From Alphaproteobacteria bacterium (GTDB taxonomy: Bacteria; Pseudomonadota; Alphaproteobacteria; UBA2966; CAIVPW01): a DNA stretch of 37,621 nucleotides. Of the stretch, positions 1 through 37,621 are shown one piece after another; position 1 is the stretch's first letter, and each line of letters opens with the position of its first letter. A program made the translations under genes and the position numbers. Below the pieces are notes generated by a model, which had not been told where the DNA came from, did not search any database, and worked only from the letters and a program-made list of their open reading frames with translations. The stretch spans positions 1 to 37,621 of the forward strand of contig CANKGV010000023.1 in assembly GCA_947481575.1 (NCBI GenBank). The letters run 5' to 3'.

Positions 1-227
1 CCCGGCAGCGGGTGTGCTCGCGGCAGATGGTACCGACCAACGTGCGCCCAGAGGCAAACTTGAAGGGGTCCGCAATTTAACTGCGGGCGCAGCGCCCAGC
101 TCACCCACCACGTCCACATCCTCGAGATGGGCGGGGACAGTACCGGCTCAAGCAGAGCAAACGACGCCCGCGCGCTGCCCGCGCCGCGGACCTTCCCGAC
201 AGCCCGCCCGAGCAATAAACGGTCACG

Positions 228-257
228 CAGTAAGGCCCCCCTCGGGGGGCCTTACTG
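228..257. terminator. Perfect 14-bp hairpin, possible bidirectional terminator
   Basis: Bases 228-241 (CAGTAAGGCCCCCC) are followed by TC and then their exact reverse complement at 244-257. There is no clear T-run on either side, so termination is an inference. The hairpin lies just inside the putative insertion-sequence end, where such elements often carry transcription-blocking hairpins. Confidence 0.5.
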
Positions 258-268
258 CCATCAGCAGT

Positions 269-318
269 GATGCACTTTTGCTCCGGCGCACCGATGCATT
301 TTTACTCCGGCGTTGACA
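269..318 (-). mobile_element. Putative end of an IS21-type insertion sequence
   Basis: Read on the minus strand, the sequence starts TGTCAACG at 318 and carries two 20-nt direct repeats 24 bp apart, at 293-312 and 269-288. They match at 18 of 20 positions (pattern CGCCGGAGYAAAARTGCATC). A TGT terminus followed by tandem transposase-binding repeats is the usual design of IS21-family ends. The element would extend to lower coordinates and out of the window; no istA or istB reading frame is visible in 1-268. The stop codon of the neighbouring primase gene lies inside the repeat, so the element appears to have cut that gene. The family assignment rests on terminus structure only. Confidence 0.5.
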
Positions 319-1024
319 GCCGAACCTCGAACACAGCGTCTGGCGACGATTTGCGTGGCAGGTAGAACAGGCGGCTGGTGTCGACGCAGCTTTGGTCGTG
401 GTTCAGCCCGATGGCCGCGGCGAGGGCACCGATGCGCTCGCGCCAGACAGCGTTCGCCGCCTGCTGGCTCGAGAAGCTGGATGCGACCCAGGGCCGGTCG
501 AGCGGCAGGATCACTCGGTACTTCGGGCACGGCTGGTGCTGAATGATCGCGTTGCGGATCATGCCATCGCGCATCTCGTTGACGACTTCCGCGTCGACCG
601 CGACACGCCGCAGGTAGCCCTTCTTCTCGACCAAGTAGTCGGCGACCGTCTTTGTCGGGTTCGCCTGCTGCCACTTCTCGAGCGGCTCGGCGGCGACCGT
701 GGTCTGCGTCTGCAGGTGGTTGAACGTCGAGTGGATGATGCAGAGCCATCCGAGCCCTTCGACGGCGTCGGCGATCTCTTCCAGCGTCTGACCGCAGTCG
801 CTGTCAAGCACGGCCATGTCGATCTCTGCCGCCTGATCCATGCGCCGGGCGTAGCCGGTGAACACTGCGGGCGTGTAGCACGAGCCGTGCTTCTGGCCGA
901 CGGTCGGATTGGCAAGCTGCTCGGCGAACTCGTCGACCGTCAACGTCTTGCGTCCGTCCCACCGCATCGAGGTATGAGACGGCGAGAACGTCGCGGTGAC
1001 GGTGCCGTGGTTGTTGGTGCTCAT
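302..1024 (-). pseudogene. Truncated primase-like protein of a mobile element
   Basis: The 240-residue product resembles the N-terminal archaeo-eukaryotic primase-like domain of phage and plasmid replication proteins. Visible signatures are a DSD acidic motif in MAVLDSD (around residues 70-76), a YRVILPLDRPW segment and a DTSRLFYLPR segment. These proteins normally run on into a helicase domain and reach several hundred residues, and that part is missing. The last codons (CTG TCA ACG CCG GAG TAA) come from the putative insertion-sequence end at 318, so the stop is foreign. The start overlaps the stop of the upstream excisionase-like gene as ATGA, indicating a former operon. It would have primed replication of an integrated element. 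The gene is probably non-functional, and the exact primase subfamily is uncertain. Confidence 0.6.
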
Positions 1025-1263
1025 CCGCGGGCACCACGGACAGCAACGGCGCCAGAGGGGTTGGCAGTTCGAACCTCGGCGCTTGCGTCCCCCAGCAGCC
1101 GCGCGAGCTCGCTCGACGGAACGAGGCGGCGTCTACCAAGAGAAACCGTGCGGACCACGCCCTGGTTCAGGAGGCCATAGAAGGTCGTCCTCGAGATACC
1201 GAGCGCACAGCAAAATTCGGTTACGGAAAGTGCGAACTCATGTTCGCGGTTGGAAGGAACCAT
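1021..1263 (-). CDS. AlpA/excisionase-like helix-turn-helix protein
   Basis: This 80-residue protein contains a MerR/excisionase-type winged helix-turn-helix: SVTEFCCALGISRTTFYGLL followed by GVVRTVSLGRRRLVPSSELARLL. The 'LGxRRLxPxSEL' ending is typical of small AlpA and Xis-like DNA-binding proteins of integrated elements. Such proteins direct excision or activate element genes. An AGGAAA ribosome-binding site lies 7 bases before the ATG at 1263. It overlaps the truncated primase gene by four bases. Together with the nearby tRNA-Glu gene this marks the remains of an integrative element. No integrase gene is visible in the window. Confidence 0.7.
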   Translation of the reverse strand: MVPSNREHEFALSVTEFCCALGISRTTFYGLLNQGVVRTVSLGRRRLVPSSELARLLGDASAEVRTANPSGAVAVRGARG

Positions 1264-1752
1264 GGTGCGTTTCCTAACAAAGACCCCTTCGCCCGAAGGC
1301 GACGATGATCAGTTACGAATGCGCTCTGGTTCCCGCCGGGGGGCCGAGTCACTAACCGTCCGCGTATCTCAAGAGATCAGCCCACCGGGGGCACGGACGA
1401 TGCTCACTGTGTTGGTCTGTCTAGAAGTGTATTCCGACGCCTGTCAACGGGGATGCACGCCAGCGTCCAAAATGTAGCGATGACGTCCGGCCACGCCCTG
1501 CGGCGCTTGGGTTCGACGTGTCGTCTTGCAGCGATCTCTATTTCGCCGACTGCTTCAGCTCGCCGCACACCGCCGTGCGCAAGGGCGGCCTTGGCGACCT
1601 CACGCCGGTGTTGTGCGAGGCGTCCACTAACCTGAAGGCAGCGGGCCGCTCGCCCAGCAAAGGGCGGCGGGGAACCGCAGAGGCTTATTGGGGAAAAGTT
1701 GGGGAAGTTGGCAGCAACGCCACCGAACCATCCCCTAAGCCGTTGATTTTGT
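1264..1752. other. Element/tRNA junction with no recognisable gene
   Basis: I see no convincing coding region here; the open frames at 1250-1477 and 1518-1793 have no family resemblance, and the second runs into the tRNA. Three things stand out. There is a TTGACA box on the minus strand at 1442-1447. TGTCAACG at 1442-1449 (plus strand) copies the putative IS terminus at 318 but faces the other way. Two TTGGGGAA copies lie 11 bp apart at 1688-1695 and 1699-1706, close to the tRNA 3' end where an attachment site and its accessory sites would lie. Confidence 0.4.
1419..1447 (-). promoter_or_regulatory. Candidate promoter of the excisionase-like gene
   Basis: On the minus strand a consensus -35 box TTGACA (1447-1442) is followed after 17 bases by CTAGAC (1424-1419), a weak -10 box. 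It lies about 160 bases upstream of the excisionase-like start. The same TTGACA is part of a possible IS terminus, which may itself have created the promoter. Confidence 0.3.
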
Positions 1753-1828
1753 TGGTGCCCCCTAGGGGATTCGAACCCCTGTTCCCGCCGTGAGAGGGCG
1801 GTGTCCTGGGCCTCTAGACGAAGGGGAC
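1753..1828 (-). tRNA. tRNA-Glu (anticodon CTC)
   Basis: The minus strand folds as a complete cloverleaf of 76 bases with an encoded CCA. The acceptor stem is GTCCCCT with AGGGGGC (one G-T pair). The anticodon stem is CCGCC/GGCGG around the loop CTCTCAC, giving anticodon CTC. The T arm contains GGTTCGAATCC. The 3' end points towards the element remains at lower coordinates, which is the side where tRNA-targeting integrases insert. Confidence 0.95.
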
Positions 1829-1888
1829 GAGGCCGAAGGCCAACACATAGCCTTGGCCGCAGGGTCTAGCAAGCGAGGAGAACCGCGG

Positions 1889-2308
1889 CTAAGCGTGTGT
1901 CACTACCTGTACCGGCGCGAATGTTGGACCTTCCCGTAACTGGAAGGCTGCGGCGGCCTCGGCCACGCCATTCCGCACGGGGGTGATGACCCAGATCAGG
2001 GAAGGCTCCAAGGCCATTGCAAGGTCCGTGGCGGATGGCTGCGCGCGGCCGTTGGTATGGCTGTGCCACACGCCGACGACCTGGGTGGGACCATCGCGCA
2101 ACTCGCGGTGCAGACGCAGGATGAGGCGCGGATCGACCTCGAAATGGGTAGCGGGAGTGGCGGCGACGTTTTGCGCCAAATGAATGCGCAAAACGATGAT
2201 TCCGTGTTCCGCAACGGTGCCTTCGAGGAGCGCGCATGCTTCGTTGGGGTAGGCGGTCTCCGCCGCGGTGGCGAGATCCAAGAGATCGTGGGCGACGAGC
2301 GAGATCAC
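1889..2308 (-). CDS. JAMM/Mov34-MPN-PAD1 family metalloprotease-like protein
   Basis: This 139-residue protein carries the full JAMM zinc-protease signature: the glutamate of NEACALLEG, then HSH, seven residues, S, two residues and D in WHSHTNGRAQPSATDL. Family members are isopeptidases that cleave after a C-terminal glycine of ubiquitin-like or sulfur-carrier proteins. Its natural substrate is unknown, and no E1-like or sulfur-carrier gene is next to it. I chose the GTG start at 2308 because it overlaps the stop of the upstream membrane-protein gene as GTGA, which suggests translational coupling. No signal peptide is seen, so it is probably cytosolic. The longer frame upstream is a shadow of the neighbouring genes. 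Confidence 0.8.
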   Translation of the reverse strand: MISLVAHDLLDLATAAETAYPNEACALLEGTVAEHGIIVLRIHLAQNVAATPATHFEVDPRLILRLHRELRDGPTQVVGVWHSHTNGRAQPSATDLAMALEPSLIWVITPVRNGVAEAAAAFQLREGPTFAPVQVVTHA

Positions 2309-2622
2309 GGCGCGATGGCCAGCGTGCCGACCTGTTCCCCCGTGCGCAGGTCGTAGAGGTAGATCGCTTGGCCGCCGCCGGGCAGCGCCAGGCGCAGCGC
2401 AATGCGGCCGCCATCCAGATCGGTTTCCAGGACGGTGGCGCCGGCCGGGATCGCGAGACGTTCGGCGGTGACGCGGACGGCGGGGGTGGGTTCGGGCCAC
2501 ACCGAGCCGCGTTCCTTGATGCGCTGGCCGAGGGCGATCACCAACGCCGTTGTGCCGAGCACGATGATGACCCCGAGAAAGATCACCAGCGCCTTGAGGA
2601 CACGGATATTTTGGGGGCTCAC
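2305..2622 (-). CDS. Small single-span membrane protein (DUF6476-like)
   Basis: This 105-residue protein has one transmembrane helix near its start (about residues 10-30, LVIFLGVIIVLGTTALVIAL). A C-terminal soluble domain of about 75 residues contains a predicted beta-rich segment (GGGQAIYLYDLRTGEQVGTLAI). It resembles the alphaproteobacterial DUF6476 family, whose members often lie beside an RluA-type pseudouridine synthase, as here. No function is known. It is co-transcribed with the JAMM gene (GTGA overlap) and diverges from rluD with only 14 bases between start codons, so each promoter must lie inside or very close to the other gene. Confidence 0.65.
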   Translation of the reverse strand: MSPQNIRVLKALVIFLGVIIVLGTTALVIALGQRIKERGSVWPEPTPAVRVTAERLAIPAGATVLETDLDGGRIALRLALPGGGQAIYLYDLRTGEQVGTLAIAP

Positions 2623-2636
2623 GTGGTGGCTCGGCG

Positions 2637-3662
2637 ATGGTTGCGGCAGCGATGACAGTGGAACGCCGTTCGGCCGGGCCGGTAACGGAAGACGAGGCCG
2701 GAACGCGGCTGGACCGCTGGCTGGCGGCGAAGCTAGCAGGATTGTCGCGGGCGCGCATCGCGGCGCTGATCAAGGACGGCAAAGCCACGGGCGCGGACGG
2801 CGCGGCGGTGGATGCCACCAACTACCGCGTCCAGGAGGGCGAGCGCTTCACCCTGACGGTGCCGCCGGCGGAATCGGCGGTGCCGCAGCCGGAAGACATT
2901 CCGCTGACCATCGTGTTCGAGGACCGCGACGTGATCGTGGTGGATAAGCCGGCGGGGCTGGTGGTGCACCCTGCCGCCGGGAACCATGCCGGCACGCTGG
3001 TGAATGCGCTGCTGCGCCATTGCGGCGATAGCCTATCGGGGATCGGCGGGGTGCGGCGGCCGGGGATCGTGCACCGGCTGGACAAGGACACCAGCGGGCT
3101 GATGGTGGTGGCGAAGAACGATGCAGCGCACCAAGCGCTGGTGGCGGGATTCGCGACGCGCGCGATCAAGCGGACGTATCAGGCGCTGGTGTGGGGCGTG
3201 CCGGAACCGGAGGCGGGGCGCATCGAGGGCGCGATCGGCCGCAGCGCACGGGACCGCAAGAAGATGGCGGTGGTGGCGCGCGGCGGGCGGGCGGCGGCGA
3301 CCAACTACCGGGTGCTGGAAACCTTCGGCGCCGATGCGAAGGGGCGCGGCGTGGTGGCGCTGGTGGAGTGCACGCTGGAAAGCGGACGCACGCACCAGAT
3401 CCGGGTGCATATGTCTCACTTGGGACACCCCGTGGTGGGGGACCCGAGCTACGGTAAGCCACCGGCGGCGGCAATGAAGGCATTGCCCCTTGCGGTGCGG
3501 CAGGCGGTCACCAATTTGTCACGCCAGTTCCTGCATGCGGCGGCGTTAGAGTTTGTGCACCCAAGGACGGGGAAGGCGCGCCGGTTCGTGAGCCGGCTGC
3601 CCCTTGAACTGGGTGCGATCGTTTCTATATATCGCACCCATATACGCAAAGACGCCCCGTAA
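2637..3662 (+). CDS. rluD: RluA-family 23S rRNA pseudouridine synthase (RluD-like)
   Basis: The 341-residue protein has an N-terminal S4 RNA-binding domain (about residues 22-75, RLDRWLAAKLAGLSRARIAALIKDGKA) and a pseudouridine synthase domain with the catalytic motif HRLDKDTSGL (catalytic Asp149). SGRTHQIRVHMSHLGHPVVGDPSYG near residue 265 is also typical. The S4 domain and overall length favour RluD, which makes the pseudouridines of helix 69 in 23S rRNA, over RluC. The start may be ATG 2637 or ATG 2652 (MTVERR); both are in frame and I cannot separate them by ribosome-binding site. A short CGCCC/GGGCG hairpin overlaps the stop codon (3653-3667). Confidence 0.88.
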   Translation: MVAAAMTVERRSAGPVTEDEAGTRLDRWLAAKLAGLSRARIAALIKDGKATGADGAAVDATNYRVQEGERFTLTVPPAESAVPQPEDIPLTIVFEDRDVIVVDKPAGLVVHPAAGNHAGTLVNALLRHCGDSLSGIGGVRRPGIVHRLDKDTSGLMVVAKNDAAHQALVAGFATRAIKRTYQALVWGVPEPEAGRIEGAIGRSARDRKKMAVVARGGRAAATNYRVLETFGADAKGRGVVALVECTLESGRTHQIRVHMSHLGHPVVGDPSYGKPPAAAMKALPLAVRQAVTNLSRQFLHAAALEFVHPRTGKARRFVSRLPLELGAIVSIYRTHIRKDAP

Positions 3663-3747
3663 GGGCGCAGGTAACACGCTGATTTTGCGTGGTTTTTGAA
3701 GCGCCGCCGCCAGGCTGGCGCTGCGGCGCAAGTAGGGAGGGACTACC

Positions 3748-4632
3748 TTGGCCACTTCCGTGAGTACGGTTCCCAGCATTTCGCCGGATACCAACCTTTC
3801 CCGGTATCTCCAGGAGATTCGGAAGTTTCCGATGCTGGAGCCGGAAGAGGAATACATGCTGGCCAAGCGTTGGCAGGACCATGAGGATTCGGTGGCCGCG
3901 CACAAAATGGTGACCAGCCATCTGCGCTTGGTGGCGAAGATCGCCATGGGCTATCGCGGCTATGGCTTGCCGCTCGCCGACCTGATTGCCGAAGGCAACG
4001 TGGGCATGATGCAGGCGGTGAAGCGCTTCGACCCCGAGCGCGGGTTCCGCCTGGCGACCTATGCCATGTGGTGGATTCGCGCCGCGATCCAGGAATACAT
4101 CCTGCACTCGTGGAGCTTGGTGAAGATCGGCACCACGGCGGCGCAGAAAAAGCTGTTTTTCAACCTGCGCCGCGCCAAGGCGCAGATGAAGGCGCTGGAA
4201 GAAGGCGACCTGCACCCGGACACGGTGGCGAAGATTTCGACCAAGCTCGGCGTGAGCGAGGAAGAGGTGGTGAACATGAACCGCCGCCTTGCCGCGCCCG
4301 ACCACTCGCTGAACGCGCCGTTGCGCGTGGACGGTGAAGGCGAATGGCAGGACTGGCTGGTGGACGACACGCCCAGCCAGGAGACGCGCTTCGGCGACGA
4401 CGAGGAGCTCAAGCTGCGCCACGGCCTGCTCGGCACCGCGCTAACGACGCTGAACGAACGCGAGCGCCACATTTTGGAGCAGCGCCGCCTCAAGGAAGAG
4501 CCCGCGACGCTGGAAGACCTATCCAAGGAATACGGGATCAGCCGCGAACGCGTGCGGCAGATTGAGGTGCGCGCCTTCGACAAACTGCAAAAGGCGATGC
4601 GCGCCGCCGCCAAGGACCAACACGTTTCTTAA
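3748..4632 (+). CDS. rpoH: RNA polymerase heat-shock sigma factor (sigma-32)
   Basis: The 294-residue product is a group 3 sigma-70 protein. It has region 2 (DLIAEGNVGMMQAVKRFDP and YAMWWIRAAIQEYI), the RpoH box QKKLFFNLR (residues 133-141) and a C-terminal region 4 helix-turn-helix (YGISRERVRQIEVRAFDKL). The start is an unusual TTG at 3748. It is supported by GGGAGG seven bases upstream and by the family N-terminus (LSRYLQEIRKFPML), while the next ATG would delete conserved sequence. RpoH directs transcription of chaperone and protease genes, and hsp20 later in this window is a plausible target. The gene stands alone, followed by a strong terminator. Confidence 0.95.
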   Translation: MATSVSTVPSISPDTNLSRYLQEIRKFPMLEPEEEYMLAKRWQDHEDSVAAHKMVTSHLRLVAKIAMGYRGYGLPLADLIAEGNVGMMQAVKRFDPERGFRLATYAMWWIRAAIQEYILHSWSLVKIGTTAAQKKLFFNLRRAKAQMKALEEGDLHPDTVAKISTKLGVSEEEVVNMNRRLAAPDHSLNAPLRVDGEGEWQDWLVDDTPSQETRFGDDEELKLRHGLLGTALTTLNERERHILEQRRLKEEPATLEDLSKEYGISRERVRQIEVRAFDKLQKAMRAAAKDQHVS

Positions 4633-4667
4633 CGCGCCGAACCTCTCCTAACAGGCTGCACACCTGG

Positions 4668-4705
4668 CAACGGCCGCGGAGAAATCCGCGGCCGTTGTTG
4701 TTTGT
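4668..4705 (+). terminator. Rho-independent terminator of rpoH
   Basis: A perfect 13-bp stem, CAACGGCCGCGGA (4668-4680) and its complement (4685-4697), is closed by a GAAA tetraloop and followed by TTGTTTG. It lies 36 bases after the rpoH stop. Confidence 0.88.
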
Positions 4706-4777
4706 GGTGAAGTTTCTGGGCTTGGGGCGCGTCGGTATATCGTGCGGGTTCGGGTGGGTGGTCGGGGAGCGAATCGA

Positions 4778-5533
4778 GTGCAAATGCAGTGGCGCGTGTG
4801 GGGCATGGCGATGCTGGTGGGCGCGGTGTGCGCCATCGGCGCAACTGGGACGGCACATGCCGCAGACGTTGCGGCCTATCCGGGCGAGATCGGCGCGCGG
4901 TGCGGCGATCTGATCCGGCCGCCGGCGGCGGCGGCGATCGATGCGAATTCGCCCGCCGATGCCGCGCGCGTGGGCGAATACTCCGTGGTGATCTGCCCAC
5001 GCATCAGTGGCGCACAAGAGTTCCGCATCTATCGCGGCGACACATTGCTGGAGAAGGGCAAGGACGGCGCGGTTTCGTTCGTGACCCGAGTGACCGGGTT
5101 CGGCCGCGGGGCGGATGCGAAGCCGGGGGACGACATCACCGGGGCGGGGTTCCCGGCCGTGGTGATGGAGGGGTGGAGCGGTGCGGGGGATTGCTGCTTC
5201 ACCTGGTACCTGTACGACCTGACGCCGGGCAAGCTGCGCGCCATTCCGCCGATCGTGATCGGCGCGGGGTCGCTGGAGCTGGAGCGCATGAACAACTTCA
5301 ACGGCCTGGTGATCAGCGCGTTGGACGATGCGTTCATCGGCTGGCGCGCCGAACCGGCGCAGTCGCCGTTGTTCGAGGTGATCCTGGCCTACGACAAAAC
5401 GGAAGGCCGCTACCGCTTGGCGCAAGCCATGACGCGGCGCACGCCGCCGAACCCGCCGCCGCTGAGCGATATGGCAGCGGGCCTGCGGGTGCAGATCGAT
5501 CCGGGCAAGCCGACGCGCGGCTGTGGGGCGTGA
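4778..5533 (+). CDS. Exported protein of unknown function
   Basis: This 251-residue protein begins with a signal peptide: MQMQWRVWGMAMLV, a hydrophobic core, then a cleavage site after TAHA (about residue 28). The mature part has no family I recognise. It contains a CCFTWYLYDL segment with adjacent cysteines and a proline-rich stretch near the C-terminus, and it looks like a periplasmic beta-rich domain. I chose GTG 4778 because GGGGAG lies eight bases before it; ATG 4784, two codons later, is the alternative. Its stop overlaps the start of the next small gene (TGATG), so the two are probably translated together. Confidence 0.7.
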   Translation: MQMQWRVWGMAMLVGAVCAIGATGTAHAADVAAYPGEIGARCGDLIRPPAAAAIDANSPADAARVGEYSVVICPRISGAQEFRIYRGDTLLEKGKDGAVSFVTRVTGFGRGADAKPGDDITGAGFPAVVMEGWSGAGDCCFTWYLYDLTPGKLRAIPPIVIGAGSLELERMNNFNGLVISALDDAFIGWRAEPAQSPLFEVILAYDKTEGRYRLAQAMTRRTPPNPPPLSDMAAGLRVQIDPGKPTRGCGA

Positions 5534-5814
5534 TGATCAAACCGGCCGCCTTCCGGCTGAAGAGCGGCGAGAAGGATCTGCAGGACTACCAGGCAAGCGG
5601 CCAGGGGCCGGTGCACCACCTGTTCTGCCGGCACTGCGGCGTGCGCCCCTTCGAGCGCGGGTTCGTGAAGGAAATGGGCGGCGACTGCGTGGCGGTGAAC
5701 GTCACGTGCCTGGACAATCTGGACCTGGACGAACTGGCGGTGGCGCCGGTGACGTACATGGACGGGCGCAACAACCAATGGATGCAGCGTCCGAAAGATA
5801 CACGGACGATGTAA
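5533..5814 (+). pseudogene. 5'-truncated GFA-family (glutathione-dependent formaldehyde-activating-like) protein
   Basis: The 93-residue product matches only the C-terminal half of the GFA fold: FRLKSGEKDLQDYQ, HHLFCRHCGVRPF (one CxxC zinc-binding pair), VAVNVTCLDNLD and a DGRNNQW tail. Complete GFA proteins have about 130 residues and begin with further zinc-binding cysteines (CxCG and CxxCR motifs), which are absent here. No frame upstream encodes the missing half; the space is taken by the exported-protein gene, whose stop overlaps this ATG. It may be a remnant kept by translational coupling, or a short derivative with a new role. Loss of half the zinc ligands argues against normal activity. 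Confidence 0.6.
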
Positions 5815-5843
5815 CCCGGCGCTGGGCCCCGCGACCGCTTCAC

Positions 5844-6344
5844 TTACGGAGCGGCGGAACCGGGGACCGGCGCGGGAGCGGTTGGTGCAGCGGGCACCAG
5901 AGCCGGTGTAGCGGCGGGCGCCGCCGGAATCACGCCGAGCGTGGGCGGCGCGGCGATCGCGGGCGCACCGGCATCGACGCGAGGCCCAAGGTAGAGGCCG
6001 AGCACAAATCCCGGGCCGCCGTCTTTCGCGACGACCTGATACCAAAGCGATGCCGTGATGATCCGGCCGGTGACAGTGACCGGTTCGCCGCGCGCGAAGC
6101 GGCCGACGATTTCGCCGGCCGTGGACGGTGTGGCGCGCACGTTCACGGTGTCGGTGGTGCGGACGTAGAGTACGGCGTTCATGGCCACGAGTTCCGGTTC
6201 GGGCAACGGGACAGCCACCGGCGGCACGACCGAAGCGGGCGCGGCGGGCGCCGGACCCGGCACTACGCTGGGGGCTTCCTGGGCATCCGCACCGACGGCG
6301 CACGCCAGCAGCACCAATCCGGCGCCGAACGAAATTCGCAGCAT
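5844..6344 (-). CDS. Exported SH3-domain protein with Pro/Ala-rich ends
   Basis: The 166-residue protein starts with a signal peptide (MLRISFGAGLVLLACAVGADA, cleavage about residue 21). It then has a Pro/Ala/Val-rich linker, a bacterial SH3 domain (about residues 55-115: VNVRATPSTAGEIVGRFARG, then LWYQVVAKDGGPGFVLGLYLG) and a second Pro/Ala-rich tail. SH3 domains of this kind bind peptidoglycan or peptides in the periplasm; the role here is unknown. ATG 6344 is chosen because CGGGAG lies six to seven bases before it. The TTG five codons upstream would place this ribosome-binding site inside the gene. It converges on the truncated GFA gene. Confidence 0.78.
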   Translation of the reverse strand: MLRISFGAGLVLLACAVGADAQEAPSVVPGPAPAAPASVVPPVAVPLPEPELVAMNAVLYVRTTDTVNVRATPSTAGEIVGRFARGEPVTVTGRIITASLWYQVVAKDGGPGFVLGLYLGPRVDAGAPAIAAPPTLGVIPAAPAATPALVPAAPTAPAPVPGSAAP

Positions 6345-6687
6345 CGACAACTCCCGCAACGGCTTGACCGGGGGTCGGACCGACCGGCGGAACGCCCGCG
6401 CCGGCCATCAGCCCGGCCACACCCAGTTGAACACCGCGTGAACCGCCGTGAACACCTCCGGATGGTGCGCGGCACCCCCTATTCTGCCATGCGCAGCGCG
6501 CCGGGCCAGATACGCTACACCCGCTGGTCACACAAAGGTGCCTCGGCGCCTTAATGACTTAGCGGCCCCCCGTGGCTGCTCGCGCAAAGCTGAATTGCGT
6601 GAGCCAGACAAAGCCCGGACACTTGCGGCCAACCGCAGCGCAGGGCGTGGGGGCCGTGCGCGCCGTTTTACCCAGGGGAGACTACCC
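6345..6687. other. Intergenic region between divergent genes
   Basis: About 340 bases separate the SH3-protein gene and the thioredoxin gene. The frame that opens at 6448 and joins the thioredoxin frame has no signal or domain, and I take it as non-coding. Apart from the AGGGGAG ribosome-binding site at 6674-6680 I see no defined promoter or repeat. Confidence 0.4.
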
Positions 6688-7074
6688 ATGCTTCGCCGGT
6701 CCTTCTTCGTGGCTTTGTTTGCGCTGCTGCTGACGCCGTTTGCGGCGTTCGCGCTGGCGCCGGTGCCGTTCGACCAAGCGGCCTTTGCCGCCGCCCAGGG
6801 CGCGGGCAAGAGCATCCTGGTGCAGGTGCACGCCGACTGGTGCCCGCAATGCGCTGCGCAGCGGCCGATCATCACCAACCTGATGAAGGAAGAGAAGTTC
6901 AAGAACATGGTGATCTTCAACATCGACTTCGACACCCAGAAGGATCTGGTGAAGAAGTTCAATGTGATGCGCCAGAGCACGCTGATCGTGTTCAAGGGGG
7001 CGGCCGAAGTGGACCGCACCGTCGGCGCGACGCAAGCCGCACCGATCACCGAATCGCTCGCCAAGGGACTGTAG
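6688..7074 (+). CDS. Periplasmic thioredoxin-fold protein
   Basis: This 128-residue protein has a signal peptide (MLRRSFFVALFALLLTPF, cleavage about residue 23) and a thioredoxin fold with the redox motif WCPQC (Cys52, Cys55). ATG 6688 has AGGGGAG seven bases upstream; the longer frame adds a sequence without a signal. The next gene, 19 bases away, encodes a CcdA-type electron transporter. A likely scheme is that CcdA carries electrons across the membrane and this protein passes them to periplasmic or cytochrome c maturation targets. The conserved cis-proline position reads RQSTLIVF, so it lacks the usual TPT and may tolerate a different partner. Confidence 0.85.
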   Translation: MLRRSFFVALFALLLTPFAAFALAPVPFDQAAFAAAQGAGKSILVQVHADWCPQCAAQRPIITNLMKEEKFKNMVIFNIDFDTQKDLVKKFNVMRQSTLIVFKGAAEVDRTVGATQAAPITESLAKGL

Positions 7075-7093
7075 GCCGCCCGACTTCCGGCGG

Positions 7094-7816
7094 ATGTCGA
7101 CCAGTGTCTACGCCCTCGGGTTTCTCGCGGGGGTGCTGACGACCCTGTCGCCGTGCGTGCTGCCGCTGCTGCCGATCGTGATCGCCAGCGCGGCAGCGGC
7201 ACACCGCATGGGTCCGGTTGCCCTGGGCGGCGGATTGATCATCACGTTTGTCGGTGTCGGGCTGTTCGTGGCCACGGTCGGCTACGGCATCGGCCTCGAT
7301 GCCCAAGTGTTCCAGTACATCGCCGGCGGCATCATGGTGGTGCTCGGCCTCGTGTTGCTGTCGAGCCCGCTGCAGCAGCGGTTTGCGCTGGCGGGCGCCG
7401 GCATCGGCTCGGTGGCCGAGAGTTGGATGCAGAAGGTCACGCCGGAAGGCTGGCAGGGTCAGTTGGTGATCGGCCTACTGCTCGGCGTGGTGTGGGTGCC
7501 GTGCATCGGCCCGACCCTCGGCGCGGCGTCGCTCATGGCGTCGCGGGGCCAGAACCTGGGCCAGGTGGCGTTGGTGATGACGTTGTTCGGCATCGGCGCC
7601 GCCGCTCCGCTCATGGTGATCGGCAGCCTGTCGCGCGAAGCCTTGAAGCGCTGGCGCGGCAAGATCAACGCCACGGGCCAAACCGGCAAGATCGTGTTCG
7701 GCGCGATCATCCTGCTGGTCGGCTTCGCCATCCTCACCGGCTTGGACAAGGTGGCGCAGATTTGGCTGATCCAAGTCTCGCCAGCATGGCTGACGGACCT
7801 GACGACCCGGTACTGA
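7094..7816 (+). CDS. CcdA/DsbD-type thiol-disulfide electron transporter
   Basis: The 240-residue protein has about six transmembrane helices and the two membrane cysteines of the family: Cys21 in SPCVLPLLPI and Cys137 in VPCIGPTLG. CcdA and the DsbD core move reducing equivalents from cytosolic thioredoxin to periplasmic acceptors. It lies directly behind an exported WCxxC thioredoxin-like gene, so the pair probably works as one relay. There is no DsbD-like soluble domain fused at either end, consistent with CcdA. The ATG follows a GGCGG stretch that can serve as ribosome-binding site. Confidence 0.88.
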   Translation: MSTSVYALGFLAGVLTTLSPCVLPLLPIVIASAAAAHRMGPVALGGGLIITFVGVGLFVATVGYGIGLDAQVFQYIAGGIMVVLGLVLLSSPLQQRFALAGAGIGSVAESWMQKVTPEGWQGQLVIGLLLGVVWVPCIGPTLGAASLMASRGQNLGQVALVMTLFGIGAAAPLMVIGSLSREALKRWRGKINATGQTGKIVFGAIILLVGFAILTGLDKVAQIWLIQVSPAWLTDLTTRY

Positions 7817-7904
7817 TTCCGGGACAGCGTTACGTCAGTGGGACTACTTCGAGTGATCCGGTTACTGCCTCGACTCCCCGGCGCTCCTCACGGCAAGCGG
7901 GCGT

Positions 7905-8495
7905 TTATGTGGGGGAGAAGGCCCGCAACGTAATTGGCCCCAGGTGTTCGTAGACTTCAGTGACCATCCGGCTACCAGACAGCATCGCTGGATCAAGAAG
8001 TTCCGAGAACGCCTCGGTCATAAGGACGTATTCTTTCGCCGACACAGAGTTCTTCAGGAGCCGGTGAACGATAATCACGTCCTCACCAGTAAGCTCTTCG
8101 AACTGCCGAATCCGTCTGAACGCTACGTCGCCAGCGTGGACGACCGCTTTGAGGCGCAGATTGGTAATGTTCTGACACGCGTCGCACGGGCATGTGGTTC
8201 CGCCCGCTAGCTCCGCAACCTTTGCGCGGAACCCCGGAACCAGCGCAAGAACTTGTTGAGCGATCTGTAGGGCCGCGCGCTTCTCGTCGCTTTGAGTTTC
8301 CGCGTACATGAAGGCGGCATCGCCCTCAAACTTGTTGAGGACCAGCGGAAAATCGGCACCCTCGACGATATGCTCAAGAAGCTGAGCGATCGCCTCGGAA
8401 GCGTGCGCCAGCGTTCCTTGGTTCAGCCGAATGAATTCTGTGTAGCCGCTGATGTCGAATAGCACCAGGGCCACCTTCTTGATCTCCAGGGCCAA
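7905..8495 (-). CDS. DUF2652 / nucleotidyl-cyclase-like protein
   Basis: The 196-residue protein starts with VLFDISGYTEFI, the class III cyclase-like strand of the DUF2652 family. FEGDAAFMYAE follows where the second metal site lies in true cyclases, and then a CPCDACQN cysteine cluster and LRLKAVVHAGDV. DUF2652 proteins share the cyclase fold but have no proven activity. The start is either TTG 8495 or GTG 8474; the GTG has GGAG nine bases before it and gives the usual short N-terminus, so it may be the true start. GC content looks about ten points lower than in neighbouring genes, which hints at recent acquisition. It converges on ccdA. Confidence 0.72.
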   Translation of the reverse strand: MALEIKKVALVLFDISGYTEFIRLNQGTLAHASEAIAQLLEHIVEGADFPLVLNKFEGDAAFMYAETQSDEKRAALQIAQQVLALVPGFRAKVAELAGGTTCPCDACQNITNLRLKAVVHAGDVAFRRIRQFEELTGEDVIIVHRLLKNSVSAKEYVLMTEAFSELLDPAMLSGSRMVTEVYEHLGPITLRAFSPT

Positions 8496-8628
8496 TCTAG
8501 GTCACCACGGGGCGGCCCCATTGTGTTCCGCCCGCCGCGCTGCACGCCGTATCAGGCGGCGTTCCCGATCCCCGAGAACTGGCCCAACGTGGGCCCGCGC
8601 ATGCCGCTGACACAACAACTGCCCCCCC

Positions 8629-9727
8629 TTACGTCAGTACTTCCTTCGCCTTGGCCACCAGCGCCGCGGGCAGCGTGACGCCCAAGTTCTTCGCGTTGCG
8701 CTGGCTAACCACCAGTTCCGGTGCGGGCTGCGCAACGGCGATGGCACCGGCCTTTTCGCCCTTCAGGACGCGAGCGGTGGTGTTGCCGGCGGTCTTGAAC
8801 ATCTCGTTGTAGTTGGGGCCAAAACTCATCAGGCCGCCGCCGATGACGTAGTCGCGCCACGGCGCAATGCCGGGGAGCTTGAGCGCCAGAGAATAGGCGC
8901 CGAACGTTTGGGCCCATTCGGTGAGATCGATGCCTTCGGCGATCGCCAAGCCATTGGCGCCCCCCCTTTTGGGCATCCATCAACGCACGCAGATAGGCCG
9001 ACAGGTCGAGGCCCGCGTCGTCTTTCACGTCATCGAAGAAGGCCGGCGTGGCACCCGCGCCCGTGGCCGCCGCCACCATGCCCGTGCCCCACGGAGTGGG
9101 TGATTCGGCCTGACTCTTGATCAGATAGGCGACTTTGGCAGCCGCCGGCACCGCTTCTTTCAGTAGCGCAATTCTCGCCGCTTCGCGTGTGGCGCCCGCG
9201 CCGGCGGTGACGCCGGTGATGTTGGCCCCCGGCGCAGCGAGGTTCTGCACCAGGCCAGCCGCCTGCATATCGCCGACGATAGCAACCACCGGAATGGTGT
9301 CGGTTGCAGTAGAAGCGCCGCGGGCGATGTAGCTGCTCGTGGTGACGATCAGGTCGGGCTTGGTCCCGGCGATGGTCGTGCCGAGGGCGTTCCAGGTGTT
9401 GCCCTGAAGGCGCCGCACCATGTTGACGCGCGAACCGGAGAATCGCTCATAGGTCACGTTGGTGCCGGTGACGAAGCCTTGGGCCTTCATTTCATTGAAA
9501 AACGCAAGCCAGCCGGCATCGCCGCCGTTGCCTTCCAGCATCGCCTCGGTCGCAACCGTTCCGCTGGCGATGGCGACGCGACGCATCGGTCCGGGTGCCA
9601 GCGGCACGGCAGGGGCAGCCGCCGGGGCGGCCGCGGGCGGCGCGGCCTGCTGGGCCTGGACACGAATGGTGGGCACGGCGACGGCGGCTGCGGCGAGGCC
9701 GGCGAGTATGGAACGGCGCGAAATCAT
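8629..9727 (-). pseudogene. ABC transporter substrate-binding protein, frameshifted
   Basis: The intact product would have about 365 residues: a twin-arginine signal (MISRRSILAGLAAAAVA), an Ala/Pro-rich linker and an ABC_sub_bind-type domain (RRVAIASGT, TKPDLIVTTSS, TIPVVAIVGDMQAAGLVQNLAAPGANITG). After about residue 253, at MDAQKGG, the frame breaks. The rest (ANGLAIAEGIDLTEWAQTF to LVAKAKEVLT) continues in another frame and ends at 8629. The break coincides with a run of seven C on the plus strand (8960-8966); six would restore the frame. The start ATG 9727 follows GGGAGG. The family binds small ligands, often aromatic amino acids, but no permease or ATPase gene lies beside it. Confidence 0.8.
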
Positions 9728-10013
9728 GGGGTCCCCCTCCCGAGGAAAGTGTGCCGCGAGGGTAGGCTTTCCGCCCCGGAACACACAATTCACGCAGTCG
9801 TGCGGGTCGTAAGTGTTAACGGCCGACAAAAATGCACGAAGTCCCCTTGCCGTTGAGGGACATCCGGCCCATGTTGTGTGTATCGAGATTTGGCCGAACG
9901 AATTGGCCTCGCCGCTACCAACGGCCGACGGACGAACTCCTCCCCCAACCTCGAACTGAGCGGCTGTGCATGTGCGCAGCCTTTATCCACACGTATCTAG
10001 AGGAAGACATCCC
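9728..10013. other. Divergent intergenic region and cspA leader
   Basis: This 286-base gap carries the start region of the substrate-binding gene (minus strand) and the upstream region of cspA. I see no convincing sigma-70 pair. A TTAACG CtrA half-site lies at 9815-9820. Genes for cold-shock proteins usually have long structured leaders, and the gap is long enough for one. Confidence 0.35.
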
Positions 10014-10223
10014 ATGAGCACGGGAACGGTGAAGTGGTTCAACAGCCAAAAGGGCTTCGGTTTCATTCAGCCCGACGACGGCAGCAAAGACGTGTTCGTT
10101 CACATCAGCGCGGTTGAACGCGCAGGCATGAACGGCCTCAACGAAGGTCAGAAGGTTTCCTTCGACGTCGTTGCCGATCGTAAGAGCGGGAAGTCGGCCG
10201 CCGAGAACTTGAAGGCCGTCTAA
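10014..10223 (+). CDS. cspA: Cold-shock protein (CspA family)
   Basis: The 69-residue protein is a single cold-shock domain with both RNA-binding motifs: RNP1 KGFGFI (residues 13-18) and RNP2 VFVHI (residues 27-31). It binds single-stranded RNA and acts as an RNA chaperone. ATG 10014 is chosen because AGAGGAAG lies about ten bases upstream and the family begins [10 protein letters not shown]. Two strong hairpins follow. Whether this copy is cold-induced cannot be told from the sequence. Confidence 0.95.
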
Positions 10224-10242
10224 CCTACGCCTACATGGCCAC

Positions 10243-10276
10243 GCCGCCCTGACCACGGATGTACTGGCAGGGCGGC
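10243..10276 (+). terminator. Hairpin after cspA
   Basis: GCCGCCCTG (10243-10251) pairs perfectly with CAGGGCGGC (10268-10276) around a 16-base loop. There is no T-run. It precedes the stronger terminator at 10291 and may protect the mRNA 3' end or support termination. Confidence 0.45.
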
Positions 10277-10290
10277 TGGTGGCCGAAAGA

Positions 10291-10330
10291 GCCCCGCGTC
10301 TGGTCCGCCAGCCGCGGGGTTTGCTTTTTT
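10291..10330 (+). terminator. Rho-independent terminator of cspA
   Basis: GCCCCGCG (10291-10298) pairs with CGCGGGGT (10313-10320). Inside it CTGG pairs with CCAG around TCCG, across one mismatch. TTGCTTTTTT follows at 10321-10330. Confidence 0.9.
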
Positions 10331-10400
10331 GCCTACGGGGAACACGCGCCGCACACGGATCGATCACCGACACCGCCACATCGTGGCCAGGAGACCTGCA

Positions 10401-10649
10401 ATGGCAGCCGAGAAGGAAACCCGCGAACAGCGCGCCAGAATCGCCGCCAAAGATGCCCGCGACAAAGACGCGGCAAAGGCGGTGCGGGATTACGAGGCCA
10501 ATCTCCAGGCCAACCTAGCCAAGACCGCCCGCTTGCGCGCCTTGCGCTTGGCCGCGGAAGCTGCGGCGGCAACCGCCGCTGCCGAAGCCGCCGCTGCGCC
10601 GGTCAAACGCAAACGCACACCCAAAGAGAAGCCCGCCGCAGCCGAGTAG
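10401..10649 (+). CDS. Small charged, alanine-rich helical protein
   Basis: This 82-residue protein (MAAEKETREQRARIAAKDAR at its start) is rich in Ala, Lys, Arg and Glu and ends in a basic tail (PVKRKRTPKEKPAAAE). It is probably one long helix and has no family I recognise. The composition resembles small nucleic-acid-associated proteins, but that is only an impression. ATG 10401 has AGGAG eight bases upstream, which favours a real gene over chance. It lies between the cspA terminator and a convergent FMN-binding protein gene with a three-base gap. Confidence 0.6.
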   Translation: MAAEKETREQRARIAAKDARDKDAAKAVRDYEANLQANLAKTARLRALRLAAEAAAATAAAEAAAAPVKRKRTPKEKPAAAE

Positions 10650-10652
10650 CGC

Positions 10653-11051
10653 CTAGGCCTTGGCGCGCTTCAGCGCTGCGGCCAGGGACGACGCAAACGC
10701 ACGGCTGGTTGGCGTAGCGCCGGAGATGACGTGAACGCCGGCGCTTTGCGTGTCCAGCGCTTCGCGCATCAGCACCGGCAACGCGCGCTGGTTGATGGTC
10801 TGCGAGCGACTGCGGTCGTGCGGGTATTCGACGATCTGGACATCGGCGAGGCGGCCGCCTTTGATGATCGCCTTGACCTGTAGGGGGCCGTAGTACGCAT
10901 CGGTCCGGTCGCCGGCATACTCGCCGTCGCGGTAGCCCGTTGCCACCGCCGTCCCGGGCGGCACCTGGGCGAACCCCTGGCCCGCAGCCGCACCCACCAG
11001 CAGGCCGGTGGCCGCGGGGGCAAGCAACAACGATAGCAGTAGCCTGTTCAT
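10653..11051 (-). CDS. Exported FMN-binding domain protein
   Basis: The 132-residue protein has a signal peptide (MNRLLLSLLLAPAATGLLVG, cleavage about residue 29, FAQV). Its FMN_bind domain includes DGEYAGDRTDAYYGPLQVKA and the flavinylation-type motif SGAT at residues 110-113, so Thr113 would receive covalent FMN through a phosphoester bond. Such small proteins pass electrons in the periplasm or at the outer membrane face. ApbE, the flavin transferase they need, is not in this window. The start ATG 11051 is set by the signal peptide; the frame extends 67 codons upstream without features. Confidence 0.85.
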   Translation of the reverse strand: MNRLLLSLLLAPAATGLLVGAAAGQGFAQVPPGTAVATGYRDGEYAGDRTDAYYGPLQVKAIIKGGRLADVQIVEYPHDRSRSQTINQRALPVLMREALDTQSAGVHVISGATPTSRAFASSLAAALKRAKA

Positions 11052-11370
11052 CGTCCAGAGCCTTGGGCTGGTGTGCACCCCCGCACCTGACGCCGAGTAT
11101 ATGCATCCGCCCGGCCAACGCTCGCGCGGGTTGGTATCAGAATATTTCAGAAGTGCCGGGCGGCGCGGAGGCGGATTGAGGCGGACTGTGAACACCGGCG
11201 CGTTGGGCGCGCCGATGCGTGCGAATCGTAGCAATTCGTTAGGGGTTTTCATGCTCTATTGGGGTCGTCCTGTTCCATCCGCAGACCCCCTTTGGGGCCG
11301 GCAGGGCGGCCGCCGCAGCCAATCATGCGACGGGGCGCGGGGAAACCCGCGCTCACCGGAGTAGGTCTCC
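11052..11370. other. Intergenic region upstream of fliG
   Basis: No gene is seen in this 319-base gap. It contains a GC-rich inverted repeat (GGCGCG TTGG GCGCGCC near 11199) and GGGGTC/GACCCC arms around 11265-11290. I found no sigma-54 (-24/-12) or sigma-28 promoter of the kind that often drives flagellar genes. Confidence 0.35.
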
Positions 11371-12417
11371 GTGGCGAAATTGATCGACGCTGACGATCGC
11401 GGTGAGGCTGACGGTGGGCTGAGTGACATCACCGGCCCGCAGAAGGCATCTATCGTGATGTTCGCCATGGGCGAGGAGCGCACGGCGCGCCTGTTCGGCA
11501 TGATGGACGACACGGAAATCACCGAGCTTTCCCAGACGATGGCCAATCTGGGCCAGGTCGATGCGAAGACCGTGGAAAGCTTGTTCGTGATGTTCGCCAA
11601 GATGATGTCGGGCTCGGGCTCGCTGGTAGGCAGCTTCGAGAGCACCGAACGCCTGCTGACCAAGAGCATCGGCGCCGAACGCGTGGCGCAAATCATGGAA
11701 GACATCCGCGGCCCCGCCGGCCGCACCATGTGGGACAAGCTGGGCAGCGTGAACGAAGCGACCTTGGCCACGTACCTGAAGAACGAGTATCCGCAGACAG
11801 TTGCCGTGGTGCTGTCCAAGCTCAAGGTGGAACACACCGCGCGAGTGCTGGGCGAACTGCCGGAAGAGTTCGCCATGGAAGTGGTCACGCGCATGCTGGC
11901 GATGGAGTCCGTGCGCAAAGACATACTGGACGGCGTCGAGCAGACACTGCGCACCGAGTTCATGAGCAACCTGGCGCGCACGGCGCGACGCGACAGCCAT
12001 GAGATGATTGCCGAGATCTTCAACAACTTCGACCGCTCGACCGAGAGCCGGTTCATGACCGCGCTGGAAGAGCGCAGCCGCGATTCCGCCGACCGCATCA
12101 AGGCGCTGATGTTTACCTTCGACGACCTGGGCAAGCTCGACCCGGGCTCGGTGCAGACCCTGCTGCGCGGCGTGGAAAAGACCCGCCTCGCGGTGGCGCT
12201 CAAGGGCGCTTCGGAGACGATCCGCGACCTGTTCTTCAGCAACATGTCGGAACGCGCCGGCAAGATGCTGCGCGAAGACATGGAAGCGATGGGCCCGGTG
12301 CGCCTGAAGGAAGTCGACGAAGCGCAGATGGAGATCGTGACCAAAGCCAAGGAACTGGCGGCTTCGGGCGAGATCGTCATCAGCGAAGGCGGCGGCGACG
12401 ACGAGATGATCTACTAG
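11371..12417 (+). CDS. fliG: Flagellar motor switch protein FliG
   Basis: The 348-residue protein aligns along the whole FliG family: N-terminal domain ([21 protein letters not shown]), a middle domain with EYPQ (residues 139-142) in place of the usual EHPQ, and the C-terminal motor domain ([17 protein letters not shown] and [28 protein letters not shown]). FliG sits in the C-ring, transmits torque from MotA and sets rotation sense. The start is GTG 11371 with GGAG nine bases upstream. No other flagellar structural gene lies nearby, which is unusual because fliG normally sits in a fliF-fliG-fliH cluster. Confidence 0.93.
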
Positions 12418-12565
12418 CTCGTCTGCGCAGCCGAGGGCGGATTTGGTTCGCCGGCCGTCCCCGCAGCCCAACCCTCCCAGTCGCGATGCGCCGTGCTGCG
12501 TCCGGATGCACCCATGGCGGTTTGCGACTAGGCTGCGGACTGCGTCACGAACCCGTGGTGATCTT

Positions 12566-13024
12566 GTGCTGCCGGACGATTTGACCCGTGATGGGACCCT
12601 GAGCGGTCTCAGCCCCCAAGACTGGGCCTGGCTGGCCGCCAACGCGGGCGAACAGCAGTTTGCCGCGGGCGACCTGATCGCAGCCCAAGGCGAAGCCCTG
12701 GCGGCGTTGTACGTCGTGACTGCCGGCGAAGTGCGGGTTGAGCATCGCGACGATGACGGCGAGACCGTGGTCGTGGCGAACCTGAGCCGCGGCGCCATGC
12801 TGGGCGAGATGAGTTTTATCGATACCTCGCCCGCCAACGTAACGGTCGTGTGCGAAAGCGACGTGACGGCACTGGTGATCGATGCGCGGGTGCTGGCGCA
12901 AATGATCGACAGCAACTTGGAGTTCGGGTTCCGGTTCTACCGGTCGGTGGCCAGCACGCTATCGAAGCGCTTGCGCGCGACCACGGGGCTCAAGCAGCGG
13001 GCCGACCGCTTCTTGTGGGTCTAG
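12566..13024 (+). CDS. Cyclic-nucleotide-binding-domain (Crp-like fold) protein
   Basis: The protein, about 152 residues, is a single cNMP-binding domain. It begins LPDDLTRDGTLSGLSPQDWAWL, then FAAGDLIAAQGEALAALYVVTAGEVRVEH, and a phosphate-cassette region GAMLGEMSFIDTSPANVTV. The conserved GE is present, but the Arg and Ser/Thr that hold the cyclic phosphate read DTSPAN, so cyclic nucleotide binding is uncertain. There is no C-terminal helix-turn-helix, so it is not a Crp-type regulator. The start is unclear: GTG 12566 fits the domain, while in-frame ATG 12506 and a TTG at 12443 give Pro/Arg-rich extensions that look non-coding. Its stop shares CTAG with nhaA. Confidence 0.75.
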   Translation: MLPDDLTRDGTLSGLSPQDWAWLAANAGEQQFAAGDLIAAQGEALAALYVVTAGEVRVEHRDDDGETVVVANLSRGAMLGEMSFIDTSPANVTVVCESDVTALVIDARVLAQMIDSNLEFGFRFYRSVASTLSKRLRATTGLKQRADRFLWV

Positions 13025-14190
13025 GCCCGCGGAATGAACCGCAGCACCGCGTAGCCGGCGAGCGCAGACAACAACGAGCCGGTCAGCACACCGATGCGTA
13101 CCTGATCGACGTGCTCGCCCACCGCGCCGAACGCGAGCGTGCCGATGAACAGGCTCATGGTGAAGCCGACGCCGGTGACGATCGCCACCCCATAGACCTG
13201 CAGCCAGGTGGCACCTTCGGGCAGGACCGCGATGCGCAGCGCGACGGCAAGGCGGGTGGCCAGAAACACCCCGGCCTGCTTGCCGGCGAATAGGCCCAGG
13301 GCGATGCCCAGAGGGATGGGCGCAAATAGACCGGTGAGCGCGCCAGCAAGCGGAACACCCGCGTTGGCGAGGGCGAACAGCGGCAAGATGCCGTAGGCGA
13401 CCCACGGGTGTAGCGCTTCTTCCAGACGGACGAGCGGCGATGGCTTGGACGACGGATAGCGCGTGCGTAAGGGAATGGTGAGCGCGAGCACCACGCCGGC
13501 GACGGTGGCGTGGACACCCGACTGCAGCACGCACGCCCAGAGGGCGGCGCCAACCACGAGATATGGCAGTAGCCGGGTGACCCCGAGCCGGTTGAACGCA
13601 ACCAACGCCACAGTCAGCGTTGCCGCCGCCCCTAACGCCAGCCACGACAGGTCGGATGCATAGAAGACCGCGATGATCGCGATTGCGCCAAGATCGTCGA
13701 TGATCGCCAGCGCAAGCAGAAACACTTTTAGCGACTGCGGCACGCGGGGCCCGAGCAGCGCCAGCACCGCGACCGAGAACGCGATGTCGGTAGCGGACGG
13801 AATGGCCCACCCGTGCAGGGTGATGGGGTCGCCCCAATTCAGGGCCATGTAGATCGCCGCCGGCGCTGCCATCCCACCCAACGCCGCAATGACCGGCGGC
13901 AGGCTGCGGCGGAACCCGGCGAGTTCGCCCTCAAGTATCTCGCGCTTGATCTCGAGCCCGACAACCAGAAAGAACAGCACCATCAGGGCGTCGTCGATCC
14001 AGAACGATGCCTCCGCGACCCCAAGTCCCCACCCAAAGTTCACAGGAGTGTGCAACAGGTGAACGTAGACCTCGGCGGCGGGCGAATTGGACCAGACCAA
14101 TGCCACGGCGGTGGCCGCCATCAGGATCAGCCCCGAGGCGGCCTCCAGCTGAAGAAACTTGCGGAGTATTCCGAGCACGGTCGCAGTCAT
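13021..14190 (-). CDS. nhaA: Na+/H+ antiporter NhaA
   Basis: The 389-residue membrane protein has about 12 helices and the ion-binding residues of the family: Asp135 in SATDIAFSV and the pair Asp165-Asp166 in LAIIDDLGAIAI. FFLVVGLEIKREILEGEL is a family signature. NhaA exchanges protons for sodium across the inner membrane and controls internal pH and salt. ATG 14190 is set by the family N-terminus (LRKFLQLEAASGLILM) and a GAGG about ten bases upstream; the frame extends 143 codons more without similarity. It diverges from arsR over 74 bases and ends on the same CTAG as the convergent cNMP-domain gene. Confidence 0.94.
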   Translation of the reverse strand: MTATVLGILRKFLQLEAASGLILMAATAVALVWSNSPAAEVYVHLLHTPVNFGWGLGVAEASFWIDDALMVLFFLVVGLEIKREILEGELAGFRRSLPPVIAALGGMAAPAAIYMALNWGDPITLHGWAIPSATDIAFSVAVLALLGPRVPQSLKVFLLALAIIDDLGAIAIIAVFYASDLSWLALGAAATLTVALVAFNRLGVTRLLPYLVVGAALWACVLQSGVHATVAGVVLALTIPLRTRYPSSKPSPLVRLEEALHPWVAYGILPLFALANAGVPLAGALTGLFAPIPLGIALGLFAGKQAGVFLATRLAVALRIAVLPEGATWLQVYGVAIVTGVGFTMSLFIGTLAFGAVGEHVDQVRIGVLTGSLLSALAGYAVLRFIPRA

Positions 14191-14228
14191 ATCGTGCGCG
14201 CCTCGGCAAAGGCACGAAATCAGGGAGC

Positions 14229-14266
14229 TTGCGTCATTCTCATCGTGTCGATATTTCTGGATATAT
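14229..14266 (+). promoter_or_regulatory. Candidate arsR promoter and ArsR operator
   Basis: TTGCGT (14229-14234) and TATTTC (14252-14257) lie 17 bases apart. The AT-rich imperfect dyad ATATTTCTGGATATAT (14251-14266) covers the -10 box and runs into the arsR start codon. GTGTC (14246-14250) and GACAC (14268-14272) flank it. ArsR-type repressors bind dyads of this kind and are released by arsenite. The layout predicts self-repression. Confidence 0.5.
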
Positions 14267-14642
14267 GGACACGAATGGTGCGACCGCTGGTTTTGCGGCG
14301 CTGGCACAGCCCACGCGGCTAGCGGCATTCCGGCTGTTGTTGGAAGCGGGTCCGGCAGGCATGGCCGCCGGCGCGGTGGCAGAGGCTTTGGCCGTACCGC
14401 ACAACACGCTATCGACGCACTTGGCGATCTTGGAGCGCGCGAGGCTGGTGAGCTGTGTGCGGGCCGGGCGCTCGCAGATCTATTCCCCCAATCTGGACGG
14501 CATCGGCGAGCTGATTGGGTTTCTGGTGCAGGACTGTTGCGGCGGACGGCCGGAGTTGTGTGCGCCGATCGCGGCGCTTGCCACCGCATGCTGTGCGCCA
14601 ACAAAGCATCCGCGTCCAATCCCCATTATGGAGCCGTCATGA
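14265..14642 (+). CDS. arsR: ArsR-family arsenic-responsive repressor
   Basis: The 125-residue protein has a winged helix-turn-helix (residues 8-75: LAQPTRLAAFRLLLEAG, then VAEALAVPHNTLSTHLAILERARLV). A C-terminal cysteine set, Cys91, Cys92 and Cys99 in DCCGGRPELC, is spaced like the arsenite site of the Acidithiobacillus-type ArsR. Two more cysteines (109, 110) follow. It should repress its own operon until arsenite binds. ATG 14265 fits the family length, but no ribosome-binding site precedes it, and the predicted transcription start coincides with it, so the mRNA may be leaderless. The stop overlaps arsC as ATGA. Confidence 0.9.
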   Translation: MDTNGATAGFAALAQPTRLAAFRLLLEAGPAGMAAGAVAEALAVPHNTLSTHLAILERARLVSCVRAGRSQIYSPNLDGIGELIGFLVQDCCGGRPELCAPIAALATACCAPTKHPRPIPIMEPS

Positions 14643-15154
14643 CCGACCGCGTCTTCAACGTGTTGTTCTTGTGCACCGGCAATTCCGCCCGGTCGGTCAT
14701 CGGCGAAGTCTTGGTGACACGGCTGGGCAAGGGCCGGTTCCGCGGCTTTTCGGCGGGCAGCCATCCGAAGGGCGTAGTGAACCCCCGCACGCTCGAACTG
14801 CTCCGCCAGCATGGCTACGACACGTCGAGCCTGCGCTCGAAGAGTTGGGACGAGTTTGCGCAACCGGGCGCGCCGGTCATGGATTTCGTGTTCACGGTAT
14901 GCGACGACGCGGCCGACGAGGTGTGCCCGGTGTGGCCGGGACAGCCGATCACCGCTCACTGGGGCGTCCCTGACCCCGCAGCCGCGACCGGTTCCGACGC
15001 ACAAATTGCGCTGGCATTCGTGGATGCCTATCGGGCGCTGGGCAACCGGATCGCGATCTTCACCAGCCTACCGGCCGAGAAGCTGGATCGCTCGACGCTG
15101 CAACGGCGGGTGCGCGAGATCGGCATTTCCACCAACCAGGCCGCCGGAGCATGA
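14639..15154 (+). CDS. arsC: Arsenate reductase, low-molecular-weight phosphatase type
   Basis: The 171-residue protein has the phosphatase-type P-loop CTGNSARS with nucleophile Cys12, and further cysteines at 88 and 96 (VCDDAADEVCPVWPG) that fit the disulfide relay of the thioredoxin-linked class. It reduces arsenate to arsenite in the cytosol. It overlaps arsR and the aquaporin gene by four bases each, so the three are one translationally coupled operon. The product arsenite would then leave through the aquaporin. Confidence 0.92.
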   Translation: MTDRVFNVLFLCTGNSARSVIGEVLVTRLGKGRFRGFSAGSHPKGVVNPRTLELLRQHGYDTSSLRSKSWDEFAQPGAPVMDFVFTVCDDAADEVCPVWPGQPITAHWGVPDPAAATGSDAQIALAFVDAYRALGNRIAIFTSLPAEKLDRSTLQRRVREIGISTNQAAGA

Positions 15155-15855
15155 ACCGCGTCCTGGGAGCCGAAGCGCTGGGGACGGGGCTGCTGGCCGC
15201 CACAGTGATCGGCTCCGGGATCATGGGCGAGAATATGAGCGGCGGCATTCCTGGGATCGCGTTGCTCGGCAATACCCTTGCCACCGCCGCCGTGCTGTAC
15301 GTGCTGGTGACTCTGCTGCGGCCGGTGTCGGGCGCCCATCTGAATCCGGTCGTGACGGTGGTGATGGCGGCACGCGGAGCGACCCCGTGGGCCAGCGTGC
15401 CGGGATTGGTGATCGCGCAGACGCTAGGCGCCGCGGCGGGCGCGGCCACAGCGAATCTGATGTTTGGCCGGACGCTGTTTTCCGCGGCGACCACAGTGCG
15501 CGCCGGCGGTGGCCAATGGCTCGCCGAGGCGATCGCAACCTTTGTCTTGGTGCTGGCCATTGTGGGCGTCGCGCGCTCCCGGCCAGAGCGCCTTCCAGCA
15601 ACCGTCGCGCTGACGATCACTGCTGGGTACTGGTTCACTGCATCGACGTCGTTCGCCAATCCGGCAGTGACGATTGCGCGTTCGCTCTCCGACAGCTTCG
15701 CGGGCATCGATCCGGCGAACGTGCCCGCGTTCATCGTCGCGCAGGCGGCGGGTGCGGTGATTGCAGTGGTGGTGGACCGCGCCCTATTGGCACCGCAGCC
15801 CGGCGGCAAGATCGCTGGAGAGGGATCCCCGATCCCGCCGCCGGGTACTGGGTAG
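15151..15855 (+). CDS. aqpS: Aquaporin-family channel, likely arsenite exit (AqpS-like)
   Basis: The 234-residue protein is a MIP-family channel with two pore motifs: NPV (residues 65-67, GAHLNPVVT) in place of the first NPA, and NPA (170-172, FANPAVTIARSLSD) with Arg177. Six transmembrane helices fit the hydrophobicity. In Sinorhizobium meliloti an aquaglyceroporin (AqpS) replaces the ArsB pump in the ars operon and lets arsenite run out down its gradient. The arsR-arsC-channel order here and the absence of arsB or acr3 support the same role. It could also pass water or glycerol. Confidence 0.85.
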   Translation: MNRVLGAEALGTGLLAATVIGSGIMGENMSGGIPGIALLGNTLATAAVLYVLVTLLRPVSGAHLNPVVTVVMAARGATPWASVPGLVIAQTLGAAAGAATANLMFGRTLFSAATTVRAGGGQWLAEAIATFVLVLAIVGVARSRPERLPATVALTITAGYWFTASTSFANPAVTIARSLSDSFAGIDPANVPAFIVAQAAGAVIAVVVDRALLAPQPGGKIAGEGSPIPPPGTG

Positions 15856-15868
15856 CGCGAGAACTGTT

Positions 15869-15890
15869 GCTATATATCTATGGATATAGC
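15869..15890. promoter_or_regulatory. AT-rich dyad between aquaporin and znuA
   Basis: GCTATAT (15869-15875) and ATATAGC (15884-15890) form a perfect inverted repeat around ATCTATGG; ATATC-TATG-GATAT is a second register. The sequence resembles the arsR operator (ATAT, TCT, GGATATA in the same order, with two extra bases). It may be a second ArsR site or the end hairpin of the ars transcript; there is no T-run. Confidence 0.4.
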
Positions 15891-15914
15891 GCTGCGTCAA
15901 CATCCGCAGTTGTG

Positions 15915-15942
15915 TTGGCGGTGAATGTTACATTATAACGTT
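15915..15942 (+). promoter_or_regulatory. Zur-like box on the znuA promoter
   Basis: AATGTTA (15924-15930) and TAACGTT (15936-15942) form a dyad around CATTA, matching at six of seven positions. Its core GTTA-N5-TAAC fits the alphaproteobacterial Zur box (GTTATA, one base, TATAAC). A promoter TTGGCG (15915-15920), 15 bases, TATAAC (15936-15941) lies on it, so a bound zinc-loaded Zur would block the polymerase. The znuA ATG follows five bases later. Confidence 0.65.
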
Positions 15943-15946
15943 CAGG

Positions 15947-16852
15947 ATGAGATCTACCCGCGTTGCACTTCTAGCGCTCGCTTTGGCGTGCGCGACTGCG
16001 GCCCCGTCGCTGGCAGCACCCAACGTCGTGGTCAGCATCAAGCCAATTCATGCCCTGGTAGCCGATGTCATGGATGGGGTCGGGACCCCGACCCTGCTGC
16101 TGCCCAGTGCGAGTTCGCCGCACGTCTATACGCTGCGGCCATCGGACGCCCGCGCGCTGGAAGCGGCGGCCGTGGTGGTTTGGGTCGGTCCAGAACTGGA
16201 GACGTTCCTGGAGAAGCCGGTCGCGGCCATCGCGCGCCGCGCTCAGGTGGTGACGCTGGCGCGGGACGCCGGGCTGGCGCTGTTGCCGGCGCGCGAAGCG
16301 GGAGCGGATGGCCACGCTGCCGGCCTGGACGTAATGGACATGCACTTGTGGCTAGACCCGGAAAACGCGCGCCGCATCGTCGTCTACGTGGCAAAGATCT
16401 TGTCGCTGGCCGACCCGGCCAACGCCGTGCGCTACGCAGCCAACCGCGACCGCACATTTGCCCGTTTGGAGGCGTTGGACCGCGAAGTCGCTGCCCTTCT
16501 GGCTCCGGCCGCGGGCAAGCCGCTTTTCGCCCTGCACGATGGCTTTCAGTACCTCGAGACCCGCTACGGATTGAACGAGGCCGGCACCGTTACGGTGAGT
16601 TCGGACCGGGTGCCGGGAGCCAAGTTATTGTTGGCGGCACGGGAAGCCATCCGCACCGCCGGCATCGTGTGTGTGCTGGGAGAACCGCAGTTTTCTGCGG
16701 CTTTGGCCCAGACGGTGGTGGAAGGTACGGGCGCCGTTGTGGTCGTCGTGGACCCGATGGGAGCGGCCGCCCCCCAAGGGCCCGGCGCCTACGATGTCAT
16801 CCTGCGCACCATGGCGAAGGCGGTGCGGGAGTGCCTAATACCGGCCGTCTGA
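15947..16852 (+). CDS. znuA: Zinc ABC transporter substrate-binding protein ZnuA
   Basis: The 301-residue protein has a signal peptide (MRSTRVALLALALACATAAPSL begins it; cleavage about residue 24) and a cluster A-1 metal-binding fold. Likely zinc ligands are His59 (SPHVYTLRPSD), His133 (DMHLWLDPENA), His197 (ALHDGFQYLE) and Asp269, with His35 in IKPIHALV. The His-rich loop of many ZnuA proteins is short. It captures zinc in the periplasm. The permease (znuB) and ATPase (znuC) genes are not adjacent. The Zur-like box just upstream supports zinc over manganese. There is no ribosome-binding site, and the predicted transcription start falls at the ATG, so translation may be leaderless. Confidence 0.88.
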   Translation: MRSTRVALLALALACATAAPSLAAPNVVVSIKPIHALVADVMDGVGTPTLLLPSASSPHVYTLRPSDARALEAAAVVVWVGPELETFLEKPVAAIARRAQVVTLARDAGLALLPAREAGADGHAAGLDVMDMHLWLDPENARRIVVYVAKILSLADPANAVRYAANRDRTFARLEALDREVAALLAPAAGKPLFALHDGFQYLETRYGLNEAGTVTVSSDRVPGAKLLLAAREAIRTAGIVCVLGEPQFSAALAQTVVEGTGAVVVVVDPMGAAAPQGPGAYDVILRTMAKAVRECLIPAV

Positions 16853-16982
16853 ACGCCTACCCTGGAATGCAATCCGGCGCCCGCCCGGGCCGACAAAACG
16901 CAGCATTTGCCGGGACTTGGCTCGAATCGTAAACTCTGGCTCCTTTCGGCTCGCAGACCGCCGAGCCATCGGGGCGTACGAA

Positions 16983-18836
16983 ATGAGCACGAAGGAAGTT
17001 AATTGGGCGGTCTACCACCACAAGGGTGGCCGGTGGAGCCGCGTCAAGACATTCAATGCGGAACAGCGCGACGACGCCAAGGCGGCGGCCGAAGCGGCTG
17101 TTAGCGCCCAAGGCGTAAGCGGCGTCACTCTCGTCAAGGAAACCTACAACCAAGTTTCGAAGTCGACCGACGAGGTCGCCGTGTGGTCGAGCGCCAAGCC
17201 GGGCATTCCCGCTCTGGGTGTACGCAAGGCACCGCCGGGTGCCGACAAGCCAATGCCGACGCCCGCGGCCAGCCGCAGCCGGGATAACGACGACAGCCCG
17301 GCGCCAGCGCGCAGCGGAGGCGGGCGCAACGACGACTTTGACGAAGAACCGGTGCTGGTGATGAGGAACCAGCCGACCGGAACGCCGTTCCTCGTGGTGT
17401 TCAAGATTTCCGCTGCCGTCGCGCTGTCGGTGACGGTAGCGGGTGTAGCGAGCTGGGGGCTGGGTCAGGTGAACGGCTACGCGCTGTTCATCATGCTGAT
17501 GGGCGAGCGCAACATCCTGACCAAGGTGTTCGGGGTGCTGTTCTTCATGACGTTGCTCGTGGCCCTGCCCAACATGGTCTCGTGGAAGGAATTTTCGACC
17601 GCGTTCTCGGTCACCGGCGGCGGGCCCAAACGCCCGCAGAGCCGCCGCCAAGGCGGCAGCCGCGCCCAGGGCCGGGACGGCAGGCCCGGCGGCAAGGACG
17701 CACGCGGCAAGAACGCCGAGTCCAACACCAAAGGGAACGGCAAGAGCGGCAGCGACGGCAACGGGCGCCAGGACAGCGGCTCGCCCGAGCCGGAGAAACC
17801 ACCGGCAACGCCGGAGCCCACGTTTGGACCCGAGGTGGAAGACGGCAAGAAGTCCGTGATGACGTTCTTCTCGCGCTGCATCGACTTCCTGATGAAGACC
17901 AGTTCGACCTTCATGAAGGGCGGCAAGTTCAGCAGCTACAACCACTTCGGCTGCGACCTGTTCCTGGCCGGCGCCGCGGAGGCCTATGCGGAAAACCGCG
18001 GCATGGCCGACAAGAAGATCGACGTGATGGCGAGCGTCGTTGCCGCGACCGGCCGCCCGTGGGACCGCGCCAAACAGTTCGCCGAGAAGCACGACGGCTA
18101 CCTACTGGAGCCGCGCTACTTGGACATGTTCCGCTCGGGCCGCGATGCGATGCAGATCTTCCTCAAGGACGAGGACATGCGCACCAAGGCGGCGGCGGGC
18201 GAGCTGTCCAAGGACGACGAGGCGATGCTGGCGGGCGAAGGGGAATCCGACATCGGCATCTTCCTGGAACACGCGCTCGACAGTTGGAACGAGAAGAAGT
18301 CCGCGCCCGCCACGTCGGGCACCGTCACGGTGATGTTCACCGAGGTGTGCGGCGCGGCGCAGTTCGCGGCGACCAACGGCGACGACCAGTTGCGCCGCCT
18401 ATCCGGCTATCACGACAAGATCGTGCGCGAGGCGTTGGCGCGCCACGAAGGACGCGAGATCAAGCGCAACGGCGACGGCATCATGGCGGCCTTCACCCAG
18501 GCTTCGGCGGCGGTGGAAGCCGCAATCGAGATGCAGCGCGGCGCCGATCTGCACACGGTCAGCACGCCGGATCTGCCGTTGCACCTGCGCATCGGCATCA
18601 ACGCCGGCGAGCCGATCCAGGAGAACAACGACCTGTTTGGCACGCCGGTGCAGATGGCGGCACGCATTTGCGCGGCGGCCGCTACCGATCAGGTACTCGT
18701 GTCGAAGATCATCAAGGACTTGTGCCAAGGCAAAGGCACCAAGTTCGAGGATCGCGGCACCGCCGAGATGAAGGGCTTCGCCGAGCCCGTGCCGATCTTC
18801 GAAGCGGTGTGGAAAGACACCGGGATGCCGGAGTAG
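16983..18836 (+). CDS. Membrane-anchored class III nucleotidyl cyclase-like protein
   Basis: The 617-residue protein has a soluble N-terminus (about 1-130), two or three membrane segments (about 136-200), a basic Gly/Arg/Lys-rich linker (about 215-290), a helical middle part, and a class III cyclase domain (about 445-610). In that domain the first metal aspartate is replaced (MFTEVCG, Glu454). The second is present (NGDGI, Asp498), as is the substrate lysine (Lys494). The transition-state Asn is Gln557 in VQMAARI, and Arg561 is kept. It may be a weak cyclase or a nucleotide sensor. A different protein with the same fold (DUF2652) lies at 7905. ATG 16983 is the likely start; an upstream frame to 16917 lacks support. 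Confidence 0.75.
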   Translation: MSTKEVNWAVYHHKGGRWSRVKTFNAEQRDDAKAAAEAAVSAQGVSGVTLVKETYNQVSKSTDEVAVWSSAKPGIPALGVRKAPPGADKPMPTPAASRSRDNDDSPAPARSGGGRNDDFDEEPVLVMRNQPTGTPFLVVFKISAAVALSVTVAGVASWGLGQVNGYALFIMLMGERNILTKVFGVLFFMTLLVALPNMVSWKEFSTAFSVTGGGPKRPQSRRQGGSRAQGRDGRPGGKDARGKNAESNTKGNGKSGSDGNGRQDSGSPEPEKPPATPEPTFGPEVEDGKKSVMTFFSRCIDFLMKTSSTFMKGGKFSSYNHFGCDLFLAGAAEAYAENRGMADKKIDVMASVVAATGRPWDRAKQFAEKHDGYLLEPRYLDMFRSGRDAMQIFLKDEDMRTKAAAGELSKDDEAMLAGEGESDIGIFLEHALDSWNEKKSAPATSGTVTVMFTEVCGAAQFAATNGDDQLRRLSGYHDKIVREALARHEGREIKRNGDGIMAAFTQASAAVEAAIEMQRGADLHTVSTPDLPLHLRIGINAGEPIQENNDLFGTPVQMAARICAAAATDQVLVSKIIKDLCQGKGTKFEDRGTAEMKGFAEPVPIFEAVWKDTGMPE

Positions 18837-18852
18837 GCCCGGCGCAGCTGCG

Positions 18853-20292
18853 CTAGGGCTTCGCGATATCGGGGATGCGTTCGACGCGCACCACATTGGT
18901 GCCGCCGGACTTGCCGATCTGCACGCCTGCAATGATCACAACGTGCTTGCCCGGCTGGCCCAGGCGTTCCGCCGCGGCTTCGACCGCGATCTTGGCCATG
19001 TCGTTGAAATCGACCGGATCGGTGTCGCGCAGGACCACGTCGACGCCCCACGCGAGGGTGAGCCGGCGCGCAGTGGCGGCGCGCGTGGTGACGCCGAGAA
19101 TCGGCACGCTCGGGCGCCAGCGCGCCGCACGCAGCGCGGACGAGCCGGAATCCGTGTAGGCGACGATCGCCGCTGCGTTGAGGGTCTTGGCCGCTTCCGA
19201 AGCCGCGGCGCTAATCGCGTCGGCCGAGGTCGGCTCGGCGACCGTACGGCCCTCTTCCGCCGCCATGAATGCATGGTACAGCGGGTCCTGCTCCGTCTGC
19301 TCGATGATCCGCGACATCGTGCGCACCGCCGCCACCGGGTATTTGCCGCTCGCGGTTTCGGCCGACAGCATTACGGCGTCGGCGCCGTCGTACACCGCAG
19401 TAGCGACATCGGAGACTTCAGCGCGGGTCGGCGTCGGCGTCTCCATCATCGACTGCAGCATTTCGGTGGCGACCACCACCGGCTTGCCTGCCGAACGGGC
19501 CGCACGCACGAGGCGCTTTTGTTCGCCCGGCACCATTTCCAGCATCATTTCGACGCCGAGATCGCCGCGCGCGACCATGATGGCGTCCGACTCCGCCAAA
19601 ATCGCCGGCAGGTCTTTGATCGCTTCCGGCTTTTCGATCTTCGACATCAGCCCGGCGCGGCCCGCGATCATGTCGCGCACTTCGCGCACATCGACGCCAC
19701 GCTGCACGAAGCTGAGCGCGATCCAGTCGACGCCAAAGCCCAGCGCCGTGTCGAGGTCGGCGCGGTCCTTCTGCGTGAGCGGCTTGAGCGGCAACGCCAC
19801 GCCCGGAACGCTCAGGCCCTTCTGGCCGGACAGCTGGCCGCCGGTCACCACTACCGTGTGAATCTTGTCGTGGGACTTCGACTCCACCATCAGGCGGATC
19901 TTGCCGTCGTTCAGCAGAAGTTCGACGCCGGGATGAACGGCCGCGAAGATCTCGGGATGCGGGAGCGACACGCGCGCCACGTCACCCGGCGCAGGACTAG
20001 TATCCAGAACGAACCGCTCGCCCGCCACGAGGGGTACGCCTTCGCGGGTGGCAAAGCTGCCGACGCGGATTTTGGGGCCCTGCATGTCGGCCAGGATGCC
20101 GATCGGGCGGCCGGCTTCGGCCTCCACCGCGCGGATGATGTCGTACAGGCGCCGGTGGCCTTTGGCATCGCCGTGGCTGAAATTGAGGCGGAAGGTGGCA
20201 ACCCCAGCGTCGAACAGGTCCCGTACCTGTTCTTTGGTGGAACTGGCGGGGCCCAGGGTGGCAATGATTTTGGTGTTGTGTACGCGGTGCAT
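18853..20292 (-). CDS. pyk: Pyruvate kinase
   Basis: The 479-residue protein shows the family blocks in order: KIIATLGPAS, FRLNFSHGD, MQGPKIRVG, the catalytic lysine in MSKIEKPEAI, the metal/phosphate site MVARGDLGVEM and ETASGKYPVAAV, then a C-terminal allosteric domain. It converts phosphoenolpyruvate and ADP to pyruvate and ATP, the last step of glycolysis. It diverges from the DUF1244 gene and converges on the cyclase-like gene with 16 bases between stops. The end of the protein (VVRVERIPDIAKP) is short and ordinary. No regulator is adjacent. Confidence 0.96.
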   Translation of the reverse strand: MHRVHNTKIIATLGPASSTKEQVRDLFDAGVATFRLNFSHGDAKGHRRLYDIIRAVEAEAGRPIGILADMQGPKIRVGSFATREGVPLVAGERFVLDTSPAPGDVARVSLPHPEIFAAVHPGVELLLNDGKIRLMVESKSHDKIHTVVVTGGQLSGQKGLSVPGVALPLKPLTQKDRADLDTALGFGVDWIALSFVQRGVDVREVRDMIAGRAGLMSKIEKPEAIKDLPAILAESDAIMVARGDLGVEMMLEMVPGEQKRLVRAARSAGKPVVVATEMLQSMMETPTPTRAEVSDVATAVYDGADAVMLSAETASGKYPVAAVRTMSRIIEQTEQDPLYHAFMAAEEGRTVAEPTSADAISAAASEAAKTLNAAAIVAYTDSGSSALRAARWRPSVPILGVTTRAATARRLTLAWGVDVVLRDTDPVDFNDMAKIAVEAAAERLGQPGKHVVIIAGVQIGKSGGTNVVRVERIPDIAKP

Positions 20293-20313
20293 ATCTAGCG
20301 GGCCCGGGAAAAC

Positions 20314-20342
20314 ATGACGTTCGGCGCAGCGCGCCGTATGAT
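20314..20342 (+). promoter_or_regulatory. Candidate promoter of the DUF1244 gene
   Basis: ATGACG (20314-20319) and TATGAT (20337-20342) are separated by 17 bases, a good sigma-70-like pair. They lie in the 83-base divergent gap between pyk and the DUF1244 gene. Confidence 0.45.
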
Positions 20343-20375
20343 CCTGACAACCGAGCGCAATTGAGGGTTCAAGGT

Positions 20376-20699
20376 ATGGACGAACGCACCCGAGTCGACC
20401 TCGAGGCTGCGGCGTTTCGCCGCCTGCTCCAGCATTTCGACGAGCGTAAGGACGTACAAAACATCGACCTTATGAACCTCGCCGGGTTTTGCCGCAACTG
20501 CCTTGCGAAATGGTATCGCGCGGCTGGCGAGGAGCGGGGCCTGACGATCAGCTACGAGGCTGCCCGCGAAATCGTCTACGGCGAGCCGTACGCGACCTGG
20601 AAAGAGAAGTACCAGAACGAGGCCACGGCCGAGAGCCAGGCTAAGTTCGCCCAAGGCGAAGCGGCGAAAGCCGCCAAGAAGGCCGGGACCGCCGCGTAA
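20376..20699 (+). CDS. DUF1244 family protein
   Basis: The 107-residue protein matches the DUF1244 family: AFRRLLQHFDERKDVQNIDLM, NLAGFCRNCLAKWYRAA with a CxxC pair, and YEAAREIVYGEPYATWKEKYQ. Members are small helical proteins of proteobacteria with no established function. The C-terminal 25 residues are Ala/Lys-rich and specific to this copy. ATG 20376 is preferred over the in-frame TTG at 20361 because it starts at the family N-terminus. A GTGCCGA/TCGGCAC hairpin without T-run follows (20712-20731). Confidence 0.85.
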   Translation: MDERTRVDLEAAAFRRLLQHFDERKDVQNIDLMNLAGFCRNCLAKWYRAAGEERGLTISYEAAREIVYGEPYATWKEKYQNEATAESQAKFAQGEAAKAAKKAGTAA

Positions 20700-20711
20700 A
20701 ACAACGATAAG

Positions 20712-20731
20712 GTGCCGACCCTTTTCGGCAC
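20712..20731 (+). terminator. Weak hairpin after the DUF1244 gene
   Basis: GTGCCGA (20712-20718) pairs with TCGGCAC (20725-20731) around a six-base loop. No T-run follows, so it may only attenuate transcription into the epimerase gene. Confidence 0.35.
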
Positions 20732-20752
20732 TACCACCGGAGTCTCTGGTTC

Positions 20753-21733
20753 ATGACCGTCTTGGTTACCGGCGCGGCGGGCTTTATCGGCTTCCACGTC
20801 GCTACGGCGCTGTTGGCGCGCGGCGAAACCGTGGTCGGGCTCGACAACCTGAGCCCCTACTACGACGTCAATCTGAAGCACGCGCGGCTGGACCAGTTGA
20901 AGCGCCTGCCCCGGTTCTCATTCGTCCAAGTGGACATCGAGAACCACGACGCGGTGAAGGCGGCGCTGGCGCCTTTTGCACCGATCCAGCGCATCGTACA
21001 CTTGGCCGCCCAAGCCGGAGTGCGCTACTCGCTGGAAGCGCCGTTCACGTACGCGGAAAGCAACGTCGTCGGGCACCTCAGCATTCTGGAGCTCGCCCGC
21101 AGCACGCCAGGGTTCAAGAACCTGGCCTATGCCAGTTCCAGTTCGGTCTATGGCGGCAACACCAAGCTTCCGTTCTCGGTCGACGACCGCGTCGACCAGC
21201 CGGTGTCGCTGTACGCCGCCACCAAGCGCGCGTGCGAGTTGATGAGTGCCAGCTACGCGCACCTGTTCCGCCTGCCCCAAGTGGGACTGCGGTTCTTCAC
21301 GGTGTACGGACCGTGGGGCCGCCCGGACATGTCGCTGTTCCTGTTCACCAAGGCGATGCTGGCGGGGGAACCCATCCACATCTTCAACCGCGGCCAGATG
21401 GCGCGCGACTTCACGTTCATCGACGACATCGTGGCCGGCACGATCGCCGCGTTGGACCACCCGCCGGCGGACACCGGCACCGTACCGCCGCACCGGGTCT
21501 ACAACCTCGGCAACCACCACTCGGAGCCGTTGCTGCGGATGATCGAACTGCTCGAGCAGGCGACGGGCAAACAGGCCGTGCGCATTCTGGAGCCGATGCA
21601 GCCCGGCGACGTGGAGAAGACCTACGCCGACATCGACGCCGCCGTGCGCGATCTTGGCTATTCCCCGCATACGCGCCTGGAAGACGGCGTGCCGAAGTTC
21701 GTGCAGTGGTACCGCGCGTACCACAAGGTCTGA
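20753..21733 (+). CDS. NAD-dependent sugar-nucleotide epimerase (UDP-glucuronate 4-epimerase-like)
   Basis: The 326-residue protein is an extended short-chain dehydrogenase with the NAD motif GAAGFIG (residues 7-13) and the catalytic YxxxK (Tyr154, Lys158, SLYAATKRA) after SSSSVYG. LAAQAGVRYSLEAP and GRPDMSLFLFTKAML are typical of UDP-glucuronate 4-epimerases (LpsL/Cap1J group), which make UDP-galacturonate for capsule, LPS or other glycans. Neighbouring genes are not glycan genes, so its product may feed a pathway elsewhere. The length is normal and all active-site motifs are present. Other epimerase or dehydratase activities cannot be excluded. Confidence 0.85.
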   Translation: MTVLVTGAAGFIGFHVATALLARGETVVGLDNLSPYYDVNLKHARLDQLKRLPRFSFVQVDIENHDAVKAALAPFAPIQRIVHLAAQAGVRYSLEAPFTYAESNVVGHLSILELARSTPGFKNLAYASSSSVYGGNTKLPFSVDDRVDQPVSLYAATKRACELMSASYAHLFRLPQVGLRFFTVYGPWGRPDMSLFLFTKAMLAGEPIHIFNRGQMARDFTFIDDIVAGTIAALDHPPADTGTVPPHRVYNLGNHHSEPLLRMIELLEQATGKQAVRILEPMQPGDVEKTYADIDAAVRDLGYSPHTRLEDGVPKFVQWYRAYHKV

Positions 21734-21757
21734 AGCCCGCGGGCCCGGCGATGTTCG

Positions 21758-23101
21758 GTGCCTGAAGACAAAGAACGTGATTCGCTGACGGGGCGCCTGT
21801 CCCGCTACGCCCGCGTGGGCTCCCGGGTTGGCGGCATGGCCGCCCGGGTGGCGGGCGGGCGCCTGCTGGGCACCGGCAGCAAGGGCCTGCCCGCTGACTT
21901 GCGCCGGGCGCTGGGCGGCCTCAAGGGCCCGGTCATGAAGGTGGCGCAGATGCTGGCCACCATCCCTGAGGCCCTGCCCGCCGAATTCGCAGCCGAGCTA
22001 TCGGAACTGCAGGCCAACGCACCGCCCATGGGCTGGGCATTCGTGCAGCGGCGGATGGCAACCGAACTGGGGCCCGAGTGGCGCGCGCAGTTCGCAACAT
22101 TCGGCAAGGACGCGGCGGCGGCCGCATCGCTGGGCCAGGTGCACCGCGCCACCGGCCACGATGACCGCGAACTCGCCTGCAAGCTGCAGTACCCCGACAT
22201 GGCTTCCGCCGTGGAAGCCGACCTGAACCAACTACAGTTGGCGTTTGCTCTGTACCGCCGCTTCAACCCCGCCATCGATACCGCCAATATCGTTGTGGAA
22301 TTGGGCGCGCGCCTGCGCGAGGAGCTGGACTACCGCCTGGAGGCACGGCACATGGCCTTGTTCGCCGGCCTGCTGCGCGGCACCCGCGGCGTGCAGGTGC
22401 CCGAGGTGGTGCCGGAGCTTTCCACCGGGCGGCTGCTGACCATGAACTGGCTGCACGGGCAGCCGATGGCGGAGTTCGAAGACGCCGGCGAGGCGGTGCG
22501 CAGCACGTTGGCGGAACATTTGTTTCGCGCGTGGTACGGCCCGTTCTACAGCGCGGGGGCGATCCACGGCGATCCGCACCTCGGCAACTACACCGTGGGG
22601 GACGGCGATACCTTGAACCTGCTCGACTTCGGGTGCATTCGCACCTTCCGCCCGGAGTTCGCGCAAGGCGTGATCGACCTGTACACCGCGGTCGCGACCA
22701 AGGACCGTGACCTAAGCATGCACGCCTACCGCAGTTGGGGCTTCGAGCACCTGACGGCGCCAGTGGTCGAGGCACTGAACCTGTGGGCCGAGTTCTTGTA
22801 CGCCCCGATTCTGGACGACCGCGCGCGCCGCATCCAAGAAGTGGATGCCGCAGGGGTGTACGGCCAGGCCGTGGCGACCGAGGTGCACCGGCGCCTGCGC
22901 GCCGAAGGCGGGGTGCGGCCACCGCGGGAGTTCGTGTTCATGGACCGCGCGGCGGTGGGCTTGGGTGCCGTATTCCTGCGCCTGCGCGCCAAACTCAATT
23001 GGCATCGCCTGTTCCACGAACTGACGGATGGGCTGACGGTGGAAAGCCTGCGCGCGCGGCAAAAGCACGCGTTCACCCGCGCGGGGGTGCCGATTCCGTA
23101 A
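21758..23101 (+). CDS. ABC1/AarF (UbiB-like) family atypical kinase
   Basis: The 447-residue protein has the ABC1 family blocks: GPVMKVAQML (the KxGQ motif with Gly replaced by Ala), the Ala-rich loop AAAASLGQVHRA, the ATP-site lysine in ELACKLQYP, EELDYRLEA, HGDPHLGN and LLDFGCI. UbiB/COQ8 relatives use ATP to support ubiquinone synthesis. COQ9, another ubiquinone factor, is encoded about 4 kb downstream. There is no C-terminal transmembrane hairpin as in UbiB, so it is closer to the soluble COQ8-like group. The start is GTG 21758 without a clear ribosome-binding site, 24 bases after the epimerase stop. Confidence 0.85.
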   Translation: MPEDKERDSLTGRLSRYARVGSRVGGMAARVAGGRLLGTGSKGLPADLRRALGGLKGPVMKVAQMLATIPEALPAEFAAELSELQANAPPMGWAFVQRRMATELGPEWRAQFATFGKDAAAAASLGQVHRATGHDDRELACKLQYPDMASAVEADLNQLQLAFALYRRFNPAIDTANIVVELGARLREELDYRLEARHMALFAGLLRGTRGVQVPEVVPELSTGRLLTMNWLHGQPMAEFEDAGEAVRSTLAEHLFRAWYGPFYSAGAIHGDPHLGNYTVGDGDTLNLLDFGCIRTFRPEFAQGVIDLYTAVATKDRDLSMHAYRSWGFEHLTAPVVEALNLWAEFLYAPILDDRARRIQEVDAAGVYGQAVATEVHRRLRAEGGVRPPREFVFMDRAAVGLGAVFLRLRAKLNWHRLFHELTDGLTVESLRARQKHAFTRAGVPIP

Positions 23102-23115
23102 GCCGTAGACGGGAA

Positions 23116-23472
23116 CTACATCCCTGGCAGCGGCACCACTTCGACGATATCGGCCGTAGCGCCCGGCGTCTTGAAGTGGGGGCACTTGGCCAGGGCCTTG
23201 GCGATTTCCTTCTCGGACTTGCCCTGCAGGATCGAATACCCGTAGGTCCCGGTGCGGCGCGCCGCGGCGCCCAAAGTGCCGTCGGCATCGAGGCTGGCCC
23301 CGCCGGTGAGCGGCGCGCCGAGGTCGGCGATCGCCTTCGCGTTTTTCTTGGCCCAATTCATCCACGCGTCCATGCCGGCCTTGGCCTCCGCCGGCGTGGC
23401 CTTGGCCATTTGGGCATCGATCTTTGCCATCGCGGACTTCGGCGCGCGATAGAGCACCAGGAATTTCTTCAT
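23116..23472 (-). CDS. YCII-related domain protein
   Basis: The 118-residue protein begins MKKFLVLYRAP and ends in a ferredoxin-like strand (TADIVEVVPLPGM), with the family pattern of a short beta-alpha barrel and KSEKEIAKALAKCPHF. YCII-like proteins are small dimers, some with hydrolase or binding roles; none is proven here. ATG 23472 has GAGGAG eight bases upstream, while the frame extends far upstream without similarity. It converges on the ABC1 kinase gene with 14 bases between stops. Confidence 0.8.
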   Translation of the reverse strand: MKKFLVLYRAPKSAMAKIDAQMAKATPAEAKAGMDAWMNWAKKNAKAIADLGAPLTGGASLDADGTLGAAARRTGTYGYSILQGKSEKEIAKALAKCPHFKTPGATADIVEVVPLPGM

Positions 23473-23611
23473 CGGATAGCTCCTCGAGATTGCCGCGGAA
23501 TGCCGCGGTGAAATGTGGACGAAGTGTACCATCAGCCTACGTTGCGGACGACCGGGACCGGGGCCGAAATGGGCATTTCTTACCAAGGGGCTGTGACGGT
23601 TCCTTGAACCC

Positions 23612-23639
23612 TTGGCCTCGCGGGCTACTTTGCTATAGT
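23612..23639 (+). promoter_or_regulatory. Candidate promoter of the pnt operon
   Basis: TTGGCC (23612-23617) and TATAGT (23634-23639) are separated by 16 bases. Transcription would start near 23646, just before the leader hairpin. Confidence 0.55.
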
Positions 23640-23656
23640 GCCGCGCGTTTACATGC

Positions 23657-23681
23657 GCCGGGCCGTCTGCCCGGCCTTTTT
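23657..23681 (+). terminator. Terminator-like hairpin in the pnt leader
   Basis: GCCGGGC (23657-23663) pairs perfectly with GCCCGGC (23669-23675) around CGTCT, followed by CTTTTT. It has the form of an intrinsic terminator but lies between the likely promoter and the pntAA start at 23708. It could be an attenuator, or it could end a short upstream transcript. Confidence 0.6.
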
Positions 23682-23707
23682 GTCCAAGGAACCGGGTTCG
23701 CGCGCCG

Positions 23708-24844
23708 ATGAAAGTAGCGATTCCGAAAGAACGGCGGACGGACGAGCGGCGTGTGGCCGCCACCCCGGATACCGTCAAGAAGCTGATCCAGCTTGGCTGC
23801 ACCGTTGCGGTCGAGTCGGGCGCCGGCGTGGGTGCGAATCTGAGCGACGAGGCATTTCAAGCCGCAGGCGCCACGATCGCCAAGGATGCCGAGGGCGCCG
23901 TTGGCGATGCCGAGGTGGTGCTGCGGGTCCAGCGCCCATTGGAAGCGGCCGACGGCAACGACGAGATCGCCATGATGAAACAGGGCGCGGTGCTGGTCGG
24001 CTTGTTGGACCCGCTGGTCCACAAAGCCCAGGTGGCTGCTTATGCGGCCCGCGGCATTGTTTCGTTCGCCATGGAATTGGTGCCGCGCATCAGCCGCGCG
24101 CAGACCATGGACGCGCTGTCGTCCCAATCGAACCTCGCCGGCTATCGGGCGGTGATCGAGGCCGCCGAGGCGTTCGGTAAGGCGCTGCCGCTGATGATGA
24201 CCGCTGCCGGCACCATCGCCCCCGCCAAGGTGTTCGTGATGGGCGCCGGTGTCGCCGGTCTGCAGGCAATCGCTACGGCAAAGCGTTTGGGCGCTGTGGT
24301 GAGCGGCACCGACGTGCGCAAGGCAGCGGCCGAGCAAGTGGAAAGCCTGGGCGCCACGTTCCTTGCGCCACCGGATGTGGGCGACGCGGAGACCAAGGGC
24401 GGTTACGCCAAGGAATTGGACGCCGAGAAGCAGCGCCAGCAAGCGGTGATTACCTCAGAGCATCTGAAGAAGCAGGACATCGTCATCTGCACGGCATTGA
24501 TCCCGGGCCGTCCCGCACCGGTGTTGATCACCGAAGACATGGTGCGCGGCATGAAGGCCGGTTCGGTGATCGTCGACCTAGCGGTCGAATCCGGCGGCAA
24601 CTGCACGCTGTCCAAGCCCGGCGAAAAGGTCGTGGCGCACGGAGTCAGTATTCTGGGCTACCGCAACATCACCAGCCGCGTGGCGGTCGATGCGTCGTCG
24701 CTGTACGCGCGCAATCTGCTGAATTTCCTAACGCCGCTGGTCAAGGCGGGCGCGTTGGCGATCGATTGGAACGATGAGATCGTCACCGGTACGCTGCTCA
24801 CCCGCGACGGCAAAGTCGTGCATCCGCGCCTGAGCGGCGCATAG
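23708..24844 (+). CDS. pntAA: NAD(P)+ transhydrogenase subunit alpha part 1
   Basis: The 378-residue protein is the NAD(H)-binding domain I of proton-pumping transhydrogenase, encoded separately as in Rhodospirillum rubrum. It starts MKVAIPKERRTDERRVAATP and has RISRAQTMDALSSQSNLAGY, the dinucleotide site VMGAGVAGLQAI with GTDVR, and the mobile-loop region YAKELDAEK. With PntAB and PntB it moves hydride between NADH and NADP+ driven by the proton gradient. It starts a tightly spaced operon. Its leader carries a terminator-like hairpin. A weak AAGGA lies 17 bases before the ATG. Confidence 0.96.
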   Translation: MKVAIPKERRTDERRVAATPDTVKKLIQLGCTVAVESGAGVGANLSDEAFQAAGATIAKDAEGAVGDAEVVLRVQRPLEAADGNDEIAMMKQGAVLVGLLDPLVHKAQVAAYAARGIVSFAMELVPRISRAQTMDALSSQSNLAGYRAVIEAAEAFGKALPLMMTAAGTIAPAKVFVMGAGVAGLQAIATAKRLGAVVSGTDVRKAAAEQVESLGATFLAPPDVGDAETKGGYAKELDAEKQRQQAVITSEHLKKQDIVICTALIPGRPAPVLITEDMVRGMKAGSVIVDLAVESGGNCTLSKPGEKVVAHGVSILGYRNITSRVAVDASSLYARNLLNFLTPLVKAGALAIDWNDEIVTGTLLTRDGKVVHPRLSGA

Positions 24845-24852
24845 GAGGCCCC

Positions 24853-25143
24853 GTGGAAGTCGATCCGCTGATTTGGGAGCTTTCGATTTTCGTGCTCGCG
24901 GTGTTCGTGGGCTACTACGTGATTTGGAGCGTCACCCCGGCGTTACACACGCCGCTGATGGCGATCACCAACGCGGTTTCCAGCGTGATCATCGTCGGTG
25001 CACTGATCGCGGCCGGGCCGGAAGAATTCAGCGCCGCCAAGGTGCTGGGTTTTGTAGCCATGACGCTCGCCGCGGTGAATATCTTCGGCGGGTTCGTGGT
25101 CACCCAGCGCATGCTGGCCATGTTCCGTTCGCGCAAGCGCTAG
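24853..25143 (+). CDS. pntAB: NAD(P)+ transhydrogenase subunit alpha part 2
   Basis: The 96-residue protein has three hydrophobic helices (about 9-28, 38-55, 65-85) and the family sequence SVTPALHTPLMAITNAVSSVI. It is the small membrane part of the alpha subunit, which is fused to domain I in E. coli but separate in many alphaproteobacteria. It uses a GTG start at 24853 with GGAGG four to five bases upstream, and lies eight bases after pntAA. Confidence 0.95.
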   Translation: MEVDPLIWELSIFVLAVFVGYYVIWSVTPALHTPLMAITNAVSSVIIVGALIAAGPEEFSAAKVLGFVAMTLAAVNIFGGFVVTQRMLAMFRSRKR

Positions 25144-25154
25144 AGGCCCACCAG

Positions 25155-26543
25155 GTGTCGCCCAACCTAACCGCCCTCGCGTATCTCGCCGCCTCGGTCC
25201 TGTTCATCCTGGCGCTGCGCGGGCTGTCTTCGCCTGCCGCGGCGCGGCGCGGCAACCTGATGGGCATCGGCGGCATGGCGATCGCCATCGCCACCACGGT
25301 GGTGAACCCCGACATCGTTTCCTATGGCTGGATCGCCGCTGCGCTGGCGATCGGCGGCGTCATCGGCACGGTGGTGGCCCGGCGCATCGAGATGACCGCG
25401 ATGCCGCAGCTGATCGCCGGCTTCCACAGCCTGGTCGGCATGGCGGCGGTGCTGGTGGCATCCGCCGCACTCAATCATCCCAGCACCTATGGCATCGTCG
25501 ACGCCGCCGGACTGATCCGGTTCCCGAGCCGCATCGAGATGTCGTTGGGGGTGATCGTCGGTGCCATCACGTTCTCGGGCTCGATCGTCGCGTTCGCTAA
25601 GCTGCAAGGCTTGATGTCGGGCGATCCGGTGATGCTGCCCGGGCGGCACGTCATCAACATCGTGCTCGCGCTCGCCATCGTTGTGCTGATGGTGATGTTC
25701 GTCGGCAACCCCGACCCCAACCTGTTCTGGGTGTTTACGGCGCTCGCCTTCGTGATCGGCGTGCTGTTGATCATTCCGATCGGCGGCGCCGACATGCCGG
25801 TGGTCATCTCGATGCTCAACTCGTATTCGGGTTGGGCAGCGGCAGGCATCGGCTTCACGCTGGAAAACTCGGCGCTGATCGTGACCGGCGCGTTGGTGGG
25901 CTCCAGCGGCGCGATCCTGAGCTACGTCATGGTGAAGGCCATGAATCGCTCGTTCCTGAGCGTGATCCTGGGCGGCTTCGGCGGCGACGCCGGCCCGGCC
26001 GCCAAGGGCAAGAACGATCGCCCGGTGAAATCAGGCAGCGCCGAAGACGCCGCGTTTGTCCTGAAGAACGCCGCTTCGGTGATCATCGTTCCGGGCTACG
26101 GCATGGCGGTGGCGCAAGCCCAGCACGCACTGGCGGAGACGGCCGACAAGCTCAAGGAAATGGGCATCCGCGTGCGCTACGCAATTCATCCGGTGGCGGG
26201 CCGCATGCCGGGCCACATGAACGTGCTGCTGGCGGAAGCGGACGTTCCCTACGAGGACGTGGTCGAACTGGAAGAGATCAACGCCGACTTCGCTGACACC
26301 GATGCGGTGATCGTAATCGGGGCGAACGACGTGACCAATCCGGCCGCCAAGAAGGACCCGAAAAGCCCGATCTTTGGCATGCCCATCCTGGAAGTGGAGC
26401 GCGCCAAGACGGTGCTGTTCATCAAGCGGTCGCTGGCGCCTGGTTACGCCGGCATCGACAACGATTTGTTCTACGCCGAGAACACCATGATGCTGTTTGC
26501 GGACGCCAAGAAGATGATGCAGGACATCGCCAAGGAGCTTTGA
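25155..26543 (+). CDS. pntB: NAD(P)+ transhydrogenase subunit beta
   Basis: The 462-residue protein has an N-terminal membrane domain of about eight or nine helices (residues 1-265) and a C-terminal NADP(H)-binding domain III with VPGYGMAVAQAQHA, HPVAGRMPGHMNVLLAE and IGANDVTNPAA. It completes the proton-translocating transhydrogenase. The start is GTG 25155 with AGAGG about eight bases upstream; a longer frame overlaps pntAB and is not used. It lies 11 bases after pntAB and 30 bases before the deformylase gene. Confidence 0.96.
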   Translation: MSPNLTALAYLAASVLFILALRGLSSPAAARRGNLMGIGGMAIAIATTVVNPDIVSYGWIAAALAIGGVIGTVVARRIEMTAMPQLIAGFHSLVGMAAVLVASAALNHPSTYGIVDAAGLIRFPSRIEMSLGVIVGAITFSGSIVAFAKLQGLMSGDPVMLPGRHVINIVLALAIVVLMVMFVGNPDPNLFWVFTALAFVIGVLLIIPIGGADMPVVISMLNSYSGWAAAGIGFTLENSALIVTGALVGSSGAILSYVMVKAMNRSFLSVILGGFGGDAGPAAKGKNDRPVKSGSAEDAAFVLKNAASVIIVPGYGMAVAQAQHALAETADKLKEMGIRVRYAIHPVAGRMPGHMNVLLAEADVPYEDVVELEEINADFADTDAVIVIGANDVTNPAAKKDPKSPIFGMPILEVERAKTVLFIKRSLAPGYAGIDNDLFYAENTMMLFADAKKMMQDIAKEL

Positions 26544-26573
26544 TCCTGCGGACCTGACCGGAGGAAGGCCGTC

Positions 26574-27146
26574 ATGGCCATTCTCAAGATCGCTCGTATG
26601 GGCAATCCGGTGCTGCTGCGCCGCGCCGAAGACGTGCCCGATCCGACTGCCCACGAAATTGCTGCCCTGGTCGCCGACATGATCGAGACCATGGACGACT
26701 CCCGTGGCCGCGGCCTCGCCGCCCCCCAGGTGCACGTGAGCAAGCGGGTGATGGTGTTCCGCCCGCCCACCGACGACGGCGACGACCCGGAGGCCGATGA
26801 AGACGGCGTGCTGGCCTTGGTGAACCCCGAAGTCGAGTACCTGTCCAACGAGGTCGTAGATGGGTGGGAAGGCTGCCTGTCCGTGCCCGGCATGCGCGGC
26901 ATGGTCCCGCGCTTCACCCGCATCCGCTATCGCGGTGTCACGCCGGCGGGCAGGCCGATCGACCGCACGGTGGAGGGATTCCACGCGCGGGTGTTCCAGC
27001 ACGAGTTCGACCACCTGGATGGGATCCTGTACCCCCAACGGATGACCGATCTGAGCCTGCTGATGTTCGATACCGAGGTGGCCAAGTTCATGGAAGAATA
27101 CGGCGCCGACGAAGACGAGATCGCTGAGGCCGAGGCCGCCGACTAA
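26574..27146 (+). CDS. def: Peptide deformylase
   Basis: The 190-residue protein carries the three deformylase motifs: GLAAPQ (48-53), EGCLSVPG with metal ligand Cys101, and QHEFDHLDG with His143, Glu144 and His147. The residues after motif 1 are VH in place of the usual IG. An acidic insertion (PPTDDGDDPEADEDG, about 65-79) and an acidic tail (EEYGADEDEIAEAEAAD) are specific to this copy. It removes the formyl group from new N-termini, or is a second deformylase. The usual partner fmt is not adjacent. Its TAA overlaps the COQ9 ATG by one base. Confidence 0.92.
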   Translation: MAILKIARMGNPVLLRRAEDVPDPTAHEIAALVADMIETMDDSRGRGLAAPQVHVSKRVMVFRPPTDDGDDPEADEDGVLALVNPEVEYLSNEVVDGWEGCLSVPGMRGMVPRFTRIRYRGVTPAGRPIDRTVEGFHARVFQHEFDHLDGILYPQRMTDLSLLMFDTEVAKFMEEYGADEDEIAEAEAAD

Positions 27147-27832
27147 TGAACGATCTCGACACCGTGCGGACCACAATCCTGGGCACAGCGCTTCCCTTGG
27201 CGGCCGAGCGCGGCTGGACAGCCGACGTGCTGGCGGAAGCCGCGGCATCGGCAAACATCGACGCCCCGCTAGCAGCCCGCGCGTTCCCGCGCGGGGCCAT
27301 CGACGCCGTGACGGAGTTCCACGCCTCGGCCGACCGCGCCATGGCCAGGGGGTTGGCGGAGCACGACCTGAGAGCGCTGCGGATGCGCGAGCGCGTGGCG
27401 CTTGCGGTGCGGCTGCGGTTGGAGGCCTTGGCGCCGCACCGGGAGGCCGCCCGTCGGGCGCTGGCGGTACAGGTGCTACCCACGAATGCCGCGGCCGCCG
27501 CCGCGAGCGTGTACGCCACGGCGGACACGATCTGGCGGGCACTGGGCGACCGCGCGGCGGACTTCAGCTTCTATTCGAAGCGGGCGATATTGGCGGGCGT
27601 GTGCGCGGCCACATTCGTTGCGTGGCTGACCGACCACAGCGCCGATGGCGCGGTCACCTGGGCGTTCCTGGACCGCAGAATCGCCGAGGTGATGGCCTTC
27701 GGCGCGGCCAACGCCAAAGTGACCAAGGCCGCGGGCGAAACGATGACTACGCTTCGTCGCGCGGTGTCTCGGATGCTTCCGCCTGTTTGGCCCGATAGGC
27801 CTTCAGGCGGGCGGCGAGCGCGGGATCGCTAA
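27146..27832 (+). CDS. COQ9 family ubiquinone biosynthesis protein
   Basis: The 228-residue protein has a TetR-like N-terminal part (about 1-60) and the COQ9 C-terminal block [25 protein letters not shown] (first part) with [13 protein letters not shown] near residue 175. COQ9 binds lipids and helps the COQ7 hydroxylase in ubiquinone synthesis; in alphaproteobacteria the gene is conserved. The first base is shared with the stop of def, so it is coupled to it. The last 86 bases overlap the convergent purE gene, giving a basic tail ([14 protein letters not shown]) that may be unconserved. Confidence 0.85.
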
Positions 27833-28244
27833 GGGCCAAAATCGCCACCGCAAGCAGCCCAGCGTTGACCGCACCGGCGCGGCCGATGGCGAGTGTGCCG
27901 ACGGGAATACCGGCCGGCATTTGGGCGATCGACAACAAGCTGTCCAACCCGTCGACCTTGCTTTCCATTGGCACGCCCAGCACCGGGATCTGCACCCGTG
28001 CGGCGACTACGCCAGGCAAGGCCGCAGCCATACCGGCGCCCGCGATCATCACCTTGATGCCGCGCGCTTCGACTTCGCGCAGATAGGCGTCCAACCGGTC
28101 GGCCTGGCGATGAGCAGACAGCACCTTGGCTTCGCTGCCGACGCCCAGACTCTTCAGCGTTTCCGCGGCGTTCTTCATGGTTTGCCAGTCGGACTGGCTG
28201 CCCATAACGATGCCTACTTGAACCTTCAATTCGGACTCGGCCAT
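27747..28244 (-). CDS. purE: N5-carboxyaminoimidazole ribonucleotide mutase
   Basis: The 165-residue protein is a class I PurE: MGSQSDW (14-20), SAHRQ with catalytic His45, [14 protein letters not shown] and the GVPMESK loop. It rearranges N5-CAIR to CAIR in purine synthesis. ATG 28244 has GGAGG eight bases upstream. Its usual partner purK does not follow: the gene runs into COQ9 and overlaps it by 86 bases. The C-terminal tail ([18 protein letters not shown]) is charged and probably disordered. Confidence 0.95.
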
Positions 28245-28271
28245 CGAGTTTTCCTCCGGTAAGAGCCGGGC

Positions 28272-28299
28272 AGTATAGTGAGGACCGGCCCGCGCACAA
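28272..28299 (-). promoter_or_regulatory. Candidate purE promoter
   Basis: On the minus strand TTGTGC (28299-28294) and TATACT (28277-28272) are 16 bases apart. On the plus strand the overlapping TATAGT (28274-28279) could serve as -10 box for the divergent TIGR02444 gene, so the two promoters may compete. Confidence 0.45.
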
Positions 28300-28312
28300 C
28301 GGCGCAGCAGCC

Positions 28313-28855
28313 ATGACCATTCCGCCCAACGCACTGTGGGATTTCGCCGCTGGGCTGTACCGCAAGCCGCCGGTAACCGCTGCCTGCCTGGCCCTGCAGG
28401 AGCGCTACGCGCCCCGCATCGATTTGGACGTGAACATGGTGCTGTGGTGTGTGTGGGCCGCCGCCACGGGGCACGGGGCCTTGGATGCACAAACATTGGC
28501 CGCGGCGACCGGGATGGTGGCCCACTGGCGGCGCGATGTCGTGCTGCCGCTGCGGGGCGCGCGGCGGGCATTGCGCGCCGGAATCGCACCGGTGCCCGAG
28601 GCGATCACCGAACCGGTGCGCGGGGAGATCGCCCAGATCGAAGTGGAGGCCGAGCGGATCGAACTGATGATGCTGGCCGAGGTGATGCCGGCCCCGCATG
28701 GCGAACCGGGTTTGGGGGCTGCGGACGCCGCGGCTACCAACATCCAACGCTACCTGTCCCACCTGGGCATTCCGCCATCCGCTGCGGATGACGCGGATTT
28801 GGCCGTGATTCTGGGCGAGGCATTTGCCCACCAGCAGAGCGGCAAGAGCCACTGA
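28313..28855 (+). CDS. TIGR02444/DUF2390 family protein
   Basis: The 180-residue protein fits the TIGR02444 family: [25 protein letters not shown], then [28 protein letters not shown] and a C-terminal NIQRYL block. These are helical proteins of unknown function common in proteobacteria. It diverges from purE over 68 bases with overlapping -10 elements. Nothing nearby suggests a role. Confidence 0.82.
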
Positions 28856-29036
28856 ATTGGCCACCAAACCGGGTTGGCGCAGGCACCCCCGAGGCGTAGG
28901 CTACTTTATGCCGGAGGGGCAACCGCAAGGTACCCTGGCGTGGACCGCCCGCCCTTCCCTTCGCTCGACTTCTTGGAAGCGCGAGCCTTCCGGCCAGTTC
29001 TCTTCGGCGTGAGGTAGACCTTCACGGAGGAGTGCC
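28856..29036. other. Short intergenic region before the DUF465 gene
   Basis: A 35-codon ATG frame at 28909 has no features and is not called. GCTCG and CGAGC around 28963-28985 can form a small hairpin. GGAGG at 29026-29030 is the ribosome-binding site of the next gene. Confidence 0.3.
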
Positions 29037-29204
29037 ATGAGACCGAAGCCCGTCACAGCGTTACAGGCCGAGCACGACAAGCTCGAGGCGGAGATCGCCG
29101 CTGAGTACCGCCACAAAGGCACCAGCGACGTTCACTTGCTGGAACTCAAGCGACGCAAATTGCGGCTGAAGGATCAGATCGCGGAACGGGAGCAAGCCTC
29201 GTAG
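29037..29204 (+). CDS. YdcH/DUF465 family small protein
   Basis: This 55-residue protein starts MRPKPVTALQAEHDKLEAEI and continues with LLELKRRKLRLKDQIAERE. It has the family pattern of a short helix, a turn and a K/R-rich second helix (LKKxKLxLKDxI), and it probably forms a coiled-coil hairpin. Function is unknown. GGAGG lies six bases before the ATG, and two strong hairpins follow. The gene is short and easily missed by length cut-offs. Confidence 0.85.
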   Translation: MRPKPVTALQAEHDKLEAEIAAEYRHKGTSDVHLLELKRRKLRLKDQIAEREQAS

Positions 29205-29230
29205 GCGTCCCGCACACCATCCGCTAGGCA

Positions 29231-29265
29231 CCCTGCACCGCCGCAATGATCTGCGGCGGGCAGGG
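29231..29265. terminator. Bidirectional hairpin between convergent genes (first)
   Basis: CCCTGC and CCGCCGCA (29231-29245) pair with TGCGGCGG and GCAGGG (29252-29265). The stem is 14 bp with one bulged A and an ATGATC loop. There is no T-run. It separates the DUF465 gene from trcR. Confidence 0.6.
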
Positions 29266-29277
29266 AGTGCGGTTCAC

Positions 29278-29303
29278 GGCGCTGGCCAGAGATGGCCGGC
29301 GCC
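29278..29303 (+). terminator. Hairpin with GAGA tetraloop (second)
   Basis: An 11-bp stem (29278-29288 with 29293-29303, one G-T pair) is closed by GAGA and followed by GAGTCGTTTCT, a weak T-rich tail on the plus strand. With the hairpin at 29231 it insulates two convergent genes. Confidence 0.6.
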
Positions 29304-29312
29304 GAGTCGTTT

Positions 29313-29960
29313 CTAGGTCACCGGATCGGACGGACCACCGAACGGATCGGCAGGGTCCGCTGCGGGCTCCATCGCACTGCCCAACACATCGGCCGGCGCG
29401 GCAGCCACGTCCTTCGCGCCAGTACGGTCGAGGCGATTGCGGTGGCGGGCGCGGGCGATGGCTTCATCGAGGTCGATCTGCGAGCACAGGCCGAGGCTGA
29501 CGGGATCGGCCGGCTTCAGCTGCTGGATGTTCCAGTGGGTACGATCGCGTACGGCGACGATCGTCGGCTTCGTGGTGCCAACGAGGCGCGAGACCTGGGC
29601 ATCAGACAATTCCGGGTGGTAGCGGAGCAGCCACAGGATCGCCGCGGGGCGGTCTTGGCGCTTGGATACCGGTGTGTAGCGCTGGCCCTTGGTGCGCGCC
29701 TTGGGCTTCGGCACTTCGCTCTTTTCCGGCATCTTCAGGCGGGCGCTGGTGTCGCCTTCGCAGCGCCGGATTTCTTCCAGGGTGAGTTGGCCGCTCAGGA
29801 CCGGGTCCATACCCTGCAAGCCGATCGCGACTTCACCGTCGGCAATGCCCTTCACTTCGAGCGCATGGAGGCCGGTGAAATCGGCGACCTGGTCGAACGT
29901 GAGCGAGGTGTTATCGACCAGCCAAACCGCGGTCGCTTTGGGCATCAAGGGCAAAGGCAT
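29313..29960 (-). CDS. trcR: DUF1013 family transcriptional regulator (TrcR-like)
   Basis: The 215-residue protein matches the alphaproteobacterial DUF1013 family: MPLPLMPKATAVWLVDNTSL, LTFDQVADFTGLHALEVKGIADGE (first part) and WLLRYHPELSDAQVSRLVGTTK with a helix-turn-helix feel, then VRDRTHWN. Databases name it cell-cycle regulator TrcR; I rely on family resemblance only. The C-terminus (after about residue 180) is Ala/Pro/Asp-rich and likely disordered. ATG 29960 has AAGGAG seven bases upstream. The gene stands alone between two hairpins and the quinone reductase gene. Confidence 0.85.
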   Translation of the reverse strand: MPLPLMPKATAVWLVDNTSLTFDQVADFTGLHALEVKGIADGEVAIGLQGMDPVLSGQLTLEEIRRCEGDTSARLKMPEKSEVPKPKARTKGQRYTPVSKRQDRPAAILWLLRYHPELSDAQVSRLVGTTKPTIVAVRDRTHWNIQQLKPADPVSLGLCSQIDLDEAIARARHRNRLDRTGAKDVAAAPADVLGSAMEPAADPADPFGGPSDPVT

Positions 29961-30088
29961 CGATCAACTCCTTCGGCGGGGCCCGCCTACGGTAACCCCG
30001 CGGCTCAAGCCCGTACCAATGGTAAGGTCATATTGATTGGATTGGACGTGGATCAACTTATACCGATTTCGGTCACCGGTTCCTAACG

Positions 30089-31096
30089 TTAGTTCCCGGT
30101 CGTCAACACGATCTTGCCCACATGCGCGCGGGCTTCCATCCGGGTCTGGGCCTGGGCCGCCTGGGCCAGCGGAAAGGTCGAATCGATCGGCGGGACCATC
30201 CGGCCCGCGGCCAGCAAAGGCCACACGCGGGCCTCCAGTGCTGCCGCCAGGGCGCCCTTCTCTGCCACCGAGCGGGCACGCAGGACCGAGCCGAACAGCG
30301 TGATTCGTTTGAATAACGCCGGCAGCAGTTCCACCTCGCCCCGGCTCGCTTCGAGGAATGCGATCATTGCCAGGCGCCCGCGTGGTTTGAGGACATCCAG
30401 GTTCTGGCGCATGGCCGGAACGCCCAGGCAATCGAGCACCACGTCGACGCCCTCGCCGCCCGTTGCGGCCTTCACGGGCCCCGCGAAGTCGGCACCGGCG
30501 CGGTAAGGAATCGCGACCCGCGCACCGAAGGCACGGCATGCGACGCACTTGGCCTCCGTGCCCGCCGTCGCCAACACGTCGTGGCCCAGCGCTGAGGCGA
30601 TCTGGATCGCGGCCGAGCCAACGCCGCCGGAGCCGCCGTGAACCAGCAAGCGCTCGCCGGGCTTGATGGCGCCTTGGTCGAACACATTGGCCCACACGGT
30701 GAAATACGTTTCCGGCAGCGATGCGGCTTGGACTTCGGTGATGCCGTTCGGGATCGGCAGTGCCTGGGGTTCCGGGACGGCGGAGTACTCGGCGTAGCCA
30801 CCGCCGGCGACGAGTGCGCAGACATGGTCGCCGACCCGGTACCTCGTCGTTCCAGATCCCAGCGCGACCACGGTACCGGCCACTTCCAGACCGGGGATCG
30901 GCGTGGTGCCGGGAGGCGGGGCGTAGTGGCCTTTGCGCTGGAGAATATCGGGGCGGTTGATGCCAGCGGCGGCGACACGCACCAGCAGTTCGCCGGGGGC
31001 GGCGGCGGGTACCGGGATACGCACCGGCTCCAGCACCTCGGGTCCGCCGGGGGTGCGGATCGCGATCGCAGTCATGTGGGTGGGGATGGCAACCAT
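30089..31096 (-). CDS. NADPH:quinone oxidoreductase, zinc-free MDR family
   Basis: The 335-residue protein is a medium-chain dehydrogenase/reductase of the quinone-reductase/PIG3 type. It starts TAIAIRTPGGPEVLEPV, has GINRPDILQRKGHYAPPPG and PGLEVAGTV, and the NADPH site VHGGSGGVGSAAIQIA. The structural zinc cysteines of alcohol dehydrogenases are absent. It reduces quinones or related carbonyls with NADPH. The start is either 31096 or 31075 (MTAIAIR); the second is the usual family start, and neither has a clear ribosome-binding site. A CtrA box lies 19 bases upstream of 31096. Confidence 0.88.
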   Translation of the reverse strand: MVAIPTHMTAIAIRTPGGPEVLEPVRIPVPAAAPGELLVRVAAAGINRPDILQRKGHYAPPPGTTPIPGLEVAGTVVALGSGTTRYRVGDHVCALVAGGGYAEYSAVPEPQALPIPNGITEVQAASLPETYFTVWANVFDQGAIKPGERLLVHGGSGGVGSAAIQIASALGHDVLATAGTEAKCVACRAFGARVAIPYRAGADFAGPVKAATGGEGVDVVLDCLGVPAMRQNLDVLKPRGRLAMIAFLEASRGEVELLPALFKRITLFGSVLRARSVAEKGALAAALEARVWPLLAAGRMVPPIDSTFPLAQAAQAQTRMEARAHVGKIVLTTGN

Positions 31097-31114
31097 AGCG
31101 GCGGTTCTAGCGCG

Positions 31115-31130
31115 TTAATCCCGCGTTAAC
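31115..31130. promoter_or_regulatory. CtrA-type box
   Basis: TTAATCCCGCGTTAAC is an exact match to TTAA-N7-TTAAC, the full CtrA site of alphaproteobacteria. The reverse strand reads TTAACGCGGGATTAAC, also a match. It lies upstream of both the quinone reductase gene (minus) and the putative plus-strand small RNA. A GANTC site (GATTC, 31145-31149), the target of CcrM methylation, is 15 bases away. Confidence 0.6.
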
Positions 31131-31131
31131 C

Positions 31132-31210
31132 ATGTCCGCCCTAGGATTCACCGCATTAGACCTCCCTCGAAACACTTGGGCCGCCCCTTTCGGAGCGGCC
31201 CATTTTTTTT
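31132..31210 (+). ncRNA. Candidate small RNA with anti-SD stretch
   Basis: A strong plus-strand terminator ends here, but no plus-strand gene precedes it. The single-stranded stretch before the hairpin holds CCTCCCTC (31161-31168), which can pair with Shine-Dalgarno sequences, as in small RNAs of other alphaproteobacteria. The 5' end is a guess; no good -10 box follows the CtrA site. No homology claim is made. A 35-codon frame (ATG at 31132) exists but has no ribosome-binding site. Confidence 0.4.
31178..31210 (+). terminator. Strong Rho-independent terminator, plus strand
   Basis: GGGCCGC (31178-31184) pairs with GCGGCCC (31195-31201), followed by A and eight T (31203-31210). The T-run marks the plus strand. 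On the minus strand (downstream of hsp20) the hairpin is preceded by A8 and followed by AAGTG, so it is a poorer terminator there. Confidence 0.85.
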
Positions 31211-31240
31211 GCTTGGAGAACGAGGGGAGCGAAGTCTGAC

Positions 31241-31669
31241 TTAGGCCGTGAGGCGGGTCTCGATGGCCGGAGTGCCGATAGCGATCTTGCGCGGCTTCTG
31301 CTCTTCCGGAACCACGCGGATGAGGTCGATCTTGAGCAGACCATTGGTAAGGTCGGCGCCGGCGACTTTCACGTTGTCGCCGAGCTCGAAGCGGTGCTCG
31401 AAGCTGCCGGCGGCAAGGCCGCGATAGACGTAGGCGGCCGCATCAGCCTGTTCTTTGGCCTTGCCGGTGACCGTGAGTACGTTCTCGGTCTGGGTGATGT
31501 CGATCTCGTCCTGGCCGAAGCCGGGAACCGCGAGTACGACACGGAAGTTGTCGTCGTCCTTTCGCTCGACATTGTAGGCCGGAGCATCCGGCCCGGCGCC
31601 CTGGGGAGCGAACAGGTTGTCGAACAGATCAAACGCGGGGCGGTACGGGGAATAGCGATAGAGACGCAT
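31241..31669 (-). CDS. Small heat-shock protein (Hsp20/IbpA family)
   Basis: The 142-residue protein begins MRLYRYSPYRPAFDLFDNL and has an alpha-crystallin domain (about 33-125: YNVERKDDDNFRVVLAVPGF, then TVTGKAKEQ, FEHRFELGDNVKVAGADLTNGLL as consecutive parts) and an IxI-like tail (KIAIGTPAI). It holds unfolding proteins during heat stress. ATG 31669 is chosen over 31690 because GGAGG lies eight bases upstream. The ribosome-binding site is part of a ROSE-like hairpin. rpoH is in the same window, but I found no well-spaced sigma-32 promoter. Confidence 0.92.
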   Translation of the reverse strand: MRLYRYSPYRPAFDLFDNLFAPQGAGPDAPAYNVERKDDDNFRVVLAVPGFGQDEIDITQTENVLTVTGKAKEQADAAAYVYRGLAAGSFEHRFELGDNVKVAGADLTNGLLKIDLIRVVPEEQKPRKIAIGTPAIETRLTA

Positions 31670-31674
31670 GAACA

Positions 31675-31704
31675 ATCCTCCTATGAGCAACTGGTGCGCG
31701 CACC
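31675..31704 (-). promoter_or_regulatory. ROSE-like RNA thermometer of hsp20
   Basis: In the minus-strand mRNA, UUGCUC (31690-31685) can fold on GAGGAU (31680-31675), which contains the ribosome-binding site. The pairs are C-G, U-A, C-G, a G-G pair, U-A and a U-U pair around an AUAG loop. The UYGCU/AGGA pairing with a G-G mismatch is the hallmark of ROSE elements. A perfect GGTGCGCGCACC palindrome (31693-31704) lies just upstream and can form a second hairpin. Confidence 0.6.
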
Positions 31705-31800
31705 GGAACCCGCCACGCTGGCCTGGGTCCTGACGCTAGGGAGCCAATTGGCCTCCCCTACGCACAGACAGTTGGGAATGTCGGAGGATCGATTCAAGAC

Positions 31801-31824
31801 CCCGCCGCGCGGAACCGCGGCGGG
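31801..31824 (-). terminator. Hairpin after rpmE
   Basis: CCCGCCGCG (31801-31809) pairs with CGCGGCGGG (31816-31824) around a six-base loop, directly downstream of rpmE on the minus strand. Only GTCTTG follows, so termination strength is uncertain. Confidence 0.55.
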
Positions 31825-31840
31825 CGGACGACGGCTGAAG

Positions 31841-32074
31841 CTAGGACTGCTTCTTGAGCCCGATGCCGCCGAAGCGCTTGGCGAACTTCGCGACCTGGCC
31901 AGCCGAGTCGATCAAGCGGCCACCTGCGCCGGTCCACGCCGGGTGGGACAGCGGATCGATATCCAGCGAGAGCTTGTCGCCCTCTTTGCCGTATGTCGAG
32001 CGGGTGGTGAAGCTTTTGCCATCGGTCATGACGACCGTGATGGTGTGGTAGTCGGGGTGGATGCCGTCTTTCAT
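31841..32074 (-). CDS. rpmE: 50S ribosomal protein bL31
   Basis: The 77-residue protein matches bL31: [19 protein letters not shown], then [22 protein letters not shown] and [15 protein letters not shown]. All four zinc-binding cysteines are missing, so this is the C-minus form that works without zinc. bL31 bridges the two ribosomal subunits. ATG 32074 fits the family start; an AAGGCGG stretch precedes it. It diverges from cyaY over 110 bases. Confidence 0.95.
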
Positions 32075-32184
32075 GGGGAACCGCCTTGTTTGAAGGGGCG
32101 TGTATACCGCCGGGGCGGCCAAATGCGCAAGCCGGGGGTTGATGCCCCTTGCCGCGCCGCCCAGGGCGTGGCTAATCGCGGCCC

Positions 32185-32502
32185 ATGAACGAGCACGAGT
32201 TCGAGACCCTGGCCGAGCGAACCCTGGACGCCATTGCCACCACCGTGGAAGACGCGGCCCCGGATGCCGAGGTGGACCTGCAAGGCGGCGTACTCAGCAT
32301 CCAGATCGAGGGTGCGGGGGTGTTCCTGGTGAACAAACACGCTCCCCTGAAGCAATTGTGGGTTTCTTCCCCCTACTCCGGCGCAGGGCACTTCGCCTTT
32401 GACGGCAAGGTCTGGGTGAACACCCGCGGCGGCGCCAACATGGCGGAATCGCTGGGGGCGGAGTTGAGCCGGGCCACCGGCGTCACCATCTCCATCGGCT
32501 GA
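32185..32502 (+). CDS. cyaY: Iron-binding frataxin homologue CyaY
   Basis: The 105-residue protein has the frataxin fold: an acidic N-terminal helix ([19 protein letters not shown]), [31 protein letters not shown] and a C-terminal helix. The acidic first helix and strand bind iron, and CyaY tunes iron-sulfur cluster assembly on IscS. The stop TGA shares one base with the ATG of the ABC exporter, so the two are co-translated. Confidence 0.92.
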
Positions 32503-34391
32503 TGGCCCGCACCGCCGAACAACAGTTGCACGACGACCGCCGCACCGCCGCCGGCGGCCGCGGTGGCCGTGGGGGCCGCGGCGGCGGCGACGCGCTGCCC
32601 GAGCGCCCGCCGCAGCGCGACATCCGGCACCTAGCCAAAACGTGGGAATTCGCCGCGCAGTACCGCTGGCACGTGATCGGTGCGGGCATCGCGCTGGTCG
32701 TCGCGGCAGGATCCACACTGGTCGTTGGCCAAGCGTTGCGCGCGATGGTCGATCGCGGCTTTGGCGGCCAAGACCAGGCCGGGATCAATATCTATTTCAT
32801 CGCCGTGTTCGGCGTGGTGATGGTACTGGCGGGCAGCACGTTCGCGCGCCACTACCTAGTGAGTTGGCTGGGCGAGCGTGTAGTGGCGGACATCCGCAAG
32901 CGCGTGTACTCCCACGTGATCGGTCTTTCGCCCGAGTTCTTCGAGGTGACCCGGACCGGCGAGGTGCTGTCCCGCCTGACCACCGACACGACGCTGATTC
33001 AGTCGGTGGTGGGCTCCAGCGCCTCCATCGCGCTGCGCAACGTGCTGCTGTTCCTGGGCGGCCTGGTGATGCTGGCCGTGACCAGCCCGAAACTGGCCGG
33101 ACTCGTGGTACTCGCCTTGCCGCTGGTGGTGGTGCCGATCTTTGTCTTCGGGCGGCGCGTGCGCAAGCTGTCGCGGTCCACCCAGGACCGCGTAGCGGAC
33201 GTGGGCGCCCATGCCGGCGAAAGCCTGAACGCGATTCAGACGGTGCAGGCATTCAACCACGAAGCGCTCGACGTGCGTGGATTCGCCGGAGCGGTTGAGA
33301 CATCGTTCCAGACGGCGGTGACGCTGATCCGCGCGCGCAGCTGGATGACCGTGTTCGTGATGTTGCTGGTGTTCGGCGCGGTCGATCTTGTGCTGTGGAT
33401 CGGCGCGCGCGACGTGCTGGCCGGTACCATGAGCGGCGGCGAACTGGCCGCGTTCATTTTCTACGCGGTGCTGGTGGCTAGCGCGATGGGTGCGCTGGCC
33501 GAGGTGGTGGGCGATCTGCAGCGCGCTGCGGGTGCGACCGAGCGGCTGATGGAGTTGCTTTCCACCCAACCGATCATCGCCGCACCGGAGAATCCCAAGA
33601 CCCTGCCTGTGCCGGCCAACGGCGCGGTGCAGTTCGATAGCGTGACGTTCCACTATCCATCCCGGCCGGAAAGCCCCGCGCTCATCGATTTCACGTTAGA
33701 GGTGAAGCCCGGGGAGACCATTGCCCTGGTGGGTCCATCGGGGGCGGGAAAATCGACGGTGTTCCAACTGCTTCTGCGGTTCTATGACCCGCAGAAGGGC
33801 CGGATCGCACTGGAAGGCGTGCCACTGACGGAGGTGGACCCAGAAGCCGCCCGCCACGCCATCGGCTTGGTGCCACAGGATGCGGTGGTGTTCGGGATTT
33901 CCGCGGCGGAGAACATCCGCTACGGCCGCCCGGACGCCACTGACGCCGAAGTACGCGCGGCGGCAGCGGCGGCCAATGCGATTGAATTCATCGACGCGCT
34001 CCCCGACGGGCTTGCGACCAACTTGGGCGAACGCGGCACGCGCCTTTCGGGCGGGCAACGCCAGCGCATCGCCATCGCCCGCGCCGTGTTGCGCGACGCG
34101 CCGATTCTGCTGCTCGACGAAGCTACTTCGGCGCTGGATGCCGAATCCGAGCGCGCCGTGCAAAAGGCGCTGGAGCCGCTGATGACGGGGCGCACGACGA
34201 TCGTCATCGCCCACCGGCTCGCCACCGTGCTGCGCGCCGACCGCATCGTAGTGATGGACCGCGGCAAGATCGTGAGCATCGGCACCCATGCCGAGCTGAT
34301 CCGCGAAGGCGGCCTGTACGCACGCCTTGCGGCGCTGCAGTTCAATGCGGCGTTTGAAGAAGTGCCGGTGCGGCCGCGCGCCGCGAGCTAA
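32502..34391 (+). CDS. MsbA-like ABC exporter (fused permease-ATPase)
   Basis: The 629-residue protein has a Gly/Arg-rich N-terminus (18-30, [12 protein letters not shown]), six transmembrane helices (about 50-330) and an ABC domain with Walker [10 protein letters not shown] (about 411-419), signature [14 protein letters not shown] (about 515) and Walker [13 protein letters not shown] (about 535). It would work as a homodimer. Family relatives export lipids, peptides or heavy-metal/glutathione conjugates; I cannot fix the substrate. The coupling to cyaY (TGATG) hints at an iron or iron-sulfur link, but this is only context. Confidence 0.9.
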
Positions 34392-34437
34392 CCCGGCGGC
34401 GCGCATCTTCACGACGCAAAGGCGCGTCGATCCGCGC

Positions 34438-35877
34438 CTAGCGCTCGGTCAGCTTGAGTTCGATGCGCCGGTTGCGGCGGAAGGCGATTTCGTCTTCGCC
34501 GGTATCGATCGGCTGGAACTCGGCAAACCCAGTGGCGGCAAGCCGGTCGCTGGGCACGCCTTGCGACACTAGGAACTTCACCACGCTGAGTGCACGCGCC
34601 GTCGATAGCTCCCAGTTCGACGGGAACCGCACGGTGTTGATCGGACGCTTGTCGGTGTGGCCGTTGACCTGCAGGACCCAGTTCACTTCGCGAGGGATGC
34701 CGCGCGAGATTTGCAGCAGGGTTTGGGCAAACTTCGCCAGTTGCGCTTTGCCTTCATCGCCCAACTCGTCTTGGCCCACCGCGAACAACACCTCCGACTG
34801 GAACACGAAGCGATCGCCGACCACGCGCACATCGGCGCGGTCGCCCAGCACTTCGCGCAGGCGGCCGAAGAATTCGGACCGGTACAGCGAGAGTTCTTCG
34901 ACCTTTTGCGCCAGCGCCACATTCAGGCGCTGGCCGAGGTCGGCGATCTGGACTACCTGGTCCTTGTCCTTGGCTTCGGCGGCGTCCAAGGCGGCGGCGA
35001 TCTGTGCAAGCTGCGCACGCAATGCCGCTAGCTGTTGGTTCAAGAGGGCGACCTGCGCTTGGGCTTCGCCGGTTAGCTTGATCTGCTGGTCGGCCTCATT
35101 GGTCTTTTGCGACAGACCCTTTTTCGCGGCTTCCAGTTCGTCGGTGGTGCGGTTGTAGAGGTCCTGCAGCTCGGTGAGCTTTACGTCGCGGTCTTTCACA
35201 TCCTTTTGCGCCAGCGCCGTGCGTTCGGCTTCGGTGGCGAGGCGCGTTTCCAGTTCCTTGCTGCGGTCGCGCAGCGGGTTCAATTGCGCCAGCGCCGCTT
35301 GCAATGCAGCGTCGCGTTGTGCCGCGAGTTGCTGCGCTTGGGTTACCTGGACGGCAGCGCGGTCGGTTTGAACGCCGGCGTTATCGATGGCGAGCTTCAG
35401 GCCCGCCACTTGATCTTCGAGATCGGCGCGCACCTGCTTCAGCGCGGCGATATCGCGGTTCAGGCGTTCGATATCCGCCAGACGCGCCGTGATGACGTCT
35501 TTGTTTTCGGTGACGGTCCTTTGCGCATCGATCAGCGCTTGTTCGGCGGCGGTCGCGCGCAATTGCGCATCGCGCAGGCGCAAGTTGAGTTGGTCGCGGT
35601 CTTGGTTGACGGTTTGCAGGGTGGCGGTGAGCTGCGCCACGGAGGCGCGGGTGTCTGCGCCGGCCTTGCGTTCCATGTTGAGGAGGTCGCCCAACTCGGC
35701 GATGCGGGCGTTCAAGCGCTGGAGCGCCTGGTCGCGGCCCGATACCTGCTGGGCCAGGAAGAAATGGCCCAACATGTAGGCCACCAGCATGAAGATCATG
35801 ACCAGGATCAGGCTCGACAACGCGTCGACGAACCCCGGCCAAATGTCCAACTGCCTTTGAACGCGCACCCGCGCCAT
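34438..35877 (-). CDS. MotB-like protein with long coiled coil and OmpA domain
   Basis: The 479-residue protein begins with a MotB-like helix (RQLDIWPGFVDALSSL, then LILVMIFMLVAYMLGHFF) that has the key proton-path aspartate Asp18. It continues with about 290 residues of coiled coil (about 45-335, rich in Gln, Leu, Ala, Asp) and ends in an OmpA/MotB peptidoglycan-binding domain (NGHTDKRPINTV, then NWELSTARALSVVKFL). The coil is far longer than in flagellar MotB. It lies three bases after the MotA-like gene, so the two probably form one ion-driven complex. Function is unknown. Confidence 0.85.
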   Translation of the reverse strand: MARVRVQRQLDIWPGFVDALSSLILVMIFMLVAYMLGHFFLAQQVSGRDQALQRLNARIAELGDLLNMERKAGADTRASVAQLTATLQTVNQDRDQLNLRLRDAQLRATAAEQALIDAQRTVTENKDVITARLADIERLNRDIAALKQVRADLEDQVAGLKLAIDNAGVQTDRAAVQVTQAQQLAAQRDAALQAALAQLNPLRDRSKELETRLATEAERTALAQKDVKDRDVKLTELQDLYNRTTDELEAAKKGLSQKTNEADQQIKLTGEAQAQVALLNQQLAALRAQLAQIAAALDAAEAKDKDQVVQIADLGQRLNVALAQKVEELSLYRSEFFGRLREVLGDRADVRVVGDRFVFQSEVLFAVGQDELGDEGKAQLAKFAQTLLQISRGIPREVNWVLQVNGHTDKRPINTVRFPSNWELSTARALSVVKFLVSQGVPSDRLAATGFAEFQPIDTGEDEIAFRRNRRIELKLTER

Positions 35878-35880
35878 GGC

Positions 35881-37104
35881 TTAGTCCCGGTCGCGCCGCG
35901 AAGCGGAGATGCCGGCCATGGTACGCGCGAGCAATTTGATCTCGCTGCGAACGTCTTCCATCATTTGCGTCCGGCCAGAGGCCGACTCTTCCAGCAGCCG
36001 CATCACGTAGACGTCGAGGTTGCGCAGGTGGGCGCGGCTCGCTTCGTCCAGCGACAGCGTGCGATCTTGGTCGATGGATTCGCTCATGCGCCGCAGCACC
36101 GGGCGCATTTCCATTTGCGACTCAGCGAGCTTGGCCATCAGGTCCTGCTGCACGCGCATCGAATCGGTGAGCGTGGCGAGGCGATCGGCGAGCGCCATCA
36201 TGGCCGCGTTGCCGGTCGAGCGGTTTTCTTCGCCGCGGCTGATGGTGCGCTGGAGGCTATCGAGACTTTCGGCGGTTTGTTCCAGCAGCGCGGAAACGTA
36301 GGCCGGGATCGACTGATCGCCGCCACCCATGCTGCCGATGCCGGTGGCGAGCCGGGTGATGCTGGACAGCCATTCTTCCAGGTCGTTGTAGAAGCGATTC
36401 TGCGCCTGGCCGGTTTGCAGGTCGAGGAAGCCCAGCACCAGCGCGCCGGACAGACCGAACAGCGACGCCGAGAACGACGTGCCCATGCCCGATAGCGGCC
36501 CTTTCAGGCCCGCGACGAGGTCGGTGAACATCGCGGTGGTGTCGCCGGTATCGGTGATCGCCGACAACGCGCCCTGGACCGAACTGATCGTGCGCAGCAG
36601 GCCCCAGAACGTGCCGAGCAGTCCGAGGAAGATCAGCAGGCCGGTGAGGTAGCGCGAGATTTCGCGCGATTCGTCCAAACGCGACGAGATGCTGTCCAAC
36701 AGCGAGGTCATCGACAGGGTGGACAGCGCGCGCCCGCGGGTTTCGTCGCCGAGCAGCGTGGCCATAGGCGCCAGGAGCACCGGCGGCGTGCGCGGGGTGA
36801 GGCTAAGTTCGCCGCGGCGGTACGACTCGATCCATTTCACTTCCGGCTGCAGACGTTGCACTTGGCGGATCGTGTAGACCACGCCGAACAGCGCCAGCCC
36901 GAGAATGAGGGAGTTCAGCGCTGGGCTAGCCGCAAACGCGTCTGCCATTGGGCCCGAGACGTAGAGCAGCGCCACGAGCACCGCGACGACGAGCACGAAC
37001 AGAATCTGCCGCAGCAGATAGCGCCGCGGGCTGGTCATGGTGGGATTCGGAGCGGAAGCGCCGCGTTCCCGCGGGGCGCGCCGGTTGGTCGGAGTTGTGG
37101 TCAC
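35881..37104 (-). CDS. MotA/TolQ/ExbB-like proton channel protein
   Basis: The 407-residue protein has four membrane helices (about 31-51, 60-80, 150-170, 200-225) with the family sequences GLLIFLGLLGTFWGLL and GMGTSFSASLFGLSGALVLG. A cytoplasmic C-terminal part (about 230-407) is mostly helical, with predicted coiled coil (LADRLATLTDSMRVQQDLM). GTG 37104 overlaps the stop of the upstream OmpA-like gene as GTGA; an in-frame ATG lies at 37038. It should form the channel of an energy-transducing complex with the MotB-like protein. fliG is present in the window, but no flagellar stator context is seen. Confidence 0.85.
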   Translation of the reverse strand: MTTTPTNRRAPRERGASAPNPTMTSPRRYLLRQILFVLVVAVLVALLYVSGPMADAFAASPALNSLILGLALFGVVYTIRQVQRLQPEVKWIESYRRGELSLTPRTPPVLLAPMATLLGDETRGRALSTLSMTSLLDSISSRLDESREISRYLTGLLIFLGLLGTFWGLLRTISSVQGALSAITDTGDTTAMFTDLVAGLKGPLSGMGTSFSASLFGLSGALVLGFLDLQTGQAQNRFYNDLEEWLSSITRLATGIGSMGGGDQSIPAYVSALLEQTAESLDSLQRTISRGEENRSTGNAAMMALADRLATLTDSMRVQQDLMAKLAESQMEMRPVLRRMSESIDQDRTLSLDEASRAHLRNLDVYVMRLLEESASGRTQMMEDVRSEIKLLARTMAGISASRRDRD

Positions 37105-37621
37105 TGGGGCAGCAACACCACGTCGACGCGCTCTGCGGGACCGGTATCTTCGGCAACACCGAGCGCGCGCACATCAATCCGCGTGCTGCGCACTCCGGCG
37201 TCAATCAGGAACGAACGCACGGCCAGCGCGCGCGACAGCGACAAGCGGCGCGCGACACTGACCGTTTCGGCGGTGCCGCCCGCATAGGCGTTGAGCTGCA
37301 CGCGCCGCTCGGACGACGCGATGGCGGTGGCGATCCGCTTGAGCGCGTCTTGTGACGCAGCGGTGAGGTCCGCGTCGCCGCCGCTGAATTCGACCCGGCC
37401 GAGTTGGCCGCCGGTCACCGGAAGGGTGATGGGAGTGAGGGCAGCGACCTGCGGCGCAGGCGCGGCGTTGGGCCGAGCGGCGGCGGGTGCGGGCGCGGCG
37501 GCGGGCGGCACAGCGGGACGGGCGGCGACTTGCGGCTGGGCGGCGGGAGCTTGCGCCGCGGCGGCCGGTGCGGCGGTGGCCGGCGTGGTGGGCCGAACTG
37601 CTGCCGGCGCGGCTGCGGGCG
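37101..37621 (-). CDS. OmpA-like domain protein, 5' end outside window
   Basis: The visible 173 codons are the C-terminal part of a longer gene, whose frame is open to the window edge. A Pro/Ala/Gln-rich linker (first 60-70 residues seen) leads to an OmpA-like domain: LGRVEFSGGDADLTAASQDAL, then LNAYAGGTAETVSVARRLSLS (consecutive parts) and IDVRALGVAED. The peptidoglycan-binding Asp of classical OmpA domains is not clear here. It is the first visible gene of a tightly coupled operon with the MotA- and MotB-like genes. Confidence 0.8.
   Translation of the reverse strand, partial: PAAAPAAVRPTTPATAAPAAAAQAPAAQPQVAARPAVPPAAAPAPAAARPNAAPAPQVAALTPITLPVTGGQLGRVEFSGGDADLTAASQDALKRIATAIASSERRVQLNAYAGGTAETVSVARRLSLSRALAVRSFLIDAGVRSTRIDVRALGVAEDTGPAERVDVVLLPQ

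Follow-up and report, generated by a model that had tools for sequence, protein, structure and literature searches.

A predicted CtrA-activated small RNA gene related to RF02356 in the gap between qor and hsp20 of an alphaproteobacterium

The gap between qor and hsp20 in the 37,621-nucleotide stretch of DNA analysed here (the window) is best read as a small RNA gene: a CtrA-activated, 5'-shortened homologue of RF02356 (BjrC1505), divergent from qor, whose product would act in trans through an anti-Shine-Dalgarno stretch. We put the probability of this reading at about 0.78. The parts of the gene, their conservation together, the fixed spacing of the promoter, the synteny with qor, and the presence of CtrA and Hfq in the genome were established from the DNA, and are described below.

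The gap and its predicted promoter

The gap is about 140 bases long, and its plus strand contains in order the CtrA box, CCTCCCTC and a terminator hairpin followed by T8 (Table 1). Both qor and hsp20 are on the minus strand, and there is no plus-strand gene upstream of the RNA, as had been stated in an earlier note on this DNA, whose sequence elements were checked by coordinate and are all present exactly as written. The divergent neighbour of the RNA gene is qor, which it directly adjoins. The gene downstream of qor encodes TrcR, a transcriptional cell-cycle regulator (Pfam PF06242; 29313-29960, minus strand), which therefore places the RNA gene in a cell-cycle neighbourhood.

Table 1. Features of the qor-hsp20 region of the window
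Feature	Position	Strand	Basis
qor, zinc-type quinone oxidoreductase	30089..31075	-	Pfam PF00107, PF08240; zinc-binding dehydrogenase
CtrA full box TTAA-TCCCGCG-TTAACC, TTAATCCCGCGTTAACC	31115..31131	+	sole exact place in genome; family conservation
-10-like hexamer TAGGAT	31142..31147	+	27 nt from box start; family/class consensus TANNNT at 26
Predicted small RNA, ~57 nt	31154..31210	+	start inferred from -10, end from T-run; covariance match; predicted fold
Anti-Shine-Dalgarno stretch CCUCCCUC (CCTCCCTC)	31161..31168	+	predicted unpaired; CCTCCCT invariant in 7 family members
Rho-independent terminator, GGGCCGC...GCGGCCC + T8	31178..31210	+	sequence, fold, both-side stem changes in relatives
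hsp20	31241..31669	-	Pfam PF00011 (HSP20); convergent neighbour of RNA gene

In alphaproteobacteria, CtrA is the master regulator of the cell cycle. A true CtrA, with 71% identity to that of Caulobacter, is encoded in the genome, and so is Hfq. The box reads TTAATCCCGCGTTAAC at 31115-31130 on the plus strand and TTAACGCGGGATTAAC at 31114-31129 on the minus strand, so that the reverse strand likewise reads TTAA-N7-TTAAC, confirming the exact motif reported earlier on both strands. This is the only exact place for TTAA-N7-TTAAC in the whole 2.45-Mb genome, and shuffling the window gives an expected count of 0.00 for the box.

The first base of the box is about 38-39 nt before the predicted RNA start, with the -10 at an offset of 26-27, and the spacing of the -10 in the window is one base off that in the class (27 vs 26 nt). 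In Caulobacter, a full CtrA motif begins at -39 in an activated promoter of ctrA, and at -14 in repression by CtrA (PMC4287350). The window therefore has the arrangement of the CtrA-activated promoters of Caulobacter, namely TTAA-N7-TTAA with its 5' base near -39 followed by a -10, with the difference that its start site is one predicted from sequence (PMC4287350).

The earlier note also proposed a role for CcrM methylation. A GATTC is indeed found near the box, at 31145-31149 (plus strand). GANTC is depleted in the window (74 found vs 132 expected), as one might expect of an organism that employs GANTC methylation. A CcrM-regulated promoter should have a conserved GANTC, and at the promoter position GANTC is absent from the other six family members, being found in 1/7 (the window genome only). 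Because there are 74 GANTC sites in the window and none at that position in the other six, the GATTC here is not more than chance, and CcrM control was rejected on the grounds that the site is not conserved.

Conservation and structure of the element

The gap was found in seven genomes of the family, namely the window genome, G001 and G003-G007. All seven have the same order of box, -10-like hexamer, CCTCCCT, and hairpin with T-run. The box is exact in 6/7 of these gaps (window included) and has one mismatch in G007, while in the six members other than the window a TAGGGT, TACGTT or TATATT hexamer stands in every case at an offset of exactly 26 nt from the first base of the box. No change is seen among the family members in CCTCCCT or in GGGCCGC...GCGGCCC; the earlier note had suggested conservation of the C-rich stretch as a check, and in CCTCCCT it is complete (7/7). 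The distance from box to core is 82-112 nt in the six relatives vs 45 in the window, which has the shortest, and G003-G007 share a 5' domain between box and CCTCCCT.

Exact TTAA-N7-TTAA sequences are rare: each of eight family genomes has 0-5, and in six of these genomes one is located in this gap. The other exact boxes in the family are beside ctrA/fliI, flgB/fliO and an rnd/kpsF-like pair (names read from translations), which indicates that the motif marks CtrA-type targets in the window's family. The ctrA/fliI and flgB/fliO pairs are classic CtrA targets. The exact box between the ribonuclease D-like and KpsF-like genes is conserved in five family genomes (L108, L111, L112, L116, L117), and would be an unexpected CtrA-type target.

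The terminator stem is formed by GGGCCGC (31178-31184) and GCGGCCC (31195-31201), followed by T8 at 31203-31210. The hairpin has a predicted folding energy of -19.6 kcal/mol (z -4.1), and the 58 nt from 31155 to 31212 fold with z -4.4, with 0/200 shuffles as good. In relatives, both-side changes are seen at 4/8 pairs of the stem. A standard terminator scan listed nothing in the qor-hsp20 gap. CCTCCCTC, which the earlier note placed in a C-rich loop, is in the predicted fold a 5' stretch left unpaired, and not a hairpin loop. CCUCCCUC is computed to pair fully with AGGGAGGU at -14.1 kcal/mol. The element combines a predicted unpaired anti-Shine-Dalgarno sequence with a Rho-independent terminator, as in an anti-Shine-Dalgarno small RNA. 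It is single-copy in its genome, and a mobile repeat was rejected for this reason; weak DNA matches outside the gap in G001 resemble ordinary gene terminators.

We looked through 385 genomes for TTAA-N7-TTAA-N53-83-CCTCCCTGT, requiring neither the terminator nor the -10. There were 22 matches in 19/385 genomes, covering 15 genera, vs 2 for the reversed pattern, although, with several loci belonging to sister genomes, these do not amount to 22 independent cases. As judged by eye, a hairpin-like stretch with a T-run follows in 21/22; the one locus without a terminator (L281) was taken as a chance match. TANNNT is located exactly 26 nt from the box start in 17/22, and at any other offset in only 0-1. 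qor is within 1.5 kb in 13/22, and across the class the box and the RNA remain paired even where a further gene separates them from qor. Among cultured relatives, loci of Sneathiella, Roseibium aggregatum and Rhodopseudomonas (L149, L185, L203) carry the element, and the RNA predicted there would measure roughly 95-110 nt. Some genomes (G015, G222, G388) contain two copies, and on contig 6 of G388 two RF02356-like copies (L280, L293) lie in tandem about 200 bases apart, each with its own CtrA box.

Relationship to RF02356

RF02356 (BjrC1505) is an established RNA family that has received little study; Madhugiri and colleagues are said to have detected BjrC1505 experimentally in Bradyrhizobium and Rhodopseudomonas in 2012. 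The window element scores 18.7 bits against Rfam RF02356, which is below the gathering cut-off of 50, and the element in the sister genome G001 scores 28.1 bits. It resembles RF02356 in its CCTCCCT core, its GCCGCC-type terminator, its CtrA box and -10 at fixed spacing, and its divergent synteny with qor (the synteny was observed here and is not a Rfam criterion). It differs in having neither the 5' hairpin ending in CTGTTTGACG before the core nor the TGTTTGACG stretch, with about 7 nt from the predicted start to the core. In addition, in numerous relatives a further small gene precedes qor, whereas the window element is directly beside it. Because it is below the Rfam threshold and without the 5' domain, the window element is not filed as a strict member of RF02356; core, synteny and promoter indicate that it is a homologue.

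A scan was made of the DNA upstream of 80 qor genes in named genomes, for which qor was the sole criterion of choice; the set did not extend to the window's own family. Ten alphaproteobacteria have CTGTTTGACGCCTCCCTGTT (or nearly so), a GCCGC hairpin and a T-run upstream of qor, and are RF02356-like. These ten loci were selected by CCTCCCT and a terminator upstream of qor, and the box was not used; a box with at most one mismatch is nevertheless present 81-90 nt before the core in 9/10, where 0.66 would be expected. In the whole-genome set, 11/11 RF02356-like or qor-linked loci have a box with at most one mismatch (expected 0.72). Intact copies match RF02356 in Rfam, and canonical RF02356 matches carry the CtrA box; sub-threshold RF02356 matches without CCTCCCT in relatives, such as a tRNA-like stretch in G082, were left out.

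A covariance model of the core was made from 26 sequences, with the window genome left out and no promoter in it. This held-out model matches the window at 31148-31209 (36.2 bits, E 8.2e-9), and its best match in the window genome is the same element (E 5.4e-7). Together with the elements kept jointly in family and class, this match supports the earlier note's suggestion that the plus strand encodes an autonomous small RNA bearing an anti-Shine-Dalgarno stretch. Its further suggestion of a CtrA box ahead of the RNA is borne out by the box, fixed-spacing -10, core and terminator being kept together in family and class, and by the CtrA encoded in the genome.

Alternative readings of the gap

The box is nearly palindromic and lies 39 nt from the qor start, and the hairpin comes just after hsp20. 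It could therefore be argued that the box serves or represses qor, that the hairpin is only the hsp20 terminator, and that there is no separate RNA gene. However, only towards the RNA does the box have the spacing for CtrA activation. In the direction of qor, none of the seven family genomes has a TANNNT at that distance, and a qor promoter driven from the box was rejected because there is no -10 on that side; in two sister genomes the qor start codon is moreover just 37-38 nt from the box start. Given these spacings, the box most likely activates the RNA. As for the hairpin, the earlier note named its working only as the end of hsp20 as an outcome that would speak against an RNA gene, but the strong U-tract in the window is on the plus strand (8 T of 10, vs 4 of 10 towards hsp20), and the box and the core are conserved along with it. 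Three sister genomes have a decent T-tract on both sides of the hairpin (T6 on the hsp20-side strand), so that it may end both convergent transcripts, hsp20 included in some sisters. The conservation of CCTCCCT and the -10 to the right of the box, and the class-wide pairing of box and RNA with a gene between them and qor, likewise argue for a separate RNA gene, and this alternative is improbable.

If the RNA is real, it might still converge with hsp20 in function as well as position, acting as an antisense or sponge of the hsp20 mRNA, and not on Shine-Dalgarno sites elsewhere. The RNA does overlap the 3' region of hsp20, and a mirror sequence, GAGGGAGG, follows the terminator in 5/7 family genomes. 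The mirror is however degenerate in the window (GAGGGGAG) and absent in G007, the same RNA core is found elsewhere in the class where hsp20 is not placed in this way, and the conserved part is the anti-Shine-Dalgarno stretch. We consider such a role very unlikely. At the mirror itself (31221-31228 in the window; L070-L075), the hsp20-side strand has its own CCTCCCTC before the same hairpin, and mirror plus hairpin make up a palindromic twin module at the 3' end of hsp20.

There is also little probability that the RNA is an alphaR8 RNA (RF00519, MmgR/SuhB) under constitutive or stress control, with the CtrA box incidental. RF00519 is the top Rfam match for the element, and both share CCTCCCT and ACTTGGGCCGC; like MmgR of S. 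meliloti and SisA-D of Caulobacter, the window RNA would have an anti-Shine-Dalgarno CCUCCCU before a GC-rich terminator (PMC12559287). But the score is 26.3 bits against a cut-off of 41, and the best RF00519 match in the same genome, at 33.7 bits, is a flagellin terminator. The window reads AGACCUCCCU where alphaR8 has the 10-mer UUUCCUCCCU, and has no hairpin before it, while alphaR8 genes are without a CtrA box: across thirty canonical alphaR8 loci none was found at a fixed place. The synteny with qor is that of RF02356. The low score, the lack of the 10-mer and of the hairpin, and the difference in promoters led to the rejection of RF00519 membership. It does count against the reading as a CtrA-activated RF02356 homologue that CCTCCCT is short, and common to other alphaproteobacterial RNAs without the box. 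So do the low RF02356 score, the absent 5' hairpin domain, the one-base shift of the -10 and the kinship of many genomes behind the class-wide loci. A third type of anti-Shine-Dalgarno RNA, ACGTCTCCCAGACGTGAAGCCTCCCTGTT followed by a terminator, is widespread and has no CtrA box (L125-L128, L242, L248, L252, L253), and a look-alike of it occurs in the window's own family, on contig 250 of G007 (L128). Because alphaR8 and the ACGTCTCCCAGACGTGAAGCCTCCCTGTT type share the core and not the box, the CtrA box goes with the RF02356-like lineage.

Proposed function and significance

In the preferred reading, phosphorylated CtrA would bind the full box, which begins some 39 bases ahead of the predicted start, and would activate the promoter with the -10 TAGGAT. 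Transcription would head away from qor, timed by the cell cycle, and stop at the GGGCCGC/GCGGCCC hairpin with T8. The resulting short RNA would expose the unpaired CCUCCCUC, which would pair, probably with the help of Hfq, to AGGGAGG-type Shine-Dalgarno sequences. It should in this way lower translation of a set of mRNAs with a matching Shine-Dalgarno sequence at the time when CtrA is active.

To our knowledge, connections between CtrA and small RNAs have mostly come to light as individual cases in Caulobacter and Sinorhizobium. Such RNAs have been demonstrated or predicted in both (PMC8959179, PMC5988900, PMC7143759). The window RNA is like CcnA of Caulobacter (PMC8959179) and GspR and EcpR1 of S. 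meliloti (PMC7143759) in being tied, by prediction, to the CtrA/GcrA circuit. These three act on ctrA, gcrA or dnaA mRNAs, and are set apart from the window RNA by that description. Our search of the openly readable literature, to which the original BjrC1505 paper does not belong, found no report of a CtrA link for RF02356/BjrC1505, and a CtrA-type promoter kept with an RF02356-like RNA across the class appears to be unreported in the literature searched.

A wider proposal, which we offer tentatively and at slightly less than even odds, is that RF02356 is an ancient post-transcriptional arm of the CtrA regulon of alphaproteobacteria, in which a CtrA-induced anti-Shine-Dalgarno RNA damps the translation of numerous mRNAs during one fixed cell-cycle phase; the window would hold one of its most reduced versions. 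The link between CtrA and RF02356 is directly testable in culturable relatives. If it is true, a regulator would be assigned to an RNA family for which none was found in the literature searched, and the CtrA regulon would gain a general post-transcriptional branch.

Follow-up and report, generated by a model that had tools for sequence, protein, structure and literature searches.

What is a MotA/MotB-like gene pair for when it lies outside flagellar and tol-pal clusters and its MotB-like protein carries a periplasmic coiled coil of 303 residues? The pair, here called A and B, lies together with an OmpA-like gene on the minus strand of the window, a 37,621-nucleotide stretch of contig C23 from an alphaproteobacterial genome. 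The arrangement is as the sequence-only reading described it: the stop codon of the OmpA-like gene and the GTG start of A share a GTGA overlap, and three bases (35878-35880) separate the stop of A from the ATG of B. A divergent ABC exporter (32502..34391, plus strand) is a conserved neighbour outside the operon, with the same cluster found in 28/41 loci and nearly always on the opposite strand. At a probability of about 0.6, we propose that the pair is an envelope motor powered by protons, whose continuous, parallel coiled-coil arm to the peptidoglycan is phase-locked.

Of the operon trio proposed from the sequence, the A-B core stands, while the OmpA-like gene fails as a core member: it accompanies the pair in 31/41, 62/80 and 2/20 loci of our three samples, in which some loci end at contig ends. 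Only its C-terminal part is found in the window (37101..37619, minus strand; Pfam OmpA at 44.4 bits, cut-off 27.2), where the frame is interrupted at the end of contig C23; the N-terminal half, with a signal peptide, opens contig C1, beside suhB. The protein features a linker rich in Ala and Pro, and its OmpA domain is degenerate, lacking the canonical Thr-Asp; of 93 homologues examined, 60 have an L-x-x-RA motif that can be recognised, and none of these has the canonical TD. In lineages carrying the gene, this periplasmic protein would be an accessory.

Subunit A (35881..37104, minus strand; 407 residues, predicted structure with pLDDT 81.9) is a MotA/TolQ/ExbB-type channel protein by its core fold and the GxxGT motif of its third membrane helix. 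It falls below the gathering cut-off of Pfam MotA_ExbB PF01618 (18.1 versus 22.9 bits), and a family search of the genome also missed it. Sequence searches returned no credible solved relatives; compared with solved structures, the model comes closest to TolQ/ExbB (Z about 12 across about 194 residues), followed by ZorA (about 11) and MotA (about 10). Profile comparisons between A and the other A proteins of the genome gave probabilities of 67% for TolQ, 64% for L004, 19% for MotA and 1% for the PomA-like protein; of these, we use only the TolQ motif alignment, which pairs GLLGTFWGLL in A with GLFGTVWGIM in TolQ. The predicted picture is of a TolQ/ExbB-like core to which a fourth membrane helix and a tail in the cytoplasm (residues ~230-407; 35884..36417, minus strand) are added. 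The helical tail of about 175 residues that had been read from the sequence is seen in the structure model as well, almost wholly helical past the last of four predicted membrane helices except for a short gap (predicted helices 189-255, 268-346 and 354-406; pLDDT 39-79 past residue 260). The cytoplasmic loop of the model holds a single short separate helix (112-123), and the model contains no beta strands. In the alignments, Thr165 is invariant in 34/34 rows and Ser214 in 58/58.

Subunit B (34438..35877, minus strand; 479 residues, MotB/TolR-like) scores 425.8 bits against a curated cut-off of 305 for the NCBIfam family PRK09039 (PRK09039.1-2; NF006543, 'peptidoglycan-binding protein'), so the A-B machine is not new to databases; the family name says nothing of function, of a motor partner or of how the coil behaves. 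Asp18, the predicted proton carrier already singled out from the sequence, sits in the only membrane helix of B (codon 35824..35826, minus strand) and is invariant in 29/29 aligned homologues. The coiled coil follows at residues ~42-344 (34846..35754, minus strand). A 3.5-residue hydrophobic period over residues 44-345 was matched by none of 1000 shuffles, and AlphaFold2 draws two long helices (16-195 and 201-344), block pLDDT being about 85-91 for residues 51-160 and 44-57 near 171-210; the helix is interrupted at 196-200, where confidence is below 50, and residue 201 is a Pro. The long coil of the sequence-only reading is thus real, but it is not exceptional, as 22% of the first set of 111 homologues have one as long or longer. 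If straight, it would measure about 45 nm, and more than 80 nm in relatives; 45 nm exceeds the E. coli periplasm and is too long to cross it, so the coil must bend or lie aslant. The MotB/OmpA-type peptidoglycan domain at its end (residues ~350-477; 34447..34830, minus strand) is mostly modelled at pLDDT above 90 and matches Pfam OmpA at 52.8 bits (cut-off 27.2), with MotS and MotB as the closest solved sequences. His407, Thr408, Asp409, Arg428, Arg470 and Arg471 are invariant in 29/29 aligned homologues; equivalents of such TDxxxR...RR-type residues are reportedly required for wall binding by ZorB and Pal (PMC11890865).

Does the pair belong to flagella or to the Tol system? A is present in 123/190 alphaproteobacterial genomes, mostly as a single copy, and the A-B pair is old and mainly alphaproteobacterial. 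Across the 190 genomes, 69 have both A and FliG, 54 A only, 38 FliG only and 29 neither (odds ratio 0.98, p 1.0); A does not follow flagella as a stator would. The pair usually adjoins efp and suhB, with thiE also in its conserved housekeeping context, and its conserved neighbours include no nuclease or helicase. FliG stands beside it in none of 140 related loci (window excluded) and TolQ in one (1/41, 0/80 and 0/20 by sample). We initially suspected a flagellar region, as the window also carries a FliG gene 23 kb away from the operon. That gene has no recognised flagellar neighbour and FliG is missing from the 140 related loci, so the idea was rejected. In the source genome, about 6 kb past suhB, contig C1 carries ruvAB and the genes tolQ through pal. 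Since TolQ is so seldom close and RuvB is near the pair in 5/41 loci, we regard this proximity as local linkage. The genome also has separate MotAB, PomAB-like and TolQR genes. Separate genes, independence from FliG and the near absence of flagellar and tol-pal neighbours bear out the suggestion of a machine, putatively proton-driven, that stands apart from the flagellar, Tol and Exb systems. The two findings named in advance as refuting it, a trio always placed in flagellar or tol-pal clusters and a poorly predicted coil, did not emerge. TolQR and ExbBD offer the best fold match for A and share the FVD membrane motif of B, but the B of our pair has a long coil that leads to an OmpA/MotB-type domain; the pair also lacks an operon with TolA, TolB or TonB, and A carries one membrane helix more as well as a long tail. 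The pair does not share an operon with tolA, tolB and pal, which belong to the genome's separate tol operon on contig C1.

What generally stood out in B homologues was how freely the coil varies in length, and how strictly it does so. Measured from the Asp to the GDRF of the wall domain, the distance is mostly 158-606 residues, a more than threefold range (a few very short or unusual lengths, 103, 118 and 770, were retained and may be anchor errors); in the first set of 111 it runs from 158 to 581 with a median of 294, against 336 in the window. Yet it is an exact multiple of seven in 137/187 homologues, a count in which samples may share species. The rule was examined first on the first two samples (84/110 with strict anchors, 82/111 with relaxed ones; duplicate record L085 excluded). 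It recurred in 13/18 of a held-out set, the loci that yielded a length among 20 fetched earlier for another purpose, and in 42/58 of a replication sample of 60 loci fetched after the rule was seen, where L208 (no B) and L239 (anchor not found) gave no length. With sister pairs of equal length collapsed beforehand, 47 of 77 independent sister pairs gave 0 modulo 7, where 11 were expected. The variation is confined to B residues ~101-280, whereas the coil keeps a constant length at either end. A superhelical period of about 100 residues, as in SMC arms, was weak at best (R 0.12-0.13). Recent repeat slippage as a source of the steps was set aside, as the coil-coding part of the window contains no tandem DNA repeat. 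Longer A tails accompany longer B coils overall (Spearman 0.18), but the sister contrasts were null (92 pairs, rho -0.12; 10/19 of the same sign), and we dropped co-evolution of tail and coil. Lengths limited by helical phase, and modulo-7 analysis itself, are familiar from SMC arms and sensor-kinase linkers, which are not peptidoglycan-bound membrane motors and, in the case of SMC arms, are antiparallel (PMC5344682, PMC11164954). Heptad quantisation of the B arm is new here; judged by title or the opening of the abstract, none of the papers listed on heptads, linker length and MotB reports a heptad-quantised coil length.

Could the coil instead fold back as an antiparallel hairpin, as in SMC arms, returning the wall domain to the membrane with a short, constant reach? 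The helix break at 196-200 next to Pro201, the constant ends around a middle that alone varies, and a straight length beyond the periplasm would all suit such a fold. Matched arms, however, should grow by pairs of heptads, giving lengths that agree modulo 14, and no 14-residue periodicity was seen (R 0.05): even and odd heptad numbers stand at 44 to 38 in the first set, and at 22 to 21 when each length across all sets is counted once. Multiples of seven without a preference for 14 argue against the hairpin, which we judge unlikely, and for one continuous, phase-preserving coiled coil. As heptad steps are to some degree expected in any continuous coiled coil, continuity is established more firmly than phase from end to end. 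If B served chiefly as a passive tether or spacer to the wall, on a vestigial channel, a coil so free in length that it imposes no fixed distance would fit; but Asp18, Thr165 and Ser214 are invariant, and a tether would have no need of the phase that is kept, which makes this account rather improbable.

The other two alternatives concern the identity of the machine. Zorya-like anti-phage devices come to mind because the PADLOC models for ZorA (4e-16) and ZorB (8e-22) match, and because ZorAB likewise combines a helical cytoplasmic tail on A with a MotB-type wall domain on B. Here, however, the A tail is shorter, the periplasmic coil far longer, and B fits its own NCBIfam family far better; the A model lacks the beta strands reported as unique to the cytoplasmic part of Zorya A proteins (PMC12505986). 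Across the class the pair is a single-copy set among housekeeping genes, with no conserved effector genes (ZorC/D or ZorE) seen in a neighbourhood that PADLOC covered in part. We hold a defence role to be very unlikely. Slighter still is the chance that the pair is a spare flagellar stator, even though A has a fourth, MotA-like N-terminal helix and B a MotB-type wall domain as in MotAB. The loop of the A model has one short separate helix against four or more cytoplasmic helices in the flagellar torque interface (PMC12505986), 54 of the 123 genomes with A have no full-length FliG, and this genome already owns MotAB and PomAB-like pairs.

What has been published on such proteins? No study of the A-B pair or of PRK09039 was found in the literature, including Brucella Tn-seq, Rhizobium and Agrobacterium work, and PMC11527210 and PMC9275681 hold nothing on the pair under Mot, Exb or OmpA. 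The flagella-less Komagataeibacter hansenii has adjacent MotA and MotB proteins of 348 and 321 residues, whose overexpression, in work aimed at cellulose and limited to overexpression, gave elongated or chained cells, with GFP fusions at the poles (PMC6570709, PMC6315621). This MotB was reported to have alphaproteobacterial best hits at 46-48% identity over 95-99%; as Asaia B and Magnetospirillum B share 45% over 99% coverage, the reported identities match in-family values, and the K. hansenii proteins are probably relatives of the A-B pair. Their phenotype may be non-specific, since TolQ overexpression alone reportedly blocks division in E. coli (PMC3831626).

How might the envelope motor that we favour work? 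A and B would assemble, probably as A5B2, into a MotA/TolQ/ExbB-type motor in the inner membrane, in which protons would pass between Asp18 of B and the polar Thr165 and Ser214 of the third and fourth membrane helices of A, and A would turn with respect to the dimer of B. Beyond the membrane, both B chains would continue as one parallel coiled coil to the peptidoglycan-binding domains, with almost any length allowed as long as helical phase is kept. Keeping the phase would mean that the two wall-binding heads hold a fixed angle to the channel helices, so that the anchor in the wall could resist motor rotation or sense it. The likely role would be envelope remodelling or tethering in the growth and division of Alphaproteobacteria. 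What rests on observation is the domain layout, the conserved residues, the separate gene context and the heptad quantisation; proton flow, rotation, the 5:2 assembly, wall binding, the parallel dimer and the envelope role are inferred. Because the coil is longer than the periplasm is wide, such an arm must reach sideways or aslant; whether it acts on or senses the wall tens of nanometres away, at a fixed angle between channel and heads, as the long and phase-locked arm of a proton motor that rotates, is a doubtful extension.

Finally, we would like to place the pair in the context of its relatives. About two thirds of the Alphaproteobacteria sampled carry this non-flagellar, mostly single-copy putative motor, and its OmpA-type wall domain on a TolQ/ExbB-like motor breaks the rule of a 2025 survey in which that domain marks flagellar stators (PMC12505986). 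The heptad rule offers a direct handle on whether a 5:2 motor needs its B dimer at a fixed angle, and as nature has resized the B shaft more than threefold, its pattern of permitted and avoided lengths predicts the engineered lengths that should work. If true, a sideways, phase-locked arm would make the pair a type of cell-wall motor that has not been described.

The channel protein (A, 407 residues, 35881-37104, minus strand) and its MotB/TolR-like partner (B, 479 residues, 34438-35877, minus strand) form a fifth, separate system in their genome, since four other A-type genes are found there: TolQ with TolR (L001), a PomA/PomB-like pair (L002), a MotA/MotB pair (L003) and an uncharacterised pair (L004), all named by reading their sequences and neighbours. 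A genome search with Pfam MotA_ExbB returns these four and omits the window's A, because it scores below the cut-off (18.1 versus 22.9); B matches NCBIfam PRK09039.1-2 with 425.8 bits (cut-off 305). L004 (contig C12, 71104-71349), a MotA/ExbB-like gene for 267 residues followed by two small membrane-anchored frames, fell into no family that could be named and is possibly another uncharacterised 5:2-type motor.

Leftward from the window's right end, the minus strand carries the C-terminal part of an OmpA-like gene (37101-37619), then A and B. The GTGA overlap of the OmpA-like gene with A and the three-base gap between A and B are both present, as the sequence-only reading had claimed, and the GTG start of A is supported by near relatives (e.g. 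L058, L063, L064), whose coordinates give the same four-base overlap between OmpA-like stop and A start. The genome searched comprises 2.45 Mb in 47 contigs, and the window takes up contig C23 in full. The remaining part of the OmpA-like gene, a frame of 306 residues whose product has a signal peptide and an Ala/Pro-rich linker, forms the left end of contig C1 (locus L184, 3-920, minus strand), followed by suhB and thiE. Because the assembly break falls inside this linker, C1 and C23 are probably neighbours. About 6 kb past suhB lie ruvA, ruvB and a tol-pal operon (L184, about 6200-12300); RuvB also occurs close to the pair at 5 of 41 loci.

The AlphaFold2 model of A (mean pLDDT 81.9, 58 homologues) contains helices at 27-49, 52-58, 61-96, 112-123, 129-183 and 189-255 and tail helices at 268-346 and 354-406. 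Among solved structures, its core best matches TolQ and ExbB (Z 12.1 to about 11, about 190-199 residues), followed by ZorA (Z 11.0) and MotA (Z about 10, the alignment including an extra N-terminal helix); Z values of this size are weak proof alone for helical bundles, but here known relatives fill the top ranks. Foldseek with the same model returned nothing at E < 0.001. In a profile alignment, GLLGTFWGLL of A falls on GLFGTVWGIM of TolQ. Thr165 (34/34 rows) and Ser214 (58/58 rows) are invariant; in TolQ/ExbB, Thr and Ser of the corresponding helices line the proton path. The AlphaFold2 model of B (pLDDT 79.5) has helices at 16-195 and 201-344, and its wall domain is predicted with confidence; Asp18, His407, Thr408, Asp409, Arg428, Arg470 and Arg471 do not vary across the 29 rows aligned. 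The canonical Thr-Asp is found in none of the 60 OmpA-like homologues with a recognisable L-x-x-RA motif (93 examined), so this protein may lack the usual mode of wall-peptide binding. The tail of A is dispensable in some lineages, as it is short in 17 of 187 homologues (L044, L047, L048, L049 and 13 others have little or none), each paired with a short coil of 158-217 residues.

A is present in 44 of 61 relatives, 123 of 190 genomes sampled across the class (E 1e-20) and 76 of 299 from a phylum-wide sample (E 1e-10), mostly as a single copy. Outside the class, strong matches in the 299-genome sample come from five genomes (G262, G327, G361, G342, G466); the other 12 are weak, several in long Zorya-sized frames. 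None of 14 control genomes, among them Caulobacter, had a match to the curated B family (PRK09039) that passed the cut-off. In a set of 41 loci (the window plus those of 40 relatives; several are truncated by a contig end), clustering recovers A at all 41, B at 38, the inositol-monophosphatase gene suhB at 30, a divergent ABC exporter at 28, elongation factor P at 27, thiE at 22 and the OmpA-like protein at 21 (31 by BLAST). In the best 80 of 576 relatives (one record counted twice), the corresponding numbers are A 80, B 78, OmpA-like 62, suhB 61 and efp 57. Across 20 broader loci (L178 stops before B and L173 is doubtful), A and B are adjacent in most and the OmpA-like gene occurs in 2. TolQ lies near the pair in 1 of 41, 0 of the best 80 of 576 and 0 of 20 loci, and FliG, across the same three sets, in the window alone. 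This complete FliG gene (11371-12417, plus strand) has no recognised flagellar gene alongside; its neighbours encode a cold-shock-like protein (read by eye), a cyclic-nucleotide-binding protein and a Na+/H+ antiporter, and a second FliG lies on contig C10. Over the 190 genomes, A occurs independently of full-length FliG (both 69, A only 54, FliG only 38, neither 29; odds ratio 0.98). Strong adjacent homologues of A and B outside the class (L162-L165) lack the OmpA-like gene and sit in unrelated gene settings, which suggests that the pair may have moved horizontally.

The length of the B coil was counted in residues from the membrane Asp to the GDRF motif opening the wall domain. This distance divides evenly by 7 in 82 of 111 homologues (36/57 unique lengths) of the first two samples, in 13 of 18 held-out broader loci and in 42 of 58 measured (21/35 unique lengths) from a later sample of 60 loci. 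Over all samples, the remainder is 0 in 137 of 187, 3 or 4 in 35 and another value in 15; a remainder of 3 or 4 is half a heptad, the mildest discontinuity that a coiled coil tolerates. With relatedness handled by a tree of A, 47 of 77 independent sister pairs of unequal length differ by a multiple of 7 (11 expected). As controls, the A tail (23/109) and OmpA-like protein lengths (13/93) were counted at 0 modulo 7, and total A length is slightly uneven (p 0.04) with 0 not favoured. Alignment gaps in B are confined to mid-coil, residues about 101-280.

Lengths that follow heptads show that B has a single, genuine and uninterrupted coiled coil throughout the family. An antiparallel hairpin would need paired heptads and hence agreement modulo 14, which is absent (22 even versus 21 odd heptad numbers among unique lengths), making a parallel dimer of B the simpler reading. 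The coil may also control phase from end to end; seam continuity by itself would favour heptads. A similar modulo-7 analysis is described for sensor-kinase linkers (PMC11164954), and phase-dependent arm lengths for SMC (PMC5344682). If straight, residues 42-344 of B would span about 45 nm, and the coils of relatives about 18 to over 80 nm. With E. coli rather than the host as yardstick (30-32 nm between inner and outer membrane under the conditions of PMC8824477), a straight perpendicular coil of about 45 nm would not fit the periplasm; the coil must bend, perhaps near Pro201, the least certain part of the model, or lie aslant.

Databases already list the A/B family, with no function assigned, and experiments have been done on a probable member. 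In the literature searched, no account was found that combines this architecture with the gene context, the independence from flagella and the heptad-quantised coil. A survey from 2025, covering 379 MotA homologues, describes non-flagellar B subunits as lacking an OmpA-type wall domain (PMC12505986); set against that description, the window's non-flagellar B family, which has one, is a plain exception. In Komagataeibacter hansenii, an alphaproteobacterium without flagella, two studies overexpressed motA and motB and report cell elongation and chaining, colonies that spread more widely, looser cellulose and polar GFP fusions (PMC6570709, PMC6315621). The MotB identities reported there with alphaproteobacterial homologues (46-48% over 95-99%) match in-family values (B of Asaia versus B of Magnetospirillum, 45% at 99% coverage), whereas for the flagellar MotB of the window's genome the alignment covers only 35%; judged by these identities, the K. 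hansenii proteins probably belong to the same family. Overexpression phenotypes can be indirect. Our best guess is that A and B take part in division or in remodelling the envelope.
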